64,000 nucleotides of DNA from Actinomycetes bacterium (GTDB taxonomy: Bacteria > Actinomycetota > Actinomycetes > Streptosporangiales > Streptosporangiaceae). The stretch is from contig JAJYTD010000002.1 of NCBI GenBank assembly GCA_021793235.1, forward strand, positions 62,001 through 126,000, given 5' to 3'. Below, in pieces: positions 1-64,000 of this stretch (position 1 is the first letter of the stretch; each line of letters opens with the position of its first letter). The position numbers and the translations under genes were made by a program. Under the pieces are notes generated by a model. That model had not been told where the DNA came from. It made no database searches and saw only the letters and a program-made list of their open reading frames with translations.

Positions 1-680
1 AACGGGGGCAGGAACATCGCCTTGACGGAGAAGGCCATGCCGAGCACGACCGCGCCCGCCGCCAGCCACCCGTACCGGCCCTCGCCGGTGCGCAGGTAGC
101 GCACCGTCCACAGGAGCGCCAGCGCGATGGCCAACTGGAACGGGACCGCGTTGAGGGCGGCCGACCACCAGGCGAGGACCGGCATGGTCAACGGGGCGAA
201 GGCATAGACGGCAAGGGGGGCGATGATGGCCCAGCGGCGCCCGAAAAGCTCCCACAGCAGGCAGAACACCGCCACGGCGGCGCCGGCCTGGAACGCCAGC
301 ATGACACCGGCGGTCAGCCCCCAGTTGTACGGCGCAATGGCGGTCTGGATATAGGTCAGCAGCATCGCGCCGGGCATGAAGTGGCCCTTGTGCAGGTCGG
401 TCAGGTATTCCACGCTGAGAGTGGAGGCAGCGGCGTTGCCGACGAAGAGGAAGTCGTCCTCGATGAAGTACGCGGAGCGCAGTACGTGGATCTTGAGGGC
501 GAGCGATGCGATGACCAGTGCCGAGCCGAGCAGGAGCACCGGGTCGCGCATCCCCCGGTTCAGCACGTGGGAGAGTGCGCCTGTTCGGAGGCGCCCATCC
601 CGGCCGGGAGCAGACTCGGAGGTTTCGCCATGCTCCTTTGGCTGTCCGACCGCCGATGTCGAGTCGTTGGAATCGGGCAT
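1..680 (-). CDS. GT-C-like polytopic membrane protein, N-terminal part (runs off window)
   Basis: Read on the minus strand from ATG at 680, the frame stays open for 226 residues to the window edge, so the 3' part is missing. The first ~40 residues are hydrophilic. Hydrophobic spans lie near 47-64, 121-143, 150-170, 178-196 and from 204 on. A loop after the first span carries YFIEDDFLFV (DD at 75-76); acidic residues there are typical of GT-C glycosyltransferases that use lipid-linked sugars. The divergent neighbours are glycan-type methyltransferases, which fits an envelope polysaccharide role. The fold assignment is inference; substrate unknown. Confidence 0.7.
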   Translation of the reverse strand, partial: MPDSNDSTSAVGQPKEHGETSESAPGRDGRLRTGALSHVLNRGMRDPVLLLGSALVIASLALKIHVLRSAYFIEDDFLFVGNAAASTLSVEYLTDLHKGHFMPGAMLLTYIQTAIAPYNWGLTAGVMLAFQAGAAVAVFCLLWELFGRRWAIIAPLAVYAFAPLTMPVLAWWSAALNAVPFQLAIALALLWTVRYLRTGEGRYGWLAAGAVVLGMAFSVKAMFLPP

Positions 681-743
681 GCCGCTCACTTTCCCACCCC
701 GGCTCCGGGCCGGTTGACGCCACCGCATAGAAAGGTGCCAGAA

Positions 744-757
744 TATAACATGTTCTA
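744..757. promoter_or_regulatory. KstR-type TetR operator match (TNNAACNNGTTNNA)
   Basis: The sequence TATAACATGTTCTA fits the published KstR palindrome TnnAACnnGTTnnA at every fixed position. It lies in the divergent gap between the membrane protein (start 680) and the methyltransferase gene. Two further matches flank the fused acyl-CoA dehydrogenase at 22.9 kb. Which regulator binds is not known. Confidence 0.45.
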
Positions 758-758
758 C

Positions 759-788
759 ATGGACCTGCGGTTGTCACCGCAGGTCCAT
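759..788. repeat. Perfect 12-bp stem, 6-nt loop inverted repeat
   Basis: ATGGACCTGCGG and CCGCAGGTCCAT are exact reverse complements separated by TTGTCA. The hairpin sits directly downstream of the KstR-like site and upstream of the methyltransferase start, in the probable 5' leader of that gene. It has no T-run, so an operator or leader structure is likelier than an intrinsic terminator. Confidence 0.5.
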
Positions 789-855
789 ACCATTGGCTGA
801 TTCAAGACAAGAACTCGGTCCCCCGGGTTCTCCGGTACCGCCAGGGAGTGGGAAC

Positions 856-1599
856 TTGGGCCTCGACGAGGTGCGGGACGACTGGACACGGCTCGGCTCT
901 GCCGAGCCGCTCTGGGCCGTGTGCGTCGATCCGGACAAGCGCGGCGGCGGCTGGGACGACAACGAGTTCCTGGCGTCGGGCGCCGCGGAGATCGACGGGG
1001 CGCTGCGCCGCCTGACCGAACTCGGCATCCGCCCCGAGGGCGGGCGGGCACTGGACTTCGGCTGCGGGGCGGGACGGCTGTCCAACGCGCTCGCCGCGCA
1101 CTTCGAGACGGTCGTCGGGGTGGACATCTCCGCGCCCATGCTTGCGGAGGCCCGGCGGTTGGACCGCAGCGGGGGCCGGATCGATTTCCGGCTCAACGAC
1201 GCCCCCGACCTTGCCGCCTTCGACGACGGCTCCTTCGACCTCGTCTACACCGATCTGGTGCTGCAGCACCTGCCGCCCGCTCTGGCAGCCGGTTACCTGC
1301 GCGAGTTCACCCGCGTCGTGCGGCCAGGGGGCGCCATGGTGATCGGCGTTCCCGAACGTGAGAAACCCACCTTCAAAGGCCTGGTCTTCCGCTACGCCCC
1401 GTGGCCGCTGATCCGCATCGCCCAGCGCGTGGTCCTGCGCTATCCGGCTCCGATGCGGATGCACGTGTGGCCGACCCGGCAGCTGTCCGCGGTGCTGGCG
1501 GCCGGAGGCGCCCGAATCGCGGCCTCCGACGACTACTGGGGCGGCGACCACTGGCGGCACCTGCGGCACTACGTCGAGGTCCGCGGGGAGTCCCGATGA
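856..1599 (+). CDS. Class I SAM-dependent methyltransferase
   Basis: This 247-residue protein is a Rossmann-type methyltransferase. Motif I is ALDFGCGAGRLS (about 65-76), the ribose-binding acid is in VVGVDIS (D90), and a later LQHLPP segment matches the post-II region. I chose the TTG at 856 because GGGAGTGGGAAC precedes it; an in-frame TTG at 793 would add 21 Pro-rich residues but starts inside the leader hairpin region. The next gene overlaps it by ATGA, so the two methyltransferases are translationally coupled. Substrate is unknown; the context suggests O-methylation of a surface glycan or its lipid precursor. Confidence 0.8.
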   Translation: MGLDEVRDDWTRLGSAEPLWAVCVDPDKRGGGWDDNEFLASGAAEIDGALRRLTELGIRPEGGRALDFGCGAGRLSNALAAHFETVVGVDISAPMLAEARRLDRSGGRIDFRLNDAPDLAAFDDGSFDLVYTDLVLQHLPPALAAGYLREFTRVVRPGGAMVIGVPEREKPTFKGLVFRYAPWPLIRIAQRVVLRYPAPMRMHVWPTRQLSAVLAAGGARIAASDDYWGGDHWRHLRHYVEVRGESR

Positions 1600-2339
1600 G
1601 CACAGCGAACCCGCCGTTCCGCGCCACGCTGGGCCGGTCCGTCGCGCTGTTCTCCGCCTTCCGCGCGGAGCAGACCGACCCCGACCGCTTCTACGGCACG
1701 CTGGCCCGCGACACCGTCGCCCAGCTCCGCTCCTACACTCCGCTGGACGGCAAGGTCGTCGTGGACGTCGGCGGCGGGCCCGGCTACTTCGCCGACGCCC
1801 TGCGCGCGGCCGGCGCCCGCTGCGTCTGCGTGGACGCCGACACCGGTGAACTGCGTCTGCGCGGCGGCGAGCTGCCCGACACCGCCGTCCTCGGCAGTGC
1901 CCTGGACATGCCGATGCGCTCGGATTCGGTGGACATCTGCTTCTCGTCGAATGTGCTGGAGCATGTCCCGGACCCGCCGCGCATGGCCGAGGAGATGGTC
2001 CGGGTGACCCGCCCCGGCGGGCTCGTCTACCTGTCCTACACCCTGTGGCTGTCCCCGTGGGGCGGCCACGAGACCTCGCCGTGGCACTACCTGGGCGGCG
2101 CCTACGCCGCCCGCCGATTCGTCCGCAAGAACGGCCGGCGCCCCAAGAACGACTTCGGCCGCACGATGTTCGCCGTCTCGGCCGCACAGATGCTGGCCTG
2201 GACCCGCGGCCGGGACGACATCGATGTGGTCGACATCCTGCCCCGCTACCTTCCGGTATGGCTGAAACCCATCGTGCGCGTTCCCGGTCTGCGCGAGATC
2301 ATCACCTGGAACCTCCTGCTGGTACTGCGCAAACGCTGA
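1596..2339 (+). CDS. Class I SAM-dependent methyltransferase
   Basis: This 247-residue methyltransferase overlaps the previous stop codon (ATGA), indicating coupled translation. Motif I is VVDVGGGPGYF (55-65) with the acidic residue at the end of strand 2 in CVDAD (D80). FSSNVLEHVPDPP is the usual methyltransferase-11 type post-motif. A conserved basic, aromatic C-terminal region (WLKPIVRVPGLREIITW) may contact membrane or a lipid-linked acceptor. It is distinct in sequence from its upstream partner, so this is an old pair rather than a recent duplicate. Confidence 0.85.
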   Translation: MSTANPPFRATLGRSVALFSAFRAEQTDPDRFYGTLARDTVAQLRSYTPLDGKVVVDVGGGPGYFADALRAAGARCVCVDADTGELRLRGGELPDTAVLGSALDMPMRSDSVDICFSSNVLEHVPDPPRMAEEMVRVTRPGGLVYLSYTLWLSPWGGHETSPWHYLGGAYAARRFVRKNGRRPKNDFGRTMFAVSAAQMLAWTRGRDDIDVVDILPRYLPVWLKPIVRVPGLREIITWNLLLVLRKR

Positions 2340-2384
2340 GGAGGGCGGGGTCCCGTGCGCAAGCAACGGGCTCACCATGGGACT

Positions 2385-2423
2385 GCGGCAATGGGGGCAC
2401 CGCTCGCTACGCCCCATTGCCGC
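2385..2423. terminator. Convergent-gene hairpin sharing a repeat motif with 15.2 kb
   Basis: GCGGCAATGGGG pairs exactly with CCCCATTGCCGC across a 15-nt loop. It lies between the methyltransferase stop at 2339 and, overlapping, the last codons of the convergent DUF3068 gene (stop 2407). It can work as a bidirectional terminator. GCGGCAATGGGGCG plus AGCGAG recurs in the inverted element at 15219-15474. Confidence 0.55.
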
Positions 2424-3516
2424 CGGCCCAAGAAGGGCTGGAGCGATCCGGATCCTGCGCCTCCTCTGCCCCGGGTCGCCCCTCGCGCCCGCGCGGCCAC
2501 GTGAGCGCCGAGACCGGGACCAGCAGCACGCCCAGCACACCCAGACCCGCCGGAAGCCAGGTGCGCACGGCCGCAATCAGCAGCCGGGCGGCGCGCGCGT
2601 CCTCGGCGTAGGCGGCGACCAGCGTGTCAGGCATGGTGAAGTCGGCGTCCAACAGCACCCGGTCCCCTGTTCCCGTATCGGCCTTCAGGGTTTCGCGGCG
2701 CTCCTCCGCAGCGTTCACCAGGCGGCCGCTCACCGGTTCGATCCAGTACGTGCGCCGCAACTCCAGCCAGCGGGTCGCCGTGACCGTCCCGGAGCGGTCC
2801 AAACCGAGCACCCCCGCCGGAACGGGCCGTTTGGAGCCGGGGATCTGCGTGGCGTCGATGGTCTGCACGTAGCGGCGGACCTCCACACCGGCGATCTCGT
2901 CGTGGCCGTCGAAGACCATGCTCGGCGCGGCACGGATATCGGCGTCGTAGAACGGGTACTCCTCGCCGTACGCTCCGGCCGGCCACCACAGCACCAGCCC
3001 GGCCTGCCGAACGGCACGGTCGCCGTCAACGTGCTCCCCGCAGCAGTTCACCGCCATTTTGGTGGAGCGGTGAACGACGACCCGGCGGTCCATGTGTCCG
3101 ATCATCGATGTGCCGCTCGCGGTGTCGACCGACACCTCCCACGTGACCCAGTCGGGATTGCCCGGACTGGGGGATCCGTGCACCTGGGTGCTCTGCGTGA
3201 CCTCGCTGTCCTCGACCGTTTTCCAGGTGCTGGTGTCCAGATGGGACGCGGTCTCATCCACCAGCCGCACCTGCATCGACATGTTCGCCGGGAGCACCGC
3301 GAACTGGTCGGCCGCATAGAAGCGGAGCAGGAGCGCGAAGGTGATGAGGAACGCCCCGAGTCCGAGTGCCAGGGGCCCCGAATTGCGGCGCAGCAGGCTG
3401 GCGCCGCGTCGCGGTACCGGGTCATCGCCCACCGCTTCACCGTCCTTCGCCAAGACCCGTTCCGCAAAGGCGGACATCCCCCTCTGCGGGTCCGCGTCCT
3501 TTTTCGGCGCGGCCAT
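2407..3516 (-). CDS. DUF3068 family membrane-anchored protein
   Basis: A 369-residue protein with one membrane span near 47-66, a large extracytoplasmic domain with SMQVRLVDET and a conserved WWPAGAYGEEYPFYD stretch, and a second span near the C-terminus, followed by a charged tail. This architecture is that of the actinobacterial DUF3068 family. Its ATG overlaps the stop of the upstream AftD-like gene (ATGA), so the two are cotranslated and presumably work on the same exported glycan. The last codons run into the terminator hairpin. Function is not established. Confidence 0.8.
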   Translation of the reverse strand: MAAPKKDADPQRGMSAFAERVLAKDGEAVGDDPVPRRGASLLRRNSGPLALGLGAFLITFALLLRFYAADQFAVLPANMSMQVRLVDETASHLDTSTWKTVEDSEVTQSTQVHGSPSPGNPDWVTWEVSVDTASGTSMIGHMDRRVVVHRSTKMAVNCCGEHVDGDRAVRQAGLVLWWPAGAYGEEYPFYDADIRAAPSMVFDGHDEIAGVEVRRYVQTIDATQIPGSKRPVPAGVLGLDRSGTVTATRWLELRRTYWIEPVSGRLVNAAEERRETLKADTGTGDRVLLDADFTMPDTLVAAYAEDARAARLLIAAVRTWLPAGLGVLGVLLVPVSALTWPRGREGRPGAEEAQDPDRSSPSWAGGNGA

Positions 3517-6500
3517 CAGGCGTTCACTTCCTCGGCCATCCCACGCCCATCGCTCTCGTCGGCCGGTTCCTCCTCGGGCGGGGTGCGCCGCGCGTCGGCC
3601 GATGGGGTGCCGCGGTCGGCGGTCTCCCGCCGGATGGGGGCGGAGAGTTCGCCGAGCGACACCACGAGCCGGGCCAGCGCCGGCAGGCACAGCAGCTGGG
3701 CGACTCCGCCACGCAACGGATCGCTGAGCAGATCGCTGATGTCGTGGAACGGAAAGTACAGCGCCAGGTAGGTGCCCACGGCCGCGGACAGTCCCGCGCA
3801 ACCGAGCGCCACGGTGACGGTCCACGGGCCCGCGAGCCAGCGAAGGAGGCGCCCGCCCAGCGCAGGGCGCTCGGGTTTGGCGTGCCGCAGTGCCGCGGAC
3901 GGGGACCGGCCCAGCCACCACACGAACAGCAGCGCCGCGCCGATGACCGCGGCGCCCGCGGCGCCCGCCACCCACAGCCCGTAGAGCAGCCCGAGCGGGA
4001 CGAGCAGGCCGCGGCTGATCCGACCGGGGGCGGCCGCGGCCGGTGGCGTCGATGCGCGCACCGGCTCCGTGCCCTCGGTCGCCCGGACCGCGCGGCGCCT
4101 GCTCATCGGTGCGCGCATCGCCAGCACCCCGGCCAGCAGGGCCAGCACGGCGCCCGCGCCGAGGGCCGCATGGTAGACGCGGTCGGGAGCGTAGGTCAGA
4201 GTCACGGTTCCGGCGGTTCCGGCAGGCAGCTTCCATGCCTGCTTCCAGCCGTCCAGGCGCACCGGTTCCAGCGTGCCGTCCCCGACCGCTGCTTCCCATC
4301 CCTCATTGAAGTTCTCGTTGACGACGAGGTAGCTGTCTTCGTCGACGGCCACGTCGAACCGGCGCTCGCTGTCGCCCCACGAGGCGACCGAGGCCACGCC
4401 GGCCATGTCGACGTCACCGCGCTCGTCGGCCTGTGCGTCCTCGATGACGGCCGAGCGCACCTGGAACTGGTTACCGGGCTCCACGATGACGCGGTTCTTC
4501 CCATCGGTGATCCCGATGTCGGAACAGGACTCATAACGCAGCGGCTTCCCGCCGAGCTTGTCCTCCAGGCTGCCCGAGGCGATGCGGGTCTCCACTCGTT
4601 CTCCGTTGATCCGCAGCACAGGACCGAGCCCGCACCCGGTCGCGGCCTCGCCGCCCTCGATCGGCTCCAGCGGCTCCACATCGGGCAGGGAGATCCGCTG
4701 GATCTCCAGCGGCTGACCTTCGGGCCGGTCGAAGGTGATGGTCAGTTCATCGGCCGTGACCGGGGAGAAGTCCACCCAGCCGCTTCCGTCGAGCCATCCC
4801 TCACGGACGGTGGACCCGGTTTCCACGGTGACCTTGATGGGGCGCGCGATGCTGTCGGTACGCGGGAACTCCACCTTTATCCCATTGATCTCGACCTTGG
4901 TTTCGAGATCGACTTCCAGCCAGGGCTCATCCTCGTGCGGGGCGGGGTACCAGACGGTGCTGTCGTCCGCGTCGAACGCGTTGCGCCCCATCGCCGCCGG
5001 GTGCTGTACCGATGTGGAGGATGAGGTGACCTTGGGATATCCTCCGGCCCGATTGGCCGCGTTCTCCACATCCGCGGGATCGGTGACCACGACTTCGCCG
5101 CTGATGCGGTACTCGCCCGAACCCGTGTCGGCCATCTCGAAGGTGCGGTCGAGGACGTGGGCGTTCTCCCCCTGTACGGCGAGGTCGGGGTTGCACACCC
5201 ACACGCGGGACCCCTCCATGCAGCCCGGGACTGTGCCGGTGGACCCGGTGAACAGAACGGTGCCGGCACCGGGCACACCCGGGACGTCGAGCGTGCGGGT
5301 CGCCTCCACACCGGGAAGGGCGATGTCGGTGATGCCTACGCGGGTGCCGAACCGGTAGTCCGGTTCCCAGGCGAGGCCGTCCACCCGAATCCGCAAGGTG
5401 GTGGTCTCTCCCGCGGGCGCGGTGAACTCCTGGGGCTCTCCGGTGGCCGCCACGGGCGCGCTGACCTGGTCGTCATCGGTGATGAGACTGATCTCTGCAG
5501 GGGGCGGCTCGCCCGCGATCTGCTCGAAGGCGATGGTGAGGTCGCCGACCTCGCGGGGCTCGTCGAACTCGATCTCCAACCACTGCCCGATGGCGCCGGT
5601 GAATCCGCTGGATCGCCAGGAGGTGCCGAGGGCGCCGTCGAGCGCGGAGAACGGCATCCGGCCCGGGTCACGGGTGCCTGGGTTGGCGTTCGCCCCGGCT
5701 TCGGAGGAGGAGGCGGTGACCGACGCGATGCCGTGGTTGACGGCCGCCGCGGTGTAGTCCTCCCATGCCGGGTCCATGATGTCGGGAGCGGGCGCGTCGC
5801 GCTCCAGTTCCTCGTCCGCGGTCAGCGTGTTGCTGATGTTGCGCCGCACGTCGGAGTAGACGACCTCGCGGCGGCGGGAGGTGTCGGTGACGATCGTGTC
5901 CTTTGGCGCGATGTCCTCGGCGCCGGGGTCGTCACCGATGAGGACCGGTCGGTCATCGGTGAGCATCCCTTGTTCGGCCAGGCTGAGCAGGGCTTCGGGG
6001 CCGCCCGTCACCCGCACTGCCGTATCGGCGGGGACGGTTCCCACCGTGGGCGCGGCCCCTTCGACCTTGTAGATGTCGAGTGCCTTGTAGGGCTGGTCGT
6101 ACCAGTCGGCGGCCTGCTGGACGTCCCGCGAACCCACTGCCGGCCCGAACGACACCTGGCGGACGATGCCGGGTGAGTCCTCCAGCGCCTGGTGTACGCG
6201 TGCGGGCCAGCCTCCGTTGTTTCCGCTGCGTTGCAGGTCGTTGCGGACGATGAGGTGGGTGACGCCCATGCGGGCCAGTGTCGCAGTCAGCCCCGCGGAA
6301 CCCCGCCCGGAGGAGATTCGCTGGTCGATCTCCTGGGTCAGCCGGGAGACCCCCGCCGACCCCCAGGGGATGATCTGGTGGTTGGTCCACGCGCTGTCCA
6401 TGAGCGGCTGCATGGGCTCGTCCATGGGACGGCCCCATTCGTACTCGCCGCGCGCGGAGCCCGGAACGGCCATGGTCATTCCGCTGCTCGCGTTGGCGTC

Positions 6501-8048
6501 GAGCCACTGCGTCGCCTCGTACCAGTAGCCGGGGATCTTCTCGAAGCCACCGCGCGTGGCGACCCCCACGGTCGCGATCGGGGTGAGGGTGGCGAAGAAG
6601 GCGACGGCGCACGTAGCGGCCGCCGCCTTGCGGACCAGAGGCGGGGTCAGGCCGAGCGCGCGCAGCAGGCCGAAGCGGCGGTCGGCCGCGTCCCGGCCGA
6701 GGACAACGGGAAGCTGGGCCAGCCCCAACACGATGGGCAACCGGATGAGGGCGTCGAACTTGTGGATGTTGCGGAACGGGCTGAGCACTCCGTCGAACAT
6801 CGCCTGCATGTACGGCGCCATCGGGCCGGTGACGTCGCCGGTGTAGCCGGCCACGACGATCGCGGTTCCGGTGAGGAGGCACACCGCCAGGAAGAGCCGC
6901 TCGGGCATGCGGCGGTTGATCAGCCCGGCCAGCCCCAGACCGGCCACCAGGGCGGTGGCCGCGACCAGCCACGGCTCGGTGGAGAGTTCGGCCCCGGCCG
7001 GCAGCGGCGGCCGGCCCTGGCCGGGCACGAACCCCATCCAGTTGGAGGTGCCGCGCAGCGCGTTGATGAGGGAGGTGACGCCCGTCGTCGTTGCCGCGTC
7101 CTCGGTGAACGGCATGAACGAGAACACGTAGCTGCCCATGAGCAGCAGCGGGGCCAACCACCAGAACGACACCAGGAACAGCGCGGTCAGCCACCACACC
7201 AGCAACCGCCGCTTGCGCGGACCCCTGGCTCTGGTGAGCAGGTACAGCAGCGGCACGACCAGGACCGCCAGTTCCGAAGCGGCATTGGTGCCGCCGCAGA
7301 GCAGGAAGGCCAGCCCTGATAGCATCGCCATCCGCCGCGGGCTGCTCCCCTGCCGGGTGCCGTACACCAGCGGCAGCATGATCCACGGCAGCAGCATCAT
7401 CGGCTGCAGTTCCGCGGAGTTGTAGGAGATCAGTGTCAGCACGCGCGGTGCGAGGGCATAGGCCACACCGGCGACGATGCGGGTGTGCAGGGTGCCGATC
7501 CCCAGTGCTCCCGCCAGTTTGACCGTGCCGAGGAAGGCGGCGCACAGCAGCACGGCCAGCCACAGCCGCTGCACCATCCACTCGGGCATGTCCAGCGCGA
7601 TGAAGACCGCGTGGAACGGCCCGTTGGGGAAGAAGTAGCCGTATGCCTGGTTCTGCAGTTGCCCGAAGTAGGAGGGGTCCCACAGGTGGAGCGCCCGTTC
7701 CAGGAACCCGAAAGGGTTGATCGTCAGGTCGATCTTGGTGTCACCGACGATCATCGGCGGGTCGAGGCTGAGCGCGACACCGGAGAGCAGCAGGCATACC
7801 GCCAGCAGTTTGAGTCGGCGCAGCAGAGTAGGGTCGGTATCGTCGGTACTGTCCGTGTCAGCGGCGCCGGCGGCGGCCTTGGAGGGCTCTGGCCGTTCTT
7901 CCGTCTGCGTCGAGCCGCCCGACTCGTCTTCTGCTTCAGCAGCGTCACCGGGCCGCTCGGGCCGGGCCGCCGGCGCGCGGCCGTTCGACGCTTCGGGCTC
8001 CGCCCGCTCGAACGCGTCGCCCTCCGGCTCCGGATCGGGCAGCGTCAC
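3516..8048 (-). CDS. aftD: AftD-like alpha-(1->3)-arabinofuranosyltransferase (DUF3367)
   Basis: A 1510-residue integral membrane protein. A charged, low-complexity N-terminus (~75 residues) leads into about ten hydrophobic spans, with the GT-C style first loop GDTKIDLTINPFGFLERALH. The middle and C-terminal parts hold two discoidin-like beta-sandwich regions (one around QWLEIEFDEPREVGDLTIAF, one around EPWLEVDLETKVEINGIKVE), typical carbohydrate-binding modules of AftD, and further spans near the C-terminus. The GTG start at 8048 overlaps the GT4 stop (GTGA). The family adds arabinofuranose from decaprenyl-phosphoarabinose at the outer face in mycobacteria; in a non-mycolate genus the acceptor is uncertain. 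Confidence 0.85.
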   Translation of the reverse strand: MTLPDPEPEGDAFERAEPEASNGRAPAARPERPGDAAEAEDESGGSTQTEERPEPSKAAAGAADTDSTDDTDPTLLRRLKLLAVCLLLSGVALSLDPPMIVGDTKIDLTINPFGFLERALHLWDPSYFGQLQNQAYGYFFPNGPFHAVFIALDMPEWMVQRLWLAVLLCAAFLGTVKLAGALGIGTLHTRIVAGVAYALAPRVLTLISYNSAELQPMMLLPWIMLPLVYGTRQGSSPRRMAMLSGLAFLLCGGTNAASELAVLVVPLLYLLTRARGPRKRRLLVWWLTALFLVSFWWLAPLLLMGSYVFSFMPFTEDAATTTGVTSLINALRGTSNWMGFVPGQGRPPLPAGAELSTEPWLVAATALVAGLGLAGLINRRMPERLFLAVCLLTGTAIVVAGYTGDVTGPMAPYMQAMFDGVLSPFRNIHKFDALIRLPIVLGLAQLPVVLGRDAADRRFGLLRALGLTPPLVRKAAAATCAVAFFATLTPIATVGVATRGGFEKIPGYWYEATQWLDANASSGMTMAVPGSARGEYEWGRPMDEPMQPLMDSAWTNHQIIPWGSAGVSRLTQEIDQRISSGRGSAGLTATLARMGVTHLIVRNDLQRSGNNGGWPARVHQALEDSPGIVRQVSFGPAVGSRDVQQAADWYDQPYKALDIYKVEGAAPTVGTVPADTAVRVTGGPEALLSLAEQGMLTDDRPVLIGDDPGAEDIAPKDTIVTDTSRRREVVYSDVRRNISNTLTADEELERDAPAPDIMDPAWEDYTAAAVNHGIASVTASSSEAGANANPGTRDPGRMPFSALDGALGTSWRSSGFTGAIGQWLEIEFDEPREVGDLTIAFEQIAGEPPPAEISLITDDDQVSAPVAATGEPQEFTAPAGETTTLRIRVDGLAWEPDYRFGTRVGITDIALPGVEATRTLDVPGVPGAGTVLFTGSTGTVPGCMEGSRVWVCNPDLAVQGENAHVLDRTFEMADTGSGEYRISGEVVVTDPADVENAANRAGGYPKVTSSSTSVQHPAAMGRNAFDADDSTVWYPAPHEDEPWLEVDLETKVEINGIKVEFPRTDSIARPIKVTVETGSTVREGWLDGSGWVDFSPVTADELTITFDRPEGQPLEIQRISLPDVEPLEPIEGGEAATGCGLGPVLRINGERVETRIASGSLEDKLGGKPLRYESCSDIGITDGKNRVIVEPGNQFQVRSAVIEDAQADERGDVDMAGVASVASWGDSERRFDVAVDEDSYLVVNENFNEGWEAAVGDGTLEPVRLDGWKQAWKLPAGTAGTVTLTYAPDRVYHAALGAGAVLALLAGVLAMRAPMSRRRAVRATEGTEPVRASTPPAAAAPGRISRGLLVPLGLLYGLWVAGAAGAAVIGAALLFVWWLGRSPSAALRHAKPERPALGGRLLRWLAGPWTVTVALGCAGLSAAVGTYLALYFPFHDISDLLSDPLRGGVAQLLCLPALARLVVSLGELSAPIRRETADRGTPSADARRTPPEEEPADESDGRGMAEEVNA

Positions 8049-9358
8049 GTGCCCGCCTCTGCGGCGGTAGTGCCTTTGCCGTCGGCGCCGTTCTCGCTTG
8101 CGTCCGCGAGTTCGGAGGCGATCAACCTCGTCATGGCGACTCCACTGCGCTCCCAGGTGAAGCGGGCCGCCCACTCACGGCAGGCCCGGCGGATCTCCGC
8201 GGCGCGCACGGGATCGCTGAGCTCGGTCAGCGCAGCATCGACGACGTCGGTGAGGTCCTGCCCCTCGCGTACCAACCATCCGGTCTCGCCATCGCGCACG
8301 GAATCACGGAGACCGTCGACATCATAGGCCACCGTGGGCACGCCGAGCCCCGCCGCTTCGATCACGGTGAGCCCCCAGCCCTCGAACTCCGAGGCGGTGA
8401 CATGCAGGACGGAACCGGAGAGCACGGCGTTCTTCTGCTCTTCGGTGAGGAATCCGTGCAGCCGCACCCGGTCCTCCAGGCTGTGGCGGTGGACCTGCTC
8501 GGTCAGCGTCTCCATCTCCGGGCCGCGGCCGATGATGTGCACGCGCAGCCCCGGCCGGGACTCGCGAAGCCCCACGGCGATGTCCACCACCCGCGAGACC
8601 CGTTTCTGCACGACGAGCCGCCCCAGGCTGACGATGGCCGGGGCACCCATCTCCGCCTCGCTGACGGCGTGGTCGGGCGCGACCGGCTGCAGCGGTGGGC
8701 TGCCGTTGTGGATGACGGTGATGGGGGCGCGCCACCGCAGCTTCTCGCGCATGGCGCGGCGGGAGGACTCCGAAACCGTGACGGTCGGGCAGGAGCGGTA
8801 GACGCGGCTGGCGACGCTGCTCTCGATGAACCTGCCCAGCCAGGCCAGCGGACGGCTGAAGTAGGCGTTGAACTGCAGGTCGTGGACGTGGTGAACGACG
8901 CTGATCACCCGGGTGCGGCGGGGGAGGACCAGCCGCGAGAAGAAGGGGATGCCGTTCATGCAGTCCAGCGCCACGTGGAATTCACGGCGCCGGAACAGCA
9001 ACCAGAGCATGACCAGGGGGTAGACCGTGAACTTGCCGCCCATGCGGCGGATGACGATACCGTCTCGCGTCTCGACCCGGGCCTGGCCGCGTTCACGGCT
9101 GGTCACGAAGGTGACGTCGGCGCCGCGGCCGGCCAGGTGCCGGCTCATCCGCCAGGCGTACTCCTCGGCGCCGCCCGCGACGGCCTGCCAGGGGTCGCGC
9201 CAGTTGAGCATGGCCACACGGACGCCGTCGACGCGGGGCTCGGGCCGCGTGCTCTGCTGTTCTTCTGGCGTGCCCGGTCTCTTTGGCGCGGCCTGTCTCT
9301 TTGGCGCCTCCGTGTCGTCGGGCATCGGAGGGAGCACGGTCACCGGCTCGGAGGCCAT
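8045..9358 (-). CDS. Glycosyltransferase family 4 protein
   Basis: A 437-residue GT-B enzyme. The acceptor half has a Gly-rich loop WQAVAGGAEEYAWRMSRHL, and the donor half has IVSLGRLVVQKR and EFEGWGLTVIEAAGLGVPTV with the E-x7-E pair that binds the nucleotide sugar. An acidic, Pro-rich ~45-residue N-terminal tail precedes the fold. I chose ATG 9358 (MASEPVTV); further upstream the frame continues without recognisable homology. It is the first gene of the minus-strand unit GT4-aftD-DUF3068 and likely makes the cytosolic part of the same glycan. Confidence 0.85.
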   Translation of the reverse strand: MASEPVTVLPPMPDDTEAPKRQAAPKRPGTPEEQQSTRPEPRVDGVRVAMLNWRDPWQAVAGGAEEYAWRMSRHLAGRGADVTFVTSRERGQARVETRDGIVIRRMGGKFTVYPLVMLWLLFRRREFHVALDCMNGIPFFSRLVLPRRTRVISVVHHVHDLQFNAYFSRPLAWLGRFIESSVASRVYRSCPTVTVSESSRRAMREKLRWRAPITVIHNGSPPLQPVAPDHAVSEAEMGAPAIVSLGRLVVQKRVSRVVDIAVGLRESRPGLRVHIIGRGPEMETLTEQVHRHSLEDRVRLHGFLTEEQKNAVLSGSVLHVTASEFEGWGLTVIEAAGLGVPTVAYDVDGLRDSVRDGETGWLVREGQDLTDVVDAALTELSDPVRAAEIRRACREWAARFTWERSGVAMTRLIASELADASENGADGKGTTAAEAGT

Positions 9359-9659
9359 TGTCACCGGCGGCCCGTACGACGGGTCATGGAAGAGGGGTGT
9401 CTGCTGGAAAACCACTGCTCTCCTGTTCCGCCCGCTCACCCCGACGAGCTTTTCACCGATCGTGGCGGCATAGCCACCCGAAGTAGGGGATTTGTGGCCG
9501 GAGGGGATCGGAGCACGACGATTGTGGGCACGCGGCGCTGGAGGGCACCGTGAGGCCGTGGACCAGCGAGACCCCTGCCGACCGCGATGGCGGCCGGGCC
9601 ATGCGGGGCCACAGGCCGCGCAGGCCGCTTGAGAAGGGGGTGTCCGCCTAGGAGGCGCG
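9359..9659. other. Non-coding gap upstream of the GT4 gene
   Basis: About 300 bases between the DUF2613 terminator hairpin and the GT4 start. It presumably contains the GT4-aftD promoter. I see no convincing coding frame, RNA gene or clear -35/-10 pair. Confidence 0.4.
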
Positions 9660-9697
9660 GGTGCGCTCGTGCGCCGCGTGCGCCGCACGAGCGCACC
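9660..9697 (-). terminator. Hairpin downstream of the DUF2613 gene
   Basis: GGTGCGCTCGTGCG pairs perfectly with CGCACGAGCGCACC around a 10-nt loop, 10 bases past the stop of the small secreted protein. The 14-bp GC stem lacks a T-run, as is common for actinobacterial terminators. Confidence 0.5.
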
Positions 9698-9706
9698 TGG
9701 CAGGCT

Positions 9707-9847
9707 CTAGCGGTCGCCGTAGTTGTAAAGGGACTCGTTCACCGGCTCTGCCGTCGACGATGCGTTCGTGGCGACGGTCGTGCCGATGAAGGCCAGACCT
9801 CCTGCCAGCGCCGCACCGATGGCGCAGGCGGCGATAACTCTCAACAC
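9707..9847 (-). CDS. Small secreted protein, DUF2613 type
   Basis: A 46-residue gene. GTG at 9847 follows a good ribosome-binding site (AAGGAGAG, ~8 nt spacing). The protein is a signal-like hydrophobic stretch VLRVIAACAIGAALAGGLAF followed by a short polar tail ending ESLYNYGDR. Length and layout match the DUF2613 family of small exported actinobacterial proteins; in mycobacteria such a gene (Rv0236A) sits next to aftD. Here it overlaps the 3' end of the upstream membrane-protein gene by 7 bases and lies 0.35 kb from the GT4-aftD unit. Molecular role unknown. Confidence 0.75.
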   Translation of the reverse strand: MLRVIAACAIGAALAGGLAFIGTTVATNASSTAEPVNESLYNYGDR

Positions 9848-11901
9848 GTGGGGCTCTCCTTCCGCGATACCGTCCCGGTGTTCCGGTCCGGACGCATGGA
9901 AACGAGACTAGAACCTGATACAGACAAGGACCAGATGATGGCCCCAACTGTAGCTAACCAGCCAGTAACTTCCAAGACCGAGAGTTCGTCTTTTACGGCG
10001 CCAACCTGCTCATCATGCAGTTCGAGAAGAATAAGGCGGGGGCCGCGGTGCACCACCTCAGCCTCCCGGAAACCATCCGAGAACTTGTTCTCTCTAAGGA
10101 GACCGGCGGAGAGGGGGTCCACGGCCGCGGCGGTGTCCGGGCCGCGCAGGGCCTCGCGTTCGATGAGGACGTAGCGGATCCCGAGCGTCCCCAGGCTCTC
10201 CAGGTAGCCGGAAACCCCCACCCCGGCGGCGTGCAACCGGTCCACGCGCCGGGCCAGCTGATCTTCGCCCTCGATGACGCGGACCGCGCCGCCCTCTTCG
10301 ACCCGAAGGTCATCGTTCCACACCACGCGCCGATCGAACAGCTTCGTCGCGGGATCGAGTACCACGGCAGTGGATCCGTCGCCGGACCAGTCAAGCCCGC
10401 GGTAGGCGCTCCACGGCAGGACCAGCACCGCACCAGGGCGCTCGTCCGCGGAGACGATGCGCTGGACGGCCGTCCACTCCCCCGGGTACGCGATCGGCGC
10501 AAGCCGTCCGGCCGCCCCCCACACCAGCCCGGGAAGCAGCACGAACGGGGCCACCAGCAGCATGGCCGCCGCCACCGCCCCGGCCACGCGCGCGGCCCCG
10601 GCCCCGCGGCCCGCCCCCGGCCGGCCTCCTCCCGCAGAACCCGCCGCAGATGTCCACAGGGCGCCGAAGACGCGTAGCGACCCGGCCTCGCGGTCGGCTT
10701 CACTGGAAGAAAGGGGCTCCCCCGGATCCCCGTCCCCACCATGCCCGGTGCCGCTTCCCGCCGCGCCCCGCAGCCACATCGCCGCACCGCCGAACCCGAC
10801 CGCCTGCAGCAGGGCCAGCGGAGCCACGTACAGCTGCCCGTCGCGCAGCGGGCCGAACCCGGGCCAGGCTCCGATCAGCGCGCGCAGCAGTTCCCGCCCC
10901 GGCTCGGCCACCCCCAGCAGCGCGATCGCGAACCCGGCCGCCGCCGCTGCGGTCAGCCCTCGCCCGAACAACGGTCGGCAGCGCCGCAGCAGCCACACCC
11001 ACCCGGCCAGCGCGGCCACCGACAGCACCAGCCGGCACGCGGCGAAGAACGGGTGCCCGTACCACTCGGGCACGGCCTGGGCGTTCCATATCCCCCCGAG
11101 AACCACCAACGAGCCGACGGTGCCGAACGGCGTGTCCGCCCGCGCCGCGAACAGGTCCACCGCCGCCGGGTCGGTCCGCGCCCCGCTGCCCAGAGCAGGC
11201 ACCAGCCACGGCAGGCTCACCACGGCCAGCGCGGCCACGGCGAGTACCGCCGACCGGACCGCCCCCGGCACCCGCTGCCCGATCGGCATCCGGCGGTCCT
11301 GGTCCGCCGCACCGCGCCGCCCCCACAGCCCCGCCGGGAGGGCCACCAGCGCCGACAGCACCACCGAGGAGAACCCGCCGACCGCCGCGGGCAGCAGCGC
11401 GACCACCAGCCGCGCCAGATCGCGCGCCCGCGCGAGCCGGACGGCGGCGCTCAGCACCCACGGCAGGCCCGCATAGCCGAGCAGCACCGCCCACTGCCCA
11501 AGGAGCAGCCGCTCCGCGATGAAGGGGTTCCACACGTAGAACACGGCCGCGGCCAGCCGCGGGACCAGGTACGGGCCGGGGACGAGACGGGCCGCCCCGG
11601 CCGCACCCAACACGAAAACCGCGAGCAGCAGCACGGTCTGCACGGCATCCGCCGGGAGCAGCTGTGCCAGTGCCCCTACCACCGCGTCGCTGGGCACCGC
11701 CCGCGGAAACCCGCCGCCCCCGCCGAGCGTCGTCGCCGACAGCGGCGGGTCGGGAACGAACACCATGTCGTAGCGCAGCACGAACCCCGGCCCGAGCCCC
11801 GGCCCCAGCGCCAGCACCCCGGCCCCCGCCCCGACCGCCCACGGCGCCAAGCGGGCCGTCCATGCCCTGCGCGGTGAGCGGCCGTCCGTTGGTCTCCCCA
11901 T
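9841..11901 (-). CDS. Polytopic membrane protein, probable GT-C type glycosyltransferase
   Basis: A 686-residue protein with roughly eleven hydrophobic segments. The first extracytoplasmic loop contains RYDMVFVPDPPL, an acidic motif where GT-C enzymes bind a lipid-phosphate sugar, and a later YVWNPFIAERLLLGQWA segment resembles conserved loops of AftD-like transferases. The C-terminal ~200 residues form a soluble region (from YPGEWTAVQRIVSADE), followed by one more span. It overlaps the DUF2613 start by 7 bases. The GT-C call is inference; it could be another envelope assembly protein. Confidence 0.65.
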   Translation of the reverse strand: MGRPTDGRSPRRAWTARLAPWAVGAGAGVLALGPGLGPGFVLRYDMVFVPDPPLSATTLGGGGGFPRAVPSDAVVGALAQLLPADAVQTVLLLAVFVLGAAGAARLVPGPYLVPRLAAAVFYVWNPFIAERLLLGQWAVLLGYAGLPWVLSAAVRLARARDLARLVVALLPAAVGGFSSVVLSALVALPAGLWGRRGAADQDRRMPIGQRVPGAVRSAVLAVAALAVVSLPWLVPALGSGARTDPAAVDLFAARADTPFGTVGSLVVLGGIWNAQAVPEWYGHPFFAACRLVLSVAALAGWVWLLRRCRPLFGRGLTAAAAAGFAIALLGVAEPGRELLRALIGAWPGFGPLRDGQLYVAPLALLQAVGFGGAAMWLRGAAGSGTGHGGDGDPGEPLSSSEADREAGSLRVFGALWTSAAGSAGGGRPGAGRGAGAARVAGAVAAAMLLVAPFVLLPGLVWGAAGRLAPIAYPGEWTAVQRIVSADERPGAVLVLPWSAYRGLDWSGDGSTAVVLDPATKLFDRRVVWNDDLRVEEGGAVRVIEGEDQLARRVDRLHAAGVGVSGYLESLGTLGIRYVLIEREALRGPDTAAAVDPLSAGLLRENKFSDGFREAEVVHRGPRLILLELHDEQVGAVKDELSVLEVTGWLATVGAIIWSLSVSGSSLVSMRPDRNTGTVSRKESPTC

Positions 11902-11966
11902 GGTCAGGCGAATCTAGCGCACGCCCGTTCGCTGCCCGTCCGGGCCATTGTGCGAGCAGAGTCGGT

Positions 11967-12371
11967 CTAGGCGGAAACGGGAACGCCGCGCGGGTCCTCG
12001 CCCCTCAGTTCACCGGCCACGGCGCCCGCGTGGAAGGCGTCCCACTCGGCCTTGGTGTAGGTCAGGGTCGGGGAACCGGGGATGCCGGTATCCGTAAGGG
12101 TGAAACCGCCGCCGGGGAGGAACACCGCGTGCAGCCGCCTGAAGGCGGTCCTGCCGCTCACGACCTGGTCGAGGAAGTACTCCCAGTCGGCGTGGGGGAC
12201 GGTGAGCGTGGGGCCGTCCGGGTTCTTGGTGTCGCCGATCTCGGTCACCCCCGCATAGGGAGTCCGTACCTGGACGCATCCTTGCGCACTTGTGCTGGCG
12301 CTGGCCTTGAACCACGGCGCAGTGACCGACTCGGTGGATTGAGCGGCCGAGGCTGTGGATTCACGGTTCAC
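11967..12371 (-). CDS. Tandem DUF397 domain protein
   Basis: A 134-residue protein, about twice the usual 60-70 residues of a DUF397 protein. The first copy runs from WFKASAST through DTKNPDGPTLTVPHADWEYF. The second, degenerate copy lies in GGGFTLTDTGIPGSPTLTYT followed by KAEWDAFHAGAVAGEL. GTG at 12371 overlaps the 3' end of the XRE regulator gene by 11 bases. DUF397 proteins are regularly paired with XRE/DUF5753 regulators in Streptomyces whiJ-like and abaA-like clusters, where they modulate development; their biochemical action is unknown. Confidence 0.85.
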   Translation of the reverse strand: MNRESTASAAQSTESVTAPWFKASASTSAQGCVQVRTPYAGVTEIGDTKNPDGPTLTVPHADWEYFLDQVVSGRTAFRRLHAVFLPGGGFTLTDTGIPGSPTLTYTKAEWDAFHAGAVAGELRGEDPRGVPVSA

Positions 12372-13227
12372 GGAGGTCCTCCCGGACGGACTTGATGAGC
12401 TGGACCGACTCCTTCTTTGGCAGGGCGTCGGAGAGCAAATGGTTGTAAAGGAGCTTACAGCGGCGTAGATCGCGGGTTTTCTCCAGTGTGAGGTTGCCGC
12501 CGTGACTGTCCACGTAAACCACCTCGGGCGCCGACGGTTCGAACTCCAGGATGCTGAACGAGCCTGCGAGGCCCGCGTGCGCTCCCACGGAAGTCGGGAT
12601 GATCTGGATGGTTACGTGTGGGAGGTCCACGGTGGTCTTGAGCAGATGGTCGAGTTGTTCAGCGAGCACTTGGCGGCCACCGACGGGGCGGTGCAGCACG
12701 TTCTCCTCCATCACGACCCAGAAGTGCAATGGATCGTGATCGCGAGTGAGTAGCTCTTGCCGACGCATGCGTAGATCGACGAGCAGCTTGATGTCGTCGG
12801 GGTGCTCGGCAGGGTTGCCCGCCGCGAGCACGGCATGGGCGTACTCCCTTGTCTGAAGCAGCCCATGGACCAGGTTGTGCTCGTAGGCCCGGAGGGACGT
12901 GGCGTCTGACTCCAACCCGACATAGGTATCGAACTTAGGCGGCAGGACGCTCTCGTAGGACTCGTACCAGCCCTTGCGTCGAGCTTCCTCCGCAAGCTGT
13001 AGGAGGATATCCCGGTAGTCCTCACTGACATGGTAGAGGTCCATCAGCATGGTCAGCTCGGGATGCGTGGGGACCACCTTGCCGCCCTCTACACGGTAGA
13101 TCTTCGGGGAGCGGATACGCAGGCGCTTTGCGACCTCCTCACCCGTGAGATCGCTGTTTTCCCTGAGCTGGCGGAGCATGATGCCCAGCTTGCGGCGGCT
13201 AGCCGCCGGGGCGTGGCGTTCGGCCAT
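12361..13227 (-). CDS. XRE-family regulator with DUF5753 (WhiJ/Scr1 type)
   Basis: From ATG 13227 this is 288 residues, the usual family length. The N-terminal helix-turn-helix spans SRRKLGIMLRQLRENSDLTG through KIYRVEGGKVVPTHPELTML; the rest is the DUF5753 sensor-like domain (PPKFDTYVGLESDATSLRAY; HFWVVMEENVLHRPVGG; EVVYVDSHGGNLTLE). In-frame starts at 13242, 13293 and 13332 exist, but the last lies in the upstream inverted repeat. It is the first gene of an XRE-DUF397 pair, divergent from an anti-sigma-like gene, the classic abaA/whiJ arrangement. Likely a DNA-binding repressor acting on the intergenic region. Confidence 0.85.
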   Translation of the reverse strand: MAERHAPAASRRKLGIMLRQLRENSDLTGEEVAKRLRIRSPKIYRVEGGKVVPTHPELTMLMDLYHVSEDYRDILLQLAEEARRKGWYESYESVLPPKFDTYVGLESDATSLRAYEHNLVHGLLQTREYAHAVLAAGNPAEHPDDIKLLVDLRMRRQELLTRDHDPLHFWVVMEENVLHRPVGGRQVLAEQLDHLLKTTVDLPHVTIQIIPTSVGAHAGLAGSFSILEFEPSAPEVVYVDSHGGNLTLEKTRDLRRCKLLYNHLLSDALPKKESVQLIKSVREDLREP

Positions 13228-13303
13228 GGGCGTCCCCATCTTCATCGGCTCGGGCCTCTGTTCGGGTCGTTGCTCATTCTCTCCCACTCTCATCGCATCT
13301 TCT

Positions 13304-13343
13304 GGAAAATATTCTACAGAGAAGGTTGCCAAAAATATTTTCC
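13304..13343. promoter_or_regulatory. Inverted repeat, candidate operator of the XRE regulator
   Basis: GGAAAATATT (13304-13313) and AATATTTTCC (13334-13343) are exact inverted arms 20 bases apart in an otherwise GC-rich sequence. The AT-rich pair lies just upstream of the regulator's start and within its divergent promoter gap. Half-site spacing of about three helical turns would suit a dimeric regulator, with autoregulation the simplest model. Confidence 0.45.
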
Positions 13344-13530
13344 CGCCTCATGATGGGTGCAGCCGAGAGCGTGTGATCCCACACCCAGCGTCACAAAGTC
13401 GCTTGGCGTTCGGCCGTGTCGCAGACCGTAAGTGGCTCAGGTTCCTCGTCATGGCGGTCGCGTGGCGGTGTTCCCGTTCCGCGCGTTCACGGCGATCAGC
13501 GACAGTCCCTACTGGTTTCGGAGGGCCACG

Positions 13531-14067
13531 ATGAGCAGCTTTGACCTACCGCGGCAGCGGAGGCCGCACGACGAGGATGGTGATCCGGCGGTGCGGGGGC
13601 CTGTGTTGCCCAAACGGGTACGCAGCAGTAGGCCGGGGGTGCGGGTGGCGATCTTCGGATCGCTGCCTTCGCAGGTGCGGCAGGTGCGCGCGTGGTGCCG
13701 CAGCGGTGTACCCGTAGACCCGCTCCGGGCCCTGCGCGTCGAGTTGGTGGCCGGCGAACTGGTGGCCAACGCGCTGACTCATTCGGCATCGGGCCAGACG
13801 GGGGGACGCGTCCGGGTGGAGATGGAGCCGCTGCCCGGCCGCCTCGTCGGTATCGCGGTCACCGACGACGGTCCCCGGGTGAACAGGGCCCTCACCTTGC
13901 CGTACCTATCACCGCAGGCTGACCCGTTGGCGATGGGCGGGAGGGGCCTGCGCCTGGTGGACCGCCTGTCCACCAGGTGGGGCTGGGAAGGCGAGCCCGG
14001 ACAGCCGTTGACCGTGTGGGCACACCTGGACCCCTACGCACCTCTGCCCGACACCGCCGGAGTCTGA
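13531..14067 (+). CDS. HATPase-fold anti-sigma-factor-like ATP-binding protein
   Basis: A 178-residue protein; ATG 13531 follows GGAGGGCCACG. The single GHKL ATPase domain shows the N-box ELVAGELVANALTHSA and a G1 box IAVTDDGP plus GGRGLRLVDRLSTRWGW. This is the RsbW/SpoIIAB-like fold found beside WhiJ/DUF397 pairs. Such proteins bind ATP and can act as anti-sigma factors or serine kinases; partner unknown. It is divergent from the XRE gene and likely shares its control region. Confidence 0.85.
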   Translation: MSSFDLPRQRRPHDEDGDPAVRGPVLPKRVRSSRPGVRVAIFGSLPSQVRQVRAWCRSGVPVDPLRALRVELVAGELVANALTHSASGQTGGRVRVEMEPLPGRLVGIAVTDDGPRVNRALTLPYLSPQADPLAMGGRGLRLVDRLSTRWGWEGEPGQPLTVWAHLDPYAPLPDTAGV

Positions 14068-14206
14068 GCGGCCTGGGATGGCGCGGAACCGCACCCCTAC
14101 CGGGCCACACCCGCTCACCAGCAACCGAGAACACCAGTGCCTCGGCCGGTGCGTAGGACCACCGAGCCGAGGCGCGATCACCACCTGACCACACCAGGAG
14201 GAGACC

Positions 14207-14725
14207 GTGGAACACTCTACCGGGCGACACCGCAGGCCCCGCCAGAGTCTGGCCGGGCGTGTGTGGGCGCTGACCGCCGCGATGCTGGCCATGGCCTTGG
14301 CCTACGTGTTCGTGTCCGAATACCCCTGGCGAAAGCGGACCGCGATCACGCCGCCCCGCCGCCGAGAACTGCCGCCCGCCCATTTCGCGCGACACCCCGT
14401 ACCGGAGCCGCCGGACTTTCCCACCGATGACGTGTGGCGGACGTGTGCGACCCTGACCTCTTCGCGTTGGGAGAGCGGCTACCGCGCACGAACACCCCGT
14501 ACCGGGGTACGCGACGACACGTCCGGTCCCCGACCCGGCTCCACACAGGTGGCGGGTGCCCTGAACCGTCCCTGCCCGCCTTCGTTGGCCTCGGGCCTTC
14601 GCGAAGCCGCCGTAAGGCCTCGGCTTCCCAAGGGGGCTCTACTGGCCGAACCCGCCCGGGACGATACCGATGACTTCAGCGACCTGGCCGCGGTGATCCG
14701 CGTCTACCTCGACAGGGTCGGGTGA
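14207..14725 (+). CDS. Hypothetical single-span membrane protein
   Basis: The GTG at 14207 has a strong upstream AGGAGGAG. The 172-residue product has one hydrophobic span near 18-38 (VWALTAAMLAMALAYVFVSE), then a polar, Arg/Pro-rich stretch and an acidic C-terminus DDFSDLAAVIRVYLDRVG. Its stop overlaps the next gene (GTGA). The central part (codons ~75-155) has weaker third-position GC bias than its ends, and an alternative frame from 14434 is equally open there, so a frameshift or a small insertion is possible. No family recognised. Confidence 0.5.
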   Translation: MEHSTGRHRRPRQSLAGRVWALTAAMLAMALAYVFVSEYPWRKRTAITPPRRRELPPAHFARHPVPEPPDFPTDDVWRTCATLTSSRWESGYRARTPRTGVRDDTSGPRPGSTQVAGALNRPCPPSLASGLREAAVRPRLPKGALLAEPARDDTDDFSDLAAVIRVYLDRVG

Positions 14726-15222
14726 GCGCCATGACGGACGCTTTCGCTTCCCTGCCTGCCCCGGCTTCGGAACCGGCCCTGTCCCCTCCCCGGCAGGCAG
14801 CGGCCTGGTGGGAGCACCGCATCTACCCCTCGGACCTGGCCCAGGTCGGCCGGGTCCGCGCCGACCTACGCGTGGACTTGGCGGGGTTCACCCCCGACCT
14901 GGTGGACACCGCCGTGCTGTGCGCGACGGAGCTGGCGGCCAACGCGGTCAAGTACGCCCCCGGAAGCGGTGAGTTCCTGCGGGCACTGGCACTACTGGAT
15001 GAGCGCACGCTGTGGCTGGCCATCGTGGACGAGGGCGGCGGTAGCGGCCTTCCCCGCATCCCGGCCGAACGGTCGGACACCGAATGGCCGCTGGCCGAGG
15101 GACAGCGCGGTCTGCTGCTCATCGACTCCCTTTCCAAGGCGTGGGGCCACTACCCGGTGGGGCCAGGCAGCGCCCGCCTGGGACTCGGAGTCTGGGCGAT
15201 CTTCCCGGTACCCCCGCGCTGA
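14722..15222 (+). CDS. HATPase-fold anti-sigma-factor-like ATP-binding protein
   Basis: A 166-residue GHKL ATPase-fold protein, second of its kind in 1.2 kb. The N-box is VLCATELAANAVKYAPG and the G1 box AIVDEGGGSGLP; GQRGLLLIDSLSKAWG forms the G2 region. The 5' end overlaps the preceding gene by GTGA; an internal ATG at 14731 is an alternative. It differs clearly from the copy at 13531, so it is not a recent duplicate. Its stop codon lies inside the left end of the inverted element that follows. Confidence 0.8.
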   Translation: MSAMTDAFASLPAPASEPALSPPRQAAAWWEHRIYPSDLAQVGRVRADLRVDLAGFTPDLVDTAVLCATELAANAVKYAPGSGEFLRALALLDERTLWLAIVDEGGGSGLPRIPAERSDTEWPLAEGQRGLLLIDSLSKAWGHYPVGPGSARLGLGVWAIFPVPPR

Positions 15223-15474
15223 CGCTTCTATGTCGGCGGACCCGGGTACGGACGGGTGTTGCGGCAATGGGGCAGCCCGAGCGCAGCGAGCAGGGACCAG
15301 CTTGCCGCCGAGCAGACCAACACCCTTTCTTGGCGACAGTCCCCCCGAAACCGCGGTGGCGGTCCGGCCTTTTGGCATCGGGCGTGCCCGGCGGCAAGCC
15401 GGATTGCTCGTTTCACTCGCTGCGCCCCATTGCCGCACCCCCCACAGCCACCCCCACCGACAGAGAAGCGTCAG
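15219..15474. repeat. MITE-like element with long imperfect inverted arms
   Basis: The ends CTGACGCTTCTATGTCGG (15219-15236) and CCGACAGAGAAGCGTCAG (15457-15474) are inverted copies with one mismatch. Further in, TTGCGGCAATGGGGC (from 15259) is matched by GCCCCATTGCCGCA on the other side, and AGCGAG and CTTGCCGCC blocks also recur in mirrored order, so the arms extend about 100 bases. There is no transposase frame. Fragments of the same sequence occur at 2385-2423 and 23916-23962. No target-site duplication is obvious. Confidence 0.55.
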
Positions 15475-15586
15475 TGGGCGAGTTCGCTCAGAAGGGTGTC
15501 CAGGTCTCGTTTCACAGCAAGACTCTGCGGCACCCTTCGTCGCGTCCGCGACCTGATCAGACTTCGGACTCAATCATCTAGACGCG

Positions 15587-15605
15587 GTGCGGCTACCGTG
15601 GCCGT
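15587..15605 (+). promoter_or_regulatory. Leaderless-type promoter of the 51-residue gene
   Basis: TACCGT at 15594-15599 ends six bases before ATG 15606, which would start the transcript at the start codon. The block GTGCGGCTACCGT is almost identical to that before the methyltransferase gene at 16376. No good -35 is visible. Confidence 0.4.
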
Positions 15606-15761
15606 ATGCACGACAACACCGCTGATGACCGCACTATAGGCCCGTCCGGGATCTGCAAAGCCGGGCGGCATGACTGGCAGCCCGCTAGCACTGACGCCAC
15701 GGATACCCGCTACATATGCACCTACTGCAATTCCATGCTGGTGGGGGATCCGCCGTCCTAA
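15606..15761 (+). CDS. 51-residue Cys/His microprotein (HDWQ zinc-ribbon-like)
   Basis: The product has ICKAGRHDWQPAS followed by YICTYCNSM, a C-x4-H and C-x2-C arrangement compatible with binding one zinc ion. A convergent neighbour (15685-15849) carries the same C-x-AG-x-HDWQ signature. There is no ribosome-binding site, but a -10 like TACCGT lies at the right distance for a leaderless transcript. The family is not recognised. The 3' end overlaps the convergent gene by 77 bases, so at least one of the two may be spurious. Confidence 0.45.
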   Translation: MHDNTADDRTIGPSGICKAGRHDWQPASTDATDTRYICTYCNSMLVGDPPS

Positions 15762-15849
15762 CCGAGCCGGCCCCGCACCTGCTACAGGTGCTGGTGCCGT
15801 CCCGGTTGGTCTGCCAGTCGTGCTGCCCGGCGCCGCATGGTCCACTCAT
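15685..15849 (-). CDS. 54-residue Cys-rich microprotein (HDWQ zinc-ribbon-like)
   Basis: ATG 15849 is preceded by GGGAGGACCCCC, a good ribosome-binding site. The product begins MSGPCGAGQHDWQTNRDG, then TCSRCGAG and WNCSRCICSG, giving eight cysteines and one histidine in 54 residues. The first part is clearly related to the convergent 51-residue gene. Both look like small zinc-binding proteins, perhaps accessory to the nearby methyltransferases. No known function. Confidence 0.5.
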   Translation of the reverse strand: MSGPCGAGQHDWQTNRDGTSTCSRCGAGSVRTADPPPAWNCSRCICSGYPWRQC

Positions 15850-16039
15850 GGGGGTCCTCCCATCGAGGGGTGTGCGGCGGTAGTACCCGGGCGGGGGCGG
15901 TGCGCATCCCCGGCGACCGGGTCCGGCCAAACCAATGTATTGGTGTTTTCTCGACACTGGGGGAGGTCTCCTCGGCCCTCCACACCACATCACGTTCAGG
16001 ATCGGACCAGGTGGCGGCGGCGATCCAGCGGGGGCGGCA

Positions 16040-16347
16040 TTAGGCGGTACTGATCCTTTCGGTTCTGCGGCGAAGAAGGGCGCGGTAGCGCTCGATCACG
16101 CCGGGGAGTGCAATCAGGGACTCGGCTTGCACGATCTCGGCCAGATGCGCGGCCGAACCCGTACCCACGCAGAGCCTGTCCATCGCCGTAAGTGGCCAGG
16201 CTCCCCGTGTTCGCCGTTGAGAGAGCCTGAGGAGCTCTCCAGGTCGTGGCTGAACTCGACACCGGTACGGGCCACATCGGCGAGGAAGGCGTGCACTTCA
16301 GACCTGGTGGCCCGGTCATGGCCGCACCCGGACGGCTCCGCTGACAC
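16040..16347 (-). pseudogene. Possible frameshifted small gene
   Basis: On the minus strand one frame from 16347 reads MSAEPSGCGH then EVHAFLADVARTGVEFSHDL, well-formed helical protein, and then degenerates. A second frame from ATG 16183 reads MDRLCVGTGSAAHLAEIVQA and then LIALPGVIERYRALLRRR to a stop at 16040. Joined by one frameshift near 16190 they would make a single ~100-residue helical protein. No family assigned, so this could also be chance. Confidence 0.25.
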
Positions 16348-16375
16348 GGGGCGGTTGTGCGGTTACCGTCGCGCT
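16341..16375 (+). promoter_or_regulatory. Leaderless promoter of the PCMT-like gene
   Basis: CTGACA (16341-16346), a 17-bp spacer and TACCGT (16364-16369) are followed after six bases by ATG 16376, the geometry of a sigma-70-type promoter with transcription starting at the start codon. No ribosome-binding site precedes the ATG. Confidence 0.55.
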
Positions 16376-17497
16376 ATGGCCGCTCCCAGCCCCGATGACC
16401 TCGCCCGCCGCACCGCCGACCCCGGATGGGCTCAAGCGTTCCGGGACGTCCCCCGCGAGCACTTCATCCCCGACGCGGCCTGGGCCGACCCGATGGGTCC
16501 CGCGCCCGGCCATTGGATCGACCGCACCATTGATCCCGGGGCCTGGCGGGAAGCCGTCTACAGCGACAGCGTGATCGTCACTCAGATCGAGGACGGTGCC
16601 ACCGAGCTCACCGCGGAATCGTCCGCGCAGACCACCGGCTTCACCAGTTCCAGCTCCGCCCCCAGCCATGTCCTGGACTTCCTCGGTCTCCTCGACCCCT
16701 CCCCCGGGGATCGGGTGCTGGAGATCGGTACCGGCACAGGGTGGACCTGCGCGCTGCTGGCGGCCCGGATCGGCGCGGAGAATGTGACCAGTATCGAGAT
16801 AGACGAGGACATCGCCGAACAGGCGGCGGCCAACCTCGACCGCGCCGGATTCACCCCGCACCTCGTCGTCGGCGACGGGGCACGGGGGGCACCCGAGCGC
16901 GCTCCCTTCGATCGGATCCATGTGACCTGCGGTGTGCGGGAGGTCCCGTATGCATGGGTGGCCCAGACTCGGCCCGGCGGGGTGATCGTCGCCCCCTGGA
17001 TGCCCGGCAACGGCGGTCACAAGCTTCGCCTCACCGTCACCGGTGATTCCGCCGTCGGCCGGTTCCACGGTGACTGCGGATACATGATGATGCGCGCGCA
17101 GCGGCCTGCGGCTGTCACCATCGCCGACGACGAGCGCGAATCCATCGCCCGCGTTGACCCGCGGCGCATCGACCGTGCTGGGACCGGGTTCCAGGTCGCG
17201 CTACAGGGGGCGGTGCCGGGCATCACCGCCGCGGGCGGTGCGTCCGCGGACGGGACGTTCCTGCTGGTGCTCTCCGATGGGAGCGGGTCCCATGCTCGTG
17301 CCAGGCACGCTCCTGGCTCCGGCCGAACGCAGGTGGTACAGCGCGGTCCGCAGAACCTGTGGGATGAGGTCGAGGCCGCCTATCTGCGGTGGGTGGGCTG
17401 GGGGGAACCCGGTCGGGACCGATTCGGCCTCACCGTCACCCGCGAAGGCCACCACATCTGGCTCGACACCCCCGACAACCACATAACAGGAGCGTGA
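16376..17497 (+). CDS. PCMT-type protein methyltransferase
   Basis: A 373-residue protein. The N-terminus (AFRDVPREHFIPDAAW) and SSSSAPSHVLDFLGLLD followed by the SAM motif VLEIGTGTGWTCALL are those of protein-L-isoaspartate methyltransferase relatives. It is longer than the ~210-residue housekeeping enzyme and ends in an extra ~170-residue domain, as in the actinobacterial PCMT-like enzymes that sit with regulatory or RiPP genes. Isoaspartate repair is not certain. A 42-residue zinc-finger-like gene follows within five bases, perhaps cotranscribed. Confidence 0.75.
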   Translation: MAAPSPDDLARRTADPGWAQAFRDVPREHFIPDAAWADPMGPAPGHWIDRTIDPGAWREAVYSDSVIVTQIEDGATELTAESSAQTTGFTSSSSAPSHVLDFLGLLDPSPGDRVLEIGTGTGWTCALLAARIGAENVTSIEIDEDIAEQAAANLDRAGFTPHLVVGDGARGAPERAPFDRIHVTCGVREVPYAWVAQTRPGGVIVAPWMPGNGGHKLRLTVTGDSAVGRFHGDCGYMMMRAQRPAAVTIADDERESIARVDPRRIDRAGTGFQVALQGAVPGITAAGGASADGTFLLVLSDGSGSHARARHAPGSGRTQVVQRGPQNLWDEVEAAYLRWVGWGEPGRDRFGLTVTREGHHIWLDTPDNHITGA

Positions 17498-17502
17498 ACG
17501 CG

Positions 17503-17631
17503 ATGGGCGACCACCGCAAAGAAGTGAACTGCAACGGCTGCAAGGGGTACGGGACCGTACAGCAGTCAAGGGACGGGGAAGTCATCCAGGTCCCCTGCGC
17601 CTTGTGCGACGGCACCGGCAAGCAGCCCTAG
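17503..17631 (+). CDS. 42-residue DnaJ-type CxxCxGxG zinc-finger microprotein
   Basis: The protein contains CNGCKGYGTV and CALCDGTGKQ, two CxxCxGxG motifs that in DnaJ bind one zinc ion as a hairpin. Nothing else is present, so it is a stand-alone half of the DnaJ zinc domain. ATG 17503 has AGGAG ten bases upstream; a GTG at 17494 overlapping the previous stop is an alternative. Similar tiny proteins occur in actinobacteria near regulators. Role unknown. Confidence 0.6.
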   Translation: MGDHRKEVNCNGCKGYGTVQQSRDGEVIQVPCALCDGTGKQP

Positions 17632-17975
17632 TGTCCGCCTATATCCCCGCCGGCCCTGGGAAAGCCGGCCTCTGCTCGCTGCGCTCGTGGGGCGCCCGGT
17701 GCCACAATTCCGCGGAGGTATGGACCAACGCCCCATCCCGCCGCCAGGACAGCGCGGCACAGACCGTTCGACCAGGTCACTGTCTCATGGGAAACGCTGA
17801 TCTCGGGAGGAATTCCCTCTCAGCGCATGGTGAGAGGGAATTCCTCCCGAGATCAGCGCACATGAATCATGGCCGACAACGGCCACGGCCAGCGGCCCCG
17901 ACAGGCTTATGGCCGGTCATGCGGAACCGTACTATGGGCGCTTTACCTACCCCTCCCCGAATAATTGGGACTCCG
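17632..17975. other. Intergenic region before the DUF574 methyltransferase
   Basis: Non-coding apart from the 28-bp palindrome. Near 17660 it contains a GCTCGCTGCGCTCG block like those in the element at 15219-15474. No further gene is supported. Confidence 0.4.
17795..17858. repeat. Perfect 28-bp palindrome with 8-nt loop
   Basis: The arms 17795-17822 and 17831-17858 are exact reverse complements; each contains CTCGGGAGGAATTCCCTC. The loop is GCGCATGG. Nothing downstream looks like a T-run. The hairpin lies 117 bases before the DUF574 methyltransferase start, in a 344-bp gap with no other gene. It could be a cruciform operator, a small-RNA hairpin, or the remnant of a foldback element. Confidence 0.6.
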
Positions 17976-18824
17976 ATGACTGACGACATTCCAGCTCCCC
18001 ACCAGGACGCTACGGCCCTGCCGGAAATCGACACCACCGTGCCCCACTCAGCGCGGGTCTGGAACTACTGGTTGGGCGGAAAGGACAACTACGCCGTCGA
18101 CCGCGAGGTCGGCGACCAGGTCCTCGAGATGTTCCCCGCCATGCCGACCATCGCCCGCCAGGGGCGGGCGTTCCTGGTGCGGGCGGTGACCTACCTGGCC
18201 GGGCAGGCGGGCATCCGCCAGTTCCTGGACATCGGCACCGGCATGCCCACCCACAACAACACCCACGAGGTCGCCCAATCGGTGGCACCGGAATCCCGCA
18301 TCGTCTATGTCGACAACGACCCGCTGGTCCTGGCCCACGCCAACGCGCTGCTGGTCGGCACACCCGAAGGCACCACCGACTACATCCACGCCGACCTGCG
18401 CGAACCCGAGGCCGTCATCGAGGCCGCGCGGACGCGTCTGGACTTCACCCAGCCCATCGGGCTGATGCTGATGGGAGTGCTCGGCCATCTCCCCGGTGAT
18501 GAGCCCCACCGCATCGTGCGCCGCCTGGTGGAGGCCCTGCCGGCGGGCAGCTGCCTGGCGCAGTGGGACGGCACCGATACCGATCCCGCGGGCAACGAGG
18601 CCATGCGGTGGTACAACGAAACCGCGCCGCTGCCCTACCACCCGCGCAGCCCCGGGGAGATCGCCTCGTTCTACGACGGGTTGGAGGTGGTCGAGCCCGG
18701 TATCGTGCCCTGTCCCCAGTGGCGCCCCGAGCCCACTGACATCGGCGTTTCCGGGGGGCCGGATAAATCCGAAACCTGCTGCGGTGTCGGCCGCAAACCC
18801 GACGCATCCGCACGTGCACACTGA
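17976..18824 (+). CDS. DUF574 SAM-dependent methyltransferase
   Basis: A 282-residue protein. The N-terminal signature HSARVWNYWLGGKDNYAVDR and motif I QFLDIGTGMPTHNNTHEVA mark the actinobacterial DUF574 (Methyltransf_19) family, whose members are numerous in Streptomyces and Nocardiopsis and lie near DUF397/XRE genes. ATG 17976 has GGGA seven bases upstream; in-frame earlier starts would reach back towards the palindrome. The last ~25 residues are Cys-rich and variable. Substrate unknown. Confidence 0.85.
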   Translation: MTDDIPAPHQDATALPEIDTTVPHSARVWNYWLGGKDNYAVDREVGDQVLEMFPAMPTIARQGRAFLVRAVTYLAGQAGIRQFLDIGTGMPTHNNTHEVAQSVAPESRIVYVDNDPLVLAHANALLVGTPEGTTDYIHADLREPEAVIEAARTRLDFTQPIGLMLMGVLGHLPGDEPHRIVRRLVEALPAGSCLAQWDGTDTDPAGNEAMRWYNETAPLPYHPRSPGEIASFYDGLEVVEPGIVPCPQWRPEPTDIGVSGGPDKSETCCGVGRKPDASARAH

Positions 18825-18860
18825 CGTTCAGTAGTTCAGGCGGCTTTGGCCGCCGTACCA

Positions 18861-18887
18861 CCCGGCGCCGATCGACTCGGCGCCGGG
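18861..18887. terminator. Bidirectional terminator hairpin
   Basis: CCCGGCGCCGA and TCGGCGCCGGG form an 11-bp stem around TCGAC, placed between the convergent methyltransferase stop (18824) and the SGNH hydrolase stop (18888). Confidence 0.65.
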
Positions 18888-20555
18888 TCAGTCGTCCGGC
18901 CGGAAGGTGATGGGATCGGAGAAGCCGCCCTTGGCGTAGTCGCGGTGGGAGCGAACGGCGAACTCATAGCCGGGGCCGCCGCCCGGGATGGTCCAGCGGC
19001 GCTCACCGCTGACAACGGCGACGCTGGTCCACCCCTCACCCGTCTTGGGGCCTTTGTCATCCGGCGGTGCGCATTCGCGGTGGTCCTTCTCGGCGTCTTC
19101 TGCGGGTTCCGGTTCTCCGCACTCCAGGCCGCGGCGCCAGACCTCGAAGTGCCCGGCCTCGGGCACCGCCGCCCACACCAGGTCGGGTCCGTCGTCGTCG
19201 ATTCGCACCCAGTCGGGGGCGGCCGGCGGATCCCGGTCCACGACGATCTCGGCGGGTCGCGAGGGGGTTCCGGCATCGTCGCCTTTGTAGGGGCGCACCA
19301 CGAATTCATAGGTGGCCCCGCTGAGCAGCTTCTCGACGACGGCGGTCTTCTCTCCGTCACCGGTGCCAGAGACCTCCATGGGCAGCGGTACGAGGTCGTC
19401 CGGATCGGGCTGGACGCGCTTTTGCAACACCTGGTAGCGGGTGGCTCCGGGCACCGGGTCCCACCGCAGCCGGACGTTTCCGCCATCGGTGCCCTCCGCC
19501 TCGACCTCAGGGCGTGTCTGTGGCCCCACCTCCACATCGGGCAGCGGGCGCTGGTACGGGTCGCCCAGGCCGAGGTGTTCGGACAGGGCGTCCGCGAACG
19601 CCGCGGCGATCTTCACCTCTCCCCGGGCGTTGGGATGGGTGGTGTCCCAGTTGTCCTCGGCCGGGGAGTAGGCCTCGGCCGTGTAGGCGGCGACCACCGG
19701 AGAGTCCGCGCCGCTGATCTCACTGGCGAGTTCGGGCAGGCCCGTGTTGAACCGGGCCACCTGCTCGTTCATCTCATCGTCGTTGCCGGTGCCCCACACC
19801 GGTGTCAGCTCGCCCACGACGATCTGGACATCACCGCGGGCGACCCGGGCGGTGTCGACAGCGTCGCGGATGCTTTCCAGTGCGTCGGTGGCCGTCCCGC
19901 CCGTAACGAGCTCGTTGGTTCCGGCCATGATCAGCACGTAGTGCGGATCGTATTCGACGACCTGCTCTCCGATCCCCTTCGCGATATCCTCTGCCGTCGC
20001 GCCCCACACGCTCGCGTGCTGGGTGTCGAAATCGGCGTCGGCGTAGCTGTGGTCGCCGTAGTCCCCGTTGTTGACGTCAAGCATGTCGTCGTAGGGGCCG
20101 ACGAAGTCCACATCGACCCTCGACTCCTGGCTCAGATGCTTCCACAGCCGGTAGCGCCACGTGTAGTCGCCGCTGCTGCCCTGGCTGATGGAGTCGCCCG
20201 CGACCATGATGCGCGCCGTGCCTTTCGGTGGAATCGCGCTGATGCCGGGGGACGGTTCCGGTTTCGCGGCCTCCCCGCCCGGGCGGAACGTACCGAAGAA
20301 GTTCTGGATCAGCAGCAGGGTGAGGAACATGGCGGCCAGCATGATCCCGAAGAGGCCGAGCGGAGTGGCTCGGAACCGCGGCTTCCCACCACCGGCCGGG
20401 CCGCTGTCCGGATCCGCCTTCGTCCGGGCGCGAATGCGCCCGGACGGGCGCATCGACGGGGGCCGCGGCAGCCGTGCCGTGCGGTGCCGCAGCCGCCTCA
20501 TCAATCGGCGGAGCGGGGACGCGGGCTCTGCTGAGCCGTCGTTACTGGTCGACAC
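18888..20555 (-). CDS. Secreted/anchored SGNH hydrolase with fibronectin III-like repeats
   Basis: A 555-residue protein. A basic cytoplasmic N-terminus and one span (GLFGIMLAAMFLTLLLIQNF, ~67-86) anchor it. The SGNH/GDSL domain shows block I IMVAGDSISQGSSG (Ser nucleophile), block III IMAGTNEL and block V WDTTHPNARG (Asp/His). Two fibronectin III-like modules follow, with ATRYQVLQ and HFEVWRRG strands. GTG at 20555 lies three bases past the acyl-CoA dehydrogenase stop, so the two genes are one operon. Probably an esterase or lipase acting outside the cell; substrate unknown. Confidence 0.85.
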   Translation of the reverse strand: MSTSNDGSAEPASPLRRLMRRLRHRTARLPRPPSMRPSGRIRARTKADPDSGPAGGGKPRFRATPLGLFGIMLAAMFLTLLLIQNFFGTFRPGGEAAKPEPSPGISAIPPKGTARIMVAGDSISQGSSGDYTWRYRLWKHLSQESRVDVDFVGPYDDMLDVNNGDYGDHSYADADFDTQHASVWGATAEDIAKGIGEQVVEYDPHYVLIMAGTNELVTGGTATDALESIRDAVDTARVARGDVQIVVGELTPVWGTGNDDEMNEQVARFNTGLPELASEISGADSPVVAAYTAEAYSPAEDNWDTTHPNARGEVKIAAAFADALSEHLGLGDPYQRPLPDVEVGPQTRPEVEAEGTDGGNVRLRWDPVPGATRYQVLQKRVQPDPDDLVPLPMEVSGTGDGEKTAVVEKLLSGATYEFVVRPYKGDDAGTPSRPAEIVVDRDPPAAPDWVRIDDDGPDLVWAAVPEAGHFEVWRRGLECGEPEPAEDAEKDHRECAPPDDKGPKTGEGWTSVAVVSGERRWTIPGGGPGYEFAVRSHRDYAKGGFSDPITFRPDD

Positions 20556-20558
20556 GAC

Positions 20559-22820
20559 CTAGACCTCGGGGTCGCGAGGCAGTCCGAGGAGGCGCTCACC
20601 GATGATGTTCAGCTGCACCTCGGTCGTACCCCCGTAAATCGTCATGGATCGACCGAACAGCATATACCGGGCCCAGATGCCGCTGGACTCGGACATGTCC
20701 TCGCACACCGCGACGCTGCCCTGGTGCTCCCAGATGAAGTCGGCCGCCCTCTGATTGAACTCCACGCCGAGCAGTTTGCGCACGCTCGATTCCGCACCGG
20801 GTTCCAGTCCCGTCAGTTGCTTCAGGGTCACGCGCAGACCGAGCAGTTCGATGGCCTGCCCCTGCGCGACGAGGCGGCCGACCTCGACGCGGACATCGCG
20901 ATCGGCGACACGCGTCGGGTCCTCGCTGCAGAAGGCCAGCAGCTCGGGCACGCCCGCGCCGATCCCGGTGCCGCTCGACAGCGCGACGCGTTCGTTGCTG
21001 AGCGTGTTGCGGGCCACCTTCCAGCCCTGCCCGGGTTCCCCGATCACGCAGTCGTCAGGAACGAACACACCGTCGAGGAAGACCTCGTTGAACATGGTGT
21101 CGCCGGTGAGCTCACGCAGGGGCCGCACGTCGACGCCCGGTGCGGACATGTCGACCACGAAGTAGGTGATGCCGTCGTGCTTACCGGGCGCATCCGGATC
21201 GGTGCGCGCCAGGCAGATGCCCCACTGCGCCACCTGAGCCAGGGAGGTCCAGATCTTCTGTCCGGTGAGCCGGTAACCGCCCTCGACCCGCTCGGCGCGC
21301 ATGGACAGCGACGCGAGGTCGGACCCGGCGCCCGGTTCGCTGAACAACTGGCACCACTTCATATCCCCGCGCAGCGTGGGGCGGAGAAAACGCTCCTGCT
21401 GCTCGGGGGTTCCGTAGCCGGCGATCGACGGCAGCACCCACGCGCCGATGGCCAGGGACGGCCCCGTGATCTTGGCCCGCTGTAGCTCCTGCTGGATGAG
21501 CACCTGCTCCAGCGGGTCGGCGCCGCGGCCCCAGGGGCGAGGCAGATGGGGGGCCACCCAGCCGCCGTCCGCCATCGCGGCGAAGCGCTCGTGCTTGCCG
21601 GGTATCGCGGCGAGGGCGGCGACCTCGGAACCGATGCGTTCCCGCAGCGCCCGGCTCTGCGGATCGTCAAGCTCGATCTCGGCGGGACGGCGGTGCCCGG
21701 CCAGCGCCAGCCCTGCGACGGTGACCGCCCAGTCGGAGGCGGACCCGGTCAGCACCCGCAGGGTAGAGGCGCGGCGCAGATAGAGGTGGGCGTCGTGTTC
21801 CCAGGTGAACCCGATTCCGCCGTGGACCTGGATGCAGTCGCGGGCACAGGTCAGCGCGGTGTCGGGGGCGATCAGACCGGTCACCGCGGCGGCGAAGCGG
21901 ACGGACCCGGTGTCAAAGCCGGAGGGTGCGCCTGCTCCCTCCTCCCCTTCCGCTGCCATGGCGTCGGCGGCTCGGGCGGCGTCCCAGACGGCTGCGCGGG
22001 CCTGCTCGACGGTGATGGCCATGCGGGCGCACTTGTGCTTGATGCCTTGGAACTGCCCGATGGGGCGGCCGAACTGTTCGCGGACCTTGGCGTAGTCGGC
22101 GGCGGCCGCCAGGCACCAGGACGCGATCCCGGCGGCTTCGGCGCCCAGCAGCACGGCGGCGATTCCACGGACGTCTTCGCGCGTCAGGCCGGTGAGGACG
22201 ACCTCGTCGGGGACGGGGACGGCGGCGGCCTCAGCCTTGGCGACGGGGCGCCCGGTGTCGAGGCTGGGCAACAGGGTGACCTGCATGCCCGAGGCGTCCA
22301 GGGCGACCCAGATCTCGCCCGTATCGGGCTCCTCCACCGCGGCGACGATCACGTCGGGGAGTCCGCCGCTGAGGACGGGCTGCAGTACGCCGTCAGCGGT
22401 ACGGGCTCCGTCAGGTCCGATACGGGCGGTCAGCGCGGGGCCGAGGGCCAGCGCTGCGGTTCGGGAGCCGTCGACCAGCCCGGACAGCATTTCCGCGTGC
22501 GCCTTCTTGCTGTTGCTGCGGGCGATCACCGCGCTGGCCAGGACCGTGGGCAGGAAGGGCCCGGGGACGAGTCCGCGCCCGAACTCTTCGAGGGCAACGG
22601 ACAGTTCCAGCAGGCCGCCACCCTGCCCGCCGTGCTCTTCGGGCAGGTGCAGGCCGAGCAGGCCCTGGTCGGCCAGGCCACTCCAGAACCGCGGACGGGT
22701 CGTTTCCGCCGCTTCTTTGCCCTCCTCGGGCTGCCGGTCGGTATCGAAGACATTCCGCTCGACCCATCCGCGCACCGCAGCGGCCAGTTCCTCGTGTTCA
22801 CCGGTGAGTCCAATGGCCAT
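20559..22820 (-). CDS. Fused two-domain acyl-CoA dehydrogenase (FadE34/ChsE3-like)
   Basis: A 753-residue protein containing two complete acyl-CoA dehydrogenase folds. The N-terminal copy ends in QVHGGIGFTWEHDAHLYLRR, typical of the beta subunits of heteromeric steroid dehydrogenases. The C-terminal copy carries FSEPGAGSDLASL, the flavin-binding GGYRLTGQKIWTSLAQVAQW and the terminal IYGGTTEVQLNIIGERLLGL. This natural alpha-beta fusion matches mycobacterial FadE34, which oxidises CoA-linked steroid or bile-acid side chains. ATG 22820 is preceded by GAGGGG. The SGNH hydrolase gene follows in the same unit. Steroid specificity is inference, helped by the operator upstream. Confidence 0.8.
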   Translation of the reverse strand: MAIGLTGEHEELAAAVRGWVERNVFDTDRQPEEGKEAAETTRPRFWSGLADQGLLGLHLPEEHGGQGGGLLELSVALEEFGRGLVPGPFLPTVLASAVIARSNSKKAHAEMLSGLVDGSRTAALALGPALTARIGPDGARTADGVLQPVLSGGLPDVIVAAVEEPDTGEIWVALDASGMQVTLLPSLDTGRPVAKAEAAAVPVPDEVVLTGLTREDVRGIAAVLLGAEAAGIASWCLAAAADYAKVREQFGRPIGQFQGIKHKCARMAITVEQARAAVWDAARAADAMAAEGEEGAGAPSGFDTGSVRFAAAVTGLIAPDTALTCARDCIQVHGGIGFTWEHDAHLYLRRASTLRVLTGSASDWAVTVAGLALAGHRRPAEIELDDPQSRALRERIGSEVAALAAIPGKHERFAAMADGGWVAPHLPRPWGRGADPLEQVLIQQELQRAKITGPSLAIGAWVLPSIAGYGTPEQQERFLRPTLRGDMKWCQLFSEPGAGSDLASLSMRAERVEGGYRLTGQKIWTSLAQVAQWGICLARTDPDAPGKHDGITYFVVDMSAPGVDVRPLRELTGDTMFNEVFLDGVFVPDDCVIGEPGQGWKVARNTLSNERVALSSGTGIGAGVPELLAFCSEDPTRVADRDVRVEVGRLVAQGQAIELLGLRVTLKQLTGLEPGAESSVRKLLGVEFNQRAADFIWEHQGSVAVCEDMSESSGIWARYMLFGRSMTIYGGTTEVQLNIIGERLLGLPRDPEV

Positions 22821-22858
22821 CGTCGACCCCTCAATCCAGTCGTCGCGATCCCCCAGAC

Positions 22859-22872
22859 TAGAACTCGTTATA
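22859..22872. promoter_or_regulatory. KstR-type operator at the acyl-CoA dehydrogenase promoter
   Basis: TAGAACTCGTTATA matches TnnAACnnGTTnnA at every fixed position. It overlaps the spacer and -10 of a candidate minus-strand promoter: TTGACC (22880-22885), 17 bp, TCTAGT (22857-22862). A bound TetR-family repressor would block it. Confidence 0.55.
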
Positions 22873-22955
22873 TACAGGTGGTCAACCCAGGGGCAGTCCG
22901 ACACTTGCCACGCTGCTCATTTTGAACGGACCTGTCCTTGACAAGACAATTCCAA

Positions 22956-22969
22956 AGCAACAGGTTCTA
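22956..22969. promoter_or_regulatory. Second KstR-like site, before the permease gene
   Basis: AGCAACAGGTTCTA fits the same palindrome except for its first T. It lies just downstream of a TTGACA at 22938-22943, at the -10 position of a plus-strand promoter for the permease. The two divergent genes may be one regulon. Confidence 0.45.
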
Positions 22970-23001
22970 CACACCGACTCCGCACAGAAAGGCGGAACCA
23001 C

Positions 23002-23901
23002 GTGACGGGTCTGATCGCCGCGCTGCTGTCCGCCGCCGTCTACTCCATCGGGCTGGCCGTCGAACAGCGCGCGCTGCACCGCGCCCCGAATATCAGTCTG
23101 CACCGCCCCCTGCGCCTGGCCCGGGTACTCCTGGGCAACGCACGGTGGGTGACGGGGTGCGCGATGGCCGCGCTCGGCAGTGTCGGCCTGATCGTCTCCC
23201 TCGGGCTGGCCCCCGTATCGGTGGTGCAGCCCGCCTTCGCCGGCGGAATCGCCACGATGCTGCTGCTGATGTCGCTCGTCCTCGGTGACCCCATCACTCG
23301 CGGAGAGCGCGTGGCACTCGGACTGATGCCGGTCGCTCTTCTCCTGCTCAGCCTGTCCCTGAACGAGGGCGGCACGACCGGCACCACACCGCACCTTCCC
23401 CTGCTGCTCATCGTGAGCATGGGCACGGTCATCACCTGTGTGGCGGCCATGGCGCTGGCGAGCGGGCGCGGCCGCTACGTGTCGGCGGCCGCCATGGGCG
23501 CGGCCGCCGGGCTGGCCCAAGGAGTGGCCGGGCTGCAAGGCAAGGCGGTCGGCGGGCTACTGGCCGAGCGCGGCCCGGTCGAGGCGATCATCCCGGTTCT
23601 GGCCTCCCCGTACCCTTATTTGTACGGGCTCGGCTGGGCGGTGGGCATCGTCCTGTTCCAGACATCGATGCAGCGTTCCCGCGCCTCGGTCACGGCCCCG
23701 GTCGCCAATGTCATGGGCAATGTCTTCATGGTGGTCCTCGGGACGCTGATCTTCAGCGAGCAGCTCCCGTCGGACCCACTGATGCTCACTCTGCGCGCCG
23801 CCGGGTTCGCGCTCACCCTGGCAGTCGTGGTGCTGGTGCGCGGAAACGTCGCCCAGGCCGAAGCCGATACCGAACGGACCCGCTCCCATTCCATGGGCTA
23901 G
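23002..23901 (+). CDS. DMT/EamA-type multi-span membrane transporter
   Basis: A 299-residue protein with about nine to ten hydrophobic spans arranged as two half-repeats (from LIAALLSAAVYSIGLAVEQR and from VSAAAMGAAAGLAQGVAGLQ), the drug/metabolite-transporter layout. Residues PAFAGGIA and NVMGNVFMVVLGTLIFSEQL are the usual Gly-rich helices. GTG 23002 follows AAGGCGGAACC. Divergent from the fused acyl-CoA dehydrogenase and sharing its KstR-like region. Transported compound unknown. Confidence 0.75.
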   Translation: MTGLIAALLSAAVYSIGLAVEQRALHRAPNISLHRPLRLARVLLGNARWVTGCAMAALGSVGLIVSLGLAPVSVVQPAFAGGIATMLLLMSLVLGDPITRGERVALGLMPVALLLLSLSLNEGGTTGTTPHLPLLLIVSMGTVITCVAAMALASGRGRYVSAAAMGAAAGLAQGVAGLQGKAVGGLLAERGPVEAIIPVLASPYPYLYGLGWAVGIVLFQTSMQRSRASVTAPVANVMGNVFMVVLGTLIFSEQLPSDPLMLTLRAAGFALTLAVVVLVRGNVAQAEADTERTRSHSMG

Positions 23902-23905
23902 ATGT

Positions 23906-24017
23906 GCCGACCACGCCGACGCTTCCATGTCGGCGGGGTCGGCCGTGGGGGTTGCGGCAATGATCTTGACCTTATACACCCCAAAATGCGCGCGAGAGGT
24001 GCACAGCGTCAAGATCA
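23906..24017. terminator. Convergent terminator region with two hairpins
   Basis: GCCGACC-ac-GCCGAC and GTCGGC-gg-GGTCGGC form a stem around GCTTCCAT (23906-23943). Then TGATCTTGAC (23961-23970) pairs exactly with GTCAAGATCA (24008-24017). The first includes the repeat fragment related to the element at 15219. It separates the convergent permease and FMN reductase genes. Confidence 0.55.
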
Positions 24018-24035
24018 GCGCGGGGACCGCCCGGC

Positions 24036-24575
24036 TCAGACGGAGATCGCCAGTGCCTGGCGCAGCGACGGGGCGGCGACCTCGGCCCAGGCCTCGATCA
24101 CGCCCGAGGGTTCGGCCAGCTCGGACCGGGCCAGCAGCAGACCCGGCTCGGCTACCCACGCGCCGAGCTCCGACAGCAGAACACGCAGGTCGTCCTCGAT
24201 GTTGCGGCCGTTGCGCAGGTCCTCCACCACAGCCATCGGCACGGCTACAGTGTGGCCCAGCCCGAGTTCGGGCAGCCGGTCCAAAAAGACCTTGAGCAGG
24301 CCGGTGTAGCTGCCGTGCACCTGCGGGGAAGCGACCAGCAGAACGTCGCTGGTACGCGCCGCCTCCAGCGCGTCGGCGACGTCGCGGCCGGTGTCCGCGG
24401 CCAGCAGCGCCGGGCCCAGTTCGGCGAGGTCGATGGTCTGGTGCGCGGCGTTGCCCGCGCCGTCTGCGGTGGTGCGCGTGCTCAGAGCGGCGATGGTGTC
24501 CGCGGCCTGCACCGCGGCGGTACGGACATCGGAGTGTGCGGTGGGAGCGGCAATAAGCACGGTGAAACGGGTCAT
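24036..24575 (-). CDS. NADPH-dependent FMN reductase family protein
   Basis: A 179-residue flavodoxin-like fold. The N-terminus FTVLIAAPTAHSDVRTAA and the phosphate-binding SPQVHGSYTGLLKVFLDRLP identify the NADPH-dependent FMN reductase (SsuE-like) family, which feeds reduced flavin to monooxygenases, often for sulfonate use. ATG 24575 has ACCAGGAGA at good spacing. A Cys-rich leader peptide is encoded 220 bases upstream, consistent with control by sulfur supply. Flavin versus quinone reductase cannot be told from sequence. Confidence 0.8.
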   Translation of the reverse strand: MTRFTVLIAAPTAHSDVRTAAVQAADTIAALSTRTTADGAGNAAHQTIDLAELGPALLAADTGRDVADALEAARTSDVLLVASPQVHGSYTGLLKVFLDRLPELGLGHTVAVPMAVVEDLRNGRNIEDDLRVLLSELGAWVAEPGLLLARSELAEPSGVIEAWAEVAAPSLRQALAISV

Positions 24576-24795
24576 TGGGAATCTCCTGGTGAGTGCGGCC
24601 CGGGGGCCGCTGAGCGCTTGGGGCCCGGTGCGCAACGGCGGCCGGGCGGAAATCGTCGGGTCCCGGAGCGCCACCCCTGACAGGCTGGGACCTGCGGCCC
24701 TGGGGGGGGCACGCGGCCCGGTGTGCGCGGGCGCGGGGGCGCATCCGGTGGCGATATCGAAGGGGCGGCCCCTGCGGCAGGGGCCCCATGGGGCG

Positions 24796-24873
24796 CTAGC
24801 TACAACAGAGTGCGCTCGCCTGCTGGCGCAGATCGACGTGCAGGCGCTGGACGAGCAGCTCACCGGCGGACAT
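24796..24873 (-). CDS. Cys-containing leader peptide (RLHVDLxxQASALC type)
   Basis: A 25-residue reading frame whose end is RLHVDLRQQASALCCS. This is the hallmark of a family of actinobacterial leader peptides found before sulfur-assimilation genes; its two adjacent Cys codons near the stop suit ribosome-mediated attenuation. ATG 24873 is used here; ATG 24882 would add three residues. Just downstream, GGCCCCTG-CCG-CAGGGGCC (about 24770-24788) forms a strong hairpin before the FMN reductase. The regulatory model is inference. Confidence 0.65.
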   Translation of the reverse strand: MSAGELLVQRLHVDLRQQASALCCS

Positions 24874-25071
24874 GCTTTCCATAATGAGTGGGGCGGGCGC
24901 CATCGTCAATGCGTGCCGGGTATGGCGTGCCACCCGCAGAAGCACGGCGGCGCGCCAGGCGGCTGGCGAACGCGCGTAGCACCCGGCTCCGCAGGGATTC
25001 GGCAGCGCGGAACCGCATATCCTCCACCTGGACGCACACGGTGTGGCATCAGGCACAGGAGGAAGCAGAAC

Positions 25072-26232
25072 ATGGCCCAGGGCGCGACCGGTACGACTCT
25101 GACGAATGCGCGGCTGATCACGCCCGCAGGGGTCCGCGGCGGCTGGCTGCGCACTGAAGGGGGCCGTATCGCCGCGCTGGGATCAGCCGACGACGCACCG
25201 CCCGCAGACGGCTGCGCCGTCGACGTCGGCGGCCGGTGGCTCCTTCCGGGAGCCGTCGACATCCACATCCACGGCGGTGCCGGGGCCGCTTTCTCCCACA
25301 CCGACCCTGACCAGGCCATGGCCGTTGTCGAGTACAACCGTTCCCAGGGCGTCACCACGGTTGTGGCAGGCCTGGTCAGCGCCACCCCCGCCGACACCCT
25401 CGCCCAGGTGTCCGCACTGGCCGAACTCGCCGAAGCCGGGGAGATCGCCGGTATCTACCTGGAGGGCCCCTACATTTCGGCGGCCAAGTGCGGGGCACAC
25501 GACCCTGCTGTGCTGCGCGATCCCGACTTGGCGGAATTCACCGCGATCCTGAAGGCCGGCCGGGGACATGTCGCGATGATCACCATCGCTCCGGAGCTGC
25601 CCGGATCCCTGGAACTGATCCGGGCCGCCGCCGCCGAAGGCGTCGTCTCCGCCGTCGGCCATACCGAGGCCGGGTACGACCAGACTCGGGCGGCCTTCGA
25701 CGCCGGGGCGACCGTCGCCACCCACATCTACAACCAGATGCGTCCCCTGCACCACCGAGAGCCCGGTCCGATCGCCGCGGCGCTCAATGACGAGCGGGTC
25801 ACCGTGGAGCTGATCAACGATGGCGTGCACGTCCATCCGGGAGCCGCCGAGTTGGTGTTCAATGCGGCCGGCGCCGGACGCGTCGCGCTCATCACCGACG
25901 CGATGGCCGCCACAGGGCTGGGCGACGGCGAATACACACTGGGCGAACTGCGCGTTCGGGTGCACAACGGCGAGGCCCGGCTGGTGGACAGCGGACAGAT
26001 CGCCAGCAGCACCATTGTGCTGCCCGATGCGATCCGCCGCGCGGTGCGCACCATCAACGGCGTGGATCTGGAAGCAGCGGCGCATTCGGCTACGGCCGTG
26101 CCGGCCCGGGCGCTCGGCCTGGACGACGTGGGATCGCTCACTGTGGGCAGTCGGGCCGACCTGCTCCTGTTGGACGAGGATCTCACCGTGGTCGCTGTCA
26201 TGCACCGGGGGTCCTGGGTGCGCCGGCTTTAG
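25072..26232 (+). CDS. nagA: N-acetylglucosamine-6-phosphate deacetylase
   Basis: A 386-residue amidohydrolase. Metal ligands are visible in VDIHIHGGAG, the catalytic IYLEGPYISAAKCGAHDP, VGHTEAGYD and the HIYNQMRPLHHREPG stretch; the general acid Asp is in ALITDAMAATGL. The length fits NagA. ATG 25072 is preceded by AGGAGGAAGCAG. The enzyme removes acetate from GlcNAc-6-phosphate, the product of the phosphotransferase system encoded at 48.6-55.5 kb. It stands alone here, with no dre site that I can see just upstream. Confidence 0.9.
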   Translation: MAQGATGTTLTNARLITPAGVRGGWLRTEGGRIAALGSADDAPPADGCAVDVGGRWLLPGAVDIHIHGGAGAAFSHTDPDQAMAVVEYNRSQGVTTVVAGLVSATPADTLAQVSALAELAEAGEIAGIYLEGPYISAAKCGAHDPAVLRDPDLAEFTAILKAGRGHVAMITIAPELPGSLELIRAAAAEGVVSAVGHTEAGYDQTRAAFDAGATVATHIYNQMRPLHHREPGPIAAALNDERVTVELINDGVHVHPGAAELVFNAAGAGRVALITDAMAATGLGDGEYTLGELRVRVHNGEARLVDSGQIASSTIVLPDAIRRAVRTINGVDLEAAAHSATAVPARALGLDDVGSLTVGSRADLLLLDEDLTVVAVMHRGSWVRRL

Positions 26233-26264
26233 GTCGTGTTCGCCGAATCATTTCGTCAAACACT

Positions 26265-26288
26265 CCCTGGCACCCCTCGTGCCCAGGG
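26265..26288 (+). terminator. Hairpin after nagA
   Basis: CCCTGGCAC and GTGCCCAGGG pair with one bulged C around CCCTC, 33 bases past the nagA stop. Confidence 0.4.
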
Positions 26289-26471
26289 GGCTCCCGCCGA
26301 GGTCGTACCCCGGTTCCCTCTCCTACTGCGCGGCTTCGCCGTTTTCGCGCATCGAAGCCCGGGCTGCTGCCGCCGATCCGGCGGCCAGCATGCAGCGAAT
26401 ACATTATGCATCTATCAAACAACACAGGGTAGCGAGTGCGGGTGAGAGCAGCCGACCGCAAGGAGGCCGTC

Positions 26472-26786
26472 ATGACCGACCCGCGACCCGCCCACTCCCG
26501 CACTCCTCCCGCCACGGTGCCCCACTCGGTGGAGCGCCGACAGCTCTCCGAGTTGGCATCCGCCCTGACACGCTACGGAGTGTGGGCAAGGATCATCGAC
26601 GACGGCCCACCGTTTCTCCGAGTGAGCAACCCCGAATCGGAATACGCCGTCGAAGACGTCGTGTGCGAGCGCCGGTCCCATGTCCACGCGTTCCTCGCGT
26701 CGTTCGGCATCTACCTGGGCAGCAGCGACAGCATCGACCTCACCGCGAAGAAGGTCGCCTGGCTGGTGGGCGCCACTGGCCGCTGA
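26472..26786 (+). CDS. Hypothetical 104-residue protein
   Basis: ATG 26472 follows AAGGAGGCCGTC. The product is soluble, with a polar Pro-rich start and a compact alpha/beta-looking domain (YGVWARIIDDGPPFLRVSN through FLASFGIYLGSSDSIDL, ending KKVAWLVGATGR). Codon bias is typical of the neighbourhood. I do not recognise the family. It faces the RDD gene convergently. Confidence 0.65.
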   Translation: MTDPRPAHSRTPPATVPHSVERRQLSELASALTRYGVWARIIDDGPPFLRVSNPESEYAVEDVVCERRSHVHAFLASFGIYLGSSDSIDLTAKKVAWLVGATGR

Positions 26787-26819
26787 CCGCGCCCGAGACG
26801 TGGCCGCGCTTCGCGGCGG

Positions 26820-28703
26820 TCAGAACCGCAGCGTCTGCTTCCAGGCGATGACCCGGGTCTTGGACAGGCGGTCGCGGATACCGCGCCGGCCGGTTCGGTC
26901 GGAGAGCGCGACAAGGAAGTCCGCGAGCAGGCCGAGAAGGGGGATCGCCGCCAAGACGAACAAGAGGACGGTGCGGACAGCCGCGGACCGTCCGGACAGG
27001 CGGGTGCCGGCCCCGGTGCTCACGACGCGGATCCCGACGACGGCCTTGCCGACCGTCTGCCCGCGGTTCATGGTGGGCGCCCAGTGGTAGTAGAAGACCG
27101 TGGTCAGCATCAGCGCCAGCACGATCAGAAGGGAGGCGACGAATGATTCGCCGGAGTCCTCGATCGGCAGGAACGGCCCCAGGATCAGTAGCATCATCAG
27201 CCCCATCCCGCCGAGGTAGATGACGAACGCCATCGCCCCGGACAGCACGGCGTCGATCGCGAACGCGCCGAAACGCTTGTCCAGCGGTGCGGGGGCCGCC
27301 GACGCCAGGATCGCCCGCTCGGCTTCGGCCTCGCGCTCGGCGTCCTCCGGGGTCCAGGCGCCGCGTTCGAAGCGTTCCTTCGCGGCCCGGTCCACCATGC
27401 CGGTCAGGATGAAGTAGGCGGGCGCCGACACCAGCATCCCCAGCAATGGGAACACGATCCAGTCCCCCGGTGCCCACGCCAGGCCGAGCACCATCAGCGG
27501 AAGCACGACCAGGGTCGCGCCCCAGAGGCGCCCGCCGCGGAGTTGGAGCAGGAACCGGCGCATGCGGGCGGGGACACGCCACAGGCAGAGCAGCGTATAA
27601 GCCGCCCAGGCCGTGACCGGAGCGGCGAAGACGGCGCGCACCACGGTGGCGGTCCGGATCCCTTCCCCGGCCGCGAAGCCCACCTGGCCGCTGCTCGCGT
27701 CTGCGGCCCAGACGTAGGCGGCGGGTGCGAAGAGCGAGAAGTTCCGGTTCTCTGGAACGGCCGGAGGAGAGGGAGAAGAGAAGTCCGGGATGTCGATGTC
27801 GATATCAGGAATATCGGGGGCTTCGATGGACGGAGGGTCGATAGGATCTTGAGAGGGAAACCCGTTTCCCTCCGGGCTCCAGGACTCCGGCGACGGCTCG
27901 ACGGCCTCGGGCGCATTCGGGGATGTGTCCTCGGAGGGACTCGCGTGCCCCACCGCGAACACGATCATCAGCATGAGCGCCAGCGGAATCGCCACCGTGA
28001 TGAGCCGCGCGGTGAACGTCCGGCAGATCACATACGCATCGCGCAGGCTGTTTATGGCGCGCGGGTCCAGGGCGATCGCGGCCAGCAGGTGTTCCAGGGC
28101 CTGGATCCTGCGCTTCCGTGCGGTCTGTACCCCGCCCAGCAGCCCCATCAGCCATGCCGACTCCGGATTGAGGCGGACTCCTTCGCGGACATGCCGGAGG
28201 GCGGCGTCCAGATCGCCCAGCGCCTTGTACGCGATCGCGATGTTGCCCTGCACCGTCGCGCTTTCAGGGGCGAGTTCGATGGCGCGTGCAGCGGCGGCCC
28301 GGGCGTCGGCCGCCAGGCGCTCCCGTTCGGGGAACCCCTTCTTGTAGTAGGCCGCGAAAGCCATGGCGGCGAGCATGTGGCCGTCGGCGTCCTCGGGGGC
28401 GAGCTGGATCATCTCCCGTGCCGGCTCCAGCGCTTCGGGCATCCGGTCGGAGAACATCAGGCCGAAGGCCAGCTGCCGGAACGCGATGGCGCTCGGCCCC
28501 CCCGCGGCAAGGGCGCGTTGGGCCGCTTCGATCGCTTCCGGTCCCTGCTTCAGCTCGACGTGGGCGGTGGCTTTCGCGACCCACAGGCGATGGTCGTCGG
28601 GGTTGGCGGCAAGCCCGTGGCCGAGGATCTCCAGCGCTTCGGAGTACCTGCCCATGCCCAACCGCACCGAGGCGCGTTGGAGGATGTCCTGAACGTCGGC
28701 CAC
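26820..28703 (-). CDS. TPR-RDD fusion membrane protein
   Basis: A 627-residue protein. The first ~230 residues are tetratricopeptide repeats (GRYSEALEILGHGLAANPDD; AIAYKALGDLDAALRHVREG). Then come a membrane span, an acidic low-complexity insert (DIPDIDIDIPDFSSPSPPA) and several more spans, ending in an RDD domain: DKRFGAFAIDAVLSG with the R-x-x-D arrangement and the conserved NRGQTVGKAVVGIRVVST. It is three bases from the upstream AAA ATPase stop, so the two form an operon. Its job is unknown; TPRs suggest a protein partner, perhaps the ATPase. Confidence 0.8.
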   Translation of the reverse strand: MADVQDILQRASVRLGMGRYSEALEILGHGLAANPDDHRLWVAKATAHVELKQGPEAIEAAQRALAAGGPSAIAFRQLAFGLMFSDRMPEALEPAREMIQLAPEDADGHMLAAMAFAAYYKKGFPERERLAADARAAAARAIELAPESATVQGNIAIAYKALGDLDAALRHVREGVRLNPESAWLMGLLGGVQTARKRRIQALEHLLAAIALDPRAINSLRDAYVICRTFTARLITVAIPLALMLMIVFAVGHASPSEDTSPNAPEAVEPSPESWSPEGNGFPSQDPIDPPSIEAPDIPDIDIDIPDFSSPSPPAVPENRNFSLFAPAAYVWAADASSGQVGFAAGEGIRTATVVRAVFAAPVTAWAAYTLLCLWRVPARMRRFLLQLRGGRLWGATLVVLPLMVLGLAWAPGDWIVFPLLGMLVSAPAYFILTGMVDRAAKERFERGAWTPEDAEREAEAERAILASAAPAPLDKRFGAFAIDAVLSGAMAFVIYLGGMGLMMLLILGPFLPIEDSGESFVASLLIVLALMLTTVFYYHWAPTMNRGQTVGKAVVGIRVVSTGAGTRLSGRSAAVRTVLLFVLAAIPLLGLLADFLVALSDRTGRRGIRDRLSKTRVIAWKQTLRF

Positions 28704-28706
28704 TGG

Positions 28707-30026
28707 TTACCGCCAGGACTTGCCTCGCGAACGGATGAACTCGGCAAGGTCGTCGTAGGCGCCGTCGTTGGAGAACTCCACGACGTTGCGCGCGGTCTCC
28801 AACCACGGCCCGGTGGACGGCCGTACCTCGCCCAGGACGTACTGGAAGTCCTTCATGCTGATCGGACGCACGGTCCCAGTACGGGCCGAGTCCAGCATGG
28901 CGCGCTCGGCCGCGCTGTCCACGAGGTGGGCGATGTCTGCCCCGGAGAACCCCTCGGTGTGCTTGGCGATCTTCTTCGCGTCGATGCCGGCGGCGGGGCG
29001 CTCCTTCAGCCCGGCCTCCACCAGCGCCGCGCGCGCCTGCAGGTCCGGCGGCGGGACGAAGAGCATGCGGTCGAGCCGTCCGGGCCGCTTGAGCGCGCTG
29101 TCGATCTCCCACGGGTGGTTGGTGGCGGCGAGGAAGAAGACGCCCTCGTTGTCATCCTCCACCGAATCCAGCTCGGTGAGCAGCTGTGTGACCAGAGGTC
29201 GCAGCATGGCCGCGGTGCTCCCCCGCCGTCCGCCCATCGCGTCCAGCTCGTCCAGGAAGACCACCGACGGCCGGTACTGGCGCGCTTGCCGGAACAGCGC
29301 CTGTAGATTCCGCTCACCGCTGCCCATCTGCCCGCCGGTTATGTCGGCGACCGAGACGGAGAGGAACCGCGCTCCGATCTCGCCGGCGACGGCTTTGGCC
29401 ATGAACGTCTTACCGCAACCGGGCGGGCCGTACAGCAGCAGGCCGCCGCGCAGGTTCTTCGCATAGGCCTTGCGCAGCTCCTCGTTGCGCATCGGCATCA
29501 GGAACGCGGCGTTGATCCGCTCCTTGACCTTCTCCATACCGGCCACGTCGGCCAACGTGACCTTCGCCTGCTCGGGCGGGAAGTCGTCGGACATGAGCGG
29601 CTCGGGCTCGCCCAGGTTCCACGAGGAGGCACCCGTATCCTGCCCGCCGCGGTCGGCGCCGTCGTCGCGTACGAGCGTGGCCGTACCGCCGCCGCCCTGG
29701 TCGAGGAATCCGAACCCGACTCCCGAAGCGGGCTCGGGCCCGGGCTGCTCGGGTTGCGGTTCGGGTCGCGGCTCATTCTGCGGAGGTTGCGCCGCGGCCG
29801 CCTCGGCCGGTGTCACCGGCTGGCCGAGCGCCTTTCCCATCAGTTCCTTGGCCTTGTCCGACTGCGGATCCTGCTGCAGCGCGGTGGCGATGTGCGGGAT
29901 CGCCGTGTCCGTCTCCCTGGAGGCGAGCAGCAGCTCCGCCAGGTGCAGCCGCAGGACCGGGTCCCCCGGCGAGGCTTCGACCGCCGCGGAGATACTGGCG
30001 ATGAGCTGCTCACGCGAAGAGTCCAC
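28707..30026 (-). CDS. AAA ATPase (FtsH/CDC48-like) with N-terminal TPR-like region
   Basis: A 439-residue protein from GTG 30026; an ATG at 30080 would add 18 residues. The N-terminus is a helical repeat-like region (LRLHLAELLLASRETDTAIP), then a Pro/Gln linker, then one AAA domain with Walker A LLYGPPGCGKTFMAKAV, Walker B VVFLDELDAMGGRRG, sensor-1 FFLAATNHPWEID and an arginine-finger RPGRLDRMLFV. There is no protease or membrane domain, so it is a soluble remodeller. Operon with the TPR-RDD gene. Confidence 0.85.
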   Translation of the reverse strand: MDSSREQLIASISAAVEASPGDPVLRLHLAELLLASRETDTAIPHIATALQQDPQSDKAKELMGKALGQPVTPAEAAAAQPPQNEPRPEPQPEQPGPEPASGVGFGFLDQGGGGTATLVRDDGADRGGQDTGASSWNLGEPEPLMSDDFPPEQAKVTLADVAGMEKVKERINAAFLMPMRNEELRKAYAKNLRGGLLLYGPPGCGKTFMAKAVAGEIGARFLSVSVADITGGQMGSGERNLQALFRQARQYRPSVVFLDELDAMGGRRGSTAAMLRPLVTQLLTELDSVEDDNEGVFFLAATNHPWEIDSALKRPGRLDRMLFVPPPDLQARAALVEAGLKERPAAGIDAKKIAKHTEGFSGADIAHLVDSAAERAMLDSARTGTVRPISMKDFQYVLGEVRPSTGPWLETARNVVEFSNDGAYDDLAEFIRSRGKSWR

Positions 30027-30238
30027 GAACTGACCACTCCTGGGGGGTAGGCCCGGAATACGGGGCATCGCTGAAGCCACCGCCGACCGAGAACCGACGG
30101 CACAGTGGGAGTGATAAGTCTACAACGCCCCACGTTTACCTCTTTACCGCCTTTACGCCCCTTCCGTCTCCACGATGAGGGTGGCCGGTCTGGGCCGGCG
30201 ACCATCCCCACGACCGTGAGAAGCCATGGAAAGCACAA

Positions 30239-30287
30239 CGGCCCGCGGTGGAGAAGCGGTCTGCGACCGCTTCTCCACCGCGGGCCG
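30239..30287. repeat. Perfect 23-bp hairpin with 3-nt loop
   Basis: Arms at 30239-30261 and 30265-30287 pair completely around TGC; they contain GCGGTGGAGAAGCGGTC. It lies between the AAA ATPase promoter and the ssrA terminator. Possibly a second, bidirectional terminator for ssrA; there is no T-run on either side. Confidence 0.5.
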
Positions 30288-30365
30288 GCTCGGGGGCCTT
30301 GCCCGCCTGCACCCGACCGCACGGGGCAAAACCCGGCGTCGGGGGGTTCGGGGAGTCGCTCCCCG

Positions 30366-30420
30366 GAAAAAGCAGCGGCCCGTGCGGAAGATGAGCAGAG
30401 CTCACCGTCCGCACGGGCCG
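30366..30420 (-). terminator. Rho-independent terminator of ssrA
   Basis: CGGCCCGTGCGGA (30376-30388) pairs with TCCGCACGGGCCG (30408-30420). On the minus strand the stem is followed by CTGCTTTTTCC, a proper T-run. It starts six bases past the tmRNA 3' end. Confidence 0.8.
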
Positions 30421-30425
30421 ACTCG

Positions 30426-30796
30426 TGGAGGTGGCGGGAATCGAACCCGCGTCCTTCAGTGACGCATCAGGGCTTCTCCGGGTGCAGTTCGTGCTGCCGT
30501 TCTACTTGGCTCCAGCACTCCCACGAACAGGTCGCTGACGAGCCCAGCCACGAAAATGTCCCACTCAGGCCCCGTGGCCTGATCTGAGCGGTAAGTCCCC
30601 TCAACGATGCCGGGTCCTGAGCCGAGGACGAACTCAGGCCGACAGAGACGCTATCGCTTAGGCAGCGAGAGCGAACTCAGTGCGCTTGGAATTGGCACTT
30701 GATATTTAGCGCGAATGCAGGATTAACGAGGTCACATACGCAACCCTCGACCCGCTTCCCCTGAAACGGCGACCGAAGTCGAAACCGATCACCCCC
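30426..30796 (-). ncRNA. ssrA: tmRNA (transfer-messenger RNA)
   Basis: The minus strand starts GGGGGTG at 30796 and ends CACCTCC plus discriminator A at 30426; these pair as the acceptor stem with the conserved G-U. The T arm GGGTTCGATTCCC precedes the 3' stem. The tag frame (30658-30696) reads ANSKRTEFALAA and stop, with GCC as resume codon and the usual ALAA end. CCA is not encoded. tmRNA rescues stalled ribosomes with SmpB, encoded 2.4 kb upstream on the same strand. Confidence 0.95.
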
Positions 30797-31174
30797 TGTG
30801 GAATTATCAACGAGCCCGAAAGCCCGACATGCGGGACCACTCGGTGTTCCCGATGATCCAACGCTACCGGTACAACACTGCCGAGGCCAAGCTCATTCCC
30901 ACCCTCCGGCATGCTGTTACGGCACCGAGACCGACCCTTTGATGTGGAGAATCCCCCGCGGGCGCGGACGGGAACCATCGACGCTGCCCGCGAGGGCGGC
31001 CGGCAGGGTCAGGCCGGCCTCTCACCGACAGGGCCTCCCCCGAGACAAAGCCCTGTCTCTGTGACTGTGTCCCGCAACCCCCTTTGCGGTCCCAGTCACC
31101 CGTAAAGACGCCACGAGGGGCCCGCAGGGTTGCTTCCGGTCCGCAGAAATTCAGCGGGAGATCTCCGGGCGCCC
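30797..31174. other. Gap between ssrA and the PBP-like gene
   Basis: This holds the ssrA promoter at its left end and a small hairpin GAGACA-aagccc-TGTCTC near 31050. No coding frame is convincing. Confidence 0.4.
30803..30808 (-). promoter_or_regulatory. -10 element of ssrA
   Basis: GATAAT on the minus strand ends six bases before the first tmRNA nucleotide, the right position for a sigma-70-type -10. The -35 is not clear. Confidence 0.55.
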
Positions 31175-33178
31175 CTACTGTCCGATCGCCTCGCCCGGAT
31201 CCGCCGCAGAGTCCGCGGAATCCGCACCACTGTCGGTGTCGCCGCCCTGCTGTTCGCCGCCGGCGAGCTTCTCGACGTAATCGAACGGCAGTTGCTGCAG
31301 GAAGGAGCCTGCCGCGGTGGTCGCGTACTGGTCCCACTGCTGTGCCGGATCGACCTCGGCCACAACAGCGAAGGCAAGGCCGCCCTGGTAACCGACGAAC
31401 CACTGCACAGCGGTCTTTTTCCCGTCCACCTTCTGCTCGGCGGTCGCCGATTGGCCGTGCACCGGGATCACGCCCACGTTCGCGTTCGCGGCGCTCACCT
31501 CGACAGCGGAGCGCATCATCGCGCGCAGCTCCTTGACGGTACTCGGATCGAGTTCCCGTGGCCCCTCGACTTCGGCGCCCTCGTCGGTACCGGGGTCCTC
31601 ACCTTCTGCGATGATCCGCGGCGGATGCCAGGCACCTTCGGCCACACTACCGGCCACCAGCGCCATTGAGAGAGGACTGACCTTCACCTGGCCTTGGCCG
31701 ACCATGGCCGCGGCGGTCTCGGCCGCGGAGTCCGGCGAGGCGAACTCTCCGTTGAAGGTCGGCACCGAAAGCCGCCAGTCTCCACCGATCCCGAAGTCGG
31801 CCGCAGCGGTTTCGAGCGCGTCGGCGCCCACCTTTTCACCGAGGCCGGCGAAGGCCGTGGTGCAGGTGTAGGTGAAGTCCAGGGCGAGATCGGGGGTGCC
31901 CCACAGCCCATTGTTGTTGGGGTTGGTGAAGGTCTGGTCGCCGACCTTCACCTGCTGGTCACAGGGGACGGTGTCATCGGAGCTGACCGCTCCGGACTGC
32001 AATGAGGCCGCTGCCGAGACGATGGTGAACGCCTCACCGGGCTGGTACTCGCTGGTGAGCGCTCCGTCGTTGTCCACGCTGCCGGGGGCGCCGGCCGCGG
32101 AGAGGATCTCCCCGCTGCGCGCATCCAGGGCGACCAGGTAACCCTTGCCCGGCAGCAGCTCCAGCGCGGCCTCACTCGCCTGCTGCACCTCGGCGTCCAG
32201 GGTCGTCGTCAGCGACCCGCTCTCCGTCCCCGGCCAGGTCTCCAGCACCCCGGTCTGCTTCCCCGTGCCGTCAAGGGTCACGATCTCGGTTGTCGCGGTG
32301 CCGGCGAGCCGCTGCTGGAAGGCGTTCTGCAAGCCGTTCAGACCGACGGTGTCGCCGGCCTGGTAAGCGGTCGTGACGCGGGAGGAGACGTTGTGCTCGG
32401 CGGTGCCGGCGACCTCCCCGATGACGGCCTTCGCCATCTTGGGGTTCAACCGCATCTTCAGTTGCCTGGTCTCGACACCGGGGATCTGCTTCGCCTTCTT
32501 CTCCACCGAGGTCTTGACGTCGCCCTGCCGCATCAGGACGAGCGGCTGGAACTCCTCGGGCGGGGCTGAGCGCACCCGGTTGAGTAGCGGACCGGGGTCC
32601 TCTTCCAGTAGGTCGGCGAGCGCGCCGACCCCCTCCTCCTTGTCCTCCATATCGGCGGGGACCACGCCGAAGGCGGTGACCTTGTCCTGGCCGACCAGAG
32701 GCTCCTCGTTCCGATCGAAGATCTGGCCGCGGTCGGGCACGTCGTAGCTGACCGCGAGCCGTTCGTCCGCACCGAGTTCGGGGTGGATGACTGCGGGCGA
32801 CCAGTCGATCGTCCATCCGCTGTCATCGCGCGACAACGGTATGGAACCGGTATAGGTCCACACCGGGTCGCCGATACCGAGATCCGCCGTCGCATCGAAC
32901 TTCGCGGTGGCGGAGTCGCCCTCGCGTTCGAGCCCGCCGAGGGAGAACCGGATGGAAGCCAGGTCCAGCTGGGCATGCGCCTGTTCGAGCGCCTCCGCCA
33001 CCTCGTCCACGTCCCCGTTGGTCTGGTTCGCTGCGCCCTCGTACACTCCGGCCTGCCAGTCGAGCAGGAATGTGCGGACGGCGACTTCAGGGCTGGGTTG
33101 AGGGGCGCACGCGGCCACGGCGGCGAGAGCCGCCAGACCTGTGCCTGCTGCTAGGAGTCGACGGGGACGGGGGGACAC
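31175..33178 (-). CDS. PBP2-like lipoprotein with degenerate active site
   Basis: A 667-residue lipoprotein: signal LAAGTGLAALAAVAACAPQP with lipobox AAC, an NTF2-like MecA-N domain (VRTFLLDWQAGVYEGAANQT), a PBP dimerisation-like region and a transpeptidase domain. The three transpeptidase motifs are altered. Where family members have SxxK after YxPG this protein has YQPGEAFTIV (E and T); SxN is TCT in TYTCTTAFAGLG; KTG is QSA in HGQSATAEQ. It should not acylate beta-lactams or cross-link peptidoglycan. It lies between smpB and ssrA, 23 bases from smpB. A structural or regulatory role in the envelope is inference. Confidence 0.85.
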   Translation of the reverse strand: MSPRPRRLLAAGTGLAALAAVAACAPQPSPEVAVRTFLLDWQAGVYEGAANQTNGDVDEVAEALEQAHAQLDLASIRFSLGGLEREGDSATAKFDATADLGIGDPVWTYTGSIPLSRDDSGWTIDWSPAVIHPELGADERLAVSYDVPDRGQIFDRNEEPLVGQDKVTAFGVVPADMEDKEEGVGALADLLEEDPGPLLNRVRSAPPEEFQPLVLMRQGDVKTSVEKKAKQIPGVETRQLKMRLNPKMAKAVIGEVAGTAEHNVSSRVTTAYQAGDTVGLNGLQNAFQQRLAGTATTEIVTLDGTGKQTGVLETWPGTESGSLTTTLDAEVQQASEAALELLPGKGYLVALDARSGEILSAAGAPGSVDNDGALTSEYQPGEAFTIVSAAASLQSGAVSSDDTVPCDQQVKVGDQTFTNPNNNGLWGTPDLALDFTYTCTTAFAGLGEKVGADALETAAADFGIGGDWRLSVPTFNGEFASPDSAAETAAAMVGQGQVKVSPLSMALVAGSVAEGAWHPPRIIAEGEDPGTDEGAEVEGPRELDPSTVKELRAMMRSAVEVSAANANVGVIPVHGQSATAEQKVDGKKTAVQWFVGYQGGLAFAVVAEVDPAQQWDQYATTAAGSFLQQLPFDYVEKLAGGEQQGGDTDSGADSADSAADPGEAIGQ

Positions 33179-33201
33179 CGTGGTGATCCTTTCGCAACGC
33201 C

Positions 33202-33666
33202 TCAGCGCCGACGGCGGAGTGCGCGTTCTATGTCCCGCTGCGCCTCGCGTGCGGCGATGTCGTGACGTTTGTCGTGGGTACGCTTACCGCGTGCCAATGC
33301 GATCTCCACTTTGGCCTTGCCATCGCTGAAGTACAGCGACAGTGGCACAAGCGTGCGGCCCGCTTCCTGGGTCTTGCCGATCAGCCGGGAGATCTCGTCG
33401 CGGTGCAACAGCAGCTTACGCGGTCGGCGCGCGGCGTGGTTGGTCCACGTCCCGTGTGCGTACTCGGGAATGTGGACGTTCTCCAACCACACTTCTCCGT
33501 TCTTCACGTGGGCGAATCCGTCCACCAGCGAAGCGCGCCCGGCACGCAGCGACTTCACCTCGGTTCCGGTGAGCACGATGCCCGCCTCGTAGGTGTCGTC
33601 GATGTGGTAGTCGTACCGGGCACGCCGGTTCTGCGCGACAAGCTTGCGTCCTTTGTCCCGTGGCAC
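33202..33666 (-). CDS. smpB: SsrA-binding protein SmpB
   Basis: 154 residues, the normal length. The OB-fold core [39 protein letters not shown] and [13 protein letters not shown] are conserved, and the basic tail ends in IERALRRRR. It binds tmRNA and the ribosomal A site during trans-translation. It lies downstream of ftsX and 2.4 kb from ssrA. Confidence 0.95.
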
Positions 33667-33715
33667 AGGAGCCCCCTTTCTCTGCCGCCTGGTCAGCCGC
33701 AGGCCGGCCTCCGGC

Positions 33716-34624
33716 TCACACCCGCAGGTAGCGCCGCAGCGTCAGGAACGATGTCACGGTGCACAGCAGGACACCCAGGATCAGCGAGACCCCGATCACC
33801 GACAACACCGACCCCGCGGTGAGGGTGATGTCGAAATTGAACCATGCCTGGATCTTGTCCAGCAGGAAGAACTTGGCCGCGACGATGAACCCGGAGGCGA
33901 AGATCCCACCGACGAGCCCGGCGACGGCCCCTTCCAGCAGGAAGGGCAGCTGGATGTAGAAGTTCGACGCGCCGACAAGCCGCATGATGCCGGTCTCCCG
34001 ACGCCGGCTGTAGGCCGACAGCCGGATGGTGTTGCCGATCAGCAGTGCCGCGGCGGCCAACTGGACGAAGGCCACGACCAGAGCGGCCCACTTCAAACCG
34101 TCGAGCAGGCTGAAGAACTGCTCCAGGACCTGCTGGTCGTCGGAGATCGAGTCGATTCCGGGCCGGCCCTCAACCGTCTTCTGCACCTTGTCGTACTGGG
34201 TCGGATCCGCCAGCTGCACGCGGAAGTTGTCGGGGATGTCTCCCTCTTGCGCCGCTTCGACCAGGGCCTTGTTGTTGGCGAAGCGGTCCTGGAAGTCCTC
34301 CCACGCCTCTTTCGCCGTTACGTACTCGACGTTTTGCACCTCGGGCAGGGCCTCCAGGTCCTGCTGGATCGAGGTCCGCTCCTCCTCGGTGGCCGCGCCG
34401 TTCTCCTCACATGCCTTGGACGGCGACTTGTCCGTGCACATGTAGATCGTCAGGGAGACCCGTTCGTCCCAGTACGTGCGCATCTGCGAGACCTGCTGGT
34501 TGATGAGCAGACCGCCACCGAACAAGGCGAGCGAGATGGCCACCGTGGTGATCACCGCGATGGTCATCGTCAGGTTCCGGCGCAGGCCGATCCAGGTCTC
34601 GGAAAGTACGAATTGTGCTCGCAT
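33716..34624 (-). CDS. ftsX: Cell division permease-like protein FtsX
   Basis: 302 residues: one N-terminal span ([20 protein letters not shown]), an extracytoplasmic domain of about 130 residues with one cysteine ([13 protein letters not shown]), then three C-terminal spans, the FtsX topology. It partners FtsE and, in actinobacteria, controls a peptidoglycan hydrolase such as RipC. The gap to ftsE is 83 bases. Confidence 0.95.
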
Positions 34625-34707
34625 GATGTGTTAAGGGTCCATCCTTTGGGCTTCGGCGCGCTGCCATGACCGGTGCAGGCACGCTCGGCAGGCCCGAACG
34701 TCGAGCG

Positions 34708-35397
34708 TCAGTAGGCCTGGCCGTAGACGCCCCGCGTCTGGTCGCGCACGACCTCGCCCTCTTCGAGCTCGATGACGCGTTTGCGCATCGAGTCGACGAT
34801 GGCGGCATCGTGGGTCGCCATGACGACGGTCGTCCCGGTCCGGTTGATTCGGTCGAGCACCTTCATGATGCCGATCGATGTGGCGGGGTCGATGTTGCCT
34901 GTGGGCTCGTCGGCCAACAGGATCTGCGGCCGGTTCACGAAGGCCCGGGCGATGGCGACCCGCTGTTGCTCACCACCCGACAGCTCGTCGGGCATGCGGT
35001 CGGCCTTGCCTTCGAGACCGACGAGTTCGACGACCTCGGGCACCACCTTGCGGATGAACCGCCGAGGCTTGCCGATGACCTCCAGCGCGAAGGCCACGTT
35101 CTCGAAGACGTTCTTGTTCGGCAGCAGCCGGAAGTCCTGGAACACGCAGCCGATACGGCGGCGGAGGTGCGGTACCTTCCAGTTGGACAGGCGGGCGAGG
35201 TCCTTGCCGGCGACATGCACCCGGCCCCTGGAGGGCTTCTCCTCCTTGAGGACAAGCCTGAGGAATGTGGATTTGCCCGAGCCTGAAGGACCGACGAGGA
35301 AGACGAACTCTCCCTTGCCGACGTCGATGGAAACATCCTCCAGCGCGGGGCGCTTCTGGGTCGGATAGACCTTGGTGACGTTTTCGAAGTGGATCAC
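34708..35397 (-). CDS. ftsE: Cell division ATP-binding protein FtsE
   Basis: 229 residues from GTG 35397, which starts the canonical [20 protein letters not shown]. Walker A is GPSGSGKST, signature LSGGEQQR, Walker [11 protein letters not shown], switch H in MATHDA. There is no clear ribosome-binding site. A candidate promoter lies upstream at 35612-35640 (TTGACA, 17 bp, TCTGTT). With FtsX it forms a type VII ABC complex at the divisome. Confidence 0.95.
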
Positions 35398-35743
35398 AGG
35401 TGCATCACAAGGTTCTCGGAGGTTGGGCCCAAGCGGACACTCTGTTCGCTCGGGGCAGTACCGGCCACGGGGCCAATCGACAGTGTAGAGGGGATCGCAA
35501 CCCGGAATGTCCAGATCGACCCGCATCCTCATGTCCCTCGCCGGGAATCGGAGCGGTACTCGGGTGGTCTCCACCCCCACGCGGCTCTTCGGCCTCGGTT
35601 GTCCATGGGACAACAGAGATGAGCATATCGGAACTGTCAACCACTGGTAACGTTAACGTATACGATTTTCCCGGCACCCCCGCCGCCGGAAGCGGTCGGC
35701 ATGCCGGGACTCCTACCCCCGTGGGGACCGGGCGGTCGGGGAA

Positions 35744-36859
35744 CTACTCCCCGCCGCGTTCCTGACTGCGCAACCACCGGATCTCGGCATCGATGAAGTC
35801 GTCGATGTCGCCGTCCAGCACACCCCCGGTGTTCCCGGTCTCCACACCGGTACGTACGTCCTTCACACTCTGATAAGGGTGCAGCACGTAGTTGCGCATC
35901 TGGGTACCCCAACTGCTGACACTGTCGCCGCGCAGCTCATCGAGTTCCGCCTGCTCCTCCCTGCGCTTGCGCTCCAGCAGCTTGGCCTGCAGCATCGACA
36001 TCGCGGTCGCGCGGTTCTGCAGCTGGGAGCGCTCATTCTGACACGAGGTGACGATCCCGGTCGGCAGATGGGTGATCCGCACCGCCGAGTCCGTGGTGTT
36101 GACGCCCTGTCCGCCTGGACCACTGGAACGGTAGACGTCGATCCGCAGATCGTTCTCGTCGATATCGATGTGGTCGCTCTGCTCCACGACGGGCACGACG
36201 TCGACACCGGCGAACGAGGTCTGGCGGCGGCTCTGGTTGTCGAAGGGAGAGATCCGCACCAGGCGGTGGGTCCCGTGCTCGCCGCGGAGCGTCCCGTAGG
36301 CGAACGCCGCTTTGACAACGAAGCTCGTCGACTTGATGCCGGCTTCCTCGGCATAGGAGGTCTCATAGATCTCCGTGGGATAGCCGCGACGCTCGGCCCA
36401 GCGCAGGTACATCCGCTGCAGCATCTGCGCCCAGTCCGCGGCGTCGATGCCCCCGGCCTGGGAGTTGATGGTGACCAGGGCTTCGCGCTCGTCATAGGGG
36501 CCGCTCAGCAGCGTCCGGATCTCCAGCTCGCCGATGTCCTTGCGCAGCGACTCCAGTTCCTGGTCGGCCTCTGCGAGGGTGTCCGCGTCGTCCTCGGAAG
36601 CGGCGAGTTCGTAGAGCACCCCGAGGTCGTCGAGCCGCTGCCGGATGCTGCCGAGCTTGTCGACCACGGATTCCAGGTTGGCGAGTCTGCGGGTGACCTT
36701 CTGCGCGTTGTCCGGGTCCTCCCACAACTCGGGGTCGGCAGACTGCTCACGCAATTGGTCGATCTCTGTCTGCTTGGCCTCGAGATCCAGCACGGCTTCC
36801 ACACTCGCCAGAGTCGACGAGAGTTCCTTGATCTTTTCAGCGGGGTCTTGGTCTGCCAC
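35744..36859 (-). CDS. prfB: Peptide chain release factor 2
   Basis: 371 residues. The stop-codon-recognition SPF is in [13 protein letters not shown], and the catalytic GGQ is in [16 protein letters not shown]. The frame is continuous, with no programmed frameshift as in E. coli. GTG 36859 has TAGACT ending seven bases upstream, consistent with a leaderless message; an ATG at 36898 would add 13 residues. First gene of the prfB-ftsE-ftsX-smpB group. Confidence 0.95.
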
Positions 36860-36930
36860 GTTCCCAAGTCTAGGGGGCAGCGAGGGACTACCCCACATTG
36901 TGGCCTCACGCGCGGCACGCCGCGCGGCCG

Positions 36931-36973
36931 GGCCGTCTGGGGCCGTGCCTTTCCGACACGGCCCCGGACGGCC
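36931..36973 (-). terminator. Terminator of the glutamate dehydrogenase gene
   Basis: GGCCGTCTGGGGCCGTG (36931-36947) pairs with CACGGCCCCGGACGGCC (36957-36973), 17 bp with one G-T pair and a 9-nt loop, 11 bases past the stop. Confidence 0.65.
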
Positions 36974-36983
36974 GGTTCAGGAA

Positions 36984-39900
36984 TCAGCCATTGGCGGCCA
37001 CCAGTGAGCGGATCGAGCGCAGGGCCACCGAGAGGGTGGCCAGATCGAACCGCTCGGTCTCCCAGATCTCCGACATCGTCTGCCTGGAGCGCTCCACAGC
37101 GACCCGGTTCTGCGCGACCCAGTGGGACCGCAGGTCGCCGGGCGACTCACCAGGAGCGCCCGACACCAGCACGGTGCCCGCCAGATCCGCGTGAGCGGCG
37201 TAGAGGTCGTCGCGCACGGCTGAGCGGGCCATCGTGGACCACCGATCGTCGCGCGGCAGCGCGATGATGCGTTCACGCAGTCGGCTGATCTGCAACTGGT
37301 CGGCCAGATCGAAGTAGACTTCGGCGACCTGCCGCAGCGGCCGACCGGTGCGATGGGCGAGATCGACCAGGTCGAAGGTGGAGTAGGCCGGGACCATGTC
37401 GGCCACACGTTCGGCCAGTTCCGCGGGGACCCCGCGGGAGGCGAACTGGTCGCGGCGGTCGAGGAACGACGCCAGGTCGCTCCCCTGCAGCAGCTCGGGA
37501 AGCTGCGGCACGATCGCGGCCACTCCGTCGGCGAAGAAGGCGATCTCCTCGTTCAGCGCGAACGGGGACTGGCGGTTGCGCAGCAGCCACCGGGCACCGC
37601 GCTCGATGAGCTTGCGCATCTCCAGCAGGATCGCCAACTTGGTGTCGACGTCGATCCGGAAGTCCAGGTCCTCCACGGCCCGCCAGAACTCGCGGAGGCC
37701 GAACACCTCCTGCACCACCAGATAGGCCCGCGCGATGTCGTCGGGCGAGGCACCGATCTCCTCATTGATCCGGAACGCGAACGTCGATCCGCAGCGGTTC
37801 ACCATGCCGTTCACCACCTGGTTGGTGATGATCTCCCGGCCCAGCGGGTGCTGCGGCATCGCCTCGGCGAACCGTTCCCGCAGCGCTGTGGGGAAGTATT
37901 CGGTGAGGACGTCGCGCAGGTAGGGGTCGTTCGGCAGATCGGATTCGGCGATCGCTTCCTTGAGGACGATCTTGGTGTAGGCGACCAGAGTGGCGAACTC
38001 CGGCCCGGTCAGGCCCTGGCCGCTGGAGCGCCTGGCCGCAATGGCCTGGTCGTCGGGCAGGACCTCCAGCTTCCGCTCGAGCCGCCCCTCCCGCTCCAGT
38101 TTGCGCATGTAGCGCGAATGGACGTGCAACATGGACCCGGCCTGCTTGCGCGCCGCCGCCAGAACCGTATTCTGCGCGTAGTTGGTGGCCAGCACCAGGT
38201 CGGCGACCTCGTCGGTCATGCTCAGGAAGAGCTCGTCGCGCTCCTCCTTGGCCAGCCGCCCCGCGCGGACCTCGCTGTCCAGCATGATCTTGATGTTCAC
38301 CTCGTGGTCGGAGGTGTCCACCCCGGCGGAGTTGTCGATGAAGTCGGAGTTCACCCGCCCGCCCTTGAGCGCGAACTCGATGCGGGCCGCCTGGGTGAAC
38401 CCCAGGTTGCCGCCTTCGCCGACGACCTTGCAGCGCAGGCCCGCAGCGTCGATGCGCACCGGGTCGTTGGCCTTGTCACCGACGTCGGCGTGGGTCTCGG
38501 CCGAGGACTTGACGTAGGTTCCGATGCCGCCGTTCCACAGCAGGTCCACCGGCGCCTTCAGGATGCACTGGATCAGCTCGAACGGCGTCAGCTCGGTGAT
38601 CCCGTCGTCGATCCCCAACGCCTCGCGGACCTGCGGAGTGATCGGGATCGACTTCGCGGTGCGCGGGTGCACGCCGCCGCCCTCGGAGATCAGCGTCTGG
38701 TCGTAGTCGGCCCACGTGCTGCGGGGCAGCTCGAACAGCCGGCGGCGCTCGGCGAATCCCTGCTCGGCGTCGGGGGACGGGTCGAGGAAGATGTGCCGGT
38801 GGTCGAACGCGGCGACGAGCCTGATGTGCGGGGAACGCAGCATGCCGTTGCCGAACACGTCCCCGGACATGTCGCCGATCCCGGCCGCCGTGAAGTCCTG
38901 GTTCTGGACGTCCACGCCCATCTCCCGGAAGTGGTACTTGACCGACTCCCAGGCCCCGCGGGCGGTGATGCCCATCCCCTTGTGGTCATAGCCCACGGAA
39001 CCGCCCGACGCGAAGGCGTCGCCCAGCCAGAAGCCGCGCTCGGCGGAGATCCCGTTGGCGATGTCGGAGAACGTCGCGGTGCCCTTGTCGGCGGCGACCA
39101 CCAGATAGGAGTCGTCGGCGTCATAGCGAACCACGCTGTCGGGGTGCTCGATCTCGCCGCCGACGAGGTTGTCGGTGATGTCGAGCAGTCCGCTGATGAA
39201 CTGCTTGTAGCAGGCCACGACTTCGGCCATGACCGCGTCTCGGTCGCCGCCGGCCGGCAGCCGCTTGCAGACGAAGCCGCCCTTGGCACCGCTGGGCACG
39301 ATGACCGAGTTCTTCACCATCTGCGCCTTGACCAGGCCGAGGATTTCAGTACGGAAGTCCTCGAAGCGGTCCGACCAGCGCAGTCCGCCGCGCGCGACAG
39401 ATCCGAAGCGCAGGTGCACGCCCTCCACGCGCGGGGAGTAGACGTACATCTCCAGCTTCGGGCGCGGGGCCGGAAGGTCCGGGATGTGCTGCGGGTCGAG
39501 CTTGTAGACCAGGTAGGGCTTGGGGACGCCCGCGGAATCGGTCTGGAAGTAGTTGGTGCGCAGCGTGGCCTCGACCGCGGCGAGGAAGAACCGCAGTATC
39601 CGGTCCTGGTCCAGGTTGGCGACCTGTTCGAGTTCGCCGCGGATCTCCTCGGCGATGGCCGCGGTGCGCTCCTCGCGACCATCGGCGTGGTCCGGGTCGA
39701 ACCGCGCTTCAAAGAGCTGGACCAGCAGGTTGGCGATGTGCACGTTGGCGACCAGGACATCGGCGATGTAGGCCGGGCTGAACGCGCTGCCGGTCTGGCG
39801 CAGGTATTTGGCGTAGGCGCGCAGGATGGTCAGCTGCCGCCAGTGCAGCCCGCCCCGCACGACGAGCGCGTTGAAGCCGTCCGATTCGCCGAGGCCCTTC

Positions 39901-41867
39901 CAGAGGGCGGTGAACGCCTCTTCGAAGAGGGACTTGAGCCGGTCCGGCGCCACGTCGACGGCGTCTTCGATCGGGGCCATGCCGAAGTCGTAGATCCAGG
40001 CGCGCCCGGCGCCTTCGCGCGCGGCTCCGCGGCTCGCGATCCCGTAGGGGCGCTCGTCGACGACCTCGATCCCCATGTGCTCCAGCAGCGGCAGGACCCG
40101 CGACAAGGAGATCGGTTCGCCCCTGCGGTACACCTTGAGCCGCCACTCGTTGGGGTTCTCCGACACCGACTGGTACAGGTTGACGGCGATCTCGTCATCG
40201 CCGATCCTGTCGAGCCGGGAAATGTCGTCCACGGCCGTCACCGTGTCGGTGTCGACCTTGTACCCCTCGGGCAGGGCCTCGCCGTAGGTCTCCATGAGCT
40301 CGGCGGCCCGCTCGGCGCCGAAACGCCCGCTCAGTTCGGCGTTCAGGTCGTCGTCCCAGGAACGGGTGGCCTTGGCGACCTCGTCCTCCAGCGCGGCGTG
40401 GTCGGCATCGGCCAGCGCCGTGCCCTCCTCGGCGCGTACGGCCAGGTACAACTGGGCGAACGACGCCGATCCCACCATGACGCTGTGGTCCATGGCCGCG
40501 CCGTGGAACGCCGTGCTCAGCACCTGCTGGATATCGAGGTGCACCTGGGTGTTGTAGCGGTCGCGCGGCAGGTAGACCAGGCAGGACACGTACCGGCCGT
40601 AAGGGTCGCGGCGCAGGAAGAGCTTGGTCTCGCGACGCTCGCGCAGCCGGAGCACGCCCAGGACGATGTCGTAGAGCTCCTCCACCGGCGCCTGCAGCAG
40701 TTCTTCACGCGGGAAGCCCTCGAGAATCTCGATGAGGTCCTTGCCGTCGTAGCTTTCGGCGTCGAATCCGGCGAGGTCGAGGATCTCGGCCTGCTTGCGC
40801 TGCAGGATGGGGATCTGGCCGATGCTGGTGGTGGTGGCTTCGTGGGTGAACAGGCCGAGGAAGCGGCACTCACCGATGATTCGGCCCTGCTCGTCGAACC
40901 TCTTGACGCCGATGTAGTCCAGGTACTTGGGGCGGTGCACAGTAGCGCGGGAGTTCGCCTTGGTGAGCACCAGGAGGTGCGGTTCGCGTGCCTTGGCGCG
41001 CGCCTCGGCGGGCAAAGCGGCGAAGCTCTTCGATACCGACACGTCCATCCGGAGCAGGCCGAGGCCGGTACCGGCCTGCGGACGCAGGGCGTCCTTGCCT
41101 TCGTCGTCGGTGACCAGCGCGTATTCGCGGTACCCCATGAAGGTGAAGTGGCGGTCGGCGACCCAGCGCAGGAACTGTACGCTCTCGTCTATCTCCGCCT
41201 GATCGACGCCCCCGGCGATCAGCGCGTCGGCGGAGGCGGCGGCCCTGTCGGCGAGTTCGGTGGCCTGGTTGCGCATCTTCGCGGCGTCCTCGTCCACGTA
41301 GCGGACATCGGTCAGCACGCGTTCCAGGTCCGACTCCAACTGCTTGAGCAGGGTGGAGTCGCCCTGGCGGTCGATCTCGATGTGCATCCAGGACTCGGAG
41401 AGCGGAGCAAGGCCGTCGTCGTCGGTCTCAGGCTCGATTTCCAGCAGGGCGCCGCTGAGGTCGCGAGAGACACGCAGCTGGGGGTGGATGACCAACTGGA
41501 CGCCGATGTTCTTGGCGGCGAGCTCCATGGTGACCGAACTGACGAGGAAGGGGGCGTCGTCGGTGACGATCTCGACCACGGTGTGGCCCACGTCCCAGCC
41601 ATCGGTATCTCGAGAGGGGGTGTACACCCGTACCTTCGCGCGGCCTTGGGGACGGTGGCGAGCAAGCTCGAAATGGGACATCGCCGGTCCGCAGATCTCG
41701 GCGGGGCTGCGCTCTTTGAGCTCTTCGGAGGCGAAGTGGCGGTAGTAGAACCGCAGGAACCGCTCGATCCGACCGCTGTCGTCGGTTTCTCCGCCAGGAG
41801 ACTTAGACCACTGGGTGACCGCGTCACGCAGCAACTGGTCCTGCACGGCGTCAGGCTGCCCGGACAT
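36984..41867 (-). CDS. gdh: NAD-dependent glutamate dehydrogenase, ~180 kDa class
   Basis: 1627 residues, the length of the GDH180 family known from Streptomyces clavuligerus. The N-terminal half holds ACT-like regulatory regions. The catalytic part includes the dehydrogenase segments SVIVPSGAKGGFVCKRLP, GGLRWSDRFEDFRTE and the NAD-binding AAFDHRHIFLDPSP. It deaminates glutamate to 2-oxoglutarate, mainly catabolic, and is allosterically regulated. It starts at ATG 41867 after a gap with an inverted repeat and is transcribed alone, ending in a strong hairpin. Confidence 0.95.
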   Translation of the reverse strand: MSGQPDAVQDQLLRDAVTQWSKSPGGETDDSGRIERFLRFYYRHFASEELKERSPAEICGPAMSHFELARHRPQGRAKVRVYTPSRDTDGWDVGHTVVEIVTDDAPFLVSSVTMELAAKNIGVQLVIHPQLRVSRDLSGALLEIEPETDDDGLAPLSESWMHIEIDRQGDSTLLKQLESDLERVLTDVRYVDEDAAKMRNQATELADRAAASADALIAGGVDQAEIDESVQFLRWVADRHFTFMGYREYALVTDDEGKDALRPQAGTGLGLLRMDVSVSKSFAALPAEARAKAREPHLLVLTKANSRATVHRPKYLDYIGVKRFDEQGRIIGECRFLGLFTHEATTTSIGQIPILQRKQAEILDLAGFDAESYDGKDLIEILEGFPREELLQAPVEELYDIVLGVLRLRERRETKLFLRRDPYGRYVSCLVYLPRDRYNTQVHLDIQQVLSTAFHGAAMDHSVMVGSASFAQLYLAVRAEEGTALADADHAALEDEVAKATRSWDDDLNAELSGRFGAERAAELMETYGEALPEGYKVDTDTVTAVDDISRLDRIGDDEIAVNLYQSVSENPNEWRLKVYRRGEPISLSRVLPLLEHMGIEVVDERPYGIASRGAAREGAGRAWIYDFGMAPIEDAVDVAPDRLKSLFEEAFTALWKGLGESDGFNALVVRGGLHWRQLTILRAYAKYLRQTGSAFSPAYIADVLVANVHIANLLVQLFEARFDPDHADGREERTAAIAEEIRGELEQVANLDQDRILRFFLAAVEATLRTNYFQTDSAGVPKPYLVYKLDPQHIPDLPAPRPKLEMYVYSPRVEGVHLRFGSVARGGLRWSDRFEDFRTEILGLVKAQMVKNSVIVPSGAKGGFVCKRLPAGGDRDAVMAEVVACYKQFISGLLDITDNLVGGEIEHPDSVVRYDADDSYLVVAADKGTATFSDIANGISAERGFWLGDAFASGGSVGYDHKGMGITARGAWESVKYHFREMGVDVQNQDFTAAGIGDMSGDVFGNGMLRSPHIRLVAAFDHRHIFLDPSPDAEQGFAERRRLFELPRSTWADYDQTLISEGGGVHPRTAKSIPITPQVREALGIDDGITELTPFELIQCILKAPVDLLWNGGIGTYVKSSAETHADVGDKANDPVRIDAAGLRCKVVGEGGNLGFTQAARIEFALKGGRVNSDFIDNSAGVDTSDHEVNIKIMLDSEVRAGRLAKEERDELFLSMTDEVADLVLATNYAQNTVLAAARKQAGSMLHVHSRYMRKLEREGRLERKLEVLPDDQAIAARRSSGQGLTGPEFATLVAYTKIVLKEAIAESDLPNDPYLRDVLTEYFPTALRERFAEAMPQHPLGREIITNQVVNGMVNRCGSTFAFRINEEIGASPDDIARAYLVVQEVFGLREFWRAVEDLDFRIDVDTKLAILLEMRKLIERGARWLLRNRQSPFALNEEIAFFADGVAAIVPQLPELLQGSDLASFLDRRDQFASRGVPAELAERVADMVPAYSTFDLVDLAHRTGRPLRQVAEVYFDLADQLQISRLRERIIALPRDDRWSTMARSAVRDDLYAAHADLAGTVLVSGAPGESPGDLRSHWVAQNRVAVERSRQTMSEIWETERFDLATLSVALRSIRSLVAANG

Positions 41868-42282
41868 GATTCGACCTCACTCCCTTGTGAGTCGTCGGGG
41901 GCCGGCCGGAATCGCTGGGAGTCCGAACCGGGACATCGGATGATGTGACTCGTGAAATTCTGTGACGGGATTACGGGAAGCGACAGAAGACAACTCAGAC
42001 ACAGGCCCTGCTTTCCGGTAACGGCAACCCCTACACACAGTTCAGGGGGCGGACTTCATTGTCCGGCCCTCCTGGTGCACCAGGCTACTGCTTTCCGCAT
42101 CCCACAACAGGGCCAACATCACTAACAGCACGTTTCTGCTGTTAAGAGCACATTGCTCCGGGGCCGGACAGGTGTGCACGGTAGGCGAACGGCCGGGGTC
42201 CCGGCTATGCTCCCGGGCAGGGAGTGAATGCTCGGGCGCACACGGCACCCACGGACGGCCTCTTCCCGCCCCGCGAAAACCG
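41868..42282. other. Promoter gap of the glutamate dehydrogenase
   Basis: 415 bases without a coding frame I can support. It contains the inverted repeat at 42123-42144 and lower-GC patches suited to a promoter, but I cannot fix the -35/-10. Confidence 0.4.
42123..42144. promoter_or_regulatory. Inverted repeat, candidate operator
   Basis: TAACAGCA-cgtttc-TGCTGTTA is a perfect 8-bp dyad about 256 bases upstream of the glutamate dehydrogenase start. AT-rich arms in GC-rich surroundings suggest a binding site; it lacks a T-run. Confidence 0.35.
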
Positions 42283-42990
42283 TCATCCCGCCTGCGGTAT
42301 GCGCGACGCCTCGATGATCGCCTTCGTCAGGCGCTGCGTATCGGTGAGGTCGTCGAGCACGTGCACGGCTCCGGCCGCACGAAGCTGCGACTCGGTGGCC
42401 GATCCGCTGACAACCGCGATCGGCGCCGCGTGGCCGATTGTCGCGGCCTCGACGTCGCGTACGGAATCGGTGATGTAGACCGTCTGCTCCTCGGGGAACG
42501 AGGTCTTGTGCGCCTCGGCCGCCCGCATCCGGGTGAACTGGATGAGGCTGGCCTTGGGATAGTGCTCGGATCCGAAGCCGCCGATGCTCAGATCCAGATA
42601 GCCGTCCAGGCCGAACGCCGCGAGCTTGGCGACCGCGTTGGCCATGATCGTCCCGGTGACCACGGTCTGCACGGTATCGGGCATCCCGGCCACGGCGGCC
42701 ACGGCGGCCAGGGCGCCGGGCATGGCCCGTCCGCGCGCGGGAAGCTGGTCCCTGCGCCGGGCGAATCCCTCGGCCAGCGCCTCGATGAATTCGGGGAGCA
42801 GCTCCTCCCCGGAGCCCCGCTCCACGTCGTTGCGCGCGAGGAACTCGAAGAAGATCTCGGAATCGGTACGTCCCCCCGTTGAGGCCAGGTAGACCAGCGG
42901 CGCACCGGTGACCCTTTCGAACGCCTCGGCATAGGCCGCGCGCGTCACCTGGGCGACGTCAACAAGGGTGAGGTCGATATTCCACAACAC
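42283..42990 (-). CDS. HAD-fold protein with Asn in place of the nucleophile Asp
   Basis: 235 residues from GTG 42990. Motif I, normally D-x-D-G-T, reads LWNIDLTLVDV: the first Asp is Asn and Gly is Leu. Motif II (VVTGT) and motif IV (YITDSVRDVEAA) are present. Upstream AAGGAG is followed after six bases by ATC (43000-43002), which would give ISRLVLWNID and fits relatives that begin M-x-R-L-V-L; the true start may be this non-canonical codon. Phosphatase activity is doubtful. Function unknown. Confidence 0.75.
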   Translation of the reverse strand: MLWNIDLTLVDVAQVTRAAYAEAFERVTGAPLVYLASTGGRTDSEIFFEFLARNDVERGSGEELLPEFIEALAEGFARRRDQLPARGRAMPGALAAVAAVAGMPDTVQTVVTGTIMANAVAKLAAFGLDGYLDLSIGGFGSEHYPKASLIQFTRMRAAEAHKTSFPEEQTVYITDSVRDVEAATIGHAAPIAVVSGSATESQLRAAGAVHVLDDLTDTQRLTKAIIEASRIPQAG

Positions 42991-43230
42991 CAGCCGGCTG
43001 ATGGGAGGCTCCTTGAGGTGCGGAGGTACGGAGGTTCGTCCTTCTATCTTGCCTCACCCCCGCACCTCCAGCCGTGGACGGTCTTCCGGAGACGGGGAGA
43101 CGCGGCCCGGGGCGCGTCGATCGTGAACTTCTTGCCGGATTCGCGCCCAGGAGCGCCGGAACAGACACGATGGATGCGCAGAACCCGGCATAGCCAACAG
43201 CGCTTCGGCGCCATTCACCGCATCGGCGCG

Positions 43231-43692
43231 CTACTCCTCATCGACCAGGTACTTCAGCTCCTGGGTGGCATACCACATGAGCTCATGGCCGTCCTCGTGG
43301 CCGGCTCCGGGCTCGGCCAGGGCCGCGGCGATGCCGTCGACGGCTCCCGCATCGTCGACGTGGGCGGAGGCCACCCGGTTGAGTGGAACCGTTCCGGTGA
43401 CGGTGACCGCCGCGGGGCCGTCGTCATCGGCCGGCTCTTGGACGATGGTGCCTGGGACGTCGGCGGCGATGACGACGCGCCGCCGCGGGGCCTGGGCATC
43501 GGCGGCGAGCAGCCGCAGGGATGCGGCAGCGGCATGGTGCAGGGCCTCGTATTCGAGTTCCTCGTCGTCCGCACCGAGAGCGGAGCGCAGCTCATCAGTC
43601 GCCGCATAGGCGGTGAAGGGGGCACCGCGCACCTCCCCGTCCTCCAGAACAGCGGCGAGAGCGGGGAGTGTACTCGGCAGGTAGATGCGCAT
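43231..43692 (-). CDS. DUF6912-type conserved actinobacterial protein
   Basis: 153 residues, starting MRIYLPSTLPALAAVLEDGE and ending in HELMWYATQELKYLVDEE, signatures of an actinobacterial conserved family often found between HAD genes. No catalytic motif. It lies 26 bases from the upstream HAD gene and probably shares its transcript. Confidence 0.7.
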   Translation of the reverse strand: MRIYLPSTLPALAAVLEDGEVRGAPFTAYAATDELRSALGADDEELEYEALHHAAAASLRLLAADAQAPRRRVVIAADVPGTIVQEPADDDGPAAVTVTGTVPLNRVASAHVDDAGAVDGIAAALAEPGAGHEDGHELMWYATQELKYLVDEE

Positions 43693-43718
43693 GCGGACTC
43701 GTCAATCCAGGTTCAGGC

Positions 43719-44456
43719 CTACACGGGCGGCGTCGGCGGGTCATCGTCGAGTGTGCCAAAGATCGGGGCGCCGATGCGCGCCGCCCCGGTTTCCGGAGGC
43801 ACCGGATCGAGTTCGATGCCGCAGGCCTCGGCGAGCCGTGCCCGCGTTTCCCAGGGGTCGCGGTGCAGGATGCCGGTCATGCCGAGTTCCACGGCTGCCC
43901 GCACATTGCGCTCGATGTCGTCGATGAACACGCACTCGGCGGCGTCCAGGCCGACGAGTTCGAGGGCGTGCCGAAAGATCACGGACTCCGGTTTGCGCAT
44001 CCCCACCTCGCCGGAGATCACTACGGCGTCGAAGATCTCGGCAAAGCGCTCGCGGGGGTAGCCGTTGCCCCAGGAGTTGGACAGCAGACAGGTGAGCATG
44101 CCCTGGGCGCGGGCTCGGTGCAGCGTCTCATACATCTCCTCCACCGGATGGAAGCCGGAGAACATCCGCTGGATCAGCCCTTCTGCGGGGACCGCGCCGC
44201 CGTCGACCAGCCGCAGCTCGGCGGCGAGTACACGCTCGAACTCGGCGACGGCCACCTCACCGCGCTCCAGCGCGTGGATGGGGTTGCCCGCTGTGCCGCC
44301 GTCAGCGTAGGCGCCCTCGACCCAGGTCCGCATGACGATGCGGTAGTGCTCAGCGTCGATGCGGTCGGCCTCCAGCCAAGCGCTGATCGTCTCGCGGAGC
44401 GGCGTGGTGAGGACACCGCCCCAATCGGTGATGATGCCGCGGCACGTGGTGGACAT
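43719..44456 (-). CDS. HAD-IA family hydrolase
   Basis: 245 residues. Motif I GIITDWGGVLTTPLRE has the nucleophile Asp, motif II is CLLSNSWGNGYP, motif III lysine GEVGMRKPESVIF, motif IV VFIDDIERNVRAA. An intact haloacid-dehalogenase-like phosphatase, unlike the HAD gene at 42283. The C-terminal ~25 residues are a Pro-rich tail. Substrate unknown. Start ATG 44456; divergent from the acyl-CoA dehydrogenase. Confidence 0.85.
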   Translation of the reverse strand: MSTTCRGIITDWGGVLTTPLRETISAWLEADRIDAEHYRIVMRTWVEGAYADGGTAGNPIHALERGEVAVAEFERVLAAELRLVDGGAVPAEGLIQRMFSGFHPVEEMYETLHRARAQGMLTCLLSNSWGNGYPRERFAEIFDAVVISGEVGMRKPESVIFRHALELVGLDAAECVFIDDIERNVRAAVELGMTGILHRDPWETRARLAEACGIELDPVPPETGAARIGAPIFGTLDDDPPTPPV

Positions 44457-44593
44457 TCCATCGCCTCCATCCGCTCAGGGATCGTGTCGGGTCCTGTCGG
44501 GAGCACCCGGTCGGGGCCGGGATTTTTCCCGGCCGGACTGGGTCTCAACCATCGGCGCCGCCGCACGGAGCGGCGTAACACCCGGGGCACAGT

Positions 44594-44607
44594 ACCGACC
44601 AGTCGGT
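44594..44607. promoter_or_regulatory. TetR-type palindrome at an acyl-CoA dehydrogenase promoter
   Basis: ACCGAC-CA-GTCGGT is a perfect dyad with a 2-bp centre. It lies upstream of CATACT (44615-44620), whose end is six bases from ATG 44627, so the gene may be leaderless and the palindrome would cover its -35/spacer. TetR-family regulators of fatty-acid genes bind such sites. Confidence 0.5.
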
Positions 44608-44626
44608 CTGATGGCATACTCGGCTC

Positions 44627-45826
44627 ATGGACTTCGAGCTCAGCACCACGGCCCGCGATTACCTGACCAACCTTCACGATTTCATGGACGGCCACGTCTA
44701 CCCGGCAGAGCCCGTCTACCGCCAGTGGCGGGCCGAGGCCGGCCCCGGCGACCACGGCCTGCCCCCCATCATGGAGGACCTCAAGGCCGAGGCGCGCCGC
44801 CGGGGCCTGTGGAACCTGTTCCTGCCCGATGTCAGCGGCCTGAGCGTCACCGACTACGCCTCCCTCGCCGAGGTGACCGGCCGCTCCCCTGAACTCGCGC
44901 CCCAGGCCCTGAACTGCTCGGCGCCCGACACGGGCAACATGGAAGTGCTGCACATGTTCGGCAGCCCCGAACAGCGCAAGCAATGGCTCGACCCGCTGCT
45001 GGAGGGCCGTATCCGCTCGGGCTTCGCCATGACCGAACCCGACGTCGCCTCCTCCGACGCCACCAACATCAGCACCTCGATCGTGCGCGACGGCGACGAC
45101 TACGTGATCAACGGCCGCAAGTGGTGGATCAGCGGAGCCGCCGACCCCCGCTGCGCGTTCTTCATCGTCATGGGCAAGACCGACCCCGACGGGCCGACCC
45201 ACCGGCAGCAGTCGATGGTCCTCGTCCCCCGCGACACCCCAGGGCTGGAGATCAAACGCTCGCTCCCCGTATTCGGCTACCAGGACCAGGAGGGCCACAG
45301 CGAACTGCTGTTCACCGACGTCCGGGTCCCGGCCGCCAACCTCATCGCCGGCGAGGGCGACGGCTTCATGATCGCCCAGGCCCGGCTCGGCCCGGGGCGC
45401 ATCCACCACTGCATGCGCGCACTGGGCATGGCCGAACGGGCGCTGGAGCTGATGGTGCGCCGCGCCACCGGGCGGGTCGCGTTCGGCAAGCCCCTCGCCC
45501 AGCAGGGCGTGGTACAGCAGCAGATCGCCGAGTCCCGGCTGGCCATCGAGCAAGCCCGGCTGCTGGTGCTCAAGACCGCGTGGCTGATCGACAACCACGG
45601 CACCAAGAAGGCCCGCACCGAGATCTCCGCGATCAAGGTGGCCGCTCCGCGCGTGGCCGTGGAGGTCATCGACCGCGCCATCCAGGTGCACGGCGGCGCC
45701 GGGGTCAGCGACGACGTTCCGCTCGCCGCGATGTATGCCAAGGCCCGTGCCATGCGCATCTTCGACGGCCCCGATGAGGTCCATCTGCGCTCCCTGGCCC
45801 GCCAGGAGCTCAAGCGCCATTCCTGA
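44627..45826 (+). CDS. Acyl-CoA dehydrogenase (ACAD10/11-like)
   Basis: 399 residues, single-domain flavoenzyme. SGFAMTEPDVASSDATNI and the flavin contact NGRKWWISGAAD belong to the ACAD10/11-like branch, which uses branched or long-chain and hydroxyacyl-CoAs. IQVHGGAGVSDDVPLA and the terminal RIFDGPDEVHLRSLARQEL complete the fold. No ribosome-binding site; a leaderless start fits the promoter spacing. Followed by a strong terminator, so monocistronic. Confidence 0.9.
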   Translation: MDFELSTTARDYLTNLHDFMDGHVYPAEPVYRQWRAEAGPGDHGLPPIMEDLKAEARRRGLWNLFLPDVSGLSVTDYASLAEVTGRSPELAPQALNCSAPDTGNMEVLHMFGSPEQRKQWLDPLLEGRIRSGFAMTEPDVASSDATNISTSIVRDGDDYVINGRKWWISGAADPRCAFFIVMGKTDPDGPTHRQQSMVLVPRDTPGLEIKRSLPVFGYQDQEGHSELLFTDVRVPAANLIAGEGDGFMIAQARLGPGRIHHCMRALGMAERALELMVRRATGRVAFGKPLAQQGVVQQQIAESRLAIEQARLLVLKTAWLIDNHGTKKARTEISAIKVAAPRVAVEVIDRAIQVHGGAGVSDDVPLAAMYAKARAMRIFDGPDEVHLRSLARQELKRHS

Positions 45827-45849
45827 ATTCCCAGCCGGGCAGCGAATGC

Positions 45850-45888
45850 CCTGGGGAACCAGGTATACCAGGTTCCCCAGGACATTTT
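45850..45888 (+). terminator. Rho-independent terminator
   Basis: CCTGGGGAACC (45850-45860) pairs with GGTTCCCCAGG (45871-45881); the loop contains TATA; then ACATTTTT supplies the T-run. Confidence 0.8.
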
Positions 45889-46016
45889 TCCGTTACCGGC
45901 TTTCTGGCCTGCATTTTCGGAATTCCGCGAATATGAATGGTGCTCATTTTCCCGGAAAACCAGCCGAATGGCGCCCCCTCGCACCACACTGGCCTGCATG
46001 CACGTGAGGAGGCAGA

Positions 46017-46757
46017 ATGCTTGTCATGGTGAGCAGGTGCGAGCGCGACGAAGCACTGGACCGACCAACGGTCCTGTCGATGGAGCCGCCGCTGGAGCAG
46101 CGGTTGGAACTGCCGACGGACCGGCCGCTGACTGTGGCCGACCTGGTGGACACGCCGGACGACGGTCGGCGCTACGAGCTGGTCGACGGGAGGCTTGACG
46201 TGTCGGCAGCACCCGTCGGCCTGCACACCAGAGCCGAATTCCGGCTGGGTTGGCACCTGATCAATGCCGCCCCCGAGGAGATATTCGAGGTCCATGGAGG
46301 TCCGGGTATCGTCCTCAACGACACCCGGACGGCCCACCGCGTTCCCGACATCGCCGTTATCCGGACCGAATACTTCGAGCTGCCCTACCAGACCCGTCCT
46401 CCGGTCCTGGCGGTGGAGGTGCTGTCGCCCGAAAGCGTCTTCCGCGACACGGAGCAGAAGCGGCGGGAGTACGCGGATTTCGGAATCGAGTCCTACTGGA
46501 TCGTCAACCCGTCACTCGAAAAGCCGGGCGTTTCCGTCCTGTGGCTCCAGGACGGGAGGTACCGGGAGGTCGCCCAGGTCTACGGGAAGGACGTGTTCGC
46601 CACCGACGTGCCCTTCCCCATCCGGTTGGTGCCGGAGTGGCTGGTCGCGGACGGACCGTGGAAGGCCAATATCGGCGGCCCCACTGAGGATGCGAACGGA
46701 AGCGGTTCCTCTGGCACGGCGGCGAACGGCACCACCGGGAGTGAGGGCTCCGGGTAG
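46017..46757 (+). CDS. Uma2 family restriction-endonuclease-like protein
   Basis: 246 residues. The PD-(D/E)xK fold shows in RVPDIAVIRTEYF, LAVEVLSPESVFRDTEQK and REYADFGIESYWIV, the Uma2 (DUF820) layout. ATG 46017 follows GAGGAGGCAGA; an ATG at 46080 is an alternative. The C-terminal ~25 residues are a Gly/Ser/Asn tail. Whether Uma2 proteins cut DNA in vivo is unclear; they are numerous in Streptosporangiales. No methyltransferase partner is adjacent. Confidence 0.85.
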   Translation: MLVMVSRCERDEALDRPTVLSMEPPLEQRLELPTDRPLTVADLVDTPDDGRRYELVDGRLDVSAAPVGLHTRAEFRLGWHLINAAPEEIFEVHGGPGIVLNDTRTAHRVPDIAVIRTEYFELPYQTRPPVLAVEVLSPESVFRDTEQKRREYADFGIESYWIVNPSLEKPGVSVLWLQDGRYREVAQVYGKDVFATDVPFPIRLVPEWLVADGPWKANIGGPTEDANGSGSSGTAANGTTGSEGSG

Positions 46758-46777
46758 GCGCGGCCCGCCCCGACCGC

Positions 46778-48436
46778 TCAGTAGCTCAGTCCGGCACCGA
46801 ATTCCAGGTCGGTGCCTGGGATGTCGACCGGAAGCCTGCCGGAGGGGTTCACCTCTCCGGCCAGGGTGCGGGCCGCGGCCGTACGGGAGGCGTCGACAGC
46901 GGAATAGGTGGCCAGGTAGCCGTCGACGCCGCTGAGCTCGCTGATGTCGTAGGGGTTGCCCTGGGCCACCACTACCACGGGCGTACCTGCCGACACCGCT
47001 GCCTCGACCAGTGCCTGCTGTTCCGCGTCGCCCCTCGCATTGTTGGTGCCGACCACCGCGACGTCGGCCGCTGACAGTGAGCCCGCCACGTCGTAGCCCA
47101 GTTTCTTCAGTTCGGCGCTGATCTCCTCGGCTCCGGAGCCGGTGACGCTGACCGCTGTCCCCTCCTGGAGCGGCAGTACACCGTCCTCGTTGCGCAGCAG
47201 GGTCATCGATGCCTCGGCCACCTGCTGGACAGCCGCCGCGTGCTCCTTGTTCCCCACGCTCTCCTCGGCCGCTGCGGCATCCACCGGTTCGGCGTCGTAG
47301 AGACCGCGTTCGACCTTGAGCTCCAGGATCCGCCGCACCGATTCGTCCAACCGCTCCTCGCTGATCCTGCCCTCCTCCACGGCCGTCACGACCGCGTCGG
47401 ACGCCGCTTTCGGGTCCGGCGGCATCAGCAGTTGGTCGGCCCCGGCCAGTACCGCCCGCACCGCGATCTCGCCGTCGTCGTAGGTCTGGCGGACGCCTTC
47501 CATGTTGAGCGCGTCGGTACTGACCACGCCGTCATAGCCCAGTTCGTCGCGGAGGATGCCCTGGATGACGTTTGTTGACAACGTGGCCGGCTCTGCGGAG
47601 TCGTCCAGTTCGGACATGAACACGTGCGCGGTCATGATGGCATCCACATCGGCCTCGACGGCCTGCTGGAACGGGGGCAGGTCGGTGCTCTCCCACTCCG
47701 CCCGGCCCTTCTCCACGGCGGGCAGGCCCGTGTGGCTGTCGACGTCGGTGTCGCCGTGCCCGGGGAAGTGTTTGACCACCGGGACCACACCGCCCTCTTC
47801 GAACGCCTCTGCCTCGGCCATCACCATCTCACCGACCAGTTCCGGGTCGGCACCGAAGGAGCGGATACCGATGACGGGGTTGTCGGCGTTGGCGTTGACA
47901 TCGGCGACCGGCGCGTAGTCCATGTTGATACCGAGGGCGGTGAGTTCGGCGGCCGTGGTGCTCGCGAGCGTCGCCGCGTCCTCGGGGTCGCGGGTGGCTC
48001 CGATCGCCATCGCATCGGGGAAGTGCGCTCCGACAGGCAGCCGTGCCACCATGCCCTGTTCCTGGTCGATGCCGAGGAACAGGGGGACGCCTGCCCCATT
48101 GTCGGCGGCGAGTTCCTGTAGTCCGTTGGAGAGCTCTGCGATCTGCTCAGTCCCGTTCAGATTCTCCGGGAAGTAGATGAATCCGCCCGGGCGGTGGTCC
48201 GCGATCAGTCGGGCGTTCTCTTCGGCGGTGGTGCCTACGGCGGTGAGGACCAGAAGCTGACCGACCTTCTCCGCCGGCTCCATGTCCGCCATGAGCTCCT
48301 CGGCGGCGGCCGCCGGATCCTCGGTGTCGGGGGCGGCGCCGCCCGGGGTGTCTCCGGTCCCGCCTCCCCCGCTGCAGGCGAACGACGGCAGGAGCAGGAC
48401 CGCGCCCAAGGGCGCGAGGAAACGGCGAAAGGACAT
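46778..48436 (-). CDS. lpqI: GH3 beta-N-acetylglucosaminidase lipoprotein (LpqI/NagZ-like)
   Basis: 552 residues. The signal ends in SFAC lipobox, so it is membrane-anchored outside. GH3 motifs: GIDQEQGMVARLP, KHFPGHGDTDVDSHTGLP with the acid-base His, and VVSTDALNMEGV with the Asp nucleophile. A C-terminal GH3_C domain makes it longer than cytosolic NagZ. It releases GlcNAc from muropeptides, as LpqI does in mycobacteria. It is the last gene of the PTS-type unit, 142 bases past ptsI, and would supply GlcNAc to that transporter. Confidence 0.9.
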   Translation of the reverse strand: MSFRRFLAPLGAVLLLPSFACSGGGGTGDTPGGAAPDTEDPAAAAEELMADMEPAEKVGQLLVLTAVGTTAEENARLIADHRPGGFIYFPENLNGTEQIAELSNGLQELAADNGAGVPLFLGIDQEQGMVARLPVGAHFPDAMAIGATRDPEDAATLASTTAAELTALGINMDYAPVADVNANADNPVIGIRSFGADPELVGEMVMAEAEAFEEGGVVPVVKHFPGHGDTDVDSHTGLPAVEKGRAEWESTDLPPFQQAVEADVDAIMTAHVFMSELDDSAEPATLSTNVIQGILRDELGYDGVVSTDALNMEGVRQTYDDGEIAVRAVLAGADQLLMPPDPKAASDAVVTAVEEGRISEERLDESVRRILELKVERGLYDAEPVDAAAAEESVGNKEHAAAVQQVAEASMTLLRNEDGVLPLQEGTAVSVTGSGAEEISAELKKLGYDVAGSLSAADVAVVGTNNARGDAEQQALVEAAVSAGTPVVVVAQGNPYDISELSGVDGYLATYSAVDASRTAAARTLAGEVNPSGRLPVDIPGTDLEFGAGLSY

Positions 48437-48578
48437 GAGGATCTCTCGGACGAAAAGCGGGCTGGTGTGCGGCGGGGCCGCACCGGCCCACGCACCGCCT
48501 ACGATAACGACGAAAGCACCGGGGCGTTCCGCTTCGGCGAAACGCCCCGGGCCGCCCGCTCCGCCGGCGCGGCGGATC

Positions 48579-50261
48579 TCAGAGGCCGAGTTCGGCGAGT
48601 CCGGGAAGGGCCTGGCGGGCGATCCGCTTCGCATCCTCATTGCCGCGCGCTGCCAGGGCGCCCTGAGCCGCCTCGCGGCACTGCGCCAGCGTCGTACGGG
48701 CCAGCGCCGCACGGACCAGCGGCAGCGCGGTCGCCCCCATTGACAGCGTCGTCACCCCGAGTCCGGTCAGCACACAGGCGAGGACCGGGTCGGCCGCCGC
48801 CTCACCGCACACACCGCATGAGCGCTCCGCCGCGGCCGCGGCCTTTGCTGCCGCGGCGACCAGCTCCAGCACGGCCGGCTGCCAGGGGTCCTGGAAGCGG
48901 CCGAGCCCGCCTACCTCGCGATCGGCCGCGCACGTGTACTGGGTGAGGTCGTTGGTACCGATACTGAAGAAGTCCGCGGCCTCCGCGAGATGGCGGGCGC
49001 GCAGCGCCGCCGCCGGGACCTCGATCATGATCCCCGCGTGCTCGATGCCCGCCTCGCCCGCCGCGGCGGCGAACCATGCGGCATCGTCCACGTCGGTCAC
49101 CATCGGGGCCATGACCCACAGATCGGCGTCGGTATCGCGCTGGGCCTCGGCCAATGCCGCCAACTGCGATTTCAGCATTTCGGGGTGGCGCCGCATCATC
49201 CGCAGCCCTCGCTCGCCAAGAGCCGGGTTGGGTTCGGCTGCGGCAGGCGGCAGGAACGCCAGCGGCTTGTCGGCACCGGAGTCCAGCGTCCGCACGACCA
49301 CCTTGCCTCCGGGAAACGCTTCCAGCACAGCCCGGTAGGCGGCGACCTGCTCCTCGTGGCCGGGTGCGTCCGCCCGGTCCAGGAACAGGAACTCGGTCCG
49401 GTACAGGCCGACCCCCTCGGCCCCGTTCTCAAGCGCGGCCGGGAGGTCTTGGGGGCCACCGATGTTGGCGAGCAGCGGCACGGTGTGGCCGTCGCGGGTG
49501 CGCCCCGGCCCGGTGCTCTCGGCCGCTGCCGCGGCGCGGGCGGCGGCCGCGGCCCGCGCCGCTTCCGCCTGCGTGGGGTCGGGTCCGCTCAGCACATCCC
49601 CGCTTGCACCGTCGACCAGCAGCATGGTGCCGTCGGTGATCTGGTCGGCCCCGGCACAGGCCACGACAGCAGGCAGGCCAAGGGATCGGGCGAGGATGGC
49701 GGTGTGGCTGGTGGGACCGCCTTCGCGGGTGACGAACGCGAGCACCCGTTCGGGGTCGAGCATGGCGGTGTCCGCCGGGGCGAGGTCCTCGGCCACCAGA
49801 ACGAATGGGGAAGTCGATTGGGGGATGCCCGGAACCGGAACGCCCAGCAGCCGCGCCACGATCCGGTCGCGCACATCGTCGAGGTCGGCGACGCGGCCGG
49901 ACAGGTAGTCGCCCGCACCGGCCAGCATCTCACGGTAGACGGCCATGGCATCGGACACAGCGCGCGCCGCAGCGGCGCCCTCGCCGATGCGGCGCTTGAT
50001 GTCGTCGGCCAGCGCGGGGTCGCGGGCCATGAGCGCCTGGGCGGCGAGCACTTCCCGGGCCTCGCCTCCGGCGCGCTCGCCTCGGTCTGTGAGGTCGCGG
50101 GCGACCTCTTCTGCCGCGGCGAAGGCCCGCCGGGCCTCCGCATCGGCGTCACCGTCGTGGCGCGCATCCGCCGGCGGCTCGGGAACCGCACGCGTGAGCC
50201 GCAGCGCCGGGCCGTACCCGACGCCGGTGCTGACTCCGACGCCGCTCAGCTTGTCAGCCAT
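48579..50261 (-). CDS. ptsI: Phosphoenolpyruvate-protein phosphotransferase (enzyme I)
   Basis: 560 residues. Phosphohistidine motif GGPTSHTAILARSLGLPA, PEP-binding YRTEFLFLDR, FSIGTNDLTQYT and the conserved C-terminal Cys in SCGVCGEAA are all present. An Ala-rich stretch (EAARAAAAARAAAAAEST) links the two halves. Enzyme I starts the phosphorelay PEP-EI-HPr-IIA. It lies 27 bases from ptsH. Confidence 0.95.
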   Translation of the reverse strand: MADKLSGVGVSTGVGYGPALRLTRAVPEPPADARHDGDADAEARRAFAAAEEVARDLTDRGERAGGEAREVLAAQALMARDPALADDIKRRIGEGAAAARAVSDAMAVYREMLAGAGDYLSGRVADLDDVRDRIVARLLGVPVPGIPQSTSPFVLVAEDLAPADTAMLDPERVLAFVTREGGPTSHTAILARSLGLPAVVACAGADQITDGTMLLVDGASGDVLSGPDPTQAEAARAAAAARAAAAAESTGPGRTRDGHTVPLLANIGGPQDLPAALENGAEGVGLYRTEFLFLDRADAPGHEEQVAAYRAVLEAFPGGKVVVRTLDSGADKPLAFLPPAAAEPNPALGERGLRMMRRHPEMLKSQLAALAEAQRDTDADLWVMAPMVTDVDDAAWFAAAAGEAGIEHAGIMIEVPAAALRARHLAEAADFFSIGTNDLTQYTCAADREVGGLGRFQDPWQPAVLELVAAAAKAAAAAERSCGVCGEAAADPVLACVLTGLGVTTLSMGATALPLVRAALARTTLAQCREAAQGALAARGNEDAKRIARQALPGLAELGL

Positions 50262-50287
50262 GCTCTCTCCTATTGTCGTTCCGGGCT

Positions 50288-50542
50288 TCAGGCGTTCGCG
50301 ATCCCGGCCAGCGTGTCCAACAGCTCTTCGGCGCCATCACCATCGGCACTGATCACGATCTCGTCGCCGTTGCGCACGTCCAACCCCATCACCGCCAGGA
50401 TGCTCTTGGCGGACACAGGGGCCCCGCCGCCTTTGGCAACCGTTACGTTCCCCTCGGCCTTGGACGCGGCCTCCACGAACAGGGCCGCCGGGCGGGCGTG
50501 CAGTCCGACTTCGGATTCGACCGTGATACGGCGTTCCGGCAT
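50288..50542 (-). CDS. ptsH: Phosphocarrier protein HPr
   Basis: 84 residues. The phosphorylated His is in EVGLHARPAALFVEAA, and the Ser of the regulatory region is in SAKSILAVMGLDV. Complete, with acidic C-terminus EELLDTLAGIANA. It sits between the HAD gene (31 bases) and ptsI. Confidence 0.95.
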   Translation of the reverse strand: MPERRITVESEVGLHARPAALFVEAASKAEGNVTVAKGGGAPVSAKSILAVMGLDVRNGDEIVISADGDGAEELLDTLAGIANA

Positions 50543-50573
50543 GGTCGTACCTCTTCCTCTCGGTTGCTCGGCT

Positions 50574-51233
50574 TCACGGGGTGATCCGCGGCCAGTCGAC
50601 CTCGGTCAGGTGGTCGACGACGAGGTCCGCGCCGGTCAGCGTCGCGCGTCCGTGTGTGGTGGTGACCCCGACCACGCGCATTCCGGCGCGTTTGCCCGCT
50701 TCCACACCAGCGGGAGTGTCCTCGAACACCACGATGTGCTCGGGGGCGTAGCCGAGGATCTCGGCCCCGGCGAGGTAACCCTGCGGATGGGGTTTGCCCT
50801 CTGCGACGTCTCCTGCCGTCACCAGTCCTTTGAACATTCCGTGCACGCCGAGTCGGGTCAGGGCGAGCTCCGCCCATTCCCGTCCCGCGGAGGTGACCAG
50901 GGCAAAGGGCACCCCTTCAGCGTGCAGCCGACGTACGAACTCCACCGACCGCGGCAGCTCCTGCACCGGCGGCAAGTCCGGGTCCGTACCGATGAGCTGA
51001 AGTTCGGCGAGCAGGACGTCCCAGGTCACACCAGGGAACAGGTTCGGGTCCTCGGCGATCACGTCGGGGCCGCGGCGGCCCATAAAGCGGTGCAGTGTGG
51101 CCTCGTCGTGCGGGATGCCGTGCGCGTCGAGCAGGCGGGACCACGTGGCAAGGGAGCGCGGTTCGCTGTTGATCAGGGTCCCGTCCAGATCGAACAGCGC
51201 CGCTCGGGGGTGGGTCTCTTCGGTCAATATCAT
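50574..51233 (-). CDS. HAD-IA phosphatase (beta-phosphoglucomutase-like)
   Basis: 219 residues. Motif I FDLDGTLINSEPRSLATW, motif II ALVTSAGREWAELAL, motif III GKPHPQGYL, motif IV IVVFEDTPAGVEAGKRAG, all intact. ATG 51233 overlaps the crr stop (ATGA). Being inside the PTS operon, it likely dephosphorylates a hexose or amino-sugar phosphate to avert sugar-phosphate stress; that is inference. Confidence 0.9.
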   Translation of the reverse strand: MILTEETHPRAALFDLDGTLINSEPRSLATWSRLLDAHGIPHDEATLHRFMGRRGPDVIAEDPNLFPGVTWDVLLAELQLIGTDPDLPPVQELPRSVEFVRRLHAEGVPFALVTSAGREWAELALTRLGVHGMFKGLVTAGDVAEGKPHPQGYLAGAEILGYAPEHIVVFEDTPAGVEAGKRAGMRVVGVTTTHGRATLTGADLVVDHLTEVDWPRITP

Positions 51234-51676
51234 GCCCAATCGAACAAACGGTCGCCCTGTGCTACTTCCGCTGCGGTAGTGGGGGAGATCGCCGCACCGT
51301 CCGCGTCAAGGGCGACCACCGGCACTATCGACGACAGCCCTTTGGCTTCGACCCGGGCCGGGTCCCAGCGGACCAGCGGAGTCCCGGCCGCGACGTGTTC
51401 GCCTTCGGCGGCGAGCTTCGCAAAGCCGTCACCACCGAGCTTGACGGTATCGATACCGAGATGGACGAGTACGCCCCGTCCTTCGGGATCGACCACGACG
51501 AATGCGTGGGCGTGCAGCTTGACGACCGTGCCGTGGACCGGCGCGACCGCCTCCTGGGCCTCGCCCAACGGACGGATCGCTACTCCCGGACCCACCATGC
51601 TCTGCGCGAACACGGGGTCGGGGACCTCGGACAGGTCTACGGCGGCGCCTGTCACGGGCGCGAGCACAAGGAGCAT
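51230..51676 (-). CDS. crr: PTS enzyme IIA (glucose/GlcNAc type)
   Basis: 148 residues, single-domain IIA-Glc fold. The active His is in GVLVHLGIDTVKLGG, with the second His in HAHAFVVVDPE. ATG 51676 follows GGGAGGCCCCC. It takes phosphate from HPr and passes it to the separate IIB. In Streptomyces the matching Crr serves GlcNAc transport. Confidence 0.95.
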   Translation of the reverse strand: MLLVLAPVTGAAVDLSEVPDPVFAQSMVGPGVAIRPLGEAQEAVAPVHGTVVKLHAHAFVVVDPEGRGVLVHLGIDTVKLGGDGFAKLAAEGEHVAAGTPLVRWDPARVEAKGLSSIVPVVALDADGAAISPTTAAEVAQGDRLFDWA

Positions 51677-51734
51677 GGGGGCCTCCCGGTCGGGGCGCGG
51701 CCGACGGTGCTGGAGACCGCGCCCGGTGACTGTG

Positions 51735-51971
51735 TCAGTCGAGCAGGTCGTTGATGTCGTCGGTGAGCGCGTCGGCCTCGGGTCCCACCACGACCTGGAC
51801 CACCTTTCCGGAGACCAGCACGCCGTGGGCACCGGCGGCTTTGAGAGCCGGCTCGTCCACCTTGGCGGGATCGCCGACCTCGGTGCGCAGCCGGGTGATG
51901 CAGGCCTCGATGTCCTCGATGTTGTCGGCGCCGCCCAGTCCGGCGACGATCGCTGCTGCCTTGTCGGCCAT
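51735..51971 (-). CDS. PTS enzyme IIB (glucose/GlcNAc type)
   Basis: 78 residues, a stand-alone IIB. The phosphorylated Cys is in NIEDIEACITRLRTEVGDP. Its IIC is a separate plus-strand gene at 54105, so the usual IICB fusion is split, as with NagF/NagE2 of Streptomyces. Located between crr and the SIS gene. Confidence 0.9.
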   Translation of the reverse strand: MADKAAAIVAGLGGADNIEDIEACITRLRTEVGDPAKVDEPALKAAGAHGVLVSGKVVQVVVGPEADALTDDINDLLD

Positions 51972-52060
51972 GTGTACCTCCAGAGTCGGATGCCGGGCAG
52001 CACCTGCCCGCGCACGGAAGAAGCGGCGGTTGTGAGCTTAGATGCCCGTGGAAACCTCAT

Positions 52061-53104
52061 CTAGGCGGTTTGGGTGACTTTTCCCAACCCCCGGGGGGAA
52101 TCGGGGTTGTAGCCGAGCCTGCGGGCGAGCCTCTCTGTGATGAGCTGGGCCGGAACGATCAGGCTGATCGGCGCCACCCACTCGGGTACCTCGGGCGCGG
52201 GAACCGCCAAATCGCATGCCGAGGCCAGGGCGGCTCCGCCGCCGATGGCATAGGCCGGTGCGCCGGCGGCCACGACGCGCTCGGCGAGCGCAACGGTGCC
52301 CGGAAGGGTCGGGCCGGAGTCGGCGGCCACGAAAAGCGCCGGTGTATCGCGGTCGACCACGGCGATCGGGCCGTGCAGCAGGTCGGCGTAGGACAATCCC
52401 ATCGCGTGCAGGTAGCAGGCCTCTTTGAGCTTCAGCGCGGCCTCCAGTGCCGTGGAGAAGGCCATACCCCGTCCGGAGATCACCGCGCCCTGCACGCCGG
52501 CGAGGCGCTCGACGATCGCCTCCACCTGTTCGGCGGGTTGTGCCAGTACCTGCTCGATGGCCTCGGGCACTCGGGCCAGCTCGCCGGGGTCGAGGTCGCT
52601 CCCCAGGCCCAGGGCGAGCACGGCCAGGGCGGCGAGCTGGGTGGTGTAGGTCTTGGTCGCGGGAACGGCCAGTTCGCTCCCGGCCCGCGTCACGAGCGCC
52701 AGGTCGGCTGCCTGAGCCAGCGGGGACCCGGTTCCGTTGGTGATTGCGAGGGTCCGGGCGCCGCAGTCGGCCGCCCAGGTCATCGTGTCGACGATCTCCT
52801 CGGTGTGTCCGGACTGGGAGATGGCGACCGCGAGCACACCGGAGAGGTCGATCTTGGCGCCGTAGGCGGTGGCGATGGAGGGCGAGGCCAGAGTCGCGAG
52901 CCGACCGCCGTAGGCCTGGAGCAGGTAGCTGCCGTACACCGCGGCGTTACCGGAGGATCCGCGGGCGATGAACAGGACCTGCCGGGCCTCCCGGCCGAGT
53001 GCCGCGGTTTCGGGCACCAGCGGCATCAATCCGTCCAGTGTGGCACGGAGAGCCTCGGGCTGTTCCGCGATCTCCGAGCGCATGACGCTCGTCGTAGTTG
53101 CCAT
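52061..53104 (-). CDS. Tandem SIS-domain sugar-phosphate enzyme (NagB-II/AgaS-like)
   Basis: 347 residues with two SIS domains: FIARGSSGNAAVYGSYLL and AISQSGHTEEIVDT in the first, ISGRGMAFSTALEAALKLKE followed by MGLSYADLLHGPIAVV in the second. This is the isomerase part of GlmS without its glutaminase, found in NagB-II and AgaS deaminases. No classical NagB occurs in the window, so it probably turns glucosamine-6-phosphate into fructose-6-phosphate after NagA. First gene of the minus-strand PTS operon, sharing the dasR control region. Confidence 0.8.
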   Translation of the reverse strand: MATTTSVMRSEIAEQPEALRATLDGLMPLVPETAALGREARQVLFIARGSSGNAAVYGSYLLQAYGGRLATLASPSIATAYGAKIDLSGVLAVAISQSGHTEEIVDTMTWAADCGARTLAITNGTGSPLAQAADLALVTRAGSELAVPATKTYTTQLAALAVLALGLGSDLDPGELARVPEAIEQVLAQPAEQVEAIVERLAGVQGAVISGRGMAFSTALEAALKLKEACYLHAMGLSYADLLHGPIAVVDRDTPALFVAADSGPTLPGTVALAERVVAAGAPAYAIGGGAALASACDLAVPAPEVPEWVAPISLIVPAQLITERLARRLGYNPDSPRGLGKVTQTA

Positions 53105-53215
53105 CCGACCTCTTCCCCTCGGTCCTATGTCGCGTCACCGAACCCGCAGCGCAGAACACATCATTGCGGTGGTCACCCGCGTATCGATCCCACATATTGA
53201 CACACAGCGCCGTAC

Positions 53216-53241
53216 TGTGGTCTAGTCCGGCCTATACCAGT
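53216..53241. promoter_or_regulatory. Overlapping dre-like sites (DasR operators)
   Basis: TGTGGTCTAGTCCGGC (53216-53231) and TCCGGCCTATACCAGT (53226-53241) match the Streptomyces dre consensus AsTGGTCTAGACCAsT at about 11 and 12 of 16 positions. They overlap the -10 area of a plus-strand promoter whose TTGACA is at 53197-53202 and lie between dasR and the divergent SIS gene. Autoregulation and control of the PTS operon are expected. Confidence 0.55.
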
Positions 53242-53278
53242 CATACCAGAATGGCCCACGACCGAACAGGCATCCGTC

Positions 53279-54019
53279 ATGGCGATCGACCCCACGAGCC
53301 CCGTCCCGAAGTACACCCAGCTCCGGGACCACCTGCTCGATTGGATCGTGGAGGCCGGCCTGTCCGTGGACGATCCCGTGCCCTCCGAACGCGAACTCGG
53401 CTCGCGCTACGGTCTGTCGCGCATGACGGTGCGGCAGACCATCGACCTGCTGGTCGCCGAAGGCAAGCTCTACCGGGTGCCGGGCAAGGGTACCTTTGTC
53501 GCCCGACCCAAGATCGAGATGCCGCTCGCTCTGACCTCCTTCACCGAGGACATGCGTGCCCGCGGCTACGAACCGGGAGCCCGCGACCTCGCCCGGAGAA
53601 TCGCCCCCGCCGGCAAGAACACGGCGCGGATGATGGGTCTCCCACCAGGCTCCCCTGTCCACCACATCGAACGGCTCCGCACGGCCGATGGTGAACCGAT
53701 GGCCGTGGAACGCTCCTACATTCCCGTCTCCGTCACCCCCGGCCTCGATACTTACCCGCTGTCCGGACGCTCGCTCTACTCGATCCTGGAGGAGGAGTTC
53801 GGGATTCTCCTCGACTCCGGTGAGCAGACCATCGAAGCCGGCATCTGCGACCCCGCGGACGCCAAACTGCTGGGCCTCGCGCACGGCAGTCCCGTCCTCT
53901 CCATGCAGCGGCGCAGTTTCGCCAACGGGAAATGTGTCGAACTGGCGCTGTCGACCTACCGGGCCGACCGCTACCAGCTTCACTCCCGGCTGGATCCACG
54001 CCGACCTGGCGGCACGTGA
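53279..54019 (+). CDS. dasR: GntR-family regulator DasR
   Basis: 246 residues, HutC subfamily. Winged helix PSERELGSRYGLSRMTVRQT and GKGTFVARPK; the effector domain contains the conserved ERLRTADGEPMAVERSYIP and a sugar-phosphate site. DasR represses GlcNAc genes until glucosamine-6-phosphate binds. It is divergent from the SIS-PTS operon and upstream of IIC, with dre-like sites just before it. Confidence 0.9.
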   Translation: MAIDPTSPVPKYTQLRDHLLDWIVEAGLSVDDPVPSERELGSRYGLSRMTVRQTIDLLVAEGKLYRVPGKGTFVARPKIEMPLALTSFTEDMRARGYEPGARDLARRIAPAGKNTARMMGLPPGSPVHHIERLRTADGEPMAVERSYIPVSVTPGLDTYPLSGRSLYSILEEEFGILLDSGEQTIEAGICDPADAKLLGLAHGSPVLSMQRRSFANGKCVELALSTYRADRYQLHSRLDPRRPGGT

Positions 54020-54104
54020 ACCGCCGCCCCGATCCCCGCATCCATCGCACTACCCGTGTACCCGCACCCACCTCACTCCACTGCACGTAATGGGAGGACC
54101 AGCG

Positions 54105-55523
54105 GTGAGTTCCTCATCCGCCACAGACAGCGGCCTTCCCGCCGCACCGAAGAATTCCTCTGCCATCCTCGGTATCCTGCAGCGCATCGGCCGCAGCCTG
54201 ATGATGCCCATTGCCGTCCTGCCGGCGGCGGCGATCCTGCTCCGCCTCGGCCAGGGCGACATGCTGGGTTCCAACGGCCCCGACCCGGGCGGCCTCGCCG
54301 ACGTGGCCGGCATGGGATGGATGGCCTCGGTAGCCCCTGTCATCGGCAACGCCGGTGACGCGATCTTCCAAGCGCTGCCCCTGCTGTTCGCCGTCGGTGT
54401 CGCCATCGGATTCGCGAAGCGGGCGGACGGCTCCACCGCTCTGGCGGCCGTTGTCGGCTACGTCGTCTTCGACCGGGTGACCAAAGCCCTCTTCTTCGAA
54501 CGAGGCGGCGAACTCGGTGAGGCCGTCACCGTCACTGTGGACGGCGAAGCCGCGATCAACTGGGGCGCGAAGAACCCCACCGATGTCCTGGGCGGCATCA
54601 TCATCGGCCTCCTCGCGGCCATCCTGTGGCAGCGCTATTACCGCACGAAACTGCCCACCTGGCTGGGCTTCTTCGGCGGTCGGCGCTTCGTCCCGATCAT
54701 CACCGCCTTCGCGGCCCTCATCCTGGCGGTCGCGTTCGGCTTCATCTGGCCCACGGTGGGCGGCTGGATCAACTCCCTGGGCGAGTGGATCGTGGGCTCC
54801 GGCGCCCTCGGCGCCGGCGTCTACGGTGTCGTCAACCGGCTCCTGCTGCCATTCGGCCTGCACCACATCGTCAACTCGGTGGTCTGGTTCGTGTTCGGCT
54901 CCTACACCGACCCCGCCACGGGCGACGTCTTCAACGGCGAGATCAACCGCTACCTCGCGGGCGACCCGACCGCGGGCGGTTTCCTCTCCGGTTTCTTCCC
55001 GGTGCTGATGTTCGGCCTGCCCGCCGCCGCTCTGGCCATGTGGCGCGCCGCGCACCCGAGCCAGCGCGCGGCGGTCGGCGGCATCATGATCTCCGGTGCG
55101 CTCACCGCGTTCGTCACCGGTATCACCGAGCCGATCGAGTTCGCGTTCATCTTCATCGCCCCGGTGCTCTTCGTGGTGCACGTGGTGCTGACCGGTGTCT
55201 CGATGGCGATCCTGAACGCGCTGGACGCCCACCTCGGCTTCGGATTCTCCGCGGGGCTGATCGACCTGCTGCTCAACGCGTTCAAGTCGAATACCACCGG
55301 GCTGGGGCTGATCCTGGGCTTGGGCGTTGTGTACTTCGCCGTGTACTACCTGATCTTCTACTTCCTGATCACCAAGATGAACCTGCCCACTCCCGGGCGT
55401 GAGCCGGTCGAGGAGAATGCCGCGGCCGCGGCCAATCCCGGCACCCCCTCAGCAGAGACCACCGCCACTGGGGAGCCGGCTCCGAAGTCCACGGGCGAGG
55501 GAGGCACCGCCCCGCCCGCCTGA
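54105..55523 (+). CDS. nagE: PTS enzyme IIC, N-acetylglucosamine type
   Basis: 472 residues from GTG 54105, preceded by GGGAGG eight bases away; an ATG at 54090 lies before that. About ten spans; conserved LMMPIAVLPAAAILLRLGQG, NRLLLPFGLHHIVNSVVW (substrate His) and ITEPIEFAFIFIAPVLF identify GlcNAc/glucose IIC. There is no fused IIB or IIA; IIB is at 51735. It imports and phosphorylates GlcNAc. The Pro/Thr-rich tail is polar. Confidence 0.9.
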   Translation: MSSSSATDSGLPAAPKNSSAILGILQRIGRSLMMPIAVLPAAAILLRLGQGDMLGSNGPDPGGLADVAGMGWMASVAPVIGNAGDAIFQALPLLFAVGVAIGFAKRADGSTALAAVVGYVVFDRVTKALFFERGGELGEAVTVTVDGEAAINWGAKNPTDVLGGIIIGLLAAILWQRYYRTKLPTWLGFFGGRRFVPIITAFAALILAVAFGFIWPTVGGWINSLGEWIVGSGALGAGVYGVVNRLLLPFGLHHIVNSVVWFVFGSYTDPATGDVFNGEINRYLAGDPTAGGFLSGFFPVLMFGLPAAALAMWRAAHPSQRAAVGGIMISGALTAFVTGITEPIEFAFIFIAPVLFVVHVVLTGVSMAILNALDAHLGFGFSAGLIDLLLNAFKSNTTGLGLILGLGVVYFAVYYLIFYFLITKMNLPTPGREPVEENAAAAANPGTPSAETTATGEPAPKSTGEGGTAPPA

Positions 55524-55532
55524 CATGCGGCT

Positions 55533-55576
55533 GGGAGGGAGCCCGCGGTGAGCTGACTCTTCGCGGGCTCCCTCCC
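55533..55576. terminator. Bidirectional terminator between nagE and secA
   Basis: GGGAGGGAGCCCGCG (55533-55547) and CGCGGGCTCCCTCCC (55562-55576) form a perfect 15-bp stem with a 14-nt loop between the convergent stops. Confidence 0.75.
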
Positions 55577-55588
55577 TGGTCGGTACCG

Positions 55589-58456
55589 TCAGGCCTTGTT
55601 CTTCGGGTCTCCGTGGCACTTCTTGTACTTTTTGCCTGAGCCGCAGGGGCAAGGGGCGTTGCGGGAGGTGCCCGCGAACTCGTCCGCCACGGATTCGGTG
55701 TGCTTCTCCACGCCACCGCCTTCGCTGGGCGCGGAGTACTGCAGGTGGCTGGGCCGGCTCTCACCGAAGCCCGGGACGACGACGTCGGCCGCGTCCGGTT
55801 CCGCCTCAGCGTCCTCGGTGGCCGGCTTCTGCTCAGCCTCGGCGCCCTCTTCGGCGCTGTCGACCTCGCCCGCCACGGGTTCGGCCGTCACAACGGCACC
55901 GTTGGCCGCTGCGGCCGCAGCGGCCGAGGCCGCGGTGACGGTCTGCCCGGGCTTGCTTTTGACCTGGACCTCGACGTTGAAGAGGTAGCTGACCGACTCC
56001 TCCTTGATGGCCTCCAGCATCTCCTGGAACATGTCATAGCCTTCCCGCTGGTACTCGATCAGCGGGTTGCGCTGCGCCATGGCGCGCAGGCCGATGCCTT
56101 GCTGGAGGTAGTCCATCTCGTAGAGGTGCTCACGCCACTTGCGGTCCATGACCTGCAAGATCACCCGACGCTCAACCTCGCGCATGGTTTCGGCGCCGAG
56201 CTCCTCCTCCCGGCGCTCATAGGCGGCCTGGGCATCCTCGCGGACCCGGTGGGAGATGATGTCGGCGCTGAGCGAACCGAGGTCGCTGCCGTTCTCGTCG
56301 ACCAGGTCATCAACGGTGAAACTGATCGGGTAGACCTGCTTGAACGCCTTCCACAGCTTGTCGAGGTCCCAATCCTCGGCGTCGCCCTCGGCCGTGGCCA
56401 GGCGGATGTAGCCGTCCAGGACATCGTCCATCATGGCCTGGACCTGCTCCTGCAGGTCGGCCCCTTCGAGGACCTTGCGGCGCTCGGCGTAGATCACCGT
56501 GCGCTGACGGTTGAGGACCTCGTCGTACTTCAGGACGTTCTTGCGGATCTCGAAGTTCTGCTGCTCGACCTGGCTCTGCGCCGACTGGATCGCCTTGCTG
56601 ACCACGCCCGATTCGATGGGCTGGTCATCGGGGATGTTCAACCGGTCGTAGATGAGTTCGACGCGCGCGCTGTTGAACAGCCGCATCAGGTCGTCCTCAA
56701 GCGAAAGGTAGAAGCGCGACATGCCAGGGTCGCCCTGGCGGCCGGAGCGGCCGCGAAGCTGGTTGTCGATGCGCCGGGACTCGTGGCGCTCGGTGCCGAG
56801 GACGTAGAGGCCGCCCGCCTCGACGACCTGCTCGTGCTCGCTCTCAACCTCCTTCTTGGCCTTCTCCAACGCCTCCGGCCAGGCCGCCTCGTACTCCTCG
56901 GGGGTCTCCAGCGGGGTCAGCCCGCGCTCTTGGAGCTCTTCGTCGGCCATGATCTCGGGGTTGCCGCCGAGCATGATGTCGGTACCGCGGCCCGCCATGT
57001 TGGTGGCCACCGTGACCGCGCCGAGCTTGCCCGCCCGCGCGATGATCGACGCCTCACGAGCGTGGTTCTTGGCGTTCAGTACCTCGTGCGGGATCCCCTG
57101 CCGCTTGAGCATCTTGGACAGCAGCTCGGACTTTTCCACGCTGGTCGTGCCCACGAGGACGGGTTGGCCCTCCTCGTTCCGCTCGGCGATATCGTCGACG
57201 ACGGCCTCGAACTTGGCCTCTTCGCCCTTGTAGACGATGTCCTTCTCATCGCTGCGGATCATCGGTTTGTTCGTGGCGATCGGGACCACGCCGATACCGT
57301 AGGTCTGGTTGAACTCCGCCGCCTCGGTGGTGGCGGTACCGGTCATCCCGGCCAGCTTCCCGTAGAGCCGGAAGTAGTTCTGCAGAGTGACCTTGGCCAG
57401 GGTCTGGTTCTCGTCCTTGATCCGCACCTTCTCCTTGGCCTCGATGGCCTGGTGCATGCCCTCGTTGTAACGGCGGCCGCGCAGGACACGCCCGGTGAAC
57501 TCGTCGACGATGAGCACCTCGCCGTCCTTGACGATGTACTCCTTGTCGCGCCGGTACAGCTCCTTGGCCTTGAGGGAGTTGTTCAGGAAGCTGATGAGGG
57601 GGGTGTTGACCGACTCGTAGAGGTTGTCGATACCGAGCCAGTCCTCGACCTTGGCGACACCGCTCTCAGTGATGGCGACCGTGCGGTTCTTCTCCTCGAC
57701 CTCGTAGTCGACGTCGCGGCGCAGGCGCGGGGCGATCTTGGCGAACTCCGCATACCAGCGGGAGTTCTGCTCGGCGGGGCCGCTGATGATCAGCGGGGTC
57801 CGCGCCTCATCGATCAGGATGGAGTCGACCTCGTCGACGATGGCGTAGAAGTGCCCGCGCTGGACCGTCTCCTCCAGCGACAGAGCCATGTTGTCGCGCA
57901 GGTAGTCGAACCCGAACTCGTTGTTGGTCCCGTAGGTGATGTCGGCGGCGTAGGCCGCGCGCCGGTCAGCGCGTGGCATGTCAGGCGCGACGACCCCGAC
58001 TTCCAAGCCGAGGAACTGGTAGATACGCCCCATGTTCTCGGCGTCGCGCTTGGCCAGGTAGTCGTTGACCGTGACCACATGCACGCCCTTGCCGGCGAGC
58101 GCGTTGAGGTAGACGGCGAGGGTGGCGGTGAGGGTCTTTCCTTCACCGGTCTTCATCTCGGCGATGTTGCCGAAGTGAAGCGCCGCACCGCCCATCAGCT
58201 GGACGTCGAAGTGCCGCTGTCCCAGCGTGCGCTTCGCCGCCTCGCGCACCGTGGCGAACGCCTCGGGGAGCAGGTCCTCAAGCGACTCCCCCTCCTTGTA
58301 GCGCTCGCGGTACTCATCGGTGAGTTCGCGAAGCTCCGCGTCGGTGAGATCAACGAAGTCGTCCTCGATCGAGTTCGTCTGGTCCTTGAGCTTCTTCAGC
58401 TTGCGCAGGATCTTTCCCTCTCCTGCGCGGAGGACCTTGTCGAGTATGCCTGGCAC
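55589..58456 (-). CDS. secA: Preprotein translocase ATPase SecA
   Basis: 955 residues. Walker [25 protein letters not shown]-type [20 protein letters not shown], motif [15 protein letters not shown] and the C-terminal zinc site [14 protein letters not shown] are intact. A ~90-residue Ala/Glu-rich linker precedes the zinc site. SecA drives Sec export. Housekeeping copy; no SecA2 accessory genes are near. Confidence 0.97.
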
Positions 58457-58735
58457 TTCCTATGCGCTCCTCGCCAGATGTGGGCCCGCGTCCGGAGGCG
58501 GGACGGATCCTTGACCCCCAGCATTCCATCCTAGGCGAGACTATTGCCTCACCGATCCAGCACGCTTCATCACTCAGACGCAACCACGAGGCCCCACACC
58601 GGCAGGGATCGTGCGAACCCGAAAACCCGTGCGCGGCCCCGGAGCCCGCTCAGCCGTGTTTAGCCACGTCTTCCAGGGTTATGTGCCTGACAGGCATGCA
58701 CTCGTCAAAGACGTACGGGTATCGGGGGGATTGCC

Positions 58736-59101
58736 ATGGCCCACAATGACCGCAGCCAGCAGCCCGGAGAGATCCGCGGACACCAGGCGGAAGGCGGAGA
58801 TTGGGCGCCGACCAACAGCCACCGCGGCAAGATCGGTTCATGGGTGGCCGTCGCGTTCCTGCTCGTCGGTTTCATCCTCGCCGGGCTCGCCATCCCGCTC
58901 GGCCCGTCATTCGTACTGTTGGGCATCGCGGGTCTGTCCCTGCTCATAGGTGCGATCCTGTGCGCGGTCACCGACATCTTCACCGACGTCGTCCTCGACG
59001 ACCCGCACCACGAGCCGGAGGAGCCGCACACGACACCGCTGTCCAAGATCAAGCGGGGGCTCCGAAGCTCCAAGGGTGACGTCTCGCCGCACAAGCGCTG
59101 A
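58736..59101 (+). CDS. Small two-span membrane protein (HGxxPAAW-like)
   Basis: 121 residues. Start NSHRGKIGSWVAVAFLLVGF continues into a second span (VLLGIAGLSLLIGAILCAVT); the rest is a charged tail. The topology and the His-Gly-Trp motif before span one recall the HGxxPAAW family of actinobacteria, though PAAW itself is not conserved. Function unknown. It faces hpf. Confidence 0.6.
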   Translation: MAHNDRSQQPGEIRGHQAEGGDWAPTNSHRGKIGSWVAVAFLLVGFILAGLAIPLGPSFVLLGIAGLSLLIGAILCAVTDIFTDVVLDDPHHEPEEPHTTPLSKIKRGLRSSKGDVSPHKR

Positions 59102-59164
59102 CCACCGCCGATCCGGCGGTCAGGGATCCGGCGAAGAGGCAGCAGAAGAGACGGCAAGTACTGT

Positions 59165-59194
59165 GCCGCGGCCGGTGGGACCACCGGCCGCGGC
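59165..59194. terminator. Convergent terminator hairpin
   Basis: GCCGCGGCCGGTGG and CCACCGGCCGCGGC are exact inverted arms separated by two bases, between the convergent membrane-protein and hpf genes. Confidence 0.6.
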
Positions 59195-59234
59195 CGCCAA
59201 CGGTCTTTCGGGCATCAGCAGACGCCCGGGATTC

Positions 59235-59912
59235 TCAGTCCACCAGGCGGATGACCCCGTAGTTGAAGCCCTTGCGGCGGTAGACGACGCTTGGCGCATC
59301 GCGGTCATCGTCGTGGAAGAGATAGAAATCGTGGCCCACGAGCTCCATCTCCATGAGGGCTTGGTCGATGGTCATCGGCTTTGCCGAGTGGAACTTCTCC
59401 CGAACGATCACCGGGGCCGCACCCTGGGTGTCGAGTTCGAGGATCTCGTCCGAGAACTGGGCGTCCAGAGCGGGACCGTCGATCTCCTCGGACTCGATCG
59501 CCGGTGAGGGAGCCGAAGGAGGAACGGCCGCAGTGCCCCGGCCGATCTCCACGCCGTTCGCCAGGTCCGCGGTGGCCGCGGCCACGGAAACGGGAGCGCG
59601 GTTCCCCTTCTGCACTTTCCTGCGATCAGCGAGCTTGCGCAGCCGGGCTTCGATACGGTCCAGCGCCTGGTCGAGAGCGCTGTAGCGATCGTCGGCGGAT
59701 GCTTCACTGCGGACCACCGGACCGCTGGAGTGGATGGTCAGCTCAACCCGCTCTCGCTGGTCCGCGAGCTTGGGGTTGCGCTCTTTGGACACCTCCACAT
59801 CGACGCTCATGCCTTTCTTCTCCCACTTGGAGAGCTTGTTCAGCTTGTTCTCGACGTGCTGCCGGAACCTGTCGCTGACATCTGTGCGCCGACCCTTGAC
59901 GATGATGTCCAC
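59235..59912 (-). CDS. hpf: Ribosome hibernation-promoting factor, long form
   Basis: 225 residues. N-terminal domain MDIIVKGRRTDVSDRFRQHV with the basic helix RIEARLRKLADRRKVQK binds the 30S subunit; an acidic linker follows; the C-terminal dimerisation domain is HSAKPMTIDQALMEMELVGH to the end. The long form makes 100S dimers. The gene is upstream of secA in reading order, as in other actinobacteria. Confidence 0.95.
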   Translation of the reverse strand: MDIIVKGRRTDVSDRFRQHVENKLNKLSKWEKKGMSVDVEVSKERNPKLADQRERVELTIHSSGPVVRSEASADDRYSALDQALDRIEARLRKLADRRKVQKGNRAPVSVAAATADLANGVEIGRGTAAVPPSAPSPAIESEEIDGPALDAQFSDEILELDTQGAAPVIVREKFHSAKPMTIDQALMEMELVGHDFYLFHDDDRDAPSVVYRRKGFNYGVIRLVD

Positions 59913-60708
59913 AAGACCCCCTTCGTCGCGCGGCCATCGCTGCGCGATGGCCCGGCTCTGCTGCCCCGCACGCTGCCGGTGCCGGGCTCGACTCCCTGTT
60001 CCTCCTCTCCGCTCCGTCCGCTGCGGACGGCGGTCTCACTTGGCAATCCGTATACCCACAAGACCACCGCCCTCACTCCAGAGCAGGTAATTCACTCGTT
60101 CAAAGCGCGGAACACACCGAAGCGGCCTCCGCTTGGCGAGGGGGCCGGATTTATCCGCGAGAACGGGCCGGGTTTGGCAACGGGGCGATCGCCCTGCCCA
60201 TGCCCAGCCGTGTACCGCACGGCTCGGCCGCCGACGCTGCACGCTGACACGCCGAGCAAAGAAACGGCCACCCGCCCGGCCGACCTGGTCTTCGTCCCCA
60301 CATCCGCCTGCTGAGGGGCTCGCCGCGCTTGAGTGCGACTACTGCCCTTCTCCCGGTCACAAGGGACATCGGGTCCCTCTGCGGGGCAGGACTTACCTCT
60401 AAGCCGCACCGTGATCGGTCGACGAAAAGTCGCCTTACGTGGGCCGCTTCGCCTGCGGCTGGCATCGGCTTGCCGAACAGGCGCCCCTTGGACGGGACGC
60501 CGTATCCGGCGCAACCACGGACCCGGACGGGTGCCATGTCATGACGCTAACCCGATATCGATCAGATGTCAGGTCCGGATTTCACCGCGCACCCTCGAGG
60601 ATGCGTTTTTGTCCCCTTGAACCACCAAAAGAAGAGAAACCTGACAACGCGGTAAAAAGTTCTTTACGGTCTCGCCGCCGAACAGGACTCCTCCGGGTTC
60701 GGGCCGGA
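59913..60708. other. 796-bp non-coding stretch between comF and hpf
   Basis: This must carry the hpf promoter. Frames here look like chance. A hairpin-rich segment at about 60330-60450 (including CGACGAAAAGTCG at 60420-60432) might be a leader RNA or small RNA, but I recognise no known riboswitch or RNA gene. Confidence 0.4.
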
Positions 60709-61374
60709 TCAATGGTGTTCGGCGAGCACGGCGGCGCACATGACCCGCGCCCCGGCCGCACGGAGCGCACGGGATGCCTCGGCCAGGGTCGCCCCCGTGG
60801 TCAGCACGTCGTCGACGATGACGACCGGACGCTGATCGATTCGGGGGCGGGCCTTCCACGGAACGATGAGCGCTCCGGCGAGGTTGGCCCGGCGGTGTTC
60901 CCGATCCAGGCCCGCCTGGTCGCGGACGCGGCGGCGGTGGCGCAGGACCGGGTACACGTCCATGTGCCCGACCGCACCGTGCTCCCGGGCGGCGACCCGG
61001 GCCAGCAGGAGGACGGGATCATAGCCGCGCCTGCGCACTGATCCCGGCCGCGGCGGCACGGGAACCAGCAGGGGCACGGTGTCTTTCGCGGTCGACGCGG
61101 CCACGGCGCGGGCCAGGCGGTGCCCCAGTGGTCGGGCAAGGCCGCGAACGCGCCGTTCCTTGAAGGCGAGCAGGAGCGCCTGTTCGACACCGGCATAGGG
61201 GCCCGCCGCCCACACCGGCGGACAGCCGGGCCGGGACCGGCACCGCCAGGGTCGCCGCTCCAGTGCCTGCGCACACCGGGTGCACAGCGGCGCACCGGGC
61301 CGCGCGCAGCCGGGACACCGGTCGCCCAGCACCAGATCGGCCAGTGATGACAGGAAAGGAAGCACACTCGGCAC
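60709..61374 (-). CDS. comF: ComF-like phosphoribosyltransferase-family protein
   Basis: 221 residues. A four-Cys zinc site CPGCARPGAPLCTRC is at the N-terminus, and the PRPP-binding loop VVIVDDVLTTGATLAEA at the C-terminus. This is the ComF layout; in actinobacteria no DNA uptake role is proven. It lies 90 bases past lpqB in the same orientation. Confidence 0.9.
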   Translation of the reverse strand: MPSVLPFLSSLADLVLGDRCPGCARPGAPLCTRCAQALERRPWRCRSRPGCPPVWAAGPYAGVEQALLLAFKERRVRGLARPLGHRLARAVAASTAKDTVPLLVPVPPRPGSVRRRGYDPVLLLARVAAREHGAVGHMDVYPVLRHRRRVRDQAGLDREHRRANLAGALIVPWKARPRIDQRPVVIVDDVLTTGATLAEASRALRAAGARVMCAAVLAEHH

Positions 61375-61464
61375 ATCTCCAGGCTCGGCCGCAAGCGCCC
61401 GTCTTCGCCACCGCGCTCTTTCCCCTGTGGAAGAACAGGGCCTACTCTCCGCTCCTGGTGAGGG

Positions 61465-63351
61465 CTATCCCGGGTAAACCGGATTCGTCCCGTCGGCGGC
61501 GCGCTGCCAACTGATGCGATCGTCGGTCATCCAGATCTGGTCGTCCTCGACACTGGACAACAGCGGCCGTCCCGGAGCCGCGGTGATGGTCACCATGTCG
61601 GCGCCGGACGGCGCGCCGGCGCTGGTGGTCTCGGTGCTGCCGTCCAGCGACACCAGATACCCCTGGCCTGCACCGTTCTCCTTGTGACCGATGACCGCAA
61701 GCTGGTCACCGCCCCGCCAGGAGACGTCGGAGACGGCCTCCAGCTCGCGTGCCAGCGGCAGGAATCCGGCAACGGAAACGTCGTCGTCCCGGTGGACCAC
61801 CCGGCTCACGGACAGCCGCCCCCTGCCGTCCCCGTCCTCGGTCACCACCGCCAGGCGGGTGCCGTCGCGGGACAGGCGCAGCCGGGTGACCCGCGTATCG
61901 CGCAGCTCCGGAACGTCCACCTCGACCGGATCGGTACCCTCGCGCAGCGTCCACAGGCGGGTGCCGAGGTCCTGTTCGGCCTCGCTCTCATCGGAGTCGT
62001 CTCCGTCGGAATCGCCGTCCTGGGGGTCGCTGCCTCGCTCGGTGTCGTCGTCGACGGAATCGCCGCCCTCGGTTTCGGCGTCCTCGGAGAGGTCCTCGGC
62101 GACCCAGAGATTACCGTAACCGTCCCAGGACAGTGCGGTGTAATCGCCTCCGGACAGCACAGTGGAGTACTGGCTGCCCTCGTTCGTTTCGGCGTGGACG
62201 ATTTTCTTCCCCTCGGCCGTGATCCCGGCGACACGGTCCTCGTCGAGGGAGACCGCGTGCTGCTCCAGCAGGGTGGCTCCGGCACCGGGGGCGCCTTGGA
62301 CGCGTGACTCACTCGGCTGCTGACCCTGGTCACTGCTGTCCAGCGACCAGAGCTGGCCGTCGCGGACGAAGTAGGCGTCCAGTTCCCTGGTCACCCCGGC
62401 GGGATTGACCGATTCCCAATCCCCGTTGCTCAGCAGGTTCTCGCCCGCGTCACCGGAGATGTCGACCTCCTCCCCGCCGACGCGCAGGGCGAGCTCTTCG
62501 ACCTCGGGCAGCTGCTTGAGGGTCCAGACGAGTTGTGCGCCCATACCGAAGTGGTCCTTGGCGCTTTTACCCGCGGAGTTCAGCTCGACCGTCACCGTGC
62601 CCGAGCCGTAGTCCACGTTGGCCCTCGTACCAGCGGAGAAGGAGGTGTCCACGGCGGGCGCCAGCCAATCGGTCGGTCCTTTGACCAGCATCGTTACCAG
62701 CCGGGTGGCCACGTTCTCCGTACCGACGGGCAGGAACACCGGGTCGGGCACCAGAGTGCTGTGATCGTGGTTGAAGTAGTAGAGGTTCAGCGGTCGGTAG
62801 GCCAGATCCACGTCGCTGCGGCTGAGGATCAGTTCGTCAGGGAGTTCGGCGATTCGCCACTCGCCCTCCCCGTCGCGGGCGAGTTCGAACGTGGCGTCGA
62901 TCAGCTCCCCCTCCTTTGCGGGGAGGTACTGACCGCTCTGGTCGATCGTGGCCACCCGGTTGCTGCGCATACGCACTGTGGCAGCGGTGTCGTCCTCGTT
63001 CGTCCGGGTGTCGAGGACGACGGCGTCCATGTCCTCATAGACCAGGACAGTGCCGTTGGGCGACCAGTCCGACTGCCGCGCGGGCGTGAGGTACTCCCGT
63101 GCCACGCCGTGGTCTTCCGCGAAGCTACCCACACCCTTGAGGAAGCCCCTGACCAGCCCTTCCTCGCCGACTCCCGGCTGCGGGCCGTCCGGCAGCATGC
63201 GGACATAGCTGCCGTAGAGGTCGCTGGCGTTGTTCCCGCCGGCCCCCTGGACCACAGGGCCGCCGCTGGGGACGGACGCGCACGCTGACAGGCTGACGGC
63301 CAGCAGTGCGGCCGCCGCCGACGCACCGGCCCGCGCTATTCCGCCGGTCAT
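61465..63351 (-). CDS. lpqB: Lipoprotein LpqB
   Basis: 628 residues. Signal ends LLAVSLSACASVPSGG (lipobox SAC). A GerMN domain (PLNLYYFNHDHSTLVPDPVF) is followed by a beta-propeller with an acidic insert (DDTERGSDPQDGDSDGDDSD). LpqB works with the MtrAB two-component system and affects MtrA phosphorylation. ATG 63351 overlaps the mtrB stop (ATGA). Confidence 0.92.
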   Translation of the reverse strand: MTGGIARAGASAAAALLAVSLSACASVPSGGPVVQGAGGNNASDLYGSYVRMLPDGPQPGVGEEGLVRGFLKGVGSFAEDHGVAREYLTPARQSDWSPNGTVLVYEDMDAVVLDTRTNEDDTAATVRMRSNRVATIDQSGQYLPAKEGELIDATFELARDGEGEWRIAELPDELILSRSDVDLAYRPLNLYYFNHDHSTLVPDPVFLPVGTENVATRLVTMLVKGPTDWLAPAVDTSFSAGTRANVDYGSGTVTVELNSAGKSAKDHFGMGAQLVWTLKQLPEVEELALRVGGEEVDISGDAGENLLSNGDWESVNPAGVTRELDAYFVRDGQLWSLDSSDQGQQPSESRVQGAPGAGATLLEQHAVSLDEDRVAGITAEGKKIVHAETNEGSQYSTVLSGGDYTALSWDGYGNLWVAEDLSEDAETEGGDSVDDDTERGSDPQDGDSDGDDSDESEAEQDLGTRLWTLREGTDPVEVDVPELRDTRVTRLRLSRDGTRLAVVTEDGDGRGRLSVSRVVHRDDDVSVAGFLPLARELEAVSDVSWRGGDQLAVIGHKENGAGQGYLVSLDGSTETTSAGAPSGADMVTITAAPGRPLLSSVEDDQIWMTDDRISWQRAADGTNPVYPG

Positions 63352-64000
63352 GATGCCTCCCCCGTTCCTGCGGCGTGGGCCGGGTCCCGGTCTCCAGCAG
63401 CTGCGGAGAGACCGGGGCGTGCCCGCCCGATCGCCATCTCCGGCGGGGCCAACGGCAGCGGAGAGCCCCTCAGCTCCTTGCCTGCCTTGCGCGGCAGGGA
63501 CAACCGGAACTGCGATCCCTTACCGGGCCTGCCCCAGGCCTGCAGCCAACCGCCGTGGAGAAGCGCATCCTCCTTGGCGATGGGCAGGCCGAGCCCCGTC
63601 CCGCCGGTGGTGCGGGCCCGTGCGGGATCGGCACGCCAGAAGCGGTCGAAACACAGGTGCTCCTCCCCCTCCTTGAGGCCGACGCCGAAATCCCGTACTG
63701 CCACGGCCACCGCGTCGCGGTCCCCCGCCGCGGTCACAGTGACGTCCTTGCCTTCACTGTGCTCGATCGCGTTGACCACCAGATTGCGCAGGATGCGGTT
63801 GATCCGGCGGGCATCGACCTCGGCGGTACAGGGCTCGGCCGGCAGCCGCATCACCACCTTGATCCCCCGCTTCTCAGCGATCTGTTCCGAGTCGCCGACC
63901 GCCTTCATCACCGCGTCGCGGATGTCCACCGACTCCAGCGAGAGCGTGGCCGCTCCCGCGTCGTGCCTGCTGATCTCCAACAGGTCGGCGAGCAGTTCCT
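63348..64000 (-). CDS. mtrB: Sensor histidine kinase MtrB, C-terminal part (runs off window)
   Basis: The 3' ~217 codons are present. The visible part opens at ELLADLLEISRHDAGA, just past the phosphorylated His, then shows the N-box RNLVVNAIEHSEGKDV, G1 VRDFGVGLKEGE and G2 GGTGLGLPIAKEDALLHGG. Position upstream of lpqB identifies MtrB. The 5' part lies beyond base 64000. Confidence 0.92.
   Translation of the reverse strand, partial: ELLADLLEISRHDAGAATLSLESVDIRDAVMKAVGDSEQIAEKRGIKVVMRLPAEPCTAEVDARRINRILRNLVVNAIEHSEGKDVTVTAAGDRDAVAVAVRDFGVGLKEGEEHLCFDRFWRADPARARTTGGTGLGLPIAKEDALLHGGWLQAWGRPGKGSQFRLSLPRKAGKELRGSPLPLAPPEMAIGRARPGLSAAAGDRDPAHAAGTGEAS

Follow-up and report, generated by a model that had tools for sequence, protein, structure and literature searches.

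Penicillin-binding proteins (PBPs) are usually studied as enzymes and as drug targets, and to our knowledge the role of the MecA_N domain is unclear even in PBP2a and PBP-lipo. PBP-lipo (Rv2864c/MAB_3167c), a class B PBP lipoprotein of mycobacteria whose MecA_N domain was assigned in PMC3987819, functions alongside PbpB and DacB1 in the synthesis of septal peptidoglycan in M. abscessus, where it is found at the subpolar region and the septum and interacts genetically with both (PMC9170245). PBP5fm of Enterococcus faecium, PBP3 of B. subtilis and PBP2a of S. aureus are catalytic and bind beta-lactams. PBPs without catalytic residues are already known as such, as SxxK is recorded as missing from certain class A PBPs of Streptomyces (PMC6273383).

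We analysed a 64,000-nucleotide stretch of DNA (the window) from a member of the Streptosporangiaceae, which encodes a lipoprotein of the MecA_N class that has lost all three catalytic motifs (Table 1). The gene starts 23 bases after the end of smpB and is preceded by a ribosome-binding site, AAAGGA, ~8 nt upstream of its GTG codon. Its signal peptide ends in a lipobox cysteine kept in 113/122 orthologues, so that the product is predicted to be lipidated. The MecA_N, PBP_dimer and Transpeptidase (TP) domains all exceed the curated Pfam cut-offs, and by domain content the protein has the same architecture as PBP2a, PBP5fm and PBP-lipo. The initial annotation had called the protein a PBP2-like lipoprotein that retains a lipobox, MecA_N and the transpeptidase fold; these retained features and the term lipoprotein stand, but "PBP2-like" is loose, as the protein scores 167.6 bits against the PBP2/MrdA equivalog (NCBIfam TIGR03423), for which the cut-off is 455. 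AF2 gives a well-folded model (pLDDT 83.3, pTM 0.79; the TP domain mostly >90) with a PBP fold: its closest matches are PBP5fm and B. subtilis PBP3, PBP2a is also matched, and a second structural comparison gave Z up to 39.5. The nearest named relatives of the source organism are Streptomonospora, at 66-67% identity.

Table 1. The PBP gene of the window, its domains and former catalytic motifs, and the neighbouring genes (positions in the window).
Feature	Position	Strand	Basis and remarks
prfB	35744..36898	-	
ftsE	34708..35640	-	longest ORF; true start probably internal
ftsX (FtsX_ECD + FtsX domains)	33716..34624	-	
smpB, immediately upstream of the PBP gene	33202..33666	-	
Predicted pseudo-transpeptidase gene (class B PBP lipoprotein, 667 aa, GTG start)	31175..33178	-	ORF call + Pfam
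Lipobox Cys codon (C24), LAAVAAC	33107..33109	-	sequence; orthologue alignment
MecA_N (NTF2-like), aa 30-138	32765..33091	-	Pfam 8.6e-12; best-conserved domain of the motif-deficient clade
PBP_dimer, aa 147-310	32249..32740	-	Pfam 1.6e-19
Transpeptidase (TP), aa 346-625	31304..32143	-	Pfam 5.7e-34
Former SxxK, E382-A-F-T385 (YQPGEAFT)	32024..32035	-	HMMER alignment; orthologues
C406, retained like C439 both across the clade and in active relatives	31961..31963	-	orthologue alignment
Former SxN, T438-C439-T440 (TYTCTTAF)	31859..31867	-	HMMER alignment; orthologues
Former KTG, Q576-S577-A578 (GQSATAE)	31445..31453	-	HMMER alignment; orthologues
ssrA (tmRNA), tag ANSKRTEFALAA	30425..30796	-	

The motif positions were mapped by HMMER alignment to 7bn9 and 8f3f, and the changes are exactly those first read from the sequence: SxxK has become ExxT (S382 to Glu, K385 to Thr), SxN has become TxT (SCN to TCT) and KTG has become QSA, leaving none of the Ser-Lys pair, SxN and KTG of a class B PBP. 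HMMER alignment revealed no intact set displaced elsewhere in the TP domain or the rest of the protein, and the orthologue alignment no conserved substitute catalytic pair in the protein. Two cysteines of this domain, C439 (kept in 193/193 orthologues) and C406 (120/122), probably form a disulphide.

Each of 151 genomes sampled from the window's GTDB family gave a match, and orthologues were taken from nearly all of these and from 80 named records; as some named records duplicate sampled genomes, only distinct proteins were counted (193). The named hosts are Streptosporangiales including Nocardiopsis, Streptomonospora, Thermobifida, Marinactinospora, Actinorugispora, Actinomadura, Actinoallomurus, Thermomonospora, Microbispora, Microtetraspora, Planotetraspora, Sphaerisporangium and Nonomuraea, among others. 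In one genome (G055) the contig ends directly after smpB, and in the draft genome G105 smpB was not found and the sole MecA_N protein is an intact one. The orthologues share the loss: the SxxK Lys is kept in none of 193 (Ser 93, Thr 70, Gly 29, Ala 1) and the KTG Lys in none of 191 (Gln 88, Val 76, Ile 24, Leu 3; gap in 2), the SxxK Ser is kept in 14/193, and 175/193 have none of the three motifs intact. Reading frames are intact in every orthologue not cut by a contig end. The presence of the loss in 193 distinct orthologues excludes chance and sequencing error and, together with the dN/dS values given below, also rules out a pseudogene.

The fate of the two lysines bears on what such a protein could still do. 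As an extracytoplasmic PBP fold it might be a beta-lactam decoy or a BlaR-type sensor that depends on acylation, but acylation requires the Ser/Lys pair and the KTG Lys, of which both Lys are missing in every member, and Pfam identifies no transmembrane protease part; the protein thus has neither the acylatable SxxK nor the membrane metalloprotease of BlaR/MecR, and we find this reading barely credible. Among the roles offered by the initial annotation (scaffold, sensor or decoy), that of a scaffold or binding partner agrees best with the data, and a decoy or acylation sensor is unlikely. Slow catalysis with unconventional residues, for example as a carboxypeptidase or hydrolase, could make use of the Ser or Thr that mainly replaces K385 (163/193), but 29 proteins have Gly at residue 385, an invariant nucleophile/base pair is absent, and the sole near-invariant Ser of the TP domain, S501, sits in a VSPL stretch common to active PBPs, which makes slow catalysis very improbable.

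The neighbourhood helps to place the loss in time. The order prfB-ftsE-ftsX-smpB-PBP is found in 74 of the 80 named loci, nearly all others being cut by contig ends, and the tmRNA gene then follows the PBP gene in nearly all loci, which bears out the early reading of a PBP gene between smpB and ssrA. An insertion peculiar to the window genome was rejected, as the smpB-linked PBP is common to five GTDB families and is intact in three of them. Since smpB has no PBP gene behind it in most other actinobacterial families examined, the entry of the PBP into the smpB-ssrA gap is real but old.

The intact smpB-linked orthologues (L093-L095, L098 and L099; PPGSTFK, SCNTAF and GKTGTAE) belong to f39, a family of the same taxonomic order, and to f7 and f30. 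They share the locus and the domains and lie near on the tree, but differ from the motif-deficient proteins in having all catalytic motifs and in coming from genomes with a single MecA_N protein each. Orthologues with normal motifs, named in the initial annotation as evidence against its reading, therefore exist, but they occur at this locus in other families, and thus give a date for the loss instead of contradicting it. An orthologue from the sister family f38 of the same order (L092, genome G330, 2048-3973, minus strand) is half-way: it reads PPGSVFQ, with the Ser kept and the Lys changed to Gln, SCT for the second motif and GLAG for the third, and both Lys are gone. It is a candidate for dating the loss and indicates that the motifs, thought at first to have been lost simultaneously, need not have been. 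In trees computed without the motif columns, the motif-deficient proteins and L092 form a single clade (SH-aLRT 100; bootstrap/SH-aLRT 100/100 in a second tree) with intact locus-mates among its nearest relatives, from which the catalytic loss appears to have a single origin in an active PBP, as expected of a pseudoenzyme. The data are compatible with, but do not demand, a clade of the motif-deficient proteins that leaves out L092 (AU p = 0.47).

Several lines of evidence indicate that the protein has been retained under purifying selection. NG86 estimates over 134 pairs of 76-99% identity, which share branches and are not independent, gave median dN/dS values of 0.23 for aa 27-345 and 0.31 for the TP domain, well under 1 and with no pair above 0.66; single TP pairs reach 0.65, indicating some relaxation. 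The motif-deficient clade is better conserved in MecA_N (identity 0.47) than in the TP domain (0.39), the reverse of active relatives (0.30 vs 0.51), and the reversal persists in bins of similar PBP_dimer identity. Sites invariant in active relatives but lost here include S382, K385, S438, N440, Q495, G496 and KTGTAE576-581, whereas those constrained only in the motif-deficient clade lie mostly before residue 320 and include V34, A50, V60, D72, D99, R140, A142, L213, G275 and Q288. Clade-wide loss, intact frames, low dN/dS and constraint moved to the N-terminal domains together uphold the early suggestion of selection for a non-catalytic role. They also bear on whether this is a decaying gene retained as a spacer or transcription unit for ssrA, its protein irrelevant. 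The fixed position before ssrA, the dispensable catalysis and the presence of an active paralogue would suit such decay, but the intact frames, a dN/dS of 0.2-0.3 and a MecA_N more conserved than in active relatives would not; this protein-level constraint largely refutes the spacer reading, which we hold to be highly improbable.

The same conservation data apply to a non-covalent peptidoglycan sensor, in which muropeptides or nascent glycan would be bound in the old groove or, by the MecA_N and dimer lobes, at an allosteric site like that of PBP2a. The fold and lipid anchor are kept, MecA_N is strongly conserved, and the closest solved folds include 3zg5, PBP2a with a ligand at its allosteric site. 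Against this, no replacement residue is conserved in the old pocket (T, G, E, M, S, Q, L or P occur at position 382 across the clade), the alignment of the clade has no newly conserved polar residue anywhere in the TP domain, and no signalling domain or regulator adjoins the gene. Because nothing new is conserved in the pocket, sensing there is the less likely form, and we regard a sensor as unlikely overall.

The window genome has intact FtsI, PbpA and MrdA, and its other MecA_N PBP is of the active type, with intact motifs and a reduced dimer domain. Nearly all genomes with a motif-deficient smpB-linked PBP carry at least two MecA_N proteins; of the additional copies examined, all but one, which aligns poorly, have their motifs in place. 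The catalytic loss was probably made possible by an active duplicate, although the tree has a single loss and its link to paralogue number therefore has n=1. The exception, L256 (genome G030), is a MecA_N protein away from smpB whose motifs look degenerate (AAYAPGPSFAKIA, VSGAAGTAPA) and is possibly an independent dead PBP.

The most reasonable explanation, to which we give a probability of about 0.6, is that the protein is an ancient, selected pseudo-transpeptidase that acts as a lipid-anchored, non-enzymatic partner through its MecA_N and dimerisation region, with a paralogue supplying catalysis. An active MecA_N class B PBP lipoprotein settled between smpB and ssrA, and its Ser/Lys, SxN and KTG residues were then lost in the common ancestor that the Streptosporangiaceae sensu GTDB share with one sister family. 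Since that loss the protein has been retained as a folded, membrane-anchored, non-enzymatic protein, in which MecA_N and the dimerisation region most likely bind cell-wall or division partners or peptidoglycan and the transpeptidase fold would serve as a structural part only. Catalysis of the ancestral type probably comes from the second, intact MecA_N PBP, which is present in nearly all of these genomes and would have taken over this function. The clade-wide loss under selection comes from sequence comparison, and from it we infer the mechanism.

A division role for such a partner is reasonable because its relative PBP-lipo is subpolar and septal and interacts genetically with PbpB and DacB1. 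Gene position makes FtsEX a plausible candidate partner; the ftsEX adjacency is older than the catalytic loss and is therefore no argument for a new role with FtsEX. We see an even chance that the lineage as a whole has converted a transpeptidase into a dedicated non-enzymatic envelope or division component, encoded in the ftsEX-smpB string and with MecA_N as its working part.

The closest known systems differ from the protein in several respects. PBP-lipo is likewise a MecA_N lipoprotein of class B, but it is a predicted transpeptidase for which smpB linkage is unreported (PMC9170245, PMC3987819), whereas the motif-deficient clade is without all three motifs; PBP5fm, PBP3 and PBP2a share the three-domain architecture and the fold but are catalytic, and the protein described here has no catalytic residue. 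The Streptomyces proteins also lack SxxK but are class A, scattered and away from smpB, with SxN and KTG mostly conserved and no clade-wide triple loss (PMC6273383). A literature search on pseudo-, inactive and smpB-linked PBPs found no report of the family, which is apparently undescribed; a 2015 review of actinobacterial PBPs lay outside this search and an earlier mention is possible. A selected, lineage-wide PBP predicted not to bind penicillin covalently parts PBP structure from chemistry, and with MecA_N as its best-conserved region it offers a natural system for partner discovery. Domain-based annotation would label these proteins transpeptidases and so miscount the PBPs of antibiotic-producing actinobacteria.

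The surroundings of the gene vary in other respects. An additional gene between ftsX and smpB at L160, L163, L165, L166, L168, L182, L192 and L197 was considered as a peptidoglycan hydrolase and rejected, since by eye it reads as a putative S41 (CtpA-type) protease; it is absent from the window and has apparently been lost more than once. The tmRNA tag in Nocardiopsidaceae is also ANSKRTEFALAA, and tags are longer, with inserted residues (e.g. ANNTRTEVSQGSLALAA), at L046, L047, L058 and other loci of Microbispora and Microtetraspora relatives. Downstream of ssrA, at 26820-30080 (minus strand), a gene pair encodes a 457-aa TPR-AAA+ ATPase, which resembles IetA defence ATPases (1.6e-34), and a 627-aa TPR-RDD membrane protein. 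Elsewhere in the window, a raiA RNA motif (RF03072, 143 bits) lies at 60271-60531 (minus strand), with a 225-aa ribosome-hibernation-factor-like gene downstream of it at 59235-59912 (minus strand).
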